The notes under the pieces: model-generated
What the model was told of the DNA's origin: nothing
Database searches by the model: none
The model's input: only the letters and a program-made list of their open reading frames with translations
Translations under genes and position numbers: made by a program
In this document: positions 1-64,000 of the stretch, in pieces
Numbering within the stretch: the stretch's first letter is position 1
Layout of the letters: each line of letters starts with the position of its first letter
NCBI GenBank assembly: GCA_900450595.1
Contig: UGGS01000002.1
Location: forward strand, 186,001 to 250,000
DNA from: [Flavobacterium] thermophilum
Lineage (GTDB): Bacteria > Bacillota > Bacilli > Bacillales > Anoxybacillaceae
DNA: 64,000 bases
Reading direction: 5' to 3'

Positions 1-173
1 GCCTCCGCCAGTTGGAGCGCGCTCAGCACCTCTCGAGACGGGTCAACGCTTTTTTCAATGAGCTGTTTTTGTTCAAACCACTCCGCTCTTGCTTGTTGCA
101 GTTCGGCCATCAACTTTTCGTCAAATTGTCTTTTTAATTTCCCCTTCCGCCGCCATAACAAACCGATCCCCAC
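1..173 (-). CDS. yaaL: YaaL family protein (DUF2508), 3' end cut by window edge
   Basis: The frame opens with a GTG at 173 and continues to the window edge, so only the first 57 codons are present. The translation begins VGIGLLWRRKGKLKRQFDEK and continues with LMAELQQARAEW, a basic then charged helical pattern that I recognise from the small Bacillus YaaL/DUF2508 proteins of about 70-75 residues. A ribosome site (AGAAAGAAGG) sits directly before the GTG, and recR ends just upstream, so it is probably co-transcribed with recR. Function is unknown; no enzyme motif is visible. The identification rests on sequence pattern and on the conserved recR-yaaL order. Confidence 0.8.
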   Translation of the reverse strand, partial: MGIGLLWRRKGKLKRQFDEKLMAELQQARAEWFEQKQLIEKSVDPSREVLSALQLAE

Positions 174-184
174 CTTCTTTCTCT

Positions 185-781
185 CTACAGTTCGCGGCGT
201 CCTTCCAACGCTTTTGACAACGTCACTTCGTCCGCATATTCCAAATCGCCGCCTACCGGCAAGCCGTGGGCGATGCGGGTTACCTTGATTCCTGTTGGTT
301 TGAGCAGGCGTGAGATATACATCGCTGTCGCTTCCCCTTCAATGTTCGGGTCAGTCGCTAAAATCACTTCTTGGATCGTCTCATCCTGCAGCCGCGCCAG
401 CAGCTCGGCGATCTTAATGTCCTCCGGACCGATGCCTTCCATCGGAGAAATGGCTCCATGCAGCACATGGTACAAGCCATTGTATTCTTTCATTCTCTCC
501 ATAGCGATGACATCTTTCGGGTCTTGGACGACACAAATGGTCGTCCGGTCGCGCCGTTCGTCTTTGCAAATGTAGCAAGGGTCCGCATCTGTAATATGCC
601 CGCAAATCGTGCAATAATGAATATGCCGCTTTACGTCGACGAGCGCTTTGGCGAATTCAAGCACAACGTCTTCTTTCATCGCCAGCACGTGAAACGCGAG
701 GCGGGCGGCCGTTTTTGGACCGATTCCGGGCAATTTCATAAAACTGTCAATCAGTTTGGATAACGGTTCTGGATAATGCAT
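185..781 (-). CDS. recR: Recombination mediator protein RecR
   Basis: The 198-residue product is full length for RecR, which acts with RecO/RecF to load RecA on gapped DNA coated by SSB. An N-terminal helix-hairpin-helix ([16 protein letters not shown], about residues 17-31) is followed by a four-cysteine zinc finger (C57, C60, C69, C72) and a Toprim domain with the acidic patches CVVQDPKDV and [12 protein letters not shown]. The ATG at 781 follows a clear AGGGGGAAGC ribosome site. It lies 9 bp after the yaaK stop, and dnaX-yaaK-recR is the usual order, which points to one operon. Confidence 0.98.
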
Positions 782-790
782 AGCTTCCCC

Positions 791-1117
791 CTAGAACAGC
801 CCTGGAATGTTGAGTCCTTTCGTAAACTGCCCCATCATATCGTTGGCCAGCTCATCAGCTTTTTTGAGTGCATCGTTTGTCGCTGCCAAAACTAAATCCT
901 GGAGCATTTCAATATCGTCCGGGTCAACGACTTCTTCTTTAATTTTCACTTCTAAAATTTGTTTATGGCCGTTGGCGATGACCGTCACCATGCCGCCGCC
1001 TGCCGTGCCCTCCACTGTTTTTTCTGCCAGCTCTTCCTGTGCTTTTTGCATTTCTTTTTGCATCTTCTGCATTTGCTTCAGCATTTTTTGCATATTTCCC
1101 ATTCCGCCACGCATCAT
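791..1117 (-). CDS. yaaK: YbaB/EbfC family nucleoid-associated protein
   Basis: This small protein (108 residues from the chosen start) matches the YbaB/EbfC family: a methionine- and lysine-rich N-terminal coiled helix ([19 protein letters not shown]) followed by the conserved AGGGMVTV and [14 protein letters not shown] segments. Family members bind DNA as dimers and sit between dnaX and recR in most bacteria. An in-frame ATG lies nine bases upstream at 1126, but AAGGAGG abuts it directly. The ATG at 1117 has a 9-base spacing and is the better start. Confidence 0.93.
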
Positions 1118-1141
1118 GGTTGGCATCCTCCTTCAATTCGT

Positions 1142-2824
1142 TTATTCTTTGATTTCAATCAATTCCTCGCCAAACAGCCGTTTCGCTTCGGCGATCAACG
1201 GGTCTTCCTGGCTTTTTTCCGCTTTCGCTTCTTTGTTGCGGATAAACTCTTCCCTTATTTTTCCCCATTCTTCTTCCGGAATGGCGACCATTTCAAACCG
1301 CCGGTTCGTCAGTTCGAACAAAATCGCCTCAACGTTTTCCTTCACGGAGCTCGCCGGATCTGTCGCCATTTTGCAGTGAATTTCATACTTAAACTTTAAC
1401 ACAAATGCCGAAGCGCTTGCTGCGACCGGTTCACTCTCCTGCAAGAGAGCGGCGTGCGACACTTTATGCTGCCGCTTCAGCGCATCAAGTACGTCGGCCC
1501 AGCGGCCTTTCACCAAGGCTAAGTCTTCATGCGTCGCCTGCTTCAACAATTCGTAAATGCGGCCGACCGGTGCTTTATATCCCCCGGTTTTCACCGCTTT
1601 CGCCGTTTTTTTCGCAGAAGGCGCCTCCGGCGGGACGGCAGGCGCCTGCTCTTTTAGGCGGCGCAGCTCGATTTCCAGCGTTTCAATCCTCTTGATCAAT
1701 GGCCCAAGTTCAGAAGCGGTCGGCGATGGAGCAGCAGCCGCTGGCTGATGGCAAAGCTTGACGAGCGCCACTTCGAGGAGAAGACGCGGGTGGTTCGTCC
1801 ACTTCATCTCCTGCAGGCTTTTGTTCAACAGCTCAATCGCTCCGTACAAATCGGAAAGAGGAATCGCTTCCGAAAGCGAGGTGAACGCTTCGTCAACGAC
1901 CGCAATTTGGATGGCTCCTTCCACATGAGGGGCCGTTTTGTACAGCAACAAGTCGCGATAATACAAAATCAAATCTTCAACCAAACGATTCGGATCTTTT
2001 CCTTGCGCCATCATTGCTTCAAACTGTTGCAAAACAGCCGCTGTATCTTTCCGATGAATGGCGGCAATGAAATCAGCCAACGCGGCAAATGATGCCGCTC
2101 CGGTCATCGCCAGCACGTCATCAAGCCGAAGCTTCCCATCGCTGAATGAAATCGCCTGGTCAAGCAAACTGAGCGCGTCGCGCATCCCTCCATCGGCAGC
2201 GCGGGCGATAGCCGACAGCGCCTCGTCGGATGCTTCTACGCCCTGGGCGTTCGCCACATATTTCAACCGCGAAACGATGGAGGCCAGCGGGATGCGGCGA
2301 AAATCGAACCGTTGGCAGCGGGAAATGATCGTCGCCGGGATTTTATGCGGCTCGGTGGTGGCCAAAATGAAAATGACGTGTTTGGGCGGTTCCTCAAGCG
2401 TCTTCAACAACGCGTTAAACGCGCCGATTGACAGCATGTGCACTTCGTCGATAATGTACACTTTATAACGGACCGAGGTCGGCGCAAATTTCACTTTTTC
2501 ACGGATGTCGCGGATTTCGTCGACGCGGTTGTTGGAAGCAGCGTCAATTTCCAACACATCGGGAATCGTTCCGTTTGTAATGCCGAGGCAAGCGGGACAT
2601 TCATTGCACGGCTCGGCCGCCGGGGCCTGTTCACAGTTGACCGCCTTGGCGAACACTTTCGCCGCGCTCGTTTTGCCTGTCCCACGCGGTCCGGAAAATA
2701 AGTAGGCATGCGATATTTTATGTTGAAGCAGGGCGCTTTGCAACGTTTTCGTCACGTGTTCTTGGCCGACCATGTCCGCGAAACGCTGCGGCCGAAAAAC
2801 ACGGTATAACGCTTGGTATGCCAC
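1142..2824 (-). CDS. dnaX: DNA polymerase III subunit tau (DnaX)
   Basis: Clamp-loader ATPase of the replicative polymerase, 560 residues from the GTG at 2824, which follows GGAGGGCCGTTTTCC. The longer frame starting at 2857 lacks a fitting ribosome site. AAA+ features are clear: Walker A GPRGTGKTS (residues 45-53), zinc module cysteines C64, C73, C76 and C79, Walker B IIDEVHML, and the SRC motif. The C-terminal third carries the proline/alanine/lysine linker and tau-specific region. A run of seven A (minus strand) at 1606-1612 lies in the linker codons for SAKKTA; slippage there in either direction would lead quickly to a stop and a gamma-like product (see findings). Confidence 0.97.
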   Translation of the reverse strand: MAYQALYRVFRPQRFADMVGQEHVTKTLQSALLQHKISHAYLFSGPRGTGKTSAAKVFAKAVNCEQAPAAEPCNECPACLGITNGTIPDVLEIDAASNNRVDEIRDIREKVKFAPTSVRYKVYIIDEVHMLSIGAFNALLKTLEEPPKHVIFILATTEPHKIPATIISRCQRFDFRRIPLASIVSRLKYVANAQGVEASDEALSAIARAADGGMRDALSLLDQAISFSDGKLRLDDVLAMTGAASFAALADFIAAIHRKDTAAVLQQFEAMMAQGKDPNRLVEDLILYYRDLLLYKTAPHVEGAIQIAVVDEAFTSLSEAIPLSDLYGAIELLNKSLQEMKWTNHPRLLLEVALVKLCHQPAAAAPSPTASELGPLIKRIETLEIELRRLKEQAPAVPPEAPSAKKTAKAVKTGGYKAPVGRIYELLKQATHEDLALVKGRWADVLDALKRQHKVSHAALLQESEPVAASASAFVLKFKYEIHCKMATDPASSVKENVEAILFELTNRRFEMVAIPEEEWGKIREEFIRNKEAKAEKSQEDPLIAEAKRLFGEELIEIKE

Positions 2825-2888
2825 GGAAAACGGCCCTCCTCTTCCTCTCATCTCCACTATTATATAACGTTCTGCCCTATTTTAAAAT

Positions 2889-3019
2889 AAAAAGAGGCTG
2901 TCCCAAAAGATCGTCTCTCTATGTAAAAGAGATACAATATGATCGTGTTGCCGAAGCAAATTGCCTCTGCATCTTGTCAATGAAGAAAGGGTGTCCCATT
3001 GCTTTTGGGACACCCTCTT
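2889..3019. repeat. Short inverted-repeat element; right part also the SRP RNA terminator
   Basis: About 131 bp bounded by inverted copies of a 17-20 bp end: AAGAGGCTGTCCCAAAAG at 2891-2909 and, on the opposite strand, AAGAGGGTGTCCCAAAAG at 3002-3019. Inside the right half, GGGTGTCCCA (about 2989) pairs with TGGGACACCC (about 3006), which on the minus strand would act as a terminator downstream of the SRP RNA. Similar ends flank 40645-40809. The arrangement resembles a decayed miniature transposable element; no coding sequence is present. Confidence 0.5.
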
Positions 3020-3033
3020 GCTGCTTATGTAAG

Positions 3034-3303
3034 GCCGTGCACCTTCTGTCGATTAGCTGCCCCGAGCGTTGCTCAAGCAGTTGGCTCAGCCCAGGCGCCC
3101 CCGCGGCACATGGGAGCATCCGCTTACTGCTGCTTCCTTCCGGACCTGACAGGGTTCACGGAATCCCATTGCGCGGGACCCAGACGTCAACACCACTTAC
3201 TTGAGACAGGCCTCACAACAGACTAACCTCGAGAAGGGATTCAGCCTCGCTAGAGCGGATTGCGAGTACAGGGCACCGCTACCTCCCCGCTTAGCACGGC
3301 ACT
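3034..3303 (-). ncRNA. ffs: Signal recognition particle RNA (scRNA, 6S-like with Alu domain)
   Basis: The minus strand carries the diagnostic SRP helix-8 sequence with GGTCCGGAAGGAAGCAGCAG (about 3128-3150) inside a roughly 270-nt RNA. It begins near GCCGTGCTAAGCGGGGAGG and ends near AGAAGGTGCACGGCC, very close to the 271-nt B. subtilis scRNA with an Alu domain. The location between tadA and dnaX is also conserved. The RNA forms the SRP with Ffh for co-translational membrane targeting. End points are estimated by analogy and could shift by a few bases through RNase processing. Confidence 0.95.
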
Positions 3304-3306
3304 ATC

Positions 3307-3335
3307 AGTATAGCGCGTTTATAGGGAAAATGCAA
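3307..3335 (-). promoter_or_regulatory. Sigma-A promoter of the SRP RNA
   Basis: On the minus strand, TTGCAT (3330-3335) and TATACT (3307-3312) are separated by exactly 17 bp, placing initiation about 7 bases further on, at the 5' end of the SRP RNA. Confidence 0.85.
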
Positions 3336-3352
3336 TGTACACAGGCCGAATT

Positions 3353-5208
<1,856 letters not shown>

Positions 5209-5229
5209 GGCCGCCCGCGCCAAAGAGAT

Positions 5230-5263
5230 AAAAAAACCCGCCTTTCTCCCGGCGGGTTTTTTT
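5230..5263. terminator. Bidirectional intrinsic terminator
   Basis: AACCCGCC and GGCGGGTT form a stem around a short loop, with A-run before and T-run after, so it can end yaaH on the plus strand and any transcript arriving on the minus strand (see the candidate small RNA). Confidence 0.9.
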
Positions 5264-5400
5264 ATGGCTGGAAACGGCGGTTCCGATCAGCCGTTTCGGA
5301 TGGCAATCTCCTCTTATGCGCGTCAGTACTGTTCTTTATCTCTTTGGCAGAGAAGCACTCGAGGCCGGCGTCCGCCGCCTCTTTTTCTCCGTCGCCAACG
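5232..5400 (-). ncRNA. Candidate small RNA downstream of serS
   Basis: A consensus promoter on the minus strand (TTGACT at 5430-5435, 17 bp, TATAGT at 5407-5412) lies just past the serS stop and points away from it. The next intrinsic terminator on that strand is at 5230-5263, giving a predicted transcript of about 170 nt. It can form a strong hairpin from GAGGC-GGCG-GA-CGCC-G-GCCTC, a smaller TCTCT/AGAGA hairpin, and AAACGGC/GCCGTTT before the terminator. A frame of about 48 codons is open, but its only GTG overlaps the -10 box, so no translated ORF is supported. It does not fold as a tRNA, although B. subtilis has a tRNA-Ser gene next to serS. Confidence 0.5.
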
Positions 5401-5406
5401 TCATTC

Positions 5407-5435
5407 ACTATAACACGGCTGCCGGGAAAAGTCAA
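5407..5435 (-). promoter_or_regulatory. Sigma-A promoter downstream of serS
   Basis: TTGACT (5430-5435) and TATAGT (5407-5412) on the minus strand are separated by 17 bp. It directs transcription into the 5232-5400 interval, not into any gene. Confidence 0.75.
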
Positions 5436-5444
5436 CCAACGATT

Positions 5445-6740
<1,296 letters not shown>

Positions 6741-6755
6741 TCAATATTATACATA

Positions 6756-6985
6756 AAAAAGCCCCCGTCCCCAAAAGGGACGGGAGCGACCCCGCGGTGC
6801 CACCCTTATTGAAGGCTTGCGATGCCTTCCCTTTTTGCCATTCACGGCGGCTGCCGAAAACGCCTACTGACCCGCTTTGGCGTTCAACGTTTTGCTCGAG
6901 GATGGATTCACAGGCGCTTCCTGCCGGTTTGCACCACCCACCGGCTCTCTGAAAGAAAGGGGGTCTGCTGCTTGTTGCTCTCATC
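6756..6985 (-). promoter_or_regulatory. T-box riboswitch controlling serS
   Basis: On the minus strand the leader holds the T-box sequence AAGGGTGGCACCGCGG (complement at about 6796-6811). It is followed directly by a terminator whose stem is GTCCC...GGGAC with a T-run at about 6757-6785. Upstream, the stem I side includes AGAGAGCCGGTGGGTGG and a GAATCCATC segment whose TCC is the probable serine specifier codon. Uncharged tRNA-Ser would stabilise the antiterminator and allow serS expression. The 5' boundary is estimated; it follows closely on the pdxT stop. Confidence 0.9.
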
Positions 6986-7002
6986 GCTTTCGCTTGATCA
7001 CT

Positions 7003-7593
7003 TTACTTAAGGCTTGACGTCATTTTCGCTTCTTTGACCATGTTGAGAAAGTATTGCATCAATCGATGATCGTCGGTCAGCTCTGGATGGAACGAGCAAC
7101 CAAGAAACTGGCCTTGCCGGGCCGCGACAATGCGGTCATTGTATGTCGCGAGGACATCGACCCCGTCGCCGACCTCGACAATGTGCGGAGCACGGATGAA
7201 GACGCCGACAAATCCGTCGCCAACCCCCTTGATCGACAGCTCCGCCTCAAAGCTTTCCCGCTGCCGCCCAAACGAGTTCCGCTCGACCGTAATATCCATC
7301 AGGCCTAAGTGCGGCTCATCATACCCGACGATTCGTTTCGCCAGCAAAATGAGCCCGGCGCATGTCCCAAACATCGGCTTGCCATCAGCGGCAAATTGCT
7401 TCAATGGCTCCATCAATCCGTACCGGTCCATGAGGCGCCGCATTGTTGTGCTTTCGCCGCCCGGGAGCACGAGTCCGTCGAGTCCCGAAAGCTGCTCCGG
7501 TTTCTTCACGACGACCGCCTCGGCGCCGCACGCCTCGATGGCGCGGACATGTTCCTGCACAGCTCCTTGCAGTCCGAGTACACCTATTTTCAT
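7003..7593 (-). CDS. pdxT: Pyridoxal 5'-phosphate synthase glutaminase subunit PdxT
   Basis: A 196-residue class I glutaminase that releases ammonia from glutamine and channels it to PdxS for deoxyxylulose-5-phosphate-independent PLP synthesis. The nucleophile C78 lies in GTCAG, the substrate loop in LPGGESTT (43-50), and the H/E pair in CSFHPELT near the C-terminus. The ATG is preceded by AAAGGAGCAAGATCACA. It starts 24 bp after the pdxS stop, so the two subunits are co-transcribed; the 3' end runs into the serS T-box leader. Confidence 0.97.
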
Positions 7594-7617
7594 TGTGATC
7601 TTGCTCCTTTGTCCGGC

Positions 7618-8520
<903 letters not shown>

Positions 8521-8568
8521 CTATCCTTATGCTTTGCTATATACGCAAAAGGATGATTCCACTGTTTT

Positions 8569-8598
8569 ATTTTACCTCAATTTTTACAAAAATCACAA
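8569..8598 (-). promoter_or_regulatory. Predicted sigma-A promoter of pdxST
   Basis: TTGTGA (8593-8598) and TAAAAT (8569-8574) on the minus strand, spacing 18 bp, upstream of the pdxS TTG start. Confidence 0.6.
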
Positions 8599-8605
8599 TG
8601 GAAAA

Positions 8606-8631
8606 AAGCTCCCCTTAACCGGGGAGCAGCG
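8606..8631 (-). terminator. Terminator of dacA
   Basis: On the minus strand GCTCCCC-GGTTAA-GGGGAGC is followed by TTTTTT, starting just after the dacA stop codon. Confidence 0.92.
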
Positions 8632-9987
8632 TTACAACCAACCTTTCACCGTTTTGGCAACGCTTGTCCATAAATCAGCAAACAGTCCGCCAATCGCACG
8701 CATCGAGAGAACGAACCAGTTGGCTTTCTCCACCTCGGTTGTCGTAACGAGCGGCACCCGGATGTTTTTTTGCATGTCCGGGCTTAAGAACGCGAGCGAG
8801 TCATCGCCTTTGTATTCAAGCGTCATATATCCGACCGTCTCTCCTTTTTTCAACGGAGCGATCAATTTTCCTTCTTTCGTCATTTTTTTCTGATCCAATA
8901 CATAAACCGGCTTGTACTGTTTTTCCTCGCCATTTTTGACGAGCAGAGACAGCTTTTTCGCCGTTGCGACGCGAACTTCTTTTTCCTTCCCTTTCACGAC
9001 TGGAATCGTCTCTTTCCCCTTCAGCTGATACCCTTTCGGATAGAGCGTTTGGAGCGAGTATTGATGAAATCCATAGTTAAATAGTTTTTCTGTCTCCTTA
9101 AAACGCGCCTCTTTCGTCGTTTTTCCGCTTGCATCCTTGGCATTCATCACGACGGAAATGAGGCGGACGCCGTTCCGCTTCGCCGTCCCGGTGAAACAGT
9201 TGCCGGCAAATTCCGTATAGCCGGTTTTCAACCCGTCTACCCCTTCGTATCCGTACACAAGCCCTGGCAGCATCCAGTTCCAGTTGTCCATTTTAATTTC
9301 GTCCTCTGTTCCTCCTCGGAACATTTTATGGGGAATGCTCGCCGTTTCCAGCACCTCTGGATGGTCTTTCAGCAGCCGGTAGGCAAGGGTGGCCATGGCC
9401 CGCGCAGACATGACATTTTCCTCATCCGAGTTTGTCCCTTCCGGGTGGAATCCTTTTAAGTCTTCGTTGCTTAACCCTGTCGCATTCACGAATTTATAAT
9501 CTTTCAACCCGAGCTGTTTCGCTTTTTCATTCATCATTTTCACGAAATTTTTCTCTGACCCAGCAATGATTTCCGCAATCGCGACCGTAGCCCCATTGGC
9601 CGAATAAATGGCCATTGCCTCGTACAGTTCGCGCACTGTATACTTGCCATCTTTGCGCAGCGGAACGTTGGACAGCGCCCGGTCTTGCGACAACCGGTAC
9701 ACATACTCACTCGGCGTATACGTCTGATCCCACTTGACACGTTTCGCCTTAACGGCGTCAAGAAGCAAATACTCGGTCATCATTTTTGTCATGCTGGCAA
9801 TGCCAAGCACCGTATCAATGTTTTTCTCATATAAAATTCTTCCCGTCTTCGCGTCCACTAAAATCGCGGCGTCCGCCCGGATGTCAAGCGGAGCGCTTTC
9901 CGCCTTCGCCGTCTGTTGAAACGGCCATAGTGTTAAGCAAAGACAAACAGACAGCAGCCAAAACAACCACTTTCGTTTCCTCTTCAC
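8632..9987 (-). CDS. dacA: D-alanyl-D-alanine carboxypeptidase DacA (PBP5)
   Basis: The 451-residue penicillin-binding protein trims the terminal D-Ala from peptidoglycan stem peptides. From the GTG at 9987 (after GAGGAGGGTTTCGAT) a basic N-terminus leads into a hydrophobic segment with cleavage near TAKAES, a classic signal peptide. Active-site motifs are S65-M-T-K68, S129-A-N131 and K254-TG. The C-terminal PBP5 domain and a terminal amphipathic helix ([15 protein letters not shown]) for membrane association are intact. Single-gene unit between the guaB and dacA terminators. Confidence 0.95.
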
Positions 9988-10035
9988 ATCGAAACCCTCC
10001 TCACACAACCGTTATTGTAACATACAGGCGGCCAA

Positions 10036-10066
10036 AAAAATAGACGGAGAATCTGTCTCCGTCAAA
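10036..10066 (-). terminator. Terminator of guaB
   Basis: Minus-strand stem GACGGAGA / TCTCCGTC around a five-base loop, followed by TATTTTTTT, 25 bp beyond the guaB stop. Confidence 0.9.
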
Positions 10067-10091
10067 GTTAGGCTGATGGACGCAGCCTTGA

Positions 10092-11620
<1,529 letters not shown>

Positions 11621-11684
11621 GGAATCAAAAAAATGTCCAACTTTTCAGTTATCTTCTTACAATTCCATGGCAAGGGGGGTAAAA

Positions 11685-12674
11685 ATGTTCGGAAATCCCG
11701 GTAAAGCTGTCAACTTTTCTATTTTCCGCTCCGCTGACGTCGCCCAGCGCTTTTTGCTGCAATGCTACAAACAGCAACAACGGGAAGACGCTGTTCAGCG
11801 CAGTTATACAAACTGTTATCCATTTTTATATTATTTGGAGCATGGGCAAAACTTTTATGCCGCCGCCAGGCAGTCCCCATTGTCCATTAAACCGGTTCTT
11901 TTGTTTTATGGCATGGTGCAGCTGATAAAGGCGTGCCTGCTCACCGTCGATCCGGACTATCCTGAATCGACATCCGTTTTAGCCCATGGAGTGTCAACGA
12001 GAAAGCGCAAAAAGCAAGGCTATGAATTTTTAGATGACGAAGTCAAAATCCAAAAAAACGGTTTGTTCACTCATTTTTCTGAAAAAATGTTTCATGTGAA
12101 ACAAGAGGCGGGGGAAAAATTTCGCATGGGCATGCTGTTGCAACGAATCTGCGAACTGCACGAAACATTTTTTTGTTTAAGCGAGCGAAAAAAGCCATTG
12201 TCGTTGCCGGTCGTACATACGGTTTCACCGCCCATGCTGGCCATTCCGAAGGCGATTTTGGACCATTACCATATGTCGCAGCTCCGCTTCATCCAGTACA
12301 TGAGCGAGGAAGGGCACGAAAAACAGCTGACATTCGCCAAGGAGGAAGGGGAATTTCTTTATTTCAAGATGGAATCGCCGCTATCGCCGATTAAGGAAGG
12401 GCCGTTTTTATTCCATTCGAACGGAACATACCATATCCCAACGAAGAAGGAAAAAATCTTTGCGCTCCCGGAAATCCATGCCCATTATTTGCTGCTGTAC
12501 AATTTGAGCATGATCTCCCGCTACGAAACAGAGTGGTGGAGCGAACTTCTTCACTCTTACTCAAGCAAGGCGTACATTTTTATTCTTCAATTTCTTTCCA
12601 TATCGGCGGACAAAGTGCCCCTGCTGCTAAACGAATATTTAATGCATAAGTTTTGGGCCAAGCCAAATGATTGA
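11685..12674 (+). CDS. yaaC: YaaC family protein of unknown function
   Basis: The 329-residue product is recognised as YaaC by its place between guaB and the rRNA operon and by its divergent orientation, as in B. subtilis. Segments such as RFLLQCYKQQQ and SIKPVLLFYGMVQLIKACLLTVDP fit the family. I see no catalytic motif, signal peptide or clear membrane segment, so no function can be assigned. The ATG at 11685 follows AAGGGGGGTAAAA; an in-frame ATG at 11667 lacks a ribosome site. It runs against replication. A near-consensus parS site (12088-12103) lies inside the gene. Confidence 0.85.
   Translation: MFGNPGKAVNFSIFRSADVAQRFLLQCYKQQQREDAVQRSYTNCYPFLYYLEHGQNFYAAARQSPLSIKPVLLFYGMVQLIKACLLTVDPDYPESTSVLAHGVSTRKRKKQGYEFLDDEVKIQKNGLFTHFSEKMFHVKQEAGEKFRMGMLLQRICELHETFFCLSERKKPLSLPVVHTVSPPMLAIPKAILDHYHMSQLRFIQYMSEEGHEKQLTFAKEEGEFLYFKMESPLSPIKEGPFLFHSNGTYHIPTKKEKIFALPEIHAHYLLLYNLSMISRYETEWWSELLHSYSSKAYIFILQFLSISADKVPLLLNEYLMHKFWAKPND
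12088..12103. promoter_or_regulatory. parS-like site (one mismatch)
   Basis: TGTTTCATGTGAAACA differs from the Spo0J/ParB binding consensus TGTTTCACGTGAAACA at one central base. It lies in yaaC, about 16 kb from oriC on the opposite side from soj-spo0J. B. subtilis carries comparable degenerate parS sites around its origin. Confidence 0.7.
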
Positions 12675-12734
12675 ATGCTCTCCCACCTGCACGAACGCGC
12701 GGGAGTGAAGGCTTCCCAGCGCGGGTTGATAAAA

Positions 12735-12769
12735 AGCACCCCATTGCGCGTCATGCACAATGGGGTGCT
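12735..12769. terminator. Terminator of the rRNA operon, also able to end yaaC
   Basis: AGCACCCCATTG (12735-12746) pairs with CAATGGGGTGCT (12758-12769). A T-run follows on the minus strand, 10-45 bp past 5S rRNA, and TGTTTT follows on the plus strand. Confidence 0.88.
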
Positions 12770-12778
12770 CTGTTTTCC

Positions 12779-12895
<117 letters not shown>

Positions 12896-12956
12896 CCATA
12901 TGAGGTTGTCAGGAATTCGTTCCCTGAAAACTAGATAACCGTTTCGGGAAGAAGCC

Positions 12957-13210
12957 GCGGCGCTTCCGCTTTTTCATTGTCTAGCTCCGGCTCGCCGCCG
13001 CTCGGGGTCAAATAACCTTCCCCCTCGGGGTGCTAGCACCCCTGCGGGTGAAGAACATTTGCCCGTCGCGGCGAACCGCTCGCCTGCGCTTTTCGCTGTC
13101 TAGTTCCGGCCGCCATCGGCTCGCGACGCTTCGGTCCTGCTGCGGCGGGCTAAGCCCGCTCGCAGGCCCTCCAGCGCACCTCGCCGATAAGCAGGCGGCC
13201 TCCACTTTTC
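12957..13210. repeat. rRNA-spacer repeat module, copy 1 (23S-5S spacer)
   Basis: About 250 bp of the 23S-5S spacer consists of blocks that recur in the 16S-tRNA spacer (copy 2, 16457-16785). The blocks are CGGCGCTTCCGCTTTT, TGTCTAGCTCCGGCTCGCC, the AATAACCTTCCCCCTCGG to GGGTGAAGAACATTTG segment, and the GGCCGCCATCGGCTCGCGAC block with its GC-rich hairpin. The blocks are GC-rich inverted repeats without coding potential. Boundaries are where similarity fades by eye. Confidence 0.75.
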
Positions 13211-13216
13211 TTGTTA

Positions 13217-16142
<2,926 letters not shown>

Positions 16143-16182
16143 TACAGCGCTTCTCGGCTTCTTCCTTTGCTTTTCCGGTTAT

Positions 16183-16200
16183 CTAGTTTTCAAGGAACGA
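16183..16200 (-). promoter_or_regulatory. BoxA-like antitermination sequence before 23S
   Basis: On the minus strand CTTGAAAACTAGATAACCG precedes the 23S gene. Related sequences occur in the 16S leader (CTTGAAAACTAAAC, about 18411-18424), before 5S (CTGAAAACTAGATAACCG, about 12925) and after tRNA-Ile (CTCAAAACTAAACAAAACG, about 16398). These fit the rRNA boxA elements read by Nus factors in Bacillus. Confidence 0.6.
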
Positions 16201-16223
16201 TTTTTTTTGAGAAAACATCGAGA

Positions 16224-16299
16224 TGGTGGAGCCTATCGGGATCGAACCGATGACCTCCTGCGTGCAAAGCAGGCGCTCTCCCAGCTGAGCTAAGGCCCC
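16224..16299 (-). tRNA. tRNA-Ala (anticodon TGC)
   Basis: A 76-nt cloverleaf on the minus strand starting GGGGCCTTAGCTCAGCTGGG, anticodon loop CTTTGCACG, T arm GGTTCGATCCC and an encoded CCA end. It sits between 16S and 23S, as in B. subtilis rrnO. Confidence 0.98.
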
Positions 16300-16307
16300 G
16301 CAACCGA

Positions 16308-16381
16308 TGGGCCTAAGTGGACTTGAACCACCGACCTCACGCTTATCAGGCGTGCGCTCTGACCAGCTGAGCTATAGGCCC
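16308..16381 (-). tRNA. tRNA-Ile (anticodon GAT), no encoded CCA
   Basis: The minus strand starts GGGCCTATAGCTCAGCTGG with anticodon loop CTGATAAG and T arm GGTTCAAGTCC. The acceptor stem GGGCCTA/TAGGCCC closes before discriminator A at 16308. The next bases are TCG, so the CCA tail is not encoded, unlike the neighbouring tRNA-Ala. Confidence 0.97.
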
Positions 16382-16456
16382 ATGGAGGGGAAGTTCCCTC
16401 AAAACTAAACAAAACGACAAGCGCCATTATAATCAAACCGATAGGTTTTGTCAAGA

Positions 16457-18350
<1,894 letters not shown>

Positions 18351-18368
18351 AAGTTGATTGGCTTTTGC

Positions 18369-18389
18369 TTCGGCCCATGCGGCCGAAGT
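18369..18389. other. Hairpin in the 16S rRNA leader
   Basis: CTTCGGCC-CATGC-GGCCGAAG forms a perfect 8-bp stem in the rRNA leader. On the plus strand it is followed by seven T, so it could also terminate antisense transcription out of 16S; on the minus strand it is part of the leader between the promoter and mature 16S. Confidence 0.6.
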
Positions 18390-18462
18390 TTTTTTCATGA
18401 CGCTTGCGTTTTGTTTAGTTTTCAAGGAGCTTGATCTTTACTTTAATGATGACAGCTATTAC

Positions 18463-18491
18463 ATAATAACTGATGGGCGATGAAAAGTCAA
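18463..18491 (-). promoter_or_regulatory. rRNA promoter P2
   Basis: TTGACT (18486-18491) and TATTAT (18463-18468) on the minus strand, exact 17-bp spacing, about 110 bp before mature 16S. Confidence 0.88.
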
Positions 18492-18531
18492 TAGTTTTTT
18501 TATTTCGTTGTTGCCGGCGCAAGCAAAGTTG

Positions 18532-18560
18532 ATTGTATCATGTTGATGTTGTTTATGCAA
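18532..18560 (-). promoter_or_regulatory. rRNA promoter P1
   Basis: TTGCAT (18555-18560) and TACAAT (18532-18537), 17-bp spacer, about 70 bp upstream of P2. Tandem promoters are the rule for rrn operons. The rest of the 18561-18714 gap shows nothing else recognisable. Confidence 0.82.
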
Positions 18561-18714
18561 CGGTATTTTTTGGACGGTTGGCAATTTAATTCAAAAAACA
18601 ATGCGAAATGCGTTATTCTCAAGCTGAGAAACCTGCTGAAATCCGCTTCCTCTTTCGGCGATGAACAACAGCAGCAAGAGAAAATGATTGTTTTTCACCG
18701 GCCTTTTCGGTCGA

Positions 18715-19791
18715 CTATTCATCCATTGGTGCACGCAAAACCTCCTCAATATATATATCATGTTGAGTGCTTAACAGAAGCAATCGTCCCGTCCTCGCTG
18801 CTTTGACAACCGGCCGGGTTGGCTCGTCTGGCTGAATCAACATGACTTCGGCTGTCTCACCGTTGGATAGTTTGACGACGGCTCCTGTTTGCAGGCCGAC
18901 GAGACGGTTCAACAGTACAGCGACGGCGTCTGCGCTCAATCTGCCGGCTTGCTGCCGCAACATCGTTTCAATGGCCCGAAGCGGCGGCTGTTTGCGCCGA
19001 TACAAGCGCTCTGACGTCATGGCGTGGTACACATCCGCTGTTGCGACGAGTTGGCTGTAGGGGTGAATTTTTTTCGCTTTTAACTTGAGCGGATAGCCGC
19101 TGCCGTCGTTTCGCTCATGATGTTGCAAAACGGCTAGCTTCGCTCCATGGCTTAACGCTGTGATCTTCTGCACCATGCGGTAGCCGAGAATCGGATGTTG
19201 CTTCACTTCGCGGAACTCCACTTCAGTGAGCGCCGACGGCTTCGTTAAAATTTGTTTGCTCATTTTTGCCATGCCGCAGTCGGACAAGACGCCGGCTAAA
19301 ACGACTTGGTGGCATTCCCCGCGGCTATACCCGAGCTCCATGGCTAAAAAGCCGGCGAGCAATCCTACACTGACGGCGTGATGATATAAATATTCCTCTT
19401 TTGTTGCATAATGGTGCAACGCAAGCAATTCCCGCTTGCAGCCTGTCATGTGTTCAAAAAGGGGAATGACAGCTTCCCTTATTTCATTGATGTCGACCGG
19501 CAAGCCGGACCGCCAAGATTGAAACCATGTCTTGTATTGGCGGACGGTCTCTAAATATAAAGAGAGCGGCCGTTGATCCTCCGCCGCGGCCGAATCCCCT
19601 GGCGAAAATGGTTCGCCGTTTGCGAGAAACGGCTCAATCTCCACTTCCTCTACAAGAAATTTTTCAAGCACTTGCAACAACGGTGTTGTAATAATAGTGT
19701 TTTTTGTCATAATCGGCCGTTTCGTTTTGCCGATTACATCTTCAGCAAGCACACAGCCTTCGCGAAGCTGGGAGCGCTTCACGCGAACCAT
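18715..19791 (-). CDS. HD-GYP-like phosphohydrolase domain protein, HD pair altered to SD
   Basis: A 358-residue protein with a variable N-terminus (MVRVKRSQLREGCVLAEDV) and a C-terminal HD-GYP domain, the family that hydrolyses cyclic di-GMP. Conserved segments present are HHAVSVG, HPILGYRMV, the GYP segment HHERNDGSGYP, and ATADVYHAM. The HD dyad that normally reads HDIGK is here SDCGMAK (S170, D171), so a metal-binding histidine is missing and activity is doubtful. The ATG at 19791 follows GGGGGGCTACATGG; the frame is open much further upstream but has no ribosome site. It lies between gyrA and the rRNA operon in the same direction. Confidence 0.85.
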   Translation of the reverse strand: MVRVKRSQLREGCVLAEDVIGKTKRPIMTKNTIITTPLLQVLEKFLVEEVEIEPFLANGEPFSPGDSAAAEDQRPLSLYLETVRQYKTWFQSWRSGLPVDINEIREAVIPLFEHMTGCKRELLALHHYATKEEYLYHHAVSVGLLAGFLAMELGYSRGECHQVVLAGVLSDCGMAKMSKQILTKPSALTEVEFREVKQHPILGYRMVQKITALSHGAKLAVLQHHERNDGSGYPLKLKAKKIHPYSQLVATADVYHAMTSERLYRRKQPPLRAIETMLRQQAGRLSADAVAVLLNRLVGLQTGAVVKLSNGETAEVMLIQPDEPTRPVVKAARTGRLLLLSTQHDIYIEEVLRAPMDE

Positions 19792-19930
19792 CCATGTAGC
19801 CCCCCGTCTTTTTGTTTTTATCGTAGCACGATTTAGGCTGCAATAACAGCACTTTCGCAATCGGAAAGCCCAATAAGCGCGTTTCGCTTTCCGATTCGCC
19901 GTAAAAACAGACGCACGCATTTTCAAACGA

Positions 19931-19965
19931 AAGGGCGCCCCGCACCTGCAGGCGGAACGCCATTC
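19931..19965 (-). terminator. Probable terminator of gyrA
   Basis: On the minus strand GGCGTTCCGC pairs (with two G-U pairs) to GCGGGGCGCC around an 8-base loop, followed by CTTTCGTTTG, directly after the gyrA stop. Confidence 0.6.
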
Positions 19966-19967
19966 AA

Positions 19968-22445
19968 TTAAGCGGGATGCCCTTCTTCCTCTTTCTCTTC
20001 TTTTTCTTCCTCTGGCACTTTGGCAACTGTCGCTACACACTCATGTTCGTCTTCGCCCGAGAGGCGAATGAGCTTGACGCCTTGGGCAATTCTCCCTGTC
20101 CTGGAAATATCGCTGACAGCGATGCGGATCAGCACGCCGCCTGTCGTAATGACCATTAAATCTTCATTGCCGACGACTGTTGTCACTGCAACAACAGGGC
20201 CGTTCCGTTCCGTGACATTGCACGTTTTCAACCCTTTGCCGCCCCGGCTTTGCACGCGATACTCCGAAGCTGGGGTGCGTTTGCCGAACCCTTTTTTCGT
20301 CACAACAAGAACATCATGATGGTCTTCCAAGATTTCCATGCCAACGACTTCATCGCCGTCATCGAGTGAGATGGCCTTGACCCCCGTCGCACTGCGGCCC
20401 ATTGTCCGCACATCCGTTTCTGGAAAACGGATGAGCATCCCTCTTTTCGTGCCGATAATCAAATGTTTTTTACCGTCCGTCAACTTGACGGAAATCAGCT
20501 CATCCCCCTCGCGCAAGTGAATGGCGATGAGCCCATTGTTGCGGATGTGGGCGAAAGCTGAGAGCGGAGAGCGCTTGGCGATCCCTTGCTTTGTCGCAAA
20601 CACGAGATAAAGCTCATTATCAAACTCATTTTCAATGGGGATCATGGCGTTGATCCATTCATCCTTGTCGAGCTCAAGCAAGTTGATGATCGGCAGCCCT
20701 TTGGCGGTGCGGCCGAATTCCGGAATTTCATAGCCTTTCGCCCGGTATACTTTCCCTTTATTTGTGAAAAACAGCACGTTGTCATGAGTAGAAGTGACGA
20801 GCAAATGTTCGACAAAGTCATCCTCGGCGGTATGCATGCCTTGCACGCCCCGGCCGCCGCGTTTCTGGCTTCGATACGTCGATAACGGCAGGCGCTTAAT
20901 ATATCCTTTATGGGTGAGCGTAATGACGACATGTTCGTGCGGGATTAAGTCTTCGTCGTCAAACTGTTCGACAGCCCCCGCAATGATCTCTGTGCGCCGC
21001 TCGTCGTTAAACCGCTCTTTGATTTCGGCCAGTTCATCGCGAATGATCTGCAATACTTTCTCTTCGTCAGCCAACACCGCTTTCAACTCAGCGATGAGGC
21101 GGAGAAGCTCTTGATACTCCTGTTCAATTTTTTCCCGCTCGAGGCCGGTCAGCCGTTGCAGGCGCATATCTAGGATCGCCTGCGCCTGCCGTTCGCTGAG
21201 CGAAAACCGCTCCATCAACCCTTCGCGCGCTATTTCTGTCGTTCGCGAACGACGGATGAGGTCGATCACTTCATCCAAATGGTCAAGGGCAATGCGCAAG
21301 CCTTCAAGAATATGGGCGCGCGCTTCAGCCTTTTTCAGCTCAAAGGCCGTTCGCCGGCGGATGACCGTTTTCTGGTGGTTCAAATAGTGCTCCAAACATT
21401 CTTTTAAGTTCAACACTTTCGGCTCGCCATCCACCAAGGCGAGCATGTTGATTCCAAAACTCGTCTGCAAGGCGGTATGTTTGTATAAGTTGTTTAACAC
21501 GACCTTCGCGTTCGCATCGCGCCGCACTTCAATAACGATGCGCATTCCGCTTCGGTCCGATTCATCGCGCAAATCGGTGATGCCGTCGATTTTTCTCTCG
21601 CGCACCAATTCGGCGATCCGTTCAATCAGCTTTGCTTTGTTCACTTGATAGGGGAGTTCGCTTACAATAATCGTTTCCTTGCCATTGGCATGCTGCTCAA
21701 TTTCAGCCTTGGCGCGCAACGTAATGGATCCCCGTCCCGTTTCGTACGCCTTGCGGATGCCGCTGCGGCCGATGATTTGCCCGGCCGTCGGGAAATCCGG
21801 ACCAGGAATGTATTCCATCAAGTCGGCAACGGTCATCTCCGGGTTTCGGCTTAACGCCAACAGCGCATCGATGACCTCGCCAAGCTGATGCGGAGGGATG
21901 TTCGTCGCCATCCCAACGGCAATGCCTGACGAACCATTGACAAGCAAGTTTGGAAACCGTGACGGCAGCACAACCGGTTCTTTTTCTGAACCGTCGTAGT
22001 TATCTTGGTAATCGATCGTGTCTTTATTGATGTCGCGCAACAGCTCCATGGCGATTTTCGACATGCGGGCTTCCGTGTAACGCATGGCCGCTGCTGCATC
22101 GCCGTCGATCGACCCGAAGTTGCCGTGCCCGTCAACGAGCATGTACCGGTAGTTGAAGTCTTGCGCCATGCGCACCATCGTATCATACACGGCGGCGTCG
22201 CCGTGCGGGTGGTATTTCCCGATCACTTCGCCGACGATGCGGGCTGACTTTTTATACGGTTTATCAGCGGTCATGCCGAGGTCATGCATGGCATATAAAA
22301 TGCGGCGGTGCACCGGTTTCAGCCCATCGCGCACATCCGGCAAGGCGCGGGAAACGATGACGCTCATGGCGTAGTCAAGGAACGACGAGCGCATTTCCTG
22401 GCTGATATTGACTTCGCGAATGCGCGATTGTTCATGTTCTGCCAT
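19968..22445 (-). CDS. gyrA: DNA gyrase subunit A
   Basis: The 825-residue product is the breakage-reunion subunit of gyrase. Visible elements are the winged-helix region, catalytic tyrosine Y123 (AMRYTEARM), the coiled coil, and the C-terminal beta-pinwheel beginning with the GyrA box (QKRGGRG), ending in a glutamate-rich tail. In the quinolone-determining region the sequence is [11 protein letters not shown]84 stands where B. subtilis and E. coli have serine, while D88 is acidic as usual. The ATG at 22445 follows GGGAGGTTTATATGA. Follows gyrB in the same direction. Confidence 0.98.
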
Positions 22446-22598
22446 TCATATAAACCTCCCTTTTGAGCCTTCTTCGGCCCGGTCTGCCTTTACAGGGAGC
22501 AGACATAGGCGGACGGCGGGCGCCGCTTCGTTTGCGCCCCGGTTGGCCCCGTCGGCAAAAAGAAGCGAGGAGGGCGGCCCCATCCCTCTCTTTTCATC

Positions 22599-24527
<1,929 letters not shown>

Positions 24528-24566
24528 TCACCTACGCTTTCTTTGCAAACGTTCAACGTTTTGCGG

Positions 24567-25685
24567 TCAAGAAGGGGCAGCTACCGAACCGGAGTGGACT
24601 CGATAAATAGCCGCTTCTTGAATGATATCGTGCTTAATGCCGTCAATGCTCGTTGTGGTCACGAAAGTTTGCACTTTTTTTCGGATCGCATCTAAGAGGT
24701 GGGTTTGCCGAAAGTCATCAAGTTCGGACAGCACATCATCGAGCAACAAAATGGGGTAATCACCTAACTCGGAAAAGATGAGCTCAATTTCCGCCAGTTT
24801 CACCGCCAGCGCGGTTGTGCGCTGTTGCCCTTGGGAACCGAACGTTTGGACGTTTTTTCCGTTGACGATAAACGCGATGTCATCGCGATGCGGGCCGGCA
24901 AGCGTCGTTCCCCGCTCGATTTCCCGTTTTCGCAAGGAAGCGAACGTTTCGCAGTATGCTTCTACTATTCTCGACAATTCTGCCTTTTCTGATACGTCGA
25001 CCGACGGTTCATACCGAATGCCGAGTTGTTCAGCTCCGCGGCTGATTTCACGGTGGATCGGCATCGCCCACTGCTCAAGCAGCGACAAAAACTGGCGGCG
25101 CCGCAACGTAATCTTCGCCGCCAGCACGGCGAGCTGTTCGGTTAATACGTCAAGCACCGCCTCGTTGCCCCTCTCGCGCGTCTGCATCATCTTCAAGCAG
25201 TGGTTGCGCTGCTGCAACAGTTTTTGGTATTGACCCAAATCATGTATATAAACGGGGGATACTTGTCCGATTTCCATATCGATAAACCGCCGCCGCACTT
25301 GCGGACTTCCTTTGACCAGATTCAAGTCTTCCGGAGCGAACATGACGACATTTAACTGCCCGACATATTGGCTGAGCCGTCGCTGCTCAATATGGTTGCA
25401 TCTCGCTTTTTTCCCTTTTTTTGAGATGAGCAGTTCAAGGGCAAGAGAACCGCTTCGTTTTTCCGCTCTTCCTTCTATTTTAGCATACTCTTCATTCCAA
25501 CGGATAAGGTCTTTATCGTTCGATGTGCGGTGCGATTTCGCCATGGCCAATACATAAATGGCCTCCATCATGTTTGTCTTCCCTTGGGCATTTTCCCCGA
25601 GAATGACGTTGACGCCTTGGCTGAAATTCACCATTTCATGTTCGTAGTTGCGGTAGTTCGTTAACACTAAGTCGGTTAAAAACAC
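24567..25685 (-). CDS. recF: DNA replication and repair protein RecF
   Basis: An SMC-like ATPase of 372 residues that helps load RecA at gaps. It contains Walker [10 protein letters not shown] near the N-terminus, the ABC signature [11 protein letters not shown] and Walker [13 protein letters not shown] near the C-terminus. The start is GTG at 25685, 11 bp after the yaaA stop and preceded by TAGGTGAAGATCGG. The frame is open upstream across yaaA, but there the sequence belongs to yaaA. Operon with yaaA, gyrB and gyrA is likely. Confidence 0.97.
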
Positions 25686-25696
25686 CCGATCTTCAC

Positions 25697-25918
25697 CTAC
25701 TCTGCCCGTACAACGACAAACGTGCCGATTTGCTCCACATCCACCCGGTCGCCGTCTTTTAACTTCCGCCCGCGCCGGGTCTCTCTTTCGCCATTGACGA
25801 GCACGTTGTATTCCTGCAAAAACCATTTCGCAGCGCCGCCTGTATCAATTAACTGCACAAGCTTCAACAGCTGTCCTAACGTGATCGTTTCCGTTTTAAT
25901 CGTCACCGTTTGTTCCAT
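25697..25918 (-). CDS. yaaA: S4-domain RNA-binding protein YaaA (RlbA)
   Basis: A 73-residue protein that is essentially one S4 RNA-binding domain: [42 protein letters not shown]. In Bacillus the gene always lies between dnaN and recF, as here. The related protein has been linked to ribosome assembly, but the exact substrate is not evident from sequence. ATG start with a weak GAGCG ribosome site. Confidence 0.93.
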
Positions 25919-25989
25919 CCGTTCATCGCTCGCTTTCCTCTAAGTCGCCTATTCCTTTATTTTATCGAAAACATCGCCCGCCCGCAAAG

Positions 25990-26040
25990 AAAGCCGATGA
26001 AGAGAATGGGACGCAATTGTCCCCATCCTCTCCATCGGAG
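25990..26040 (-). terminator. Probable terminator of dnaN
   Basis: A long imperfect stem, CCGATG-AGAG-ATGGG against CCCAT-CTCT-CATCGG with an AATTG-containing loop, followed on the minus strand by CTTTCTTTG. Lies 60 bp past the dnaN stop and before yaaA. Confidence 0.6.
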
Positions 26041-26099
26041 GCATTGCGAAAAGAACGGCGTCCATGACTGGATCGCCTTTTATGCGTTTCCGACATACA

Positions 26100-27236
26100 T
26101 CAATATGTTCTTACCGGCAAAATGAGCTGCAGCATCGAGTCGGTGTAAAGCGGACGCAGCACGAACGGGCGCATTGCCCCGGTGAAACTGATTTGAATAT
26201 CGGTGCCATCAAGGGTCCGGAGTGCATCCATCATATATTTTGCGCTGAACGAGATGTTTAACTCTTCCCCTTCAAGTGATTCGGCCTGCAACTGTTCCGT
26301 CACTTTCCCGATTTCTGGAGAAACCGAGGAAATTTCCAACAGCCCTCCCGGGAGCGTCGTCAGTTTCACGACATTGTTTCTCCCTTCCCTTGCAAGCAGT
26401 GATGCCCGGTCAATCGCTTGCAAAAACTCTTTCGCATTGACGGTCATCGTTGTTTTGCTTTCTGTCGGAATCAGGCGGGCTGTTTCCGGATAGTTTCCGT
26501 CAAGCAGCCGGGAAAAGAAAAGAAGATGTTCCGCTTTAAACAACACTTGGTTGGCCGTTATGACAATATCGACCGGAGCGCTGCCGTCGTCCAAAATTTT
26601 GCTCAGCTCGTTTAGGCTTTTCCCCGGAATGACGACGTTGTACGACACAGCATGTCCTGCTTCAATTTTTACCTTTCGCATCGCCAAACGATGGCTGTCT
26701 GTCGCCGTGCAGACGAGTTCGTTATTCTCCACTTTCCAGTTGACACCTGTCAAGATGGGGCGCGTTTCCGATGTTGAAACAGCAAAAACAGTTTGTCGGA
26801 TGATTGTCTTCAATAGATCAGCCGGAATTTGAAAGACGTTTTCTTCCTCAATTTGCGGCAACCGCGGATATTCGTCGGCATTTAAGCCATTGAGACGGAA
26901 TTCCGAGTGGCCTGAGCGGATGACAGTCAAAAAGTTGTCTTCCGTCTCGATCTCGACAGTTTGCTGCGGCAGCTTTTTGACAATTTCAGCAAAAAAGCGA
27001 GCTTGCAGCACGATGCTTCCCGGCCTTTTGACATCAACGAGCAGCCGACCTTCTTTTTCAAGCGGAATGAACGACTCGATCGAAATATCGGAGTCGCTGC
27101 CTGTCAATGTCACCCCAAGGGCCGTCGCTGTCAGTTTAATCCCTGTCAAAATCGGAATCGTCGTTCTCGTCGATACAGCTTTCATCACATCTTGGACGCT
27201 TCTTGCCAGCGCTTCACGGTCAATCGAGATGTTCAC
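26100..27236 (-). CDS. dnaN: DNA polymerase III beta subunit (sliding clamp)
   Basis: The 378-residue product forms the ring-shaped dimeric clamp that tethers polymerase to DNA. The sequence is full length, from MNISIDREALARSVQDVMKA to the C-terminal MLQLILPVRTY, with the three repeated clamp folds. The start codon is GTG (27234-27236) after GAGGAGGAACAGCAA. Separated from dnaA by an AT-rich segment and DnaA boxes that form part of the origin. Confidence 0.98.
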   Translation of the reverse strand: MNISIDREALARSVQDVMKAVSTRTTIPILTGIKLTATALGVTLTGSDSDISIESFIPLEKEGRLLVDVKRPGSIVLQARFFAEIVKKLPQQTVEIETEDNFLTVIRSGHSEFRLNGLNADEYPRLPQIEEENVFQIPADLLKTIIRQTVFAVSTSETRPILTGVNWKVENNELVCTATDSHRLAMRKVKIEAGHAVSYNVVIPGKSLNELSKILDDGSAPVDIVITANQVLFKAEHLLFFSRLLDGNYPETARLIPTESKTTMTVNAKEFLQAIDRASLLAREGRNNVVKLTTLPGGLLEISSVSPEIGKVTEQLQAESLEGEELNISFSAKYMMDALRTLDGTDIQISFTGAMRPFVLRPLYTDSMLQLILPVRTY

Positions 27237-27267
27237 TTGCTGTTCCTCCTCGTTTTAATGGTGATCG

Positions 27268-27300
27268 GAAATAAATTATAAAAATATAAAAAATAAAAAC
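27268..27300. promoter_or_regulatory. Probable DNA unwinding element of oriC
   Basis: A 33-bp stretch of nearly pure A/T between dnaA and dnaN, the position of the B. subtilis unwinding element, adjoining a DnaA-trio motif. Confidence 0.78.
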
Positions 27301-27301
27301 C

Positions 27302-27317
27302 GTAGTACTAGTAGTAT
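27302..27317. promoter_or_regulatory. DnaA-trio motif
   Basis: The plus strand reads GTAGTACTAGTAGTAT; read 3' to 5' from the DnaA-box side this gives TAT-GAT-GAT-CAT-GAT, matching the 3'-GAT repeats that load DnaA on single strands in B. subtilis. A DnaA box at 27330 lies on one side and the AT-rich element on the other. Confidence 0.72.
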
Positions 27318-27329
27318 GGCTTGTTGGTA

Positions 27330-27412
27330 TGTGGATAACCAAGAAAAGCGAAGCAAGCACAGCTTGCCCACATGTGGATAAGCTGTGCGTAAGACAGCGG
27401 CGGTTATTCACA
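27330..27412. promoter_or_regulatory. DnaA boxes between dnaA and dnaN
   Basis: Perfect boxes TGTGGATAA at 27330-27338 and 27373-27381 (reading TTATCCACA on the minus strand) and a one-mismatch box TTATTCACA at 27404-27412, overlapping the end of dnaA. Corresponds to the incC side of the bipartite Bacillus origin. Confidence 0.88.
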
Positions 27413-28757
27413 GTTGCTTCAGCTTTTCTTGGATTTCTTTCACATGTTTCTGCAGCTGCGTGTCGGTTTGCAAAAGCTTTGATATTTTTTCATGGGCGTG
27501 GATGACCGTCGTATGATCGCGGCCGCCAAATTCGTCGCCGATTTTTGGCAGCGAACAGTCGGTCAGTTCGCGGGAGAGATACATGGCGATTTGCCGGGGG
27601 AACGCGACCGATTTTGTCCGTTTTTTTGCCTTAAAGTCTTCAAGCTTAATATTGAAATGCTGTCCAACAACGCGCTGAATGTCTTGGATCGTGATCACTT
27701 TGGGCTTCGCGCTCGGAATGATATCCTTCAATGCTTCCGCTGCCAGGTCAGCCGTGATTTCTTTATTGATAAGCGATGAGTAGGCGACGACGCGGATGAG
27801 GGCGCCTTCGAGCTCACGGATGTTCGAATCGATTTGATTGGCGATATAAAGCATCACTTCGTTCGGAATGTCAAACCCTTCCGCTTTCGCTTTTTTTCGG
27901 AGGATGGCGATCCGCGTTTCCAAATCAGGCGGCGTGATGTCGGTGATCAGCCCCCACTCAAAGCGCGAACGCAAGCGGTCTTCAAGCGTCGGGATTTCTT
28001 TAGGCGGCCGGTCGCTTGAAATGACGATTTGCTTGCTTTCTTCATGCAGCGTGTTAAACGTATGGAAAAATTCCTCCTGCGTTTGTTCTTTTCCAGCCAA
28101 GAACTGAATATCATCGATCAGCAGAACGTCAACGTTTCGATACTTGTTGCGAAAATCGTCCGGGCGGTTGTCGCGAATGGCGTTAATAAACTCGTTTGTA
28201 AACTTTTCTGAAGATAAATAGACAACTTTCGCGGATGGGTTATGTTCAATGACGTAATGGCCGATCGCGTGCATCAAATGCGTTTTTCCAAGTCCGACTC
28301 CGCCGTAAATGAAAAGCGGGTTGTACGCCTTGGCCGGAGCTTCGGCGACCGCGAGTGATGCAGCATGGGCGAACCGGTTGCCGGAGCCGATGACAAACGT
28401 GTCGAATGTATATTTCGGATTTAACATGCTTTGCGGGAAATCATTCGCTTCCTCGTACGGCTTCCGCTGTTTTTTGGCCGGTTGAAACTCGAGTTCTTCG
28501 TCAGCCTGGTTTGGCGGAATGATAAATTTGACGGCCAGCTCTTCGCCGGTAATGGCGTAGATCGTTTCCCCAATTAAATGGGAATAGCGGGAATCAAGCC
28601 AGTCTCTAGCAAACTCGTTCGGGGCTACGATGACGAGCGTGTCACCACGCAAAGAGTGGGCTTTCGTTGACTTGAGCCAAGTCTCAAAGCTCGGCTTGCT
28701 GATTTTCCGTTCAATTTCCTGAAGCACGCGATCCCATAAATCATGGATATTTTCCAC
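27408..28757 (-). CDS. dnaA: Chromosomal replication initiator protein DnaA
   Basis: The 449-residue initiator has N-terminal domain I ([23 protein letters not shown]), a linker, AAA+ domain III with Walker [10 protein letters not shown] and Walker [11 protein letters not shown], and domain IV with the DnaA-box-reading motif [13 protein letters not shown]. Start is GTG (28755-28757) after GGGAGGGGCAACGG; no in-frame ATG lies nearby. It lies between the two DnaA-box clusters of oriC and is likely autoregulated by the upstream boxes. A promoter must lie in 28770-28870, but I found no convincing consensus there. Confidence 0.98.
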
Positions 28758-28865
28758 CCGTTGCCCCTCCCTTTAATTCAGAGGATAATCATTTGTTTAA
28801 AAAAATAAGTTTGTGGAAAAGATATATTAAGGAAAAAAGACGGCTTTTCGACAAAATCCACCAAC

Positions 28866-29137
28866 TGTGGACAACATTATAAACAAGATGTGAAAAAACA
28901 TATCCACAAACTATCCACAAGTGTGGATATGTTTTTTTATCCACACAGTTATCCATTGTCGACCATAGTGAAAACACAATAATAATAGCAAATAAAACGG
29001 CTTGTTGCAACGGAATTTTTTGATTATCCACAAAACGGACAGGCTGTGAAAAAAACGTTATCCACACCGTTGCGTATGTGAAAAAAATGTCGATAAATGT
29101 TGTGGATTGTGGTTGGGGGTAGAAAAATTTATCCACA
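28866..29137. promoter_or_regulatory. oriC: oriC, DnaA-box cluster between dnaA and rpmH
   Basis: Perfect TTATCCACA boxes occur on the plus strand at 28937-28945, 29024-29032, 29058-29066 and 29129-29137. Near-matches are at 28866-28874 (TGTGGACAA), 28900-28908, 28911-28919, 28922-28930 (TGTGGATAT) and 28949-28957. AT-rich intervals separate them. Together with the dnaA-dnaN boxes and AT-rich element this is the bipartite origin, from which both replication arms start. The whole 28758-29246 gap is non-coding; the frame open at 28789-29136 is made of the boxes and is not a gene. Confidence 0.93.
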
Positions 29138-29170
29138 TCAAGGCCGCCTCAAGAAAAGAGAAAGGGGCGG

Positions 29171-29200
29171 TTGACATTTGCTGAGATTGTTCAATATAAT
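29171..29200 (+). promoter_or_regulatory. Sigma-A promoter of rpmH
   Basis: TTGACA (29171-29176), 18-bp spacer, TATAAT (29195-29200), 46 bp before the rpmH ATG. Confidence 0.88.
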
Positions 29201-29246
29201 GAGAAAGACTGCCCGTAACAGTTATTCCTTCAGGGAGGTGTCATAG

Positions 29247-29381
29247 ATGAAACGGACGTATCAACCAAATAGACGGAAGCGCAGCAAAGTGCACGGGTTC
29301 CGCGCGCGCATGAGCACGAAAAATGGGAGAAAAGTATTGGCGCGCCGCCGTCGCAAAGGAAGAAAAGTATTGTCTGCATAA
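29247..29381 (+). CDS. rpmH: Large ribosomal subunit protein bL34
   Basis: A 44-residue, strongly basic ribosomal protein ([18 protein letters not shown]...[12 protein letters not shown]), the standard L34 sequence and length. ATG at 29247 after CAGGGAGGTGTCATAG. First gene of the rpmH-rnpA-spoIIIJ-jag set to the right of oriC; followed at once by a terminator-like hairpin that may reduce read-through into rnpA. Confidence 0.98.
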
Positions 29382-29383
29382 TA

Positions 29384-29412
29384 GGCCACTGAAGCTTCAG
29401 TGGTCTTTTTTC
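29384..29412 (+). terminator. Terminator or attenuator between rpmH and rnpA
   Basis: GGCCACTGAA-GC-TTCAGTGGTC with a following T-run, starting three bases after the rpmH stop. Confidence 0.82.
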
Positions 29413-29460
29413 TCAATGTTTTGGCGGCGGGAAACTAGGCAAATGGAGTGTTTTAGGGGC

Positions 29461-29826
29461 ATGAAAAAAAAATATCGCATCAAAAAAAACGAGGAATTTC
29501 AAGAGGTGTTTCAGCAGGGCGTCTCGGTGGCGAACCGCCAGTTTGTCGTCTACACGCTTGACCGTCCTGAGCAGCCTTATTTTCGCATTGGGCTGTCAGT
29601 CAGCAAAAAGCTTGGCAAAGCGGTTGTCAGAAACCGGATCAAACGATACGTCCGCCAATGCTTTCTTGAATTGAAAGAAGAGGTCGCCCCTGGCAAGGAC
29701 TATGTCATTATTGCCAGGCAGCCTGCGGCGGAAATGGGCTACGCGGAAGTGAAAAAAAGTTTGATCCATGTGCTGCGGAAAGCCGGGGGGCTGAAAAAAG
29801 GAGGCCAACCGTCGCATTCGGCTTGA
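29461..29826 (+). CDS. rnpA: Ribonuclease P protein component
   Basis: The 121-residue basic protein assists RNase P RNA in 5' processing of tRNA precursors. It contains the family segments [38 protein letters not shown] and [16 protein letters not shown] at 29461 after TTAGGGGC. The frame extends upstream through the rpmH terminator but without a better start. Confidence 0.97.
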
Positions 29827-29898
29827 AAAAATGCTCCACGCGGCAAAAAAAATGGTAAAATACATACGTGAACTTGTACATGTGGGAGGAAAAAGAAG

Positions 29899-30663
29899 GT
29901 GAAAAGGCGAATACTATTCATTGCTTTGATCGGTGCATTGGCTGCCATGTTGTCTGGATGCACGGAGATTAATGAACCGATCACCCGAGAAAGCAAGGGG
30001 TTTTGGAACGAGTATATCGTTTATCCGCTCTCCTGGCTGATCAAATATGTGGCCGGGCTGCTCGGCGGAAGTTTTGGGTTGTCGATTATTGTCGTCACGA
30101 TTTTAATCCGTTTGTTGATTTTGCCGCTGATGATCCAACAGACGCGCAATGCCAAAGCGATGCAAGCGCTTCAGCCGGAAATAGAGGCGTTGCGTAAAAA
30201 GTACAGTTCGAAAGACGCTCAGACACAGCAAAAGCTCCAGCAGGAAATGATGCTCTTGTTCCAAAAGCACGGGGTCAATCCGATGGCCGGCTGTTTGCCG
30301 ATTTTAATCCAAATGCCGATTTTAATCGGTTTTTACCACGCGATTATGCGGACAAGGGAAATTGCCCAACATAATTTTTTATGGTTTGACCTTGGCGAAA
30401 AGGATCCGTACTTTATTTTGCCGGTCATTGCCGGGGTGACGACGTTTATCCAGCAAAAGATCATGATGGCCGGCTCCGCTCAGCAAAACCCGCAAATGGC
30501 GATGTTGCTTTGGATGATGCCGATTATGATCGTCATTTTCGCCATCAACTTCCCGGCAGCTTTGTCGCTGTACTGGGTGGTTGGGAACATTTTCTCTATT
30601 GTGCAAACGTATCTTATTAAAGGGCCAAACGTCTCTGCCCATTTAGGAGGAGCGAAAAAGTGA
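29899..30663 (+). CDS. spoIIIJ: Membrane protein insertase YidC/SpoIIIJ
   Basis: The 254-residue YidC-family insertase has a lipoprotein signal peptide (lipobox LSGC, lipidated C21) and five predicted membrane segments, including the conserved [21 protein letters not shown] and GVTTFIQQK regions with the groove arginine (ILIR). It inserts membrane proteins such as F0c and is needed for forespore development in Bacillus. GTG start after GGAGGAAAAAGAAG. The stop overlaps the jag start (GTGA). Confidence 0.96.
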
Positions 30664-31316
30664 AGGAAGTGACTGCAACCGCCGCAACGGTTGAAGAAGC
30701 GGTGCAGCTCGCGCTCGCACAGCTCGGCGCTCCCCGGGAGCGCACGGACATCGTCGTGCTTGACGAAGGAAAAAAAGGCTGGTTTGGCCTGTTTGGCGGC
30801 CGGCCGGCGGTTGTAAAAGCGGTGTTGAAAATGGACCCGGTTGAGGAGACGGTGCGCTTCTTGCAGCAAGTCATTGCGCATATGGGAGCGGAAGAGGCAG
30901 ACGTCGAAGCTGTCCGCCGCGGCAAGCAAGTGACGCTCCACATCCATGGGGGGCCGGTCGGTTTGTTGATCGGCAAACACGGCCAAACATTAAATGCCCT
31001 CCAGTTTTTGGCGCAGCTTGTCGCCAATCGCCATGCGGAGGAATATGTGTCGATTGCGGTTGACGTGGAGCATTATCGCGAACGGAGGGAAAAGGCGCTT
31101 GTGGAACTGGCGCACAAACTGGCGGCTCAGGCGGTCAGGACAGGCAAAGAAGTGAGGCTGGAGCCGTTGCCCGCCCATGAACGCAAAATCATCCATGCCG
31201 CGCTGGCCGGCAATAAGCATGTCTCCACCTATTCGGTCGGAGTTGACCCGCACCGCCTTATTGTTGTTTCCCCGATAACAAGCAAAAAATCGCCAAAGAA
31301 AAGGACGCCCCTCTAA
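30660..31316 (+). CDS. jag: RNA-binding protein Jag/KhpB
   Basis: A 218-residue protein with an N-terminal Jag domain ([21 protein letters not shown], then [13 protein letters not shown]), a central KH domain ([21 protein letters not shown]) and a C-terminal R3H domain ([11 protein letters not shown]). KhpB works with KhpA in RNA binding affecting cell elongation and division. GTG start overlapping the spoIIIJ stop by four bases, so translation is probably coupled. Confidence 0.96.
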
Positions 31317-31431
31317 CGAATGTGGAGGAGGCCTCTTTTTTTGCCTTCTTTCGCTTGTGTACTTGCGGCTGGCTGGGCGAAAATGGACCGGCAATCTATT
31401 TTTCAACAGCGGGGCTGAGCGTGCCATATTG

Positions 31432-31510
31432 TTATTCACATGTGGATAAGTTAAAATTGAACTAAACAACTATGCACAGGGAGCATGCGGCTGAGAAAGG
31501 CTGTGGATAT
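31432..31510. promoter_or_regulatory. DnaA boxes upstream of mnmE
   Basis: A head-to-head pair directly abuts: TTATTCACA (31432-31440, one mismatch) and TGTGGATAA (31441-31449, perfect). A further TGTGGATAT lies at 31502-31510. The 31317-31548 gap has no other clear feature. Confidence 0.68.
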
Positions 31511-31548
31511 AGATATAGAGGAAACGGAGAAAAGCGAGGTGAAAAGCG

Positions 31549-32937
31549 GTGACACAATTGGATACGATTGCCGCCATTTCAACGCCGATGGGCGAGGGGG
31601 CGATCGCCATCGTCCGACTGAGCGGAGATGAGGCGGTGGAGATCGCTGACCGGCTGTTTCGGAGCCCGAGCGGGAAGCGGCTGAAAGACGTTCCGTCGCA
31701 TACGATCCATTACGGGCATATTGTCGATCCGAAAAGCGGCCGGGTCGTCGAAGAAGTGATGGTGTCGGTCATGCGGGCGCCGAAAACATTTACACGCGAG
31801 GACGTAGTGGAAATTAACTGCCATGGCGGATTTGTTTCCGTCAACCGCGTTTTGCAGTTAGTGCTCGCCAATGGAGCGCGGCTTGCCGAGCCGGGCGAGT
31901 TTACGAAGCGGGCGTTTTTAAACGGGCGCATCGACTTGTCCCAAGCGGAGGCGGTCATTGACTTGATTCGGGCGAAAACGGACCGGGCCATGAATGTCGC
32001 CTTGCAGCAAATGGAGGGGCGCCTTTCCAAGCTCATCCGCGAGCTGCGGCAGACGATTTTGGAGACGCTGGCGCATGTTGAAGTGAACATCGATTATCCC
32101 GAATACGATGATGTCGAGGAGATGACGCCGCGGCTGCTAAAGGAGAAGGCGCAATATGTGCGCCGGCAAATTGAAAAGCTTTTGTCGACCGCCAATCAAG
32201 GGAAAATTTTGCGCGAAGGGTTGGCCACGGTCATTATCGGACGGCCGAACGTCGGCAAGTCTTCGCTGTTAAATGCGCTCGCCCATGAAAATCGGGCGAT
32301 CGTCACCGATATCCCAGGGACGACGCGCGATGTCATTGAGGAGTATGTCAACGTCCGCGGCGTGCCGCTCCGCTTGATTGATACGGCCGGCATCCGGGAA
32401 ACGGAAGATGTTGTCGAACGAATCGGCGTCGAGCGCTCCCGGCAAATGTTGAAGCGGGCCGATTTAATTTTGCTCGTTTTAAACTACCACGAACCGCTGA
32501 CAGAAGAAGATGAACGGCTGTTTACGATGACGGAAGGGATGGATGTCATCGTCATTGTGAATAAGACCGATTTGCCCAAGCAGATTGACATGGAGCGCGT
32601 GAACGAGCTGGCGGCCGGCCGTCCGGTCGTGGCGACGTCGTTGCTGCGCGAACAAGGAATTGATGAATTGGAACAGGCGATTGCTGACTTATTTTTCGGC
32701 GGCGAACTGGAAGCCGGCGATTTAACATACGTCTCCAACTCCCGCCATATCGCCTTGCTCGAGCAGGCGAAACAGGCGATTGACGATGCCTTGGCCGGCA
32801 TTGACGCCGGCATGCCGGTCGATCTTGTGCAAATCGATTTGCGCCGGGCGTGGGAGCTGCTTGGCGAAATCGTGGGTGATACAGTGCACGAAAGTTTGAT
32901 TGATCAGCTGTTTGCTCAATTTTGTTTAGGAAAATAA
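31549..32937 (+). CDS. mnmE: tRNA uridine-5-carboxymethylaminomethyl modification GTPase MnmE
   Basis: The 462-residue GTPase modifies wobble U34 together with MnmG. The N-terminal folate-binding domain ([22 protein letters not shown]) is followed by a helical domain with an inserted G domain ([28 protein letters not shown]) and ends in the invariant CLGK motif. GTG start (31549) after GCGAGGTGAAAAGCG. mnmG follows 17 bp later. Confidence 0.98.
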
Positions 32938-32954
32938 GCAAGGAGGAAACAAGC

Positions 32955-34844
32955 ATGGATTACCAAGGAGGATCGTATGACGTCATCGTCGTCGGCGCCG
33001 GCCATGCCGGCTGTGAAGCGGCATTGGCGGCCGCGCGCATCGGGGCGAAAACGCTCGTCATCACCCTTAACCTTGATATGATTGCGTTCATGCCGTGCAA
33101 CCCGTCGATCGGCGGCCCGGCAAAAGGGATCGTCGTGCGTGAAATCGACGCTCTCGGCGGGGAAATGGGAAGAAACATCGATAAAACATACATTCAAATC
33201 CGGATGCTCAACACCGGGAAAGGCCCGGCCGTGCGCGCGCTGAGGGCCCAGGCTGATAAAGTGCTGTACCAGCGGGAAATGAAGAAGACGCTTGAAAGGC
33301 AGGAAAACTTGACGCTGCTGCAGGGCAAAGTCGAGCGGCTCATCGTGGAAGACGGCGTCTGCAAAGGCGTCGTTACGCAAACGGGGGCTCATTATTACGC
33401 CAAGGCGGTCGTCATCACAACCGGGACGTTTTTGCGCGGGGAGATTATCATTGGCGACATTAAATATTCGAGCGGACCGAACAATCAGCAGCCGTCGATC
33501 AAGCTGTCCGAGCATTTAGAGGAGCTTGGGTTTAAGCTCGTCCGCTTTAAAACGGGCACGCCGCCGCGCGTCAACAGCCGGACGATCGATTACAGCAAAA
33601 CGGAAATTCAGCCGGGCGACGAAGAGCCGCGGGCGTTTTCGTACGAGACGACAACATACATCACGGATCAGCTGCCGTGCTGGCTGACGTACACGACGGA
33701 GGAAACGCACCGAATCATCGATGAAAATTTGCATTTGTCGCCGATGTACTCCGGCATGATTAAAGGAACCGGACCGCGCTATTGCCCATCGATCGAAGAT
33801 AAAGTCGTTCGGTTCCATGACAAGCCGCGCCATCAAATTTTCCTCGAGCCGGAGGGGCGGGAAACGGAAGAAGTGTACGTGCAAGGACTGTCAACGAGCC
33901 TGCCAGAACATATTCAGCGCAAGCTTCTTGAAACGATTCCGGGGCTTGAGAAAGCGCAGCTCATGCGGGCGGGATATGCGATCGAGTACGATGCGATCGT
34001 GCCGACCCAGCTCTGGCCGACGCTCGAGACGAAGCTTGTGAAAAACTTGTATACCGCAGGGCAAATCAACGGTACGTCCGGCTATGAAGAAGCGGCGGGC
34101 CAAGGCATTATGGCCGGCATTAACGCCGCCCACCGTGCGCTCGGCCGCGAGGAGATCATTTTAAGCCGTTCGGACGCCTATATTGGCGTCTTAATCGACG
34201 ACTTGGTGACGAAAGGGACGAACGAGCCGTACCGCTTGCTCACCTCGCGCGCTGAATATCGGTTGTTGCTCCGCCACGACAACGCCGATTTGCGCCTGAC
34301 CGAGCTCGGCTATCGGATCGGCCTCATTTCCGAAGAGCGGTATCAAAAATTTTTGGCGAAAAAAGAGGCGATCGAGCGGGAGAAAAAGCGGCTGCAAACG
34401 GTGATCATCAAACCGACGCCAAAAGTGCAGGAAGTCATCCGCGAAGCGGGCGGAAGCGAGCTGAAAGACGGCATCCGCGCCGCTGATTTGCTCCGGCGTC
34501 CGGAAATGACGTATGAACATATTCGAAAACTGGCGCCGGCGGACGAGGACATCGCTCCGGAAGTGGCCGAGCAAGTCGAAATTCAAATCAAGTACGAAGG
34601 CTACATCCAAAAATCGCTGCAGGAAGTCGAGCGGCTCAAAAAAATGGAAAACAAAAAAATCCCGGAAGATATCGATTACGACGCCATCCAAGGGCTGGCG
34701 ACCGAGGCGCGGCAAAAACTGAAGCAAGTGCGGCCGCTCTCAATTGCCCAGGCATCGCGCATTTCCGGCGTCAATCCCGCCGATATTTCGATATTATTAG
34801 TGTATTTGGAACAAGGAAGAATCGCGCGCGTGTCGAATGAATAA
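32955..34844 (+). CDS. mnmG: tRNA uridine-5-carboxymethylaminomethyl modification enzyme MnmG
   Basis: An FAD-dependent partner of MnmE, 629 residues. The N-terminal dinucleotide fold [23 protein letters not shown]-type segment ([21 protein letters not shown]) and C-terminal helical domain ([19 protein letters not shown]) are intact. The ATG at 32955 follows AGCAAGGAGGAAACAAGC; an upstream in-frame ATG at 32922 lies within mnmE and lacks a ribosome site. Confidence 0.98.
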
Positions 34845-34867
34845 ATCATGAGGGAAAGGATTGGCAT

Positions 34868-35584
34868 ATGGAGGCGACACAATTTCAATCCATGCTCGAA
34901 GAGAGAGGGATTTCCCTCTCTTCCCGGGCGCTTGCGCAGTTTGAGCGCTATTATGAACTGCTTGTGGAATGGAATGAGAAAATGAATTTGACTGCCATTA
35001 CGGACAAGCCCGGCGTCTATGTAAAGCATTTTTTTGATTCGGTTTCTCCGGCTTTCTATTACAATTTTTCCGCGCCTATATCGCTTTGCGATGTCGGCGC
35101 CGGGGCGGGGTTTCCGAGCATTCCGCTCAAAATTTGCTTTCCGCAGCTGCGCATCTCGATCGTCGATTCGCTGCAAAAGCGCATCCGCTTTTTGGAGCAT
35201 CTCGCAGCAGAGCTGGAACTTGCGGATGTAGCGCTGTACCATGACCGCGCCGAGACGTTCGCCCGCCAAAAGGGGATGCGCGAATCGTTCGATGTCGTCA
35301 CGGCTAGAGCGGTGGCGCGCATGCCGGTGCTTGCCGAACTTTGTCTTCCGCTTGTGAAGACAGGCGGTACATTCATTGCGATGAAAGCTGCCTCAGCGCC
35401 GGAAGAGCTGAAAGAGGGGGAGAAGGCAATTTCTGTGCTTGGCGGGGAGGTGGCGGCGGTGGAAACGTTCATGCTGCCGTTCGAAGAGGGCGAACGGACG
35501 ATCATTTTCGTCCGCAAAACGAAAAAGACGCCGGCTCGATATCCGCGCAAGCCGGGAATGCCGAGCAAACAACCGATTCAATAA
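34868..35584 (+). CDS. rsmG: 16S rRNA (guanine527-N7)-methyltransferase RsmG
   Basis: The 238-residue SAM-dependent methyltransferase (GidB) has the motif I loop [16 protein letters not shown] and the segment [15 protein letters not shown]. It methylates G527 near the ribosome decoding site. ATG at 34868 after GGGAAAGGATTGGCAT. Third gene of the mnmE-mnmG-rsmG set. Confidence 0.97.
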
Positions 35585-35725
35585 AACCCCTTGCAGACGG
35601 CGCGGGGGTCCGTCCCTCCGCTTTGCGTCCTATGCCAAGGGAAACAAAAGACGGCCTAAAGCAGCGGCGTATGCCGGGCAAAACAGAGAATATCGGCCAA
35701 GTATGTCCAAAGGTGGTGTAGGGGG

Positions 35726-36571
35726 ATGAAGCATCCGTTTTCGCGCTTGTTCAGCTTTGGAGAAAAAGAGCAAGAAGAAATGGGAGAAGACAAAGACCGG
35801 GAAGAAGTGCGCCATATTCCCGTTTCCAGCATTATTCCAAACCGTTTCCAACCGCGCGCTGTGTTCGATGAGGAGAAAATCGATGAATTGGCGTTGACGA
35901 TCCGCACGCATGGCATTATTCAACCGATCGTTGTGCGTGAATGCGGAAACGGCCAATTTGAAATCATTGCCGGCGAGCGGAGATGGCGGGCGGTGCAAAA
36001 GCTTGGCTGGACGGAAATCCCCGCTATTGTGAAAAACTTAAACGACAAAGAAACCGCCTCCGTCGCCCTCATCGAAAACCTACAACGCGAGGAATTGACG
36101 CCGATCGAAGAGGCGATGGCGTACGCCAGGCTGATCGAGCTGCACGATTTGACGCAGGAGGCGCTCGCCCAGCGCCTTGGCAAGGGGCAATCAACGATCG
36201 CCAACAAGCTGCGTCTCCTAAAACTCCCTCAGGAAGTGCAAGAGGCGCTGTTGCAGCGGACGATCACTGAGCGCCACGCACGCGCGTTAATTGTGTTGAA
36301 AGATAAAGAGAAACAGCTGAAACTGTTGCAAGAAATCATCGACAAACAGCTCAACGTCAAGCAGACGGAAGACAGGGTCGTCAAGATGCTCGAGGCTGGC
36401 GAGCGAAAGCCGAAGCCGAAACGGAAGGCGTTCAGCCGCGATATGCGTATCGCCGTCAACACGATCCGCCAATCGCTCTCCATGGTGGAAAACAGCGGCG
36501 TATCCGTCCATTCCGAAGAAGAGGAATTTGACGATTACTATCAAATTACGATTCGCATCGCGAAAAAATAA
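35726..36571 (+). CDS. noc: Nucleoid occlusion protein Noc
   Basis: The 281-residue ParB-family CTP-binding clamp links specific chromosomal sites to the membrane to block septation over DNA. The N-terminus [12 protein letters not shown] is an amphipathic membrane-targeting helix. The CTP-binding motif [21 protein letters not shown] box and a helix-turn-helix ([20 protein letters not shown]) follow. It is distinguished from Spo0J by this N-terminus and by the second paralogue downstream. ATG after GTGTAGGGGG. Confidence 0.95.
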
Positions 36572-36589
36572 TCATCAAGTCGCCTTTTG

Positions 36590-36620
36590 CCTCATCAAGC
36601 GCAGCTGATGGGGTTTTTTT
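36590..36620 (+). terminator. Terminator of noc
   Basis: CCTCATCA-AGCGCAGC-TGATGGGG followed by a seven-T run, about 20 bp after the noc stop. Confidence 0.85.
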
Positions 36621-36698
36621 CTTTCAGAAAACAAAGTCATTTTCCTTTTTTCATGGTAAAATAGAATTTACGAGTAAGGAATAGAGGTAGGTGGCACC

Positions 36699-37460
36699 GT
36701 GGGCAAAGTCATTGCTATTGCAAATCAGAAAGGCGGAGTCGGAAAAACGACAACAGCTGTCAACCTGTCGGCCTGTTTGGCGCATCTCGGAAAAAAAGTG
36801 CTGCTCGTTGACGCCGATCCGCAAGGAAACGCGACAAGCGGCATCGGCATTGAAAAAGGCGATGTCGACGAATGCATTTATAATGTCATTATTGGCGATA
36901 TGAAGGCGAAAGAGGTCATTCGGCCGACGAACATTGAAAACTTATATGTCATCCCGGCGACGATCCAACTTGCCGGTGCAGAAATTGAGCTTGTTTCGGT
37001 CATTTCCCGAGAAATCCGGCTCAAAAATGCGCTTGAGCCGCTGAAAGCCATGTACGACTTTATCATTATCGATTGCCCCCCTTCGCTAGGGCTGCTGACG
37101 CTGAATGCGCTGACGGCGGCCGATTCCGTCATGATTCCCGTCCAGTGCGAATATTATGCGCTTGAAGGGCTCAGCCAGCTGCTGAACACGATTCGGCTTG
37201 TGCAGCGCCACTTAAACTATAATTTGCGCCTCGAAGGCGTCTTGTTGACCATGCTCGATGCGCGGACGAATTTAGGGTTGCAAGTCATTCAGGAGGTCAA
37301 AAAGTATTTTCGCGAAATGGTGTACGAAACGATCATCCCGAGAAACGTGCGGCTGAGCGAAGCGCCAAGCCACGGCAAGCCGGTGATTTTGTACGATGTC
37401 AAATCGCGGGGGGCGGAAGTGTATTTAGAGTTGGCGAAGGAGGTGCTTGAGCGTGGCTAA
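36699..37460 (+). CDS. soj: Chromosome partitioning ATPase Soj (ParA)
   Basis: A 253-residue Walker-type ParA ATPase: deviant P-loop [21 protein letters not shown] switch I and DCPPSLG Walker B. In Bacillus it regulates DnaA and assists origin segregation with Spo0J. GTG start at 36699 after GAGGTAGGTGGCACC. Overlaps the ribosome-site region of spo0J, so the two form an operon. A Noc-site-like palindrome lies at 37002-37015. Confidence 0.97.
37002..37015. promoter_or_regulatory. Candidate Noc-binding site
   Basis: ATTTCCCGAGAAAT differs from the Bacillus Noc-site consensus ATTTCCCGGGAAAT at one central base. It is inside soj. A weaker TTCCCGGGAA core lies at about 39305-39314. Confidence 0.55.
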
Positions 37461-38313
37461 AGGTCTTGGCAAAGGCATTAATGCGCTGTTTCACAACCTC
37501 GAACTCGACGGAAAAGAGGGAGTGGTGCAGGAGGTCAGCATTCATGTCCTTCATCCGAATCCATACCAGCCGCGGAAAACATTTCAGCCCGAAACGATCG
37601 AAGAGTTAAAACAGTCCATTTTGCAGCACGGCATTTTGCAGCCGCTCATCGTCCGCCGGTCGGTCAAAGGGTTTGAAATTGTCGTCGGCGAGCGGCGCTA
37701 CCGGGCGGCAAAAGAGGCGAACCTGCAGTTTGTGCCGGTCGTCGTGCGCGAACTGACCGATGAACAAATGATGGAGTTTGCCCTTTTGGAAAACTTGCAG
37801 CGCGAAGATTTGAACCCGATTGAAGAAGCGATGGCTTATAAAATGTTGATGGACAAACTGCATCTGACCCAGGAGGAAGTCGCCAGCCGCGTCGGAAAGA
37901 GCCGCCCGCACGTCGCCAATCATGTGCGCCTCTTGTCGCTTCCTCCCGACGCGCAAAAACTGCTTGCCGATGGAACGCTGTCAATGGGCCATGGACGTGC
38001 GCTGCTCGGGCTGAAGCAAAAAAGCAAAATGAAGTTCGTGATCGAGCGGATTGTCCGCGACGGGCTGAACGTCCGCCAGCTCGAGAAACTGATCCGGCAA
38101 ATCAACGAAAATGTTTCACGTGAAACATCGAAACGGAAACCGCCGGAAAAAAGCGTGTTTCTCCGTGAGAGCGAATCGCTGTTGCGCGAAAAATTCGGCA
38201 CAAACGTCACGATCAAACAGACGAAGAAAAAGGGGAAAATTGAAATCGAGTTTTTTTCTCCGGAAGACTTGCAAAGAATATTGGAACTGCTTGATGTGCA
38301 GTTCGACGAGTAG
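37453..38313 (+). CDS. spo0J: Chromosome partitioning protein Spo0J (ParB)
   Basis: The 286-residue CTP-dependent clamp loads at parS and recruits SMC. The N-terminus [13 protein letters not shown] contains the Soj-stimulating basic peptide. The CTP motif [21 protein letters not shown] and helix-turn-helix ([21 protein letters not shown]) follow. GTG at 37453 is 7 bases from GAAGGAGGTG; a TTG two codons upstream is too close to the ribosome site. A perfect parS lies within the gene, as in B. subtilis. Confidence 0.97.
38112..38127. promoter_or_regulatory. parS: parS site, perfect consensus
   Basis: TGTTTCACGTGAAACA, an exact 16-bp palindrome, in the 3' part of spo0J about 9 kb from oriC. Confidence 0.97.
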
Positions 38314-38315
38314 AG

Positions 38316-38346
38316 CGGCCTGGCAATAAGGGCCGGTTTATTTTTG
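38316..38346 (+). terminator. Terminator of soj-spo0J
   Basis: CGGCC-TGGCAATAAG-GGCCG followed by GTTTATTTTTG, directly after the spo0J stop. Confidence 0.75.
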
Positions 38347-38371
38347 CTGGAGCTAGAGAGGGTTGAACATC

Positions 38372-38584
38372 ATGGTATTGCTAGGAACGATTGTGAACGG
38401 GATCAGCATTGTAGCCGGGGCATTGATTGGAAAATGGTTTCACCGCATTCCCGAACGGGTAAAAGAGACGGTGATGGGAGGAATCGGGCTGAATATGCTC
38501 GGTTTGACGAACATTCGCGTGGCGAATTTGCTGCCGAGCATTCTTGTCGTGGCGGCTGCCGTGTGTGTTCTTTCATTCGTCTAA
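38372..38584 (+). pseudogene. DUF554 membrane protein with internal deletion
   Basis: The 70-codon frame from ATG 38372 reads MVLLGTIVNGISIVAGALIG with a following IPERVKETVMGGIGL, the N-terminus of DUF554 integral membrane proteins (usually about 230 residues). It then jumps directly to NMLGLTNIRVANLLPSILV, which resembles the C-terminus of the same family. About 150 internal residues with several membrane helices would be missing, without a frame break. It may be a decayed remnant rather than a working gene, or a minimal two-helix protein. An AGAGAGGG site precedes it, so it may still be translated. Confidence 0.65.
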
Positions 38585-38670
38585 TAGACGGCCGCCTCTT
38601 CGGCCGAGAGCGGACAAACGACGTCCGTGCAGAGGGAGCGCCTAAACCGGGCGTTCAAGGCGCGCAAAAG

Positions 38671-38712
38671 AAATCCCCTCTTTAAGAACAACAGCCGGAT
38701 GAGAGGGGATTT
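38671..38712. terminator. Bidirectional hairpin between the DUF554 remnant and yyaC
   Basis: AATCCCCTC pairs with GAGGGGATT across a 23-base interval, and T/A runs flank it on both sides. Confidence 0.6.
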
Positions 38713-38718
38713 TGCTGT

Positions 38719-39339
38719 TTACCATAAGGAATGCCGGTCTTTCAGAAGCGGTTGGGCGCCTCGCTCTTTGCGGATGATGTGCCGCTCCGCTTCATAAATG
38801 CCGTTGGCGATCGTTTTCGCCATATTCATGACGAGATGAAGACGCGTATTTTGCAAGACGAAAAATTCCATAAACCCGCTCACATTGACGACTCCAGTAA
38901 TATGGGCGTCGCCGACAGGGGGAAGTTGCTTGTTCACTCCGGCTCCGGGGCGAACCGGCCCTTTCGACACGGTGATGGCCCCGACGCTTTTCAACCGTCC
39001 GAGGCAAGCGTCGACAGCGATGATAAACGGATCGCGATGAATCAGCTGAATGGCCCCCACTTTTTCTTCCAAGTTGACCGCATGAATCGGCTCTTCAAGC
39101 GTTCCGTATACGTGAAAACGGGCCAATGGCTTCTCCTTCAGCATCGTGCCGACGAGCGGTCCAAGCGAATCGCCGGTCGAACGGTCCGTGCCGATGCAGA
39201 CGACGGCAATCGGTTGAACGAGCGGATCGGGAAGCAGCGAAGTGATTCGCCAGGCGATGGACGATGCCGCCCCCTGTTCATCATAAAAAACGCGATCCCT
39301 TTCTTCCCGGGAAGAGAAAAATATCGACGGTATGCTCAT
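38719..39339 (-). CDS. yyaC: Spore protein YyaC (DUF1256, GPR-like fold)
   Basis: A 206-residue protein of the YyaC family, related in fold to the germination protease GPR: PIAVVCIGTDRSTGDSLGPLVGTML and HAVNLEEKVGAIQ. Function is unknown; in B. subtilis the gene is forespore-expressed and lies at this same place. The ATG at 39339 is 8 bases from TAGGAG. The upstream sequence TGTATA, 17 bp, GTATACT resembles a sigma-G promoter, though weakly. It runs against replication, between spo0J and mscS. Confidence 0.9.
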   Translation of the reverse strand: MSIPSIFFSSREERDRVFYDEQGAASSIAWRITSLLPDPLVQPIAVVCIGTDRSTGDSLGPLVGTMLKEKPLARFHVYGTLEEPIHAVNLEEKVGAIQLIHRDPFIIAVDACLGRLKSVGAITVSKGPVRPGAGVNKQLPPVGDAHITGVVNVSGFMEFFVLQNTRLHLVMNMAKTIANGIYEAERHIIRKERGAQPLLKDRHSLW

Positions 39340-39526
39340 GCGATTCACTCCTACTTTCGGTTCAAAATTATTAACAGTATACGGAAAATAAAAGAATCAT
39401 ATACATCTCGATGTTTGTTTTCTTGTCTTTTCTTTTTCGCCCGCTGCCTGCATTTGACTACAAATCGGCGGTCCATCTTGTTAAAATAAAAGCGCAGAAT
39501 AGAAAAAGGTTGAGGTGTCGTCAACA

Positions 39527-40426
39527 TTGAATGCGATGGAAAAAACGGTTAACCGGCTGCTCGAGCTGTTGACGAATGAGGAGCTATGGCTTCGAATTGG
39601 AACAGGGGCGCTTAAGATTGTTCTTATCCTACTCATATGCGCCGCAGCAGTGAAAGTGTTGAAAATAGCCGTTCATAATATGTTCAAAGTGCGGGAGAAA
39701 GCACCGATCCGCATTTCGGAACGGCGAGAGATGACGTTAACGCGGCTGTTAGACAATGTGATTACGTACGTACTATATTTTATTGCGCTGTTGATGATTT
39801 TAGATACGTTTGGTGTTCCGGTCAAAGCGTTGTTGGCTGGGGCCGGGGTTGTTGGCCTGGCCGTCGGCTTCGGGGCGCAAAGCTTAGTAAAAGACATCAT
39901 CACCGGGTTTTTCATCATTTTTGAAGACCAGTTTGCGGTCGGCGATTACGTCCGCATCGGCAATTTTGAAGGGTATGTGGAAGAGATCGGGCTTCGGGTG
40001 ACGAAAATTAAAAGCTGGACGGGAGAAGTGCATATTTTGCCTAACGGCAGCATTACGCAAGTGACGAACTATTCACTTCACAACAGTTTGGCGGTAGTGG
40101 ACATCAGCATCTCCTATGAAGAAGATATTGAAGAGGCGGAAAAAGCGATTCGTGAACTGCTGCCGCAGTTGCCGGACAAATACGAGGATATGGTCGCACC
40201 GCCGCAGTTGCTTGGCGTGCAAAACTTAGTGAACTCGGAAATGGTGCTTCGTATTACATGTGAAACGAAGCCGATGTGCCATGTCGGTGTGGCAAGAGCC
40301 ATCCGCAAAGAAGTAAAGATGCTTTTAGACGAACGCGGAATCGAAATGGCATACCCAAGGTTCGTGTTGCATCGGCGAAGCGGGGAGGACCCGCTCGATG
40401 CCAAATGGCAAGGGCAGCAATCATGA
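39527..40426 (+). CDS. mscS: Small-conductance mechanosensitive channel MscS family
   Basis: About 299 residues with three membrane helices (GTGALKIVLILLICAAAVKVL; VITYVLYFIALLMILDTFGV; ALLAGAGVVGLAVGFGAQSLV). The third is the pore-lining helix, with the usual G/A packing. A beta domain (DQFAVGDYVRIGNFEGYVEEI) and cytoplasmic vestibule follow. Opens under membrane tension to release osmolytes. The start is uncertain: TTG at 39527 is 9 bases from GAGGTG, GTG at 39515 overlaps that site, and ATG at 39536 is more distant. Confidence 0.92.
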   Translation: MNAMEKTVNRLLELLTNEELWLRIGTGALKIVLILLICAAAVKVLKIAVHNMFKVREKAPIRISERREMTLTRLLDNVITYVLYFIALLMILDTFGVPVKALLAGAGVVGLAVGFGAQSLVKDIITGFFIIFEDQFAVGDYVRIGNFEGYVEEIGLRVTKIKSWTGEVHILPNGSITQVTNYSLHNSLAVVDISISYEEDIEEAEKAIRELLPQLPDKYEDMVAPPQLLGVQNLVNSEMVLRITCETKPMCHVGVARAIRKEVKMLLDERGIEMAYPRFVLHRRSGEDPLDAKWQGQQS

Positions 40427-40445
40427 CAATCATGGGGGTGAGCGG

Positions 40446-40643
40446 ATGGAAGAGAAGGAATTTGGCTTGTATGATATCGTTGAGATGAAAAAGCCGCACC
40501 CGTGCGGCACGAACCGTTGGAAAGTGATCCGCTTAGGCGCGGATATCCGCATCAAATGCGAGGGGTGCGCCCACAGCGTTCTGTTGCCGCGCAAAGAGTT
40601 TATTCGCAAAATGAAAAAAGTGTTAGTCAGGCATGAAGAATGA
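40446..40643 (+). CDS. DUF951 family small protein
   Basis: A 65-residue protein, KPHPCGTNRWKVIRLGADIRIKCEGCAHSVLLPRKEF, matching DUF951. Two C-x-x-C-like elements (PHPCG, CEGC) suggest zinc binding and an SH3-like fold; no experimental role is known to me. Often found between mscS and ychF, as here. ATG at 40446 after GGGGGTGAGCGG. Confidence 0.9.
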   Translation: MEEKEFGLYDIVEMKKPHPCGTNRWKVIRLGADIRIKCEGCAHSVLLPRKEFIRKMKKVLVRHEE

Positions 40644-40644
40644 C

Positions 40645-40809
40645 AAAAGGGGCTGATCCAAAAGAGCGGTAACGCTCCTATCTGGAGCAGCATGGAAACA
40701 TAGACCGCCACGAAACATCCGGTAAAGCCAAGGGTTTCAGGAGGGGGTCTCTTTCCCATACTTCGGTTGCATCTTATCAAAAAGGGGCTTTTGCGTCAGC
40801 CCCTCTTTT
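40645..40809. repeat. Short element with terminal inverted repeats
   Basis: About 165 bp with ends AAAAGGGGCTGATCCAAAAG (40645-40664) and, inverted, AAAAGAGGGGCTGACGCAAAAG (complement of 40788-40809). The ends resemble those of 2889-3019. A GAGCG-GTAA-CGCTC hairpin lies just inside the left end; no coding sequence. Looks like a miniature transposable element or an IS remnant; it may also act as terminator for the gene before it. Confidence 0.5.
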
Positions 40810-40832
40810 GCTGGACAGGGAGGGGAGAATCG

Positions 40833-41131
40833 ATGGAAACCGTGCATGTAACGTCATGTCCGCTCAATTGCTGGGACGTTTGCGGACTCAAGGTGACCGT
40901 AAATGGCGGAAAAGTAGTGCGCATTGATGGCGACGAACATCATCCGATCACGAAAGGAACGATTTGCGGGCGCGGGCGGATGATCCGCCCATTGAGATGG
41001 TCATCGTCACGTGCGGCAACCCGCTTGTTCAGGTGCCGAATACGAATTTAATGAAAGAGGCGTTTGCCGCGGTCAACACTTTGGTGAATATTGAAAAAGT
41101 TGCGCAGGAAACAAATGAAGCACTTTAACGT
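40833..41131 (+). pseudogene. Molybdopterin oxidoreductase remnant
   Basis: From ATG 40833 the frame gives METVHVTSCPLNCWDVCGLK and then GDEHHPITKGTICGRGR, the [4Fe-4S]-binding N-terminus of a formate-dehydrogenase-like molybdopterin oxidoreductase. At about 40978 homology continues in another frame with DPPIEMVIVTCGNPLVQVPN and TNLMKEAFAAVNTLV, a segment from the middle of such proteins, and then stops. Intact members have some 650-700 residues, so most of the gene has been lost by deletion. A plausible ribosome site (AGGGAGGGGAGAATCG) remains. Confidence 0.75.
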
Positions 41132-41264
41132 AAAGGGCGGCGGCCCAAATGGCCCCAAGGTTGATCCGCGCCGGACAGTGTTGACGTCCAACAGTTGGAA
41201 AAAGACACAAACTCCTAGTTGTTGAGGCGGATGGAAGAGGAAATATTCCCCGCCCGCGGCACGC

Positions 41265-41293
41265 TTGTCATTTTTTGTGCCAGCCCATATAAT
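41265..41293 (+). promoter_or_regulatory. Sigma-A promoter of ychF
   Basis: TTGTCA (41265-41270), 17 bp, TATAAT (41288-41293), 37 bp before the ychF ATG. Confidence 0.85.
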
Positions 41294-41329
41294 GAGGGAA
41301 GATGCGAACGGGAAAGAGGAGTGGAACGA

Positions 41330-42430
41330 ATGGGATTGACAGCAGGAATCGTCGGGTTGCCAAACGTCGGCAAATCGACGTTGTTTAACGCCATTACAAA
41401 AGCAGGCGCCGAATCGGCCAATTATCCGTTTTGCACGATTGAACCGAACGTCGGCGTCGTGGAAGTGCCGGACGAGCGGTTGACCGTCCTGACCGACATG
41501 TTCCGGCCGAAGCGGACGGTGCCGACGGTTTTTGAGTTTACCGACATCGCCGGGATCGTGAAAGGAGCAAGCAAAGGGGAAGGGCTTGGCAACAAGTTTT
41601 TGTCGCACATCCGCCAAGTTGATGCGATTTGCCAAGTCGTCCGTTGCTTCAGCGATGAAAACATCACCCACGTCGCCGGCAAAGTCGATCCGCTCGCCGA
41701 TATTGAAACGATCAACTTAGAGCTTATTTTTGCTGACCTGGAGACGGTCGACAAACGAATGGAGCGGGTGGGCAAAATCGCCAAGCAAAAAGACAAAGAG
41801 GCGGCGTTTGAATACGAAATTTTGCTGCGGCTGAAAGAGACGCTCGAAGCCGGCAAGCCGGCGCGCACGATCGAGTTTGCCGATGAAGAGATGAAAGTCG
41901 TCAAGCAGCTGCACTTGCTGACGACCAAACCGATGCTTTATGTCGCCAATGTCGGCGAGGACGATGTCGCTGATCCGGAGAGCAATCCGTTCGTCGCGGA
42001 AGTGCGTGAGTTTGCCAAAAGCGACAATGCGGAAGTGATTGTCGTCTGTGCAAAAATTGAAGAAGAAATCGCCGAGTTCAGCGATGAGGAAAAACAGCAG
42101 TTTTTGCAAGAGCTCGGCATTGAACAATCCGGCCTCGATCAGCTCATTCGCGCCGCCTACAGCTTGCTTGGGCTGGCGACGTTTTTTACCGCCGGTGAAC
42201 AAGAAGTGCGGGCATGGACGTTTCGCAAAGGGATGAAGGCGCCGCAATGCGCCGGTATTATTCACTCTGACTTTGAGCGCGGGTTCATTCGCGCTGAAAC
42301 CGTTTCATACGACGATTTGGTCGCTGCCGGCTCGATGGCGGCGGCGCGCGAAGCCGGCAAAGTGCGGCTGGAAGGGAAAGATTACGAAGTGCAAGACGGC
42401 GATATCATGCACTTCCGGTTCAATGTGTAA
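41330..42430 (+). CDS. ychF: Redox-regulated ATPase/GTPase YchF
   Basis: A 366-residue Obg-family P-loop protein that prefers ATP. G1 is GLPNVGKSTLFN, G3 DIAGIVKGAS, and the altered G4 reads NVGED; a coiled-coil insertion and C-terminal TGS domain (FRKGMKAPQCAGIIHSDFERGFIRAE) are present. Complete at the C-terminus (GDIMHFRFNV). ATG at 41330 after GAGGAGTGGAACGA. Precedes rpsF as in Bacillus (yyaF). Confidence 0.97.
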   Translation: MGLTAGIVGLPNVGKSTLFNAITKAGAESANYPFCTIEPNVGVVEVPDERLTVLTDMFRPKRTVPTVFEFTDIAGIVKGASKGEGLGNKFLSHIRQVDAICQVVRCFSDENITHVAGKVDPLADIETINLELIFADLETVDKRMERVGKIAKQKDKEAAFEYEILLRLKETLEAGKPARTIEFADEEMKVVKQLHLLTTKPMLYVANVGEDDVADPESNPFVAEVREFAKSDNAEVIVVCAKIEEEIAEFSDEEKQQFLQELGIEQSGLDQLIRAAYSLLGLATFFTAGEQEVRAWTFRKGMKAPQCAGIIHSDFERGFIRAETVSYDDLVAAGSMAAAREAGKVRLEGKDYEVQDGDIMHFRFNV

Positions 42431-42583
42431 CGCCACTGCCGACAGAGTCCGCGGCCAAGGGGCGGCAGACTGCGTGAGTTCCATGTGCAATGCCGCGGAG
42501 AAAGGAAAATGGTTGGCGGCGTGGTGAACTTCCAGTGCTAATTCTGGCGAATGTTTCCGTCATCGGAATGAAGCGGAATAGCC

Positions 42584-42612
42584 TTGCTTATTGCCGCCAG
42601 TCATGGTATAAT
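42584..42612 (+). promoter_or_regulatory. Sigma-A promoter of rpsF-ssb-rpsR
   Basis: TTGCTT (42584-42589), 17 bp, TATAAT (42607-42612). Confidence 0.8.
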
Positions 42613-42614
42613 CA

Positions 42615-42680
42615 ACGAATGTGAGTAATGATTATTGCTCCTTGCCCTTCGACGGGAAGGGCCGTTTAGACCAAAAGGAG
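42615..42680 (+). promoter_or_regulatory. Candidate S6:S18 autoregulatory leader of rpsF
   Basis: The mRNA leader can form a stem from CCTTGCCCTTC and GGGAAGGGCCG with a short loop and an unpaired CCG, just before the rpsF ribosome site. In Firmicutes, rpsF leaders carry an RNA structure bound by the S6:S18 complex. I propose this by position and the hairpin only. Confidence 0.45.
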
Positions 42681-42689
42681 GTGACGAGC

Positions 42690-42977
42690 GTGAGAAAATA
42701 CGAAATCATGTACATCATCCGCCCGAACATGGACGATGAAGCAAGACAAGCTCTCGTCGAGCGGTTTAACAACGTGTTGAAAGAAAACGGTGCGGAGATT
42801 ACGAATGTGACGGATTGGGGCAAACGCCGTTTAGCCTATGAAATTGAAAAATATCGCGACGGCTACTACATGATTGTCAACGTCACGGCAGAGCCGAAAG
42901 CGGTGCAAGAATTTGACCGTTTAGCGCGCATCAGCGAAGACATTATCCGCCATATCGTTGTGAAAGAAGAAGAATAA
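42690..42977 (+). CDS. rpsF: Small ribosomal subunit protein bS6
   Basis: The 95-residue protein ([20 protein letters not shown]...[12 protein letters not shown]) is of standard Bacillus length. It binds S18 in the 30S platform. GTG start at 42690 after AAAAGGAGGTGACGAGC; the reading frame is open upstream across the leader but this start is decisive. First gene of rpsF-ssb-rpsR. Confidence 0.98.
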
Positions 42978-43006
42978 TTTTTTGTATATGGTACGAGGTG
43001 GTTCTG

Positions 43007-43501
43007 ATGATTAACCGCGTCATTTTGGTCGGCAGGTTAACGAAAGATCCGGAGTTGCGCTACACTCCAAGCGGAGTGGCTGTTGCCACGTTCACGCTCG
43101 CGGTTAACCGCCCGTTTACGAATCAGCAGGGCGAGCGGGAGGCGGATTTTATTCAATGCGTCGTTTGGCGCCGCCAAGCGGAAAACGTCGCCAACTTCTT
43201 GAAAAAAGGGAGCTTGGCCGGGGTTGACGGCCGGCTGCAAACCCGCAGCTATGAAAACCAGGAAGGCCGACGCGTGTATGTGACGGAAGTGGTGGCTGAC
43301 AACGTCCAATTTCTTGAGCCAAAAGGAAGCAATGAGCAGCGTGGGGCAGCAGCAGGCGGCTACTATGGGGATCCGTTCCCATTCGGACAAGATCAGAACC
43401 ACCGTCATTCAAGTGAGAAAGGGGTTGGCCGCCTCGATGACGATCCTTTTGCCAATGACGGCCAGCCGATTGATATTTCCGACGATGATTTGCCGTTTTG
43501 A
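43007..43501 (+). CDS. ssb: Single-stranded DNA-binding protein
   Basis: A 164-residue SSB: N-terminal OB fold ([34 protein letters not shown]), a glycine/acid-rich linker and the conserved tip ISDDDLPF that binds partner proteins. ATG at 43007 after ACGAGGTGGTTCTG. Between rpsF and rpsR as in B. subtilis ssbA. Confidence 0.98.
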
Positions 43502-43542
43502 ACGATCATGGAAACGATAGAAGCGGAAAGGAGGAACGAAGC

Positions 43543-43779
43543 ATGGCAGGACGGAAAGGCGGTCGTGGCAAACGCCGCAAAGTATGTTATTTCACGGCAA
43601 ACAACATCACGCACATCGACTACAAAGACGTTGATTTGCTGAAAAAATTCATCTCTGAACGCGGCAAAATTTTACCGCGCCGTGTGACGGGAACGAGCGC
43701 GAAATATCAGCGCAAACTGACGGTCGCAATCAAACGGGCGCGCCAAATGGCGCTGTTGCCGTACGTTGCCGATGAGTGA
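43543..43779 (+). CDS. rpsR: Small ribosomal subunit protein bS18
   Basis: A 78-residue basic protein ([46 protein letters not shown]) of standard length. ATG at 43543 after AAAGGAGGAACGAAGC. Last gene of the rpsF operon, followed by a strong terminator. Confidence 0.98.
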
Positions 43780-43788
43780 GCTGAAAAA

Positions 43789-43816
43789 AGCAGTAAGGGG
43801 GACCTTACTGCTTTTT
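43789..43816 (+). terminator. Terminator of the rpsF operon
   Basis: AGCAGTAAGG-GGGA-CCTTACTGCT followed by TTTTCT. Confidence 0.92.
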
Positions 43817-43857
43817 CTATTTATGCTGAGTAAACTAGCTGGAAAGGAGAACGTTCA

Positions 43858-44784
43858 TTGCGGAAAACACACGCCCTCACTGAAGCAGCCATCGAACTCG
43901 CGCTGTTTGCCGTTTTGTTTTTGATGGCGTTGTACGTGCCGGTGATCGGCTTTGTCGCTGCCCTGTTTTTAGCGCTTCCATTTATGGTGTTTACGATGCG
44001 TCACGGGCTTGCCCCTGCCTGGTTGCTGCTCGTTGCGGCTCTCGTTGTCTCCAGCCTTATCGGTTCGTTTTTGTCGCTGCCGATGGCGCTTATGTTTGGC
44101 ACTGTCGGCATAACGGTCGGCGCGATGTTGGCGAAACAGAAAAACCGCTATCTCATCTGGCTTGTCGGCGCCCTCGTGTTTTTAGCCAACATCGTGCTTG
44201 ATTACATCATTTCGATTCAATTTTTCCAAGTTGACATGATCCGGGATACGCTTGGTTTAGTGCGCGAGTCGTTTGATACGGCGATGCGCATGATGGAAGC
44301 GATGGGCCAAAAGCCGCCAGCTGGGATGCAAAAGCAGCTTGAACAAGGAATCGAACTGATCGGCTACATGGTTCCGACGCTGTTTGTCATCGCTGCGTTG
44401 GCGCTCGCCTACGTGACCATCATGGTCTCGCTGCCCATTATGAAGCGGCTGAAGCTCCCGGTCGGCACGTGGCCGCCGTTTCGTGAGCTCTCCTTGCCAA
44501 AAAGCGTGCTATGGATCTACATCATTGTGCTTGTTCTTTCCATGTTTCCGTTTGCCGAGGGAACTTTCCCTTATATTGCTGTATTGAACCTCTCTTATGT
44601 GCTGCAGCTTGCCATGGCAGTACAAGGATTTTCGTTTTTGTATTACGCCGCCTACAAAAAAGGCATTGCGAAAGGCGTGGTGATCGCTGGGACGGTTGTT
44701 TGTTTATTCCTGCCTTTTCTACTTTATCTTGTGGCGATATTCGGTATAATTGATTTAGGATTTGATTTGCGCCGCCGCATATAA
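43858..44784 (+). CDS. yybS: YybS family membrane protein (DUF2232)
   Basis: A 308-residue polytopic membrane protein with about eight hydrophobic helices (for example LFAVLFLMALYVPVIGFVAA and PLFLALPFMVF-type segments). It matches YybS by position before gdpP and by family pattern. No transport motif or catalytic residue is recognisable. Start is TTG at 43858, 7 bases after GGAAAGGAGA. Likely first gene of yybS-gdpP-rplI-dnaB. Confidence 0.88.
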   Translation: MRKTHALTEAAIELALFAVLFLMALYVPVIGFVAALFLALPFMVFTMRHGLAPAWLLLVAALVVSSLIGSFLSLPMALMFGTVGITVGAMLAKQKNRYLIWLVGALVFLANIVLDYIISIQFFQVDMIRDTLGLVRESFDTAMRMMEAMGQKPPAGMQKQLEQGIELIGYMVPTLFVIAALALAYVTIMVSLPIMKRLKLPVGTWPPFRELSLPKSVLWIYIIVLVLSMFPFAEGTFPYIAVLNLSYVLQLAMAVQGFSFLYYAAYKKGIAKGVVIAGTVVCLFLPFLLYLVAIFGIIDLGFDLRRRI

Positions 44785-44830
44785 TAATTGGATAAGGTGA
44801 GCCATTTCTTCAGTGTAGGAGCTGACTTGA

Positions 44831-47253
<2,423 letters not shown>

Positions 47254-47284
47254 CGGCGACGTCTCATTTCAGGAAGCGAAGATG

Positions 47285-47312
47285 CCCCCGCCCGCTGCGG
47301 CGGGGCTCCTTT
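47285..47312 (+). terminator. Weak terminator or attenuator before dnaB
   Basis: CCCCCGCC-CGCTG-CGGCGGGG, GC-rich stem with only a short, interrupted T tract (CTCCTTTGCTT). Confidence 0.45.
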
Positions 47313-47364
47313 GCTTATTAGCTGCAACAGAGAAAGACACAACGGGGGAAAAGGTGGTGAAACG

Positions 47365-48729
47365 ATGAGCGAGCTGTTTTCAGAACGAATTCCTCCACAA
47401 AGCATTGAAGCTGAGCAAGCGGTGCTTGGCGCCGTATTTTTGGATCCCGCTGCGTTAGTGCCTGCTTCGGAAATTTTAATCCCAGAGGATTTTTACCGTG
47501 CAGCCCATCAAAAAATTTTTCACGCCATGCTTCGCGTCGCCGACAGGGGGGAGCCGGTCGATTTGGTGACGGTGACGGCGGAACTCGCCGCTTCCGAGCA
47601 GCTTGAGGAAATCGGCGGCGTCTCCTACTTAAGCGAGCTCGCCGACGCCGTGCCGACAGCGGCCAACGTCGAATATTACGCCCGCATCGTCGAGGAAAAA
47701 TCGGTGCTGCGCCGCCTCATCCGCACAGCGACATCGATCGCGCAAGACGGATATACAAGGGAAGACGAGATCGACGTTTTGCTTGATGAAGCTGAGCGCA
47801 AAATTATGGAGGTTTCCCAACGGAAGCATTCGGGCGCCTTTAAAAATATTAAGGACATTCTCGTGCAAACGTATGACAATATTGAGATGCTCCATAACCG
47901 GAATGGGGAAATCACCGGCATCCCGACCGGGTTCACCGAGCTTGACCGGATGACGTCCGGTTTTCAGCGGAGCGATTTGATTATCGTGGCCGCCCGACCG
48001 TCGGTTGGGAAAACAGCGTTCGCCTTAAATATTGCCCAAAATGTAGCGACGAAAACGAATGAAAATGTCGCCATTTTCAGTTTGGAGATGAGCGCCCAGC
48101 AGCTGGTGATGCGGATGCTTTGTGCAGAAGGCAACATTAACGCGCAAAACTTGCGCACCGGCAAATTGACGCCGGAAGACTGGGGCAAGCTGACGATGGC
48201 GATGGGGAGTTTATCGAACGCCGGCATTTATATCGACGACACGCCGAGCATCCGCGTCAGCGACATTCGCGCCAAATGCCGCCGGCTTAAGCAGGAAAGC
48301 GGGCTCGGCATGATTGTCATCGATTATTTGCAGCTCATTCAAGGGAGCGGACGCAGCAAAGAAAATCGCCAACAGGAAGTATCGGAAATTTCCCGCTCGC
48401 TGAAGGCGCTCGCCCGCGAGCTTGAAGTGCCGGTCATCGCCTTGTCGCAGCTGTCGCGCAGCGTCGAGCAGCGCCAAGACAAACGGCCGATGATGTCCGA
48501 TATTCGTGAATCCGGAAGCATTGAGCAAGACGCCGACATTGTCGCCTTTTTGTACCGCGATGACTATTACAACAAAGATTCTGAGAACAAAAACATCATT
48601 GAAATCATTATTGCCAAACAGCGCAATGGTCCAGTCGGAACGGTGCAGCTCGCTTTTATTAAAGAGTATAATAAGTTTGTCAACCTAGAGCGCCGCTTCG
48701 ATGAGGCGCAAATTCCGCCGGGGGCGTAA
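47365..48729 (+). CDS. dnaB: Replicative DNA helicase DnaB (DnaC in B. subtilis naming)
   Basis: The 454-residue hexameric helicase has an N-terminal helical domain (RIPPQSIEAEQAVLGAVFL), a linker helix and a RecA-like motor: Walker A ARPSVGKTAFALN, Walker B MIVIDYLQLI, arginine-finger region and SGSIEQDADIV. ATG at 47365 after AAAGGTGGTGAAACG; the upstream in-frame ATG at 47311 is unsupported. Directly after rplI as in Bacillus. Confidence 0.98.
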   Translation: MSELFSERIPPQSIEAEQAVLGAVFLDPAALVPASEILIPEDFYRAAHQKIFHAMLRVADRGEPVDLVTVTAELAASEQLEEIGGVSYLSELADAVPTAANVEYYARIVEEKSVLRRLIRTATSIAQDGYTREDEIDVLLDEAERKIMEVSQRKHSGAFKNIKDILVQTYDNIEMLHNRNGEITGIPTGFTELDRMTSGFQRSDLIIVAARPSVGKTAFALNIAQNVATKTNENVAIFSLEMSAQQLVMRMLCAEGNINAQNLRTGKLTPEDWGKLTMAMGSLSNAGIYIDDTPSIRVSDIRAKCRRLKQESGLGMIVIDYLQLIQGSGRSKENRQQEVSEISRSLKALARELEVPVIALSQLSRSVEQRQDKRPMMSDIRESGSIEQDADIVAFLYRDDYYNKDSENKNIIEIIIAKQRNGPVGTVQLAFIKEYNKFVNLERRFDEAQIPPGA

Positions 48730-48801
48730 ACCGGCTCACGTTGGCGGCAGGCGCCTCCTTTCGGGTTTAATAGACGAATAAAAAAGTTTATAACTGTTTA
48801 A

Positions 48802-50169
<1,368 letters not shown>

Positions 50170-50190
50170 GCGGCTAGCGGTGAACACCAA

Positions 50191-50222
50191 AGCATAGATG
50201 CACATGCGTCTATGCTTTTTTC
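50191..50222 (+). terminator. Terminator of purA
   Basis: AGCATAGATGC-ACAT-GCGTCTATGCT with following T-run. A partial second copy of the stem sequence (GCGTCTATGCCC, TATAGATGCA) lies at about 50270-50300. Confidence 0.88.
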
Positions 50223-50337
50223 ATTCGCGGAGGAAAAGCGGTCCCGTCCGTGGTCGGGGTCATGCGCGTGCGTCTATGCCCTTTTCACTGTATAGATGCA
50301 ACGAAATCGTTTAACATATCCTTGGCGGAAAAGTGGC

Positions 50338-50480
50338 TCATCCATTTTTGACTGTCGAAGGCAAGCCTATGGCTTGCCTCCGTCACGCTAAGGCGTGACG
50401 GAAGACCGAACAACGACTCGCTTAAAGACCCATTCATGGGTCTTTAAGCGGTGTTGTTCGGTCACTCGACATTCGGATGA
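50338..50480. repeat. Three-armed inverted-repeat structure upstream of walR
   Basis: About 143 bp that folds into a closed three-way junction. Closing stems: CATCC (50339-50343)/GGATG (50475-50479) and GTCGA (50354-50358)/TCGAC (50466-50470). Arm 1: AGGCAAGCC (50359-50367)/GGCTTGCCT (50371-50379). Arm 2: CCGTCACGC (50380-50388)/GCGTGACGG (50393-50401). Arm 3: GACCGAACAAC (50404-50414)/GTTGTTCGGTC (50453-50463) enclosing CGCTTAAAGACCCA (50419-50432)/TGGGTCTTTAAGCG (50437-50450). All stems are perfect. No coding sequence and no match to a riboswitch that I know. It could be a mobile repeat or a structured RNA. The rest of the 50223-50633 gap shows no further feature. Confidence 0.8.
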
Positions 50481-50633
50481 AATGACCGGTAAAAACGAAA
50501 AATGTTAAAGCTTTAAATTGCATCTATATGGTTTGCTCCTCAAAATGGCAGCGGGCAAAGGATGATTTCGTTTTTATAACGTGGTAAATTAATAATGATA
50601 GCATTCCATCGCAAAAGGAAGGACGTGAGCGAG

Positions 50634-51347
50634 ATGGAAAAACGCATTTTAGTTGTTGACGACGAAAAACCGATTGCCGATATTTTGCAATTTAACTTAC
50701 AAAAAGAAGGGTACGAAGTCATCTGCGCCTATGACGGCGAGGAAGCGCTGCAAAAAGTGGAAGAAACGATGCCGGATTTGATTTTATTGGATATTATGCT
50801 GCCGCTGAAAGACGGCATGGAAGTATGCCGCGAGGTGCGGAAAAAATACGACATGCCGATCATCATGCTGACGGCGAAAGATTCCGAGATTGATAAAGTG
50901 CTTGGTTTGGAGCTGGGGGCGGACGATTATGTGACAAAGCCGTTCAGCACGCGCGAGCTGCTGGCGCGGGTCAAAGCGAACTTGCGCCGCCATGCGCAAA
51001 CAGCCAACCAAGAGGAAGTGGAGAATGAAACGAATGAAATCGTCATCGGGCCGCTTGTCATCCGTCCAGATGCGTACGTCGTGCAAAAACGGGGGGAGAC
51101 GATCGAGTTGACCCATCGCGAATTTGAACTGCTCCACTATTTGGCGAAACATATCGGCCAAGTGATGACGCGCGAACACTTGCTGCAAACGGTTTGGGGC
51201 TACGACTATTACGGCGATGTGCGCACGGTCGATGTGACGGTAAGAAGGCTGCGTGAAAAAATCGAAGACAACCCTTCCCATCCGTCGTGGATCGTCACAA
51301 GACGGGGCGTCGGCTATTATTTGCGCAACCCGGAACAGGAGTCATGA
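50634..51347 (+). CDS. walR: Essential response regulator WalR
   Basis: A 237-residue OmpR/PhoB-type regulator controlling cell wall hydrolases. Receiver domain with acidic pocket D9-D10, phosphoacceptor D53 (LILLDIMLP) and K-T/S switch residues; the C-terminal winged helix ends in [19 protein letters not shown] at 50634 after AAGGAAGGACGTGAGCGAG. First gene of walR-walK-walH-walI-walJ-htrA, the conserved order around this essential system. Confidence 0.98.
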
Positions 51348-51353
51348 GTCGGC

Positions 51354-53183
51354 ATGAAAAAAGTAGGGCCATTTCGTTCGATCCGCTTTAAGTTTGTTAT
51401 TATTTATGTGCTGCTCACTCTTGTCGCTATGCAAATCATCGGCGTGTATTTTGTCCGTAAGTTGGAAACGGAGCTTGTGCAAAATTTCAAAAACTCACTG
51501 AACGAACGGGTGACGCTGCTCGCCTACAACGTCGAGCAGGCAATGAATCGGGAGCGCGATGAAAAAAGCCCGACATTGGAAGAAGACATCCGTTCGCTTC
51601 TTCATGATTTCGTTTCCCAAGATATTTCCGAAGTGCGCGTCATTGATGCCAAAGGGAAGGTGTTGGCGACGTCGAATCCGTATATGCAAAACATCGTCGG
51701 GAAGCGGACGACGGAGATTTACGTGAAGCGTTCGCTCGTCACCGGCGAAACTGTCGACCGGATGATGCTTGATTCAAGGACAGGCCATCGCATGTACATT
51801 TCCTCGACTCCGATTAAGACGAGCGGGGAAGTCAAAGGGGTCATTTACGTTATTGCCTCAATGGAAAACGTCTTTTCGCAAATGCGGCAAATCAACATGA
51901 TTTTGGCGACTGGGACGGGGATCGCGCTCGCCATTACCGCCGTGCTCGGCATTTTTTTGTCGCGCACCATCACCCGGCCGATTTCCGATATGCGCCGGCA
52001 AGCGCTGGCGATGACAAGGGGCGATTTTTCCCGCAAAGTCAAAGTGTACGGCTACGATGAAATCGGCCAGCTGGCGATGACCTTTAACAACTTGACGAAA
52101 AAACTGCAGGAAGCGCAGGCGACAACGGAAGGCGAACGGCGCAAGCTTGAGTCGGTGTTGACGCACATGACCGATGGCGTGATCGCGACCGACCGCCGCG
52201 GCCGCGTCATTCTCATTAATGATGCGGCGTTAAACATTTTGAATGTTTCACGTGAAACAGTGCTGTCGAGTTCGATCGTCGACGTGCTCGGCATCGCTGA
52301 CCAATATACGTTTGAAACGCTGCTCGAGGAACGCGACTCACTCATTTTGGATTTCAGCACCGATGAGGAATTGTACATTTTGCGGGCGTCACTATCGGTC
52401 ATTCAAAAAGAGGGTGGGTTTGTCAACGGGCTGATTGTCGTTTTGCACGACATCACCGAGCAAGAAAAAATCGACCGCGAGCGGCGGCAGTTCGTCGCCA
52501 ATGTCTCGCATGAGCTGCGCACGCCCTTGACGACAATGAAAAGCTATTTAGAGGCATTGGCGGATGGCGCCTGGCAAGATAAAGACATTGCGCCAAGGTT
52601 TATTCACGTCGTCCAAAACGAAACAGACCGGATGATCCGGCTTGTCAACGACTTGCTTCATCTGTCGAAGCTCGACAGCAAAGATTACAAGCTGAAAAAG
52701 ACATGGATCAATTTTTCGGCTTATTTTCATAAAGTGATTGACCGGTTTGAACTGACAAAAAGCGATAATATCCGGTTCGTTCGCAAAATTCCGCGCCAGG
52801 CGATTTTCATCGAAGTGGATGAGGACAAAATCACACAAGTATTGGACAACATCATTTCCAATGCGTTGAAATACTCTCCGCAAGGCGGGACGATCACGTT
52901 CCGCGTCCGCGAGCTGGCCGACGAGATCATTGTCAGCGTCAGCGACGAAGGGGTCGGCATCCCGAAGGCCGATTTGGCGAAAATTTTTGAGCGTTTTTAC
53001 CGGGTCGATAAGGCGCGGTCGCGCAAATTGGGCGGCACCGGCCTCGGACTGGCCATTGCCAAAGAAGTCGTGCTCGCCCATGGCGGGACGATTTGGGCGG
53101 AAAGCAAAGAACATAAAGGGACGACGATTTATTTTACGCTGCCGCTAGAACGGGAGCAAAAGGATGACTGGTACGATGTATGA
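51354..53183 (+). CDS. walK: Sensor histidine kinase WalK
   Basis: A 609-residue kinase partner of WalR: membrane helix (FVIIYVLLTLVAMQIIGVYFV), extracytoplasmic PAS-like domain to about residue 180, a second helix, HAMP (RTITRPISDMRRQA), PAS (LTHMTDGVIATDRRGRVILI), HisKA with phosphorylated H386 (VSHELRTPL) and an ATPase domain (NIISNALKYSP, GIGIPK-type loop, GGTGLGLAI). ATG at 51354, seven bases after the walR stop. A perfect parS site lies within the PAS coding region. Confidence 0.97.
   Translation: MKKVGPFRSIRFKFVIIYVLLTLVAMQIIGVYFVRKLETELVQNFKNSLNERVTLLAYNVEQAMNRERDEKSPTLEEDIRSLLHDFVSQDISEVRVIDAKGKVLATSNPYMQNIVGKRTTEIYVKRSLVTGETVDRMMLDSRTGHRMYISSTPIKTSGEVKGVIYVIASMENVFSQMRQINMILATGTGIALAITAVLGIFLSRTITRPISDMRRQALAMTRGDFSRKVKVYGYDEIGQLAMTFNNLTKKLQEAQATTEGERRKLESVLTHMTDGVIATDRRGRVILINDAALNILNVSRETVLSSSIVDVLGIADQYTFETLLEERDSLILDFSTDEELYILRASLSVIQKEGGFVNGLIVVLHDITEQEKIDRERRQFVANVSHELRTPLTTMKSYLEALADGAWQDKDIAPRFIHVVQNETDRMIRLVNDLLHLSKLDSKDYKLKKTWINFSAYFHKVIDRFELTKSDNIRFVRKIPRQAIFIEVDEDKITQVLDNIISNALKYSPQGGTITFRVRELADEIIVSVSDEGVGIPKADLAKIFERFYRVDKARSRKLGGTGLGLAIAKEVVLAHGGTIWAESKEHKGTTIYFTLPLEREQKDDWYDV
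52244..52259. promoter_or_regulatory. parS: parS site, perfect consensus
   Basis: TGTTTCACGTGAAACA, exact match, inside walK, about 23 kb to the right of oriC. In the protein it encodes part of NVSRETV. Confidence 0.96.
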
Positions 53184-54504
53184 AGCGATCAAAACAGTTG
53201 TGTTGACGTCGCTTGTGCTCATCAGCATTATGATGACGTTTGCTTTATGGACGTATCATCCTAAATATGACGTGCTGCAAAACGACGAGTATATTCAGCA
53301 CGTTTCCGTCAGCAATACGCAAGTTGATACGGCGATGGTCGTGCAGCCAAAGCAGGTGCTCATCCATAAAGGCGGAGCCCACTACGCCCTCACGAAAGAG
53401 GAAAAGAAAAATGAAGTGCTGAAAGAAGTCAAAAAATGGGCGCTCGACGATTTTGAGAACATTTCATCTTCCGTCCCGCAAGGAAAGTTTTTGTCGTTTT
53501 TAGACGGAAAAGAGCGGCTGGAAATCATTTACCCAGACGAGCTGCCGATCGATATTTACCGGTTGATCTTCACGGTGGAAGATAGAGGGCTTGATGGCTT
53601 GGCATTTGACCGCATTCTCGTTCCATTCAGTGAAGGGGATAAATTCCCAGTCTATTTTATCGCAACCGATAAGCACAAAATTTATAAGGCGACCGCCAGT
53701 GACGCTTCGCAGGACGCCATCAGCCGGCTGGCGAAGGAGGCCAACCATTTTCCCCGTTATTTCGCTTATCCGGTCAGCGAGACGAAGCAGCTTTATTTGC
53801 CGGAAAAAGAAGTGGAGCTTAGCAGTTTGCAATACTACACCGATGAGTTGGACGTCGATAAGTTTAAAGAAGCGCTGTTTAGCGACCCGAGCTTTGTGAA
53901 AAAGGACTTGATTCCGTTTGGCGAGGAGTACACCGATGGTTCGCGGCTGATGGACGTCGATTTCCTTCAGCGCATGCTGCTGTATGTCAATCCGGCAGCC
54001 CGTGTCTCCAATATGGGCCAAACTGATCAAGAAACTCACTTCATTCAAAAAAGCATTGATTTTGTCAATGAACATGGCGGCTGGACTGATGTATACCATT
54101 TTGCCCGTTGGAGTGAAGAAGATCGGAAAGTCATTTTCCGGCTTGTTGTCAACGGGTATCCGGTTTTTAATGAATACGGCATGTCGGAAATCGTGGAGAC
54201 GTGGGGGGCGAGCGATTTAATGAAATATCAGCGCCCGCTCTTCCGTCTGGAAATCCCCGACCGCACCCGAACCCCGAAAACGCTGCCGTCCGGCCGTGAG
54301 ATCGTCAAACAGCTTGAACAAGCGAAAGGCGTCCGCAAATCGCTCGTGAAAGATATCGCCATCGGCTACGAGCTCGTCAAAGATCCGGAACGGGAGAAAG
54401 TGATTCGTCTGGAACCGGCGTGGTTTTATTTGTACGAGCAAACGTGGAAAAAAGTGAGCGACGATGGGGACGGCGGAGGAGGGGGAACGAATGGATTGGA
54501 GTAA
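53164..54504 (+). CDS. walH: WalRK regulatory protein WalH (YycH)
   Basis: A 446-residue membrane-anchored extracytoplasmic protein: one N-terminal helix (TVVLTSLVLISIMMTFALWTY), then a large outer domain (YycH family). With WalI it modulates WalK. ATG at 53164 overlaps the walK end by 20 bases and follows CGGGAGCAAAAGG; an ATG four codons later is possible. Overlaps walI by 14 bp. Confidence 0.94.
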   Translation: MTGTMYEAIKTVVLTSLVLISIMMTFALWTYHPKYDVLQNDEYIQHVSVSNTQVDTAMVVQPKQVLIHKGGAHYALTKEEKKNEVLKEVKKWALDDFENISSSVPQGKFLSFLDGKERLEIIYPDELPIDIYRLIFTVEDRGLDGLAFDRILVPFSEGDKFPVYFIATDKHKIYKATASDASQDAISRLAKEANHFPRYFAYPVSETKQLYLPEKEVELSSLQYYTDELDVDKFKEALFSDPSFVKKDLIPFGEEYTDGSRLMDVDFLQRMLLYVNPAARVSNMGQTDQETHFIQKSIDFVNEHGGWTDVYHFARWSEEDRKVIFRLVVNGYPVFNEYGMSEIVETWGASDLMKYQRPLFRLEIPDRTRTPKTLPSGREIVKQLEQAKGVRKSLVKDIAIGYELVKDPEREKVIRLEPAWFYLYEQTWKKVSDDGDGGGGGTNGLE

Positions 54505-55273
54505 AACGAAGACGATTTTCATCATTGTGTTCCTCATCCTCGACTGCTTTTTAGTGTATCAGTTTATGGAAAAACGAAACAGCAGCCAGCTTGATGTCAT
54601 TTTGGAAACGACCATTGAAGAGCAGCTCGAAGCGAACGGCATCACGTATGTGGAGCTGCCGAAAGAAGTGACGAAAGCGGCGTATGTCAGCGGCAAAAGC
54701 CGCTCATTCACCATGGCGGATGTAAAAAAGCTGCCCGGGCAAAAAGTGAAAATCGAAGGAGAAACGAAAGTCAAAGGGACGTTCATCGATCCGGTTGCGC
54801 TGCCGATTGACGATCCATACCAGCTGCGTGAGTTTTTGCAGCGCTACATCATCGGCGGCGGGCAATATGCCTTTTGGTCGTTTGATGAAAAACAAGGAAT
54901 CTTGACCTGCTACCAAATGTATGACGGCAAGATGATTTACGGCAATGAAAACAGCAAGCTCGTCATCCATGTCAACGGGAGACGGGAAGTGCTGTCGTAT
55001 GAACAGACGATGCTCAGCGACTTGGAAAAATACGAGCGGAAACAAGACATCGTTCCGGCCATTAAAGCTCTTGAGACGCTGTACCGGAAAGGGCATTTGC
55101 AGCCGGGCGACCGCGTCACGAAAGTGGAGCTTGGCTACTATGGCCTCGTCCAGTTTACCGCTTCCCAAGTGTTGACGCCGACATGGCATATCGTCGTCAA
55201 TCGGAAAGAAGATTATTTTGTGAATGCGTTTGAAGGACAAGTCATTACCGATGAAGGAAGTGTGTTGGAGTGA
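54491..55273 (+). CDS. walI: WalRK regulatory protein WalI (YycI)
   Basis: A 260-residue membrane-anchored protein of the YycI family: short cytoplasmic MDWSKTKT, helix IFIIVFLILDCFLVYQFM, and an extracytoplasmic domain. It acts with WalH and WalK at the membrane. ATG at 54491 after GGAGGAGGGGGAACGA, inside the end of walH, indicating translational coupling. Confidence 0.94.
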   Translation: MDWSKTKTIFIIVFLILDCFLVYQFMEKRNSSQLDVILETTIEEQLEANGITYVELPKEVTKAAYVSGKSRSFTMADVKKLPGQKVKIEGETKVKGTFIDPVALPIDDPYQLREFLQRYIIGGGQYAFWSFDEKQGILTCYQMYDGKMIYGNENSKLVIHVNGRREVLSYEQTMLSDLEKYERKQDIVPAIKALETLYRKGHLQPGDRVTKVELGYYGLVQFTASQVLTPTWHIVVNRKEDYFVNAFEGQVITDEGSVLE

Positions 55274-55279
55274 GCTTGA

Positions 55280-56074
55280 ATGACGATGCGATTTAGTGTA
55301 CTGGCCAGCGGCAGCACCGGCAACGCGTTTTACGTTGAAACGGACCGCCAACGCTTGCTCGTCGACGCCGGGTTGAGCGGCAGGCAGCTTGAGCAGCTGT
55401 TTGCCGAAATCGGCCGCCATCCAAAGGAGCTTGATGGGCTGCTTGTCACCCATGAACATAGCGACCACATTAAAGGGCTTGGGGTGCTCGCTCGCAAATA
55501 CCGCCTGCCTGTGTATGCGAATGAAAAAACATGGCGGGCGATGGAACAGGCCGTCGGCGACATTCCGGCCGAACAAAAATTTGTCTTTCCACTCGGCGCG
55601 GTGAGGACGTTCGGCGATGTGGATGTCGAATCGTTTGGCGTCTCTCACGATGCGGCTGAACCGATGTTTTACGTCTTTCACTACGGGGGAAAAAAGCTTG
55701 CGTTGCTCACCGACACCGGCTACGTGAGCGAGCGGATCAAAAAGACGATCGAAAATGCTGATGTGTTCGTGTTTGAAAGCAACCACGACGTCGGGATGCT
55801 GCGGATGGGGAGGTATCCGTGGAGCGTCAAGCGCCGCATTTTAAGCGATGTCGGCCATATTTCGAACGAGGAAGCAGGGCTGGCGCTTGCTGACGTGATC
55901 GGCGACCGGACAAAGCAAATTTATTTGGCCCATTTGAGCCAAGATAACAATATGAAAGAGCTGGCGCGCATGACTGTGGCGCAAATGTTGGAACAAAGAG
56001 GGCTGGCAGTCGGCGCCCACTTTCGTTTGTATGATACCGATCCGCGTCGGGCGACGGCACTAGTGTATGTATAA
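55280..56074 (+). CDS. walJ: Metallo-beta-lactamase-fold hydrolase WalJ (YycJ)
   Basis: A 264-residue MBL-fold protein with the metal motif [11 protein letters not shown] and further ligands (ESNHD, AHLSQDN). YycJ is a 5'-3' DNA exonuclease-type protein implicated in mismatch repair and cell wall regulation. No signal peptide, so cytoplasmic. Starts six bases after walI; ATG at 55280, with another ATG two codons later. Confidence 0.94.
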
Positions 56075-56175
56075 AGCCCGTTTTGCCGAAACTGAGGGAG
56101 ACACATTTGTTGGATTTTTTCTTCTGTTCATGATTATAATGAGGGATGGAGACGAATGTGGAAAGGAGGGTGAGC

Positions 56176-57396
56176 ATGGGATACTACGACGACCATTATG
56201 AGCCGTACGAACAAACGAGGAGGAAGCGGCGCAGCGGATCGTTTGTTTCCGCGCTTGTCGGCGCCGTGTTAGGAGGGCTGCTCGTCCTCATGTCCATTCC
56301 GGCGCTTTCCCGTTGGGATATCCTCCCGTATGATGTTGTGCCGAATCAAAGAGCAGAGGAAGAGCCAAAAACAGAGGAAAATGGAACTCCACCGATTCGG
56401 CAGAGTGTTTCCGTAGATGTGACGACGGCGGTGACAAAGGCGATCGACCAAGTGTCGGATGCGGTTGTCGGCGTTGTCAACATTCAAGAAGCCAGCTTCT
56501 GGTCGCAAGGAGGCGAACCTGGGGTCGGATCGGGCGTCATTTACAAGAAAGTGGGCGGACGGGCGTTTGTCGTCACGAACCATCACGTCATCGAAAACGC
56601 CAGCCAGCTGGAAGTGAGTTTACAAGATGGAACGAGAGTGCCGGCGAAGCTGCTCGGCAGTGATGTGCTTATGGATTTAGCCGTCTTGGAAATTGACGCG
56701 AAGCATGTGAAAAAAGTCGCCCAGTTCGGCAACTCCGATACGGTGAAGCCAGGCGAGCCAGTCATTGCCATCGGCAACCCGCTCGGTTTGCAGTTCGCCG
56801 GGTCGGTGACGCAAGGCATTATTTCCGGGACGAACCGGACGGTCGAAGTTGACTTGGACCAGGACGGCGCTCCGGATTGGAATGCGGAAGTATTGCAGAC
56901 AGACGCAGCCATTAACCCGGGCAACAGCGGCGGCGCTCTTGTCAATATCAAAGGGCAAGTCATCGGCATCAACTCGATGAAAATCGCCCAAGAGGCGGTT
57001 GAAGGCATCGGGTTCGCGATCCCGATCAACACGGCCATTCCGATCATTTCGGACTTGGAAAAATACGGACAAGTGCGCCGTCCGTACATGGGCGTTGAAC
57101 TTCGCTCGCTGAGCGACATCCCATCGTACCATTTGCAGGCGACGCTCCATTTGCCGCCGAACGTAACGGAAGGAGCCGCGGTCATCCAAGTCGTGCCGAT
57201 GTCGCCAGCCGCACAGGCGGGCTTAAAACAGTTTGATGTCATCGTGGCGCTTGATGGCGAAAAAATCCGCAATGTGCTCGACTTGCGCAAATATTTGTAT
57301 ACGAAAAAATCGATCGGCGACCGGATGGAAGTCACGTTTTATCGTGATGGGGAAAAACGCACGGTCACGATGAAGTTGGCGCGTGAGTCGTATTAA
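56176..57396 (+). CDS. htrA: Membrane-anchored serine protease HtrA (YycK)
   Basis: A 406-residue HtrA/DegP-type protease: basic cytoplasmic N-terminus (TRRKRRSGS), membrane helix (FVSALVGAVLGGLLVLMSI), trypsin-like domain with catalytic H136 (TNHHV), D167 (LMDLAVL) and S251 (NPGNSGGAL), and one C-terminal PDZ domain. ATG at 56176 after GGAAAGGAGGGTGAGC; the in-frame ATG at 56146 lacks a ribosome site. It closes the wal cluster. A TATAAT (56135-56140) lies upstream with no good -35. Confidence 0.95.
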   Translation: MGYYDDHYEPYEQTRRKRRSGSFVSALVGAVLGGLLVLMSIPALSRWDILPYDVVPNQRAEEEPKTEENGTPPIRQSVSVDVTTAVTKAIDQVSDAVVGVVNIQEASFWSQGGEPGVGSGVIYKKVGGRAFVVTNHHVIENASQLEVSLQDGTRVPAKLLGSDVLMDLAVLEIDAKHVKKVAQFGNSDTVKPGEPVIAIGNPLGLQFAGSVTQGIISGTNRTVEVDLDQDGAPDWNAEVLQTDAAINPGNSGGALVNIKGQVIGINSMKIAQEAVEGIGFAIPINTAIPIISDLEKYGQVRRPYMGVELRSLSDIPSYHLQATLHLPPNVTEGAAVIQVVPMSPAAQAGLKQFDVIVALDGEKIRNVLDLRKYLYTKKSIGDRMEVTFYRDGEKRTVTMKLARESY

Positions 57397-57455
57397 ACGA
57401 AAACGATGGAGGAGCGGAAACGCTCCTTCTTTTTTCCACAAGGAAAGGAGCGAGA

Positions 57456-57608
57456 ATGATGATATTCACATGTGAGGAGCACATCGATATGGCCATTGAC
57501 GAATATGTGGATGAGACGGAGCAGGCCCCTGATGTCATGTTTGTGGATAACAGCGAAAAACGGTGCCGTTTTTGCGAGAAAAAGGCTGTCTATGCCGTAG
57601 GATGCTGA
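57456..57608 (+). CDS. CxxH/CxxC small protein
   Basis: A 50-residue protein: MMIFTCEEHIDMAIDEYVDE, then a short linker and CRFCEKKAVYAVGC. The CEEH and CRFC pairs form a probable zinc site, as in the small CxxH/CxxC proteins encoded next to rlmH in Bacillus. Function unknown. ATG at 57456 follows AGGAAAGGAGCGAGA. Two of the DnaA-box sequences of the neighbouring cluster lie inside the coding region. Confidence 0.85.
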   Translation: MMIFTCEEHIDMAIDEYVDETEQAPDVMFVDNSEKRCRFCEKKAVYAVGC

Positions 57609-57666
57609 TGTTTTTGCACAATATGTGGATATGTGTTGTGTATATGTGGATAAATATTGTTGATAA
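57506..57666. promoter_or_regulatory. DnaA-box cluster before rlmH
   Basis: Five boxes, all in one orientation: perfect TGTGGATAA at 57542-57550 and 57645-57653; near-matches at 57506-57514, 57624-57632 (TGTGGATAT) and 57658-57666 (TGTTGATAA). B. subtilis has an oriC-proximal DnaA-box cluster at the equivalent gene (yydA), which helps restrain initiation. Confidence 0.8.
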
Positions 57667-57691
57667 GTTGTTTGTAAGGTGGGGATGATGT

Positions 57692-58171
57692 GTGCATATT
57701 TCCATTGCCGCTGTGGGCAAATTGAAGGAAAAATATTTAATTCAAGGGATCAATGAGTACACAAAGCGTCTGTCCGCATATGCAAAAATTGAGATAATTG
57801 AGGTCGCCGATGAAAAAACCTCCGAACGGGCAAGCGAACTTGAGGAAGAGCAAATCAGACAGCGGGAAGGCGAGCGGCTGTTGGCGAAAATTCCGCATGA
57901 TGCCCACGTCATCGCGCTTGCGATTGAAGGAAAGATGAAATCGTCCGAGCAATTTGCCGCCCGTCTCGATGAGCTCGCCACCTATGGCAAAAGCAAGGTA
58001 GTGTTCGTCATCGGCGGCTCGCTTGGCTTAAGCAAACAAGTGATGGCGCGCGCCGATGAGACGCTGTCGTTTTCGAAAATGACGTTTCCACACCAGCTGA
58101 TGCGTCTCATTTTGCTCGAGCAGATTTACCGCGCATTTCGGATCAACCGGGGGGAGCCGTATCACAAGTGA
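57692..58171 (+). CDS. rlmH: 23S rRNA (pseudouridine1915-N3)-methyltransferase RlmH
   Basis: A 159-residue SPOUT methyltransferase: [34 protein letters not shown] and the complete C-terminus [15 protein letters not shown]. It methylates pseudouridine 1915 of 23S rRNA. GTG start at 57692 after AAGGTGGGGATGAT. Confidence 0.97.
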
Positions 58172-58173
58172 GC

Positions 58174-58207
58174 CGTCCCCTTTTACTTTGGGGGATGTTT
58201 TTTTAAT
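58174..58207 (+). terminator. Terminator of rlmH
   Basis: GTCCCC-TTTTACTTT-GGGGGAT followed by seven T. The remaining part of the 58208-58524 gap contains no gene that I can recognise. Confidence 0.65.
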
Positions 58208-58528
58208 ACTTTTTTCTCAGTTTAGCTGGTTTTGTTCCGATAATGTTTCGTGTGATACATAAATGGTGACACGATGTTCGGACGTTTTATCGGCAAACAA
58301 CGACTTTAACATCCGCCCCAAGAGGCAAGGGGTATGCGTCGTTAGTCGCCGTAACAAGATGAATCAAAGGGCCCTCACCACCTTATTGAACTATTCCTCT
58401 TCTGTCATCCATTACTGAAAAGGATGAAGAAGTTTGCCTTGGCAGTGCAGCCGAGGATAGCCCCATTTTTTCGTTAATGTATGGTGGCTGCGCCGTTTTT
58501 GCTTAGGCCGGACGGTGCGGAGAAAACA

Positions 58529-58556
58529 AAAAGGAGCTGCCCCGTCACGCAACTCC
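58529..58556 (-). terminator. Terminator of the GGDEF gene
   Basis: On the minus strand GGAGTTGC-GTGACGG-GGCAGCTCC followed by TTTTTGTTTT, overlapping the stop codon region. Confidence 0.7.
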
Positions 58557-59783
58557 CCCGCATTGGGCTGATACTTTATTTTTGCCGCTTTCTTTCGAAC
58601 GGAGCAATAAATGGTCGGCATAAATGTACGCTTTTTCAATTGACATCGTTCCTTCTGCTTGACAAAAGTAAAGACCGAACGACGACGTATAGGCAATGGG
58701 ACGTTTCGCCGCCATATAATCGACCAACACGGTGCTATGGCGCACTGCTTCTCGAATCTCCTCGACAAGCCGGACGCTCTCTTCAAACGTGCGATGACGC
58801 AAAAACATCGTAAATTCTTCACCGCCGCTGCGGAACAAAAAATCGCCCTCTTTGAGAAACTGTTTCAAGGTTGAGGCAAAATGGCGGATCACCTCGTCGC
58901 CGACGGCATGGTTATACGTGTCGTTGATCGTTTTAAAATTGTCGATATCGGCGACGACGACGCCAATCCATTCACCGGATCCGTTTAGCTTGGCGATCGT
59001 TTGATCCATGTAGGCACGGTTATGGATACCGGTCAAAAAGTCGGTGTAGGCCATTTTTTCGAAGTGGTCGCGTTCTAGTTTATGCTGGATGCTTTGCGAT
59101 TTGGAAAAGAACGAGCGGCTGACGAAGTAATTCAGCAAAAATAAGCTCAAAAGCATATCCCACCGCTGTTCTTGCAAAAAGAGAAATAACAGACCGTTTG
59201 TCAGCGCCGTTTTTCCCATGTCCATCCAGCTTCTCGTCTTAATAAAGTCCAACGCCTCGCGCTGTGTCTGAATGTCGCCGGTTATATAAAAAATGATGAT
59301 CAGGCAACAGTCAGTCAAAAAGGAAACGACGATGACGAGCAGGAATAAAAGCAGCCAGAAGCCAATGGACGGAATAGACTGAAACAGCGGACCAAGGAGA
59401 TTGTATAAGGCAAACGCGAGCGAATTGAACGTCACAAACGAGCCGATGTTGTACAATGTGTGCAGCCATTCATCGGGTTCCGCTGTTTTCAAATATTTTT
59501 TTGCTATATGTTCAGTCAAGCGAAACAACGCTTCAAAGATAAACAGCCCGAACGGGCCGGCAAATAAGGCGAACGATAAACTATAGTTAATGCCGTAATC
59601 AACGGGAATATTGTTTTTCGTTTTGTCTATGACGCGCAAGTGCGAATACAAGCTGGAAAACAGCCAATAAAACAGCAAGGCGATCATATATGTACGATCG
59701 AAGGAAGGCGGTTTTGACATAACCGCAACAGCAATCGATGCGAAAAAAACGGAAAAAATAACCGGTCGCGCTCGGAATAACAT
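58545..59783 (-). CDS. Membrane diguanylate cyclase (GGDEF domain)
   Basis: A 412-residue protein with about seven hydrophobic helices in residues 1-235 and a C-terminal GGDEF domain (about 245-405). The active-site motif reads SGGEEF, which is functional in this family, and the VVADIDNFKTINDTYNH metal/substrate segment is intact, so it likely makes cyclic di-GMP from GTP. No inhibitory RxxD motif is evident before it. ATG at 59783 after TAGGAGAGAGAGTCGAC. It runs against replication at the start of the accessory region. Confidence 0.93.
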   Translation of the reverse strand: MLFRARPVIFSVFFASIAVAVMSKPPSFDRTYMIALLFYWLFSSLYSHLRVIDKTKNNIPVDYGINYSLSFALFAGPFGLFIFEALFRLTEHIAKKYLKTAEPDEWLHTLYNIGSFVTFNSLAFALYNLLGPLFQSIPSIGFWLLLFLLVIVVSFLTDCCLIIIFYITGDIQTQREALDFIKTRSWMDMGKTALTNGLLFLFLQEQRWDMLLSLFLLNYFVSRSFFSKSQSIQHKLERDHFEKMAYTDFLTGIHNRAYMDQTIAKLNGSGEWIGVVVADIDNFKTINDTYNHAVGDEVIRHFASTLKQFLKEGDFLFRSGGEEFTMFLRHRTFEESVRLVEEIREAVRHSTVLVDYMAAKRPIAYTSSFGLYFCQAEGTMSIEKAYIYADHLLLRSKESGKNKVSAQCGGVA

Positions 59784-60079
59784 GTCGACTCTCTCTCCTA
59801 TTATCTGACCTCTGACAACTTCAGCGCTGACGAAGCGATGCTAAAAAGAGGATGATCACTCCAATGACGGTGGCCGTTGGCGATCAATTGATGGATTGTT
59901 TGACAGACAAGGCGGATGGCGAGTTCAGAAACCGCTGCTTCTTGGCATTGGCGACGGCAATCATGTTCCCCATGGGAACAAACGAACATATAACTAATTC
60001 TATTATAGTACTATATAACCAATTCTGAAAATAGAAAAAAAGCGGCTGTCTCCGTCTTTTTTCGTCAAAATTTGACATC

Positions 60080-60559
60080 ATGAGCGATGCCGCTAGATCC
60101 TGCCTCTTTCGTTGTATATAATACGAGCGGCGAAAGGACGGGGATCAAACATCGATCGTTCCATCAGCACCATCGGGCGGGGACGAGAGACCGCGAGTTT
60201 CTGGAAATCAAATGTACGCCGGACTGAGGGCGCTGCACTTCCGAGCTGAGCCTATGGAAAATCGCGGCGACGGAAGTGCGCAGCGTTGCCTTCGTTGATC
60301 GCGGTCAAGACTGTTTCAACGGTCATTGGCCCATTCGGCATCTATCTGTTTGCCTGCCCGATAAAGGAAACGGCATTTTCGTTGGCGAAAACAATAGTAA
60401 GGGGCGACCGCCGCTCTGACCGCGATGGCCATCGTCTGTGCCGCTGCGGCCTAGTGGCTTGCGCCGCACGGATATGAATCCGCTGTTCGTGCGGCCGGCT
60501 GCGTTTGCATCGTTATGGCCATGTGTCGCCCCGTTTCACGACATCGAGGAGGGAAAAAG
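60080..60559 (+). pseudogene. Possible decayed membrane-protein gene upstream of glycerate kinase
   Basis: No intact gene is present in 59784-60559. In 60290-60475, hydrophobic peptide stretches appear in different frames (for example SLIAVKTVSTVIGPFGIYLF, and later GATAALTAMAIVCAAAA followed by a stop), as expected of a frameshifted transporter gene. Permeases for sugar acids are often found next to glycerate kinase, but the family cannot be named from these fragments. Low confidence. Confidence 0.3.
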
Positions 60560-60586
60560 ATGAAGGTCGTCATTGCCCCAGATTCG

Positions 60587-60591
60587 TTTAA
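60587..60591 (+). other. TAM/target sequence TTTAA at left insertion junction
   Basis: TTTAA immediately precedes the element. IS200/IS605 elements insert 3' of a short fixed sequence that also serves as the target-adjacent motif of the associated TnpB. Confidence 0.75.
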
Positions 60592-60599
60592 CAACCCAT

Positions 60600-60652
60600 A
60601 CGCCGCAAGTCCCCCGCCTCTAAGCGAAGCGTAGGCGGGGGATACGCGGCGT
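60600..60652 (+). repeat. Left-end hairpin of the IS605-type element
   Basis: Outer stem ACGCCGC (60600-60606)/GCGGCGT (60646-60652); inner stem CCCCCGCCT (60611-60619)/AGGCGGGGG (60633-60641) with a 13-base loop. It lies 9 bp from the element boundary. Confidence 0.8.
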
Positions 60653-60741
60653 CCTTTTTTTTACTTTTGATCAAAAAAAGTAAAAAAATGGGAGAATCGA
60701 TGAAAAAAGAATATAGACTCCCATGACAAAAAAATTTCGTC

Positions 60742-60931
60742 ACCATCGGAAGGATGAAAACAACCTTCTGTCGAATGGTCTCCTTGCAGCTGGGGTCATG
60801 AGGTCGTTGTATCTATGGTACGTAAAAGTCCGATATATAGACGGACCCCAGTAGTCTGGTGCACTACGGAATGTCGCTCCCTTGAGGGAAGCACGCAGGA
60901 TAGAATGCTTGAACAAAGGCTGCTGCACCAG
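60742..60931 (+). ncRNA. Candidate bridge RNA of the IS110-family element
   Basis: The leader of the IS110 transposase folds into three units. First, hairpin ACCAT (60742-60746)/ATGGT (60775-60779) with inner GAAGG/CCTTC. Second, a 46-base loop closed by CTGGGGTC (60790-60797)/GACCCCAG (60844-60851). Third, a 60-base loop closed by CTGGTGCA (60856-60863)/TGCACCAG (60924-60931). A 5' hairpin followed by two large internal loops is the layout of IS110 bridge RNAs, whose loops specify target and donor DNA, and these RNAs are encoded in this position for the IS110 group. The second large loop contains CAGGATAGA, repeated at the probable right end of the element (62279-62287). Loop assignments are inference. 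Confidence 0.65.
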
Positions 60932-60964
60932 CTGTTTTTGAGAACGAAGCAGGGAGGAAGACCG

Positions 60965-62185
60965 ATGCGCGTCTTGTATGAACGCTGTTGCGGATTGGAC
61001 GTGCATAAGCAATCGATTACGGCTTGCGCCCTTACCCCTGAAGGAAAAGAGATTCGCACGTTTGGTACGCTGACCGACGATCTCGAGGAGTTGGTGGATT
61101 GGCTGAAAGAAAAAAAGGTGACGCACGTTGCCATGGAGTCGACGGGCGTATATTGGAAGCCAGTGTATAATCTCCTCGAAGCAGAGCCGATCGAAGTGCT
61201 TGTCGTCAATGCCCAACACATCAAAGCGGTTCCTGGGCGAAAGACCGATGTCAAAGATGCCGAATGGATCGCGGACTTGCTTCGCCATGGATTGCTAAAA
61301 GGGAGTTACATCCCTCATCGAGCTCAGCGGGAGCTCCGGGAACTGGTCCGTTATCGGCGCAGTTTGATCGAGGAACGGGCACGGGAGCTCAACCGCATCC
61401 AAAAAGTGCTGGAAGGAGCCAATATCAAGCTTTCTTCGGTCGTATCCGACATCAACGGGATGTCGGCCCGGCTCATCATTCGCGCCCTTATCGAAGGAAA
61501 AGACGATCCGGCGGCCCTCGCCCAGCTCGCCAAAGGGCGGCTGAAACAAAAAACGGAAGAGCTCCGGCGCGCATTGAAAGGAGTGATGGGGCCGCATCAA
61601 CGCATGATGCTGGCCGAGCAATGGCGTCATGTGGAGTATTTAGATGAAGCGATTGCCCGGTTGGATCGGGAAATCGAGGAACGAACGAGCCCTTTTCATG
61701 AAGCGCTGGAGCTCATCGATACGATCCCGGGAGTGGGGCGGCAAAGCGCGGAACAAATTGTAGCGGAAATCGGGACGGACATGAGCCGGTTCCCTACCGC
61801 CGCGCACTTGGCCTCATGGGCCGGAATGGCTCCCGGGAATCATGAGAGTGCAGGGAAACGGTTGTCAGGTCGAACGAGGAAAGGGAACAAGAAGCTAAGG
61901 TCGTGCCTCGTGGAATGCGCCCGTGCCGCCGCCCGAACGAAGAACACGTACCTATCGGCCAAGTATCATCGGATCGCCAAACGAAGAGGAGCGAATCGAG
62001 CGAGTGTCGCGGTCGGGAGAACGATTTTAGAAATGATCTATTATATCTTAACTCGAAAGGAACCGTATAGAGAGTTGGGAGCCGACTACTGGGATCGGCA
62101 GCGAGAAGCGAGCATCGTGCGTCAAACGGTGAAACGATTAGAGGGGTTAGGGTACGAAGTGAAACTAGAAAAAACGAGTGCATAG
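60965..62185 (+). CDS. IS110-family transposase (DEDD recombinase)
   Basis: A 406-residue protein with the N-terminal RuvC-like DEDD domain: D12 (GLDVHK), E58 (AMESTGVYW), D95 and D98 (TDVKDAEWIADL). A coiled-coil central region follows, and then the C-terminal transposase domain (DTIPGVGRQSAEQIVAEIG, ASWAGMAPGNHESAGKRLSG) containing the serine of the HESAGKR motif. All catalytic residues are present, so it may be active. ATG at 60965 after GCAGGGAGGAAGACCG; the frame is open 50 codons further upstream through the leader but that part is RNA-like. No terminal inverted repeats are seen, in line with the family. Confidence 0.93.
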   Translation: MRVLYERCCGLDVHKQSITACALTPEGKEIRTFGTLTDDLEELVDWLKEKKVTHVAMESTGVYWKPVYNLLEAEPIEVLVVNAQHIKAVPGRKTDVKDAEWIADLLRHGLLKGSYIPHRAQRELRELVRYRRSLIEERARELNRIQKVLEGANIKLSSVVSDINGMSARLIIRALIEGKDDPAALAQLAKGRLKQKTEELRRALKGVMGPHQRMMLAEQWRHVEYLDEAIARLDREIEERTSPFHEALELIDTIPGVGRQSAEQIVAEIGTDMSRFPTAAHLASWAGMAPGNHESAGKRLSGRTRKGNKKLRSCLVECARAAARTKNTYLSAKYHRIAKRRGANRASVAVGRTILEMIYYILTRKEPYRELGADYWDRQREASIVRQTVKRLEGLGYEVKLEKTSA

Positions 62186-62209
62186 CACTTATTAACCATA
62201 TATATACTG

Positions 62210-62262
62210 AAATACCTTCCTTTGGAATCCGATTCCGAAGGCTAGGTGGGCTCCGTTTTTTG
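62210..62262 (+). terminator. Hairpin and T-run after the IS110 transposase
   Basis: CCTTC-CTTT-GGAATC paired with GATTCC-GAAGG, then GGCTCCGTTTTTTG; probable terminator inside the right end of the IS110 element. Confidence 0.5.
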
Positions 62263-62332
62263 TCTTAAATGGTGTTTTCAGGATAGATTTTCGATTATTC
62301 ATATTTTATATTATAAGTAAGGAGGTGAAAGG

Positions 62333-63517
62333 ATGTATCGAACGGTCAAAATACCTTTTCAAACATCAAAAAAAGATATCGATCGATTATTCGAATGCAA
62401 CCGAATATCGGCTCAAATTTGGAATGACTGTTTAGTCATTGCCAAAAACTATGCATTAAAGAATAATGGAAAATGGATCAACCAAACCGAACTTCAAAAA
62501 CAAACGAAGGGCAAATACCCGATCCATAGCCAAAGCATTCAAGCCGTATGCCATAAATATTTGAACGCCAGAGACAGCGCCAAAAAAGCCAAACAAAAAG
62601 GGCTAGATAACAAATATCCGTACAAACAGAAAAAATATTTCAACACGAAATGGGCAAATAACGGATTTATCATTCACCCAAATGGGACCATTGAACTGAA
62701 AATGGGTCGCTGGGAAAGAAAAAACCAACCTCCTATTGTAGTGAAAATCGATAAAGAACAAATTCCAAACGGCACTGTCAAAGAAATCGAACTCATTTTT
62801 GATGCGAAACATTGGAAACTCATGCTTTGCCTCAGTTATGAAAACGGTGAACAACCAACTACTAAAAAAGAAGGAACTATCGCTGCCGGTGATCCTGGCG
62901 AAATTCACGCCATTAGTGCCGTCAGCGAAAACGGAAGCAGCATCATCATCACCGGTAGAAAAATAAGAAGCATTCATCGCCTTCGAAATAAAAAAATAGC
63001 AGAACTGCAAAAAAAGATGTCCAAATGTAAAAAAGGTTCGCGTAAATGGAAAAAATATAACCGCGCGAAGCAATATATTTTATCGAAAAGCGAAGCGCAA
63101 TTAAAAGACTGCTTGCATAAAACGACCAAACAATTGGTCGATTGGTGTTTGGAACAAAACGTCAAACATTTCATGATAGGCGATGTCGAAGGCGTCCAGC
63201 GCAACAAAAAGAAAAAGCGATCCAAATTGGTGAACCAAAAATTATCGAACTGGTGTTTTGGCAAACTCTACGACTATTTGAAATACAAACTAGAAGCTAA
63301 AGGCATCACTTTTGAAAAAGTGGATGAATCGTATACCACGCAAACATGTCCTGTTTGCGGGAAGAAGAAAAAACCTTCTTCTAGAAATTTTATTTGTGCT
63401 TGTGGTTATTCTCAGCATCGGGATGTCCATTCGGCATGCAATATTCTTACAAAACACTTATATGGAGAATTCCGACCGATGAAAATAACGAACCACAAGT
63501 ATCTACGGATCGCGTAA
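62333..63517 (+). CDS. tnpB: RNA-guided nuclease TnpB
   Basis: A 394-residue TnpB. The N-terminal wedge/REC part is lysine-rich. The split RuvC nuclease domain has D187 (AAGDPGEIHAISA), E286 (MIGDVEG) and D364 (QHRDVHSACNI), and the zinc finger uses C339, C342, C355 and C357. All catalytic positions are occupied, so it may be active, cutting DNA guided by an omega-RNA from the element's right end. The ATG at 62333 follows AAGGAGGTGAAAGG. Codons are AT-rich (many AAA, AAT, ATT), unlike the surrounding chromosomal genes, which indicates horizontal origin. No tnpA accompanies it. Confidence 0.94.
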   Translation: MYRTVKIPFQTSKKDIDRLFECNRISAQIWNDCLVIAKNYALKNNGKWINQTELQKQTKGKYPIHSQSIQAVCHKYLNARDSAKKAKQKGLDNKYPYKQKKYFNTKWANNGFIIHPNGTIELKMGRWERKNQPPIVVKIDKEQIPNGTVKEIELIFDAKHWKLMLCLSYENGEQPTTKKEGTIAAGDPGEIHAISAVSENGSSIIITGRKIRSIHRLRNKKIAELQKKMSKCKKGSRKWKKYNRAKQYILSKSEAQLKDCLHKTTKQLVDWCLEQNVKHFMIGDVEGVQRNKKKKRSKLVNQKLSNWCFGKLYDYLKYKLEAKGITFEKVDESYTTQTCPVCGKKKKPSSRNFICACGYSQHRDVHSACNILTKHLYGEFRPMKITNHKYLRIA

Positions 63518-63708
63518 GCGAGAAGTAGTAGATGGTGAGTTCCCACCCTTCATGCTTTGGCATGATGTTGCTTGCTATTTCTTTCTGTTGTGTTTCCGTG
63601 CTTGGTCACGAGATACACGGGAAACCCGGTGTATCGTGAAACACCCGGAAAGAAAAAGGCAAGAAACCCCCACTTCAACGCCTACAGGCGTAAGTGGGGG
63701 AGGTTCAT
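63518..63708 (+). ncRNA. Omega-RNA (reRNA) scaffold region of TnpB
   Basis: The 191 bases between the tnpB stop and the right boundary are non-coding and structured. Included are CATGC/GCATG near 63549-63566, a long TCACGAGATACAC/GTGTATCGTGA hairpin (about 63606-63638), and the right-end hairpin. TnpB omega-RNAs overlap the tnpB 3' end and run into the flank, the first bases past the element being the guide. Here the guide would start AGAAAGCCTTTCTGCG (63709 onward), identical to the glycerate kinase sequence that followed TTTAA before insertion. The 5' end of the RNA is unknown and may lie within tnpB. Confidence 0.7.
63667..63700 (+). repeat. Right-end hairpin of the IS605-type element
   Basis: CCCCCACTT (63667-63675)/AAGTGGGGG (63692-63700) with inner CGCCT (63679-63683)/AGGCG (63686-63690), 8 bp from the right boundary. 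Shape and position mirror the left-end hairpin. Confidence 0.82.
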
Positions 63709-64000
63709 AGAAAGCCTTTCTGCGCTCGAAGTCGCCGAGGCGGTGGAACGCGGGTTCCGGTCGGTGTTTCCAGAAGCTGAGTACGTGAAAGTGCCGATGG
63801 CCGATGGCGGGGAAGGGACGGTGCAGTCGCTTGTTGATGCGACTGGCGGCCGCATCGTGGAAGTGAACGTGACCGGACCGCTCGGTGAGCCGGTGCGGGC
63901 GTTTTTTGGCTTGCTTGGCGATGGGAAGACGGCGGTGATTGAAATGGCCGCCGCCTCGGGATTGCACCTTGTCCCGCGCGACCGGCGCAACCCGTTGGTG

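Follow-up and report, generated by a model that had tools for sequence, protein, structure and literature searches.

An IS110-family element with an apparently reversed bridge RNA guide order, inserted in a TnpB element that splits a glycerate kinase gene

In the window (the whole stretch of 64,000 nucleotides analyzed here), an IS110-family element lies within a TnpB element, which itself lies within a glycerate kinase gene. The nesting had been claimed in an initial annotation of this DNA, and the anatomy together with empty sites for both elements confirms it. We explain it by two successive insertions and regard the meeting of two RNA-guided systems as a by-product of insertion sequence (IS) density, not as a partnership (probability, about 0.8), because the spacer in which they meet is AT rich and expendable and collects IS of several families. 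First, the TnpB element would have landed behind TTTAA in the glycerate kinase gene, with no target duplication, and later the IS110-family element would have entered the spacer between the left end of the TnpB element and tnpB. There, a bridge RNA encoded upstream of the recombinase most likely recognized ATATAGA|T. Expression of the RNAs and activity of either enzyme are presumed in this scheme.

We located the outer insertion by comparing the split gene with its relatives. The 5' piece of glxK (60560 to 60591, + strand) runs from the ATG at 60560 into codon 11 and ends in a TAM-like TTTAA (60587 to 60591, + strand); the gene picks up again at 63709, and its 3' part (63709 to 64000, + strand) leaves the window at its end. 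The two halves are adjacent and uninterrupted at this point in all 13 other same-genus genomes searched, and the uninterrupted open reading frame of one relative (L126, 384 amino acids) matches the glycerate kinase model TIGR00045. The outer boundaries, said to be exact to the base on the strength of the 60591/63709 join, are thus supported.

Between these halves lies a TnpB element of IS200/IS605 type (60592 to 63708). Its left end (60592 to 60713, + strand) has a subterminal hairpin, CCCCCGCCTC, at 60611, and its right end (63518 to 63708, + strand) has a second one, CCCCCACTTC, at 63667 and a terminal GGTTCAT; both hairpins were read from the sequence. Three copies in the same genome have TTTAA on their left, where the BLAST matches between copies start exactly, and share both ends, and relatives have the empty site with no duplication. 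TnpB itself (62333 to 63517, + strand; 394 amino acids) has the RuvC and zinc-ribbon motifs of its family (PF07282, PF01385, and NF040570). The element thus resembles IS200/IS605-type TnpB elements without tnpA (presumably what is called the IS1341 group) in its motifs, its hairpins, and its insertion behind TTTAA without duplication, but unlike them the window copy is split by an IS110-family element between left end and tnpB. Since the element has no tnpA, its mover would have been a Y1 transposase encoded elsewhere, and five matches to PF01797 are found elsewhere in the genome. A putative omega-RNA is expected over the right end and the end of tnpB, with the first ~16 to 20 bases from 63709 as its guide; an Rfam search of positions 58000 to 64000 gave no match with an E value of ≤1. 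PADLOC matched TnpB to Cas12f-type and other models, which we did not accept as evidence of a defense system.

The inner element (60714 to 62287, + strand; 1,574 bp) occupies the interval between the TnpB element left end and tnpB. Its ends were fixed by copies that end alike elsewhere in the same genome, as had been sought, and by TnpB copies free of it (L012, L102, and L103). Compared with the empty site in L103, the insertion is precise: the exchange point falls within a 5-base overlap, ATAGA (60713 to 60717 and 62283 to 62287), and there is no conventional target duplication. The right end, which would serve as the left donor, reads CAGGATAGA (62279 to 62287, + strand). The element encodes a 406-amino-acid DEDD recombinase (60965 to 62185, + strand) with a RuvC domain and a Transposase_20 serine domain (PF01548, E value = 1.1e-40; PF02371, E value = 1e-25; NF033542, above its cutoff), and it has 251 nucleotides of noncoding sequence upstream of this gene versus 102 downstream. 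The motifs GLDVHK, MESTG, KTDVKDAEW, and HESAGK align with IS621, and the match between the two proteins (83 bits) is confined to two separate stretches. TnpB aligns with a solved relative at E in GDVEG and at D in HRDVHSACN, and the D of AAGDPG falls one column off the relative's D. The catalytic residues, all of which the initial annotation called present in both proteins, would presumably be those in these motifs.

The IS110-family element is the later arrival. No break lies between left end and tnpB in L103 or, bar 6 extra bases, in L102, and L012 has the same junction. That the IS110-family element is an integral part of the TnpB element found no support and is extremely improbable; the empty sites rule it out, as TnpB copies without it exist (the three above and a relative, L104), and there are IS110 copies without TnpB nearby.

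Next, we looked at the spacer in which the two elements meet. It consists of a left part (60656 to 60713) on the side of the left-end hairpin and a right part (62288 to 62332) with a likely ribosome-binding site for tnpB, which together make 103 bp with 78% AT. Of 14 genomes, 3 have copies or pieces of the TnpB element with at least 98% identity, which makes five distinct loci, a small number of independent ones, of which one (L102) is truncated; the spacer is free of IS in L102 and L103. In sister copies this spacer took in ISL3, IS4, IS66, and IS1634 elements, the IS1634 element of L012 lying in its right part with repeated bases TTATTC. With the IS110-family element, five insertions fall in the spacer versus one mapped elsewhere in the TnpB element, where the L103 tnpB contains an inserted piece of 110 bp (post hoc binomial test under uniform insertion, P value = 7.5e-6). 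Uniform insertion is a crude null, since insertions that hit tnpB or the ends may disappear sooner and since several IS favor AT-rich DNA. The 8-mer at the IS110 site, ATATAGAT, has 94 occurrences genome-wide, compared with 40 for a backward-read control.

These insertions could instead have been kept by selection as off switches of a costly nuclease, the IS110-family element being one of several convergent ones, which we consider unlikely. All three copies of this TnpB element in the genome (window, L011, and L012) do carry a different IS in the spacer, and none of the five loci found for this TnpB family in the 14 genomes is both intact and uninterrupted, tnpB being split in L103 and truncated in L102. 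However, three IS entered this spacer in the L101 copy, where a single one would suffice for silencing, and the interrupted copies differ little or not at all in tnpB. Moreover, seven copies of a related TnpB with about 65% amino acid identity (L007 to L010, L019, L035, and L038, with common flanks in L010 and L019) have an uninterrupted spacer, as does the relative L104 with its 390-amino-acid TnpB frame. Promoter-like sites were not above chance in scans of either the uninterrupted spacer or the window version, so that we infer the effect on tnpB: its expression was probably lowered by the insertion, which parts tnpB from the left end of its element.

We then compared the upstream region of the IS110-family element across relatives. 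Its predicted bridge RNA core (60789 to 60932, + strand) has an outer stem, GCTGG...CCAGC, around two loops. This structure comes from folding 20 chosen relatives to a consensus, which gave 36 pairs, 10 of them changed on both sides, and it replaces a single-sequence fold (z = -2.3) in which the two guide strands paired largely with each other. The 5' strand of the target loop, GTTGTATCTAT (60806 to 60816, + strand), is antisense to the right flank and would be the right-target guide; its 3' strand, GATATATAGAC (60832 to 60842, + strand), is sense to the left flank and would be the left-target guide. The 3' strand of the donor loop, GCAGGATAGA (60895 to 60904, + strand), contains the right end of the element and would be the left-donor guide, and no convincing right-donor guide was found in the element.

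The guide set comprised 92 rows (the window, 80 of 521 confirmed relatives, and 11 copies from same-genus genomes; L114 was left out by the start pattern). Removing rows without a parsed guide pair (L197, L206, L229, L237, L249, L251, L255, and L113) left 84, with 41 distinct 3' guides, and removing identical flanks left 81, with a left flank in 70 and a right flank in 69; some element starts, such as that of L247, may be misparsed. The left flank matched the 3' strand (mean, 4.79; permuted, 3.68) and the right flank matched the 5' strand, each to a degree reached by 0 of 1,000 permutations. The left flank against the 5' strand, the IS621-like placement, was at chance (mean, 2.94; permuted, 3.01; reached by 784 of 1,000). 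The right-end 6-mer lay inside the donor guide, on the 3' side, in 65 of 69 parsed elements of the 81 offered (misses, L218, L242, L244, and L259), and in an earlier set of 48 chosen elements the donor guide contained the right end in 42 of 45. The left guide fits poorly in L013, L232/L234, L205, and L243. In the window and the other parsed loci the guides lie upstream of the recombinase gene, the region to which we confined the search, and IS621 copies read in the same way gave their published guide order. Judged from these matches, the guide order of this lineage appears to be the reverse of that of IS621, with the right-flank guide on the 5' side and the left-flank and left-donor guides on the 3' side.

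The initial annotation had suggested that the recombinase targeted a site in the left end of the nuclease element. This is plausible on the left, where the guide strand GATATATAGA has 7 bases, ATATAGA, in common with the site, but on the right, where TTTTC follows ATAGA, the right guide is a poor fit, and a copy in the same genome, L013, has a left flank, CTGTTAGA, with no fit to the left guide. Given this poor fit and the L013 misfit, guide-directed insertion here is unproven by sequence alone.

A functional partnership, in which the IS110-family element has become specialized for TnpB elements as targets and hitchhikes on their TnpB-assisted retention, would go further, and we consider it very improbable. 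The left guide's match to ATATAGA in the spacer would agree with it, as would the fact that an IS110-family element inside TnpB ends could travel along, and in L015, a partial IS110 copy, a hairpin similar to the TnpB left end (86% over 36 bp) lies some 90 bp from the right end of the copy. Published cases also show IS110-family elements directed at mobile elements: ISEc21 targets IS3 transposase genes (Siddiquee 2024, PMC11187229), and, going by titles cited in PMC11208160, IS4321/IS5075 lie in Tn21 inverted repeats and IS1383 lies in IS1384 inverted repeats. Like the latter, the window element is an IS110-family element that occupies a defined position within a second mobile element, but those titles speak of specific targets, whereas the window nesting is the single event found. 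When this TnpB served as a protein query against 52 loci with IS110 copies or derivatives and flanks of about 0.3 to 1.5 kb, some of the loci overlapping, TnpB was found at the window copy only. Furthermore, L107, L110, and L189 share a dispersed repeat, TGCAAC[GA]AAGAAGTTTAACATATCC, as the site of their insertions, and the right guide fits this repeat better than it fits the TnpB site. A special meaning of the co-localization is not supported; the spacer also admitted four other IS families. We found no paper on IS110-in-TnpB nesting in the literature searched. A single event in an AT-rich spacer, the nesting is probably nothing out of the ordinary.

How does the reversed order compare with known systems? 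Like IS621 and ISCro4 of the IS110 group (Durrant 2024, PMC11208160), the window element has a DEDD recombinase with a C-terminal serine domain, an RNA region with two loops in its upstream end, and left and right guides that meet at a short core with no real target duplication. In contrast, the left-target guide of IS621 is the 5' strand, both as published and in our control, and that of the window element is the 3' strand; the left-donor guide differs from IS621 likewise. ISEc21 (PMC11187229) is similar in its upstream noncoding region and its presence in other mobile elements, but its top-strand match lies 3' of its bottom-strand match and that of the window element lies 5'. In IS621 and ISEc21 the 5' side of the loop holds the guide for the bottom strand (left flank); in the window element it does not. 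The top-strand complement precedes the bottom-strand match, as in the IS1111 group (ISEc11, ISPa11, and ISKpn4; IS4321/IS5075), but that group has its RNA downstream of the gene and 7- to 17-bp subterminal inverted repeats. By eye, no pair of this kind was visible close to the two ends of the window element; TGAAAA(C/T)A is present in each, but ~40 bases inward on the left. In a 14-row recombinase tree, the element fell outside both IS621/ISCro4 and IS5075/IS4321 (support, 85/87), on a side that it shares with two long branches, ISEc45 and an Enterobacter element.

We lean toward a third bridge RNA layout, with the RNA upstream as in IS110 and both loops in IS1111 order, in a lineage present in many Bacillota. 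In the literature searched, where the six predicted structures in PMC11208160 (ISPpu10, ISAar29, ISHne5, ISCARN28, ISAzs32, and ISPa11) were available as their legend, we found no description of an upstream RNA with IS1111-type order, and the novelty of the order is uncertain for that reason. Published work gives one guide order for IS110, with the RNA upstream, and the reverse for IS1111, with the RNA downstream; this lineage would uncouple the two features. If so, the complex would bind target and donor in a polarity opposite to that of IS621, relative to its own gene. The nested pair has a plain explanation and is a curiosity of nature. Of greater consequence is the reversed guide order, which can serve to test how the enzyme reads its RNA; the natural guide-target pairs, some from organisms with thermophile names, are candidate programmable recombinases.

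The glycerate kinase gene (glxK; family assigned via a relative's open reading frame) starts at 60560 on the plus strand, is interrupted directly after TTTAA (60587-60591, plus strand), and resumes on the same strand at 63709. The two sides were adjacent, and the gene uninterrupted at this point, in all 13 other genomes of the genus. The initial annotation's observation that nested elements split a kinase gene was confirmed to the base. The five bases preceding the insertion point were TTTAA in 12 of these genomes and TTCAA in the other (L131). The insert (60592-63708) has a subterminal hairpin at each end and codes for a 394-aa TnpB; no TnpA gene was found within it, and the five matches to Y1 transposases all lie outside it, elsewhere in the genome. 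Three TnpB-element copies of this genome share the TTTAA flank and have the same ends on both sides. Among 14 genomes, 3 carry copies or fragments with at least 98% identity to this TnpB element; these represent five distinct loci when L011 and L101, whose flanks are identical, are counted as one. Movement by TnpA in trans and retention driven by TnpB are established TnpB biology. The outer element would have moved in this way, and TnpB, with an omega-RNA whose guide is given by the bases that begin right after 63708, would cleave uninterrupted copies of the kinase gene beside TTTAA, favoring retention. TTTAA precedes the presumptive guide bases in the kinase genes of 12 of 13 relatives (L122-L134), so the omega-RNA might recognize the gene in several of them.

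Between the TnpB left end and tnpB lies a 1,574-bp IS110-family element (60714-62287) with a 406-aa DEDD recombinase (gene at 60965-62185); target and element overlap by the bases ATAGA. The TnpB left end is continuous with tnpB at L103, from a relative, joins it with 6 extra bases at L102, and forms the same junction beside an IS1634 insertion at L012. These junctions without IS110, for which the initial annotation had proposed looking, rule out the alternative that IS110 is an integral part of the TnpB element; IS110 is therefore a later insertion. A search for it elsewhere, suggested at the same time, gave two full copies and one partial copy in the genome. For IS110, excision as a circle would be followed by recombination at sites picked by its bridge RNA. 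Because the insertion parts tnpB from the left end, expression of tnpB and the omega-RNA is probably reduced; a promoter scan for support of lowered tnpB expression detected none.

Shortened forms of IS110 were also seen. Two 235-bp derivatives (L110, 529-763, and L111, 605-839, in locus coordinates) retain left-end bases 1-171 and the right end, with the target loop present and the donor guide and recombinase absent. Elements of 108 bp, consisting of the two ends only, without RNA or recombinase (L118, L119, L187, L188, L189, L190, L192, and L193), occur in five of the genomes read and probably moved in trans. At L116 and L186, a truncated copy stops near the internal donor-guide sequence CAGGATAG and not at the true right end, a pattern resembling use of the guide gene as a donor end.

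The 103-bp spacer between the TnpB left-end hairpin and tnpB (60656-60713 plus 62288-62332) is occupied by other elements at three of the five TnpB loci: IS110 in the window, IS1634 at L012, and ISL3 and IS4, with IS66 added, at L101 (in L011 the ISL3 is a remnant). The IS4-family element (2834-4176 of L101; also in L011) repeats ATAGATTTT(C), which is IS110's own site in the window. At L103 the spacer is empty, but tnpB carries a 110-bp insert; at L102 the TnpB element is truncated. Of the six insertions that were mapped, five lie within 103 of 1,543 bp (P value = 7.5 × 10−6 under a null of uniform insertion, post hoc), and the AT content of the spacer is 78%, versus 60% overall. The simplest reading is that insertions favor this spacer, which is AT-rich and partly palindromic; alternatively, and less probably, selection for silencing TnpB may keep spacer insertions. 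For a related TnpB (~65% amino acid identity), the spacer is uninterrupted in the seven full copies read (L007-L010, L019, L035, and L038, with L010 and L019 at the same site), and L020 and L021, two additional copies, have damage inside tnpB. The landing zone is generic, and IS110-family elements have precedents inside other mobile elements; both points weaken the initial annotation's view of the two systems as remarkably colocalized. A search with this TnpB, run over 52 loci that surround copies and derivatives of IS110, matched only at the window's own copy. In this genome, the 8-mer ATATAGAT is found 94 times, versus 40 for a backward-read control, so IS110 had many such sites available. 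The partial IS110 copy (L015) has a hairpin resembling the TnpB left end ~90 bp away. Three IS110-group insertions (L107, L110, and L189) share a single dispersed repeat as their site, TGCAAC[GA]AAGAAGTTTAACATATCC (right flanks), perhaps the group's main target.

One loop in the region upstream of the recombinase gene varies among IS110 copies and close relatives, and the flanks vary along with it: GATATATAGA is mostly accompanied by left flanks ending ATATAGA, and GAAAGATAGA and GAAGGATAGA are accompanied by flanks that include AAGATAGA and GGGGATAGA, L013 being an exception. For a wider guide test, we used the best 80 of 521 relatives from named genomes, set element ends by aligning copies within genomes, and then parsed guides and flanks (84 loci), scoring the mean longest common stretch against permuted pairs (1,000 permutations). 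The left flank (sense) matched the 3′ strand of the target loop (4.79 versus permuted 3.68, standard deviation 0.10; reached by 0/1,000 permutations; n = 70), and the right flank (antisense) matched the 5′ strand (3.75 versus 3.07; 0/1,000; n = 69). IS621-like placements were at chance level across the 84 parsed loci (left flank and 5′ strand, 2.94 versus permuted 3.01; right flank and 3′ strand, 3.25 versus 3.27). When each distinct guide was counted once, the signals persisted, with scores of 4.54 versus 3.52 for the left flank (0/1,000; n = 35) and 3.57 versus 3.08 for the right (0/1,000; n = 37), the reverse, IS621-like placements again being at chance level. For the second, donor loop, 65 of the 69 elements parsed (81 offered) had the right-end sequence of 6 bases in the 3′ strand; over 16 unique pairs from a chosen subset, this match exceeded all 2,000 permutations, although guide and right end are coinherited. 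A consensus fold of 20 relatives enclosed both target-guide strands within a conserved GGUC/GACC stem. In the window, the offsets of the right-flank and left-flank strands are 92 and 118, respectively. The left guide is matched by ATATAGA, while past ATAGAT the fit to the right guide is poor.

In Aneurinibacillus terranovensis (L223, ~1250), a related IS110 with the left guide CAGGATAGAC forms a tandem with a second IS110 of the same group (~65% amino acid identity to the window's), sitting precisely at the right end (CAGGATAGA) of that element. The left flanks of L206 and L240 resemble IS110 right ends, and no second recombinase was found in these two loci.

IS621 copies served as a control and were oriented in the same way, with the gene on the plus strand and the left flank adjoining the RNA region. 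ATCGGGCCT, resembling the left flank ATCAGGCCT, was at offset 62, and a GTAG strand, antisense to the right-side CTAC, was at offset 87, in agreement with the order published in PMC11208160. According to PMC11187229, the top-strand complement comes first in IS1111 RNAs and the reverse holds in IS110 RNAs. Taken with this rule and the control, the order of the flank matches thus indicates that the window lineage shares its RNA placement with the IS110 group and its guide order with the IS1111 group. We infer that the two published groups use the 5′ strand for the flank adjoining the RNA-bearing end, whereas the window lineage uses it for the far flank. The less expected outcome is a bridge-RNA layout that mixes features by which the two IS110 groups are said to differ.
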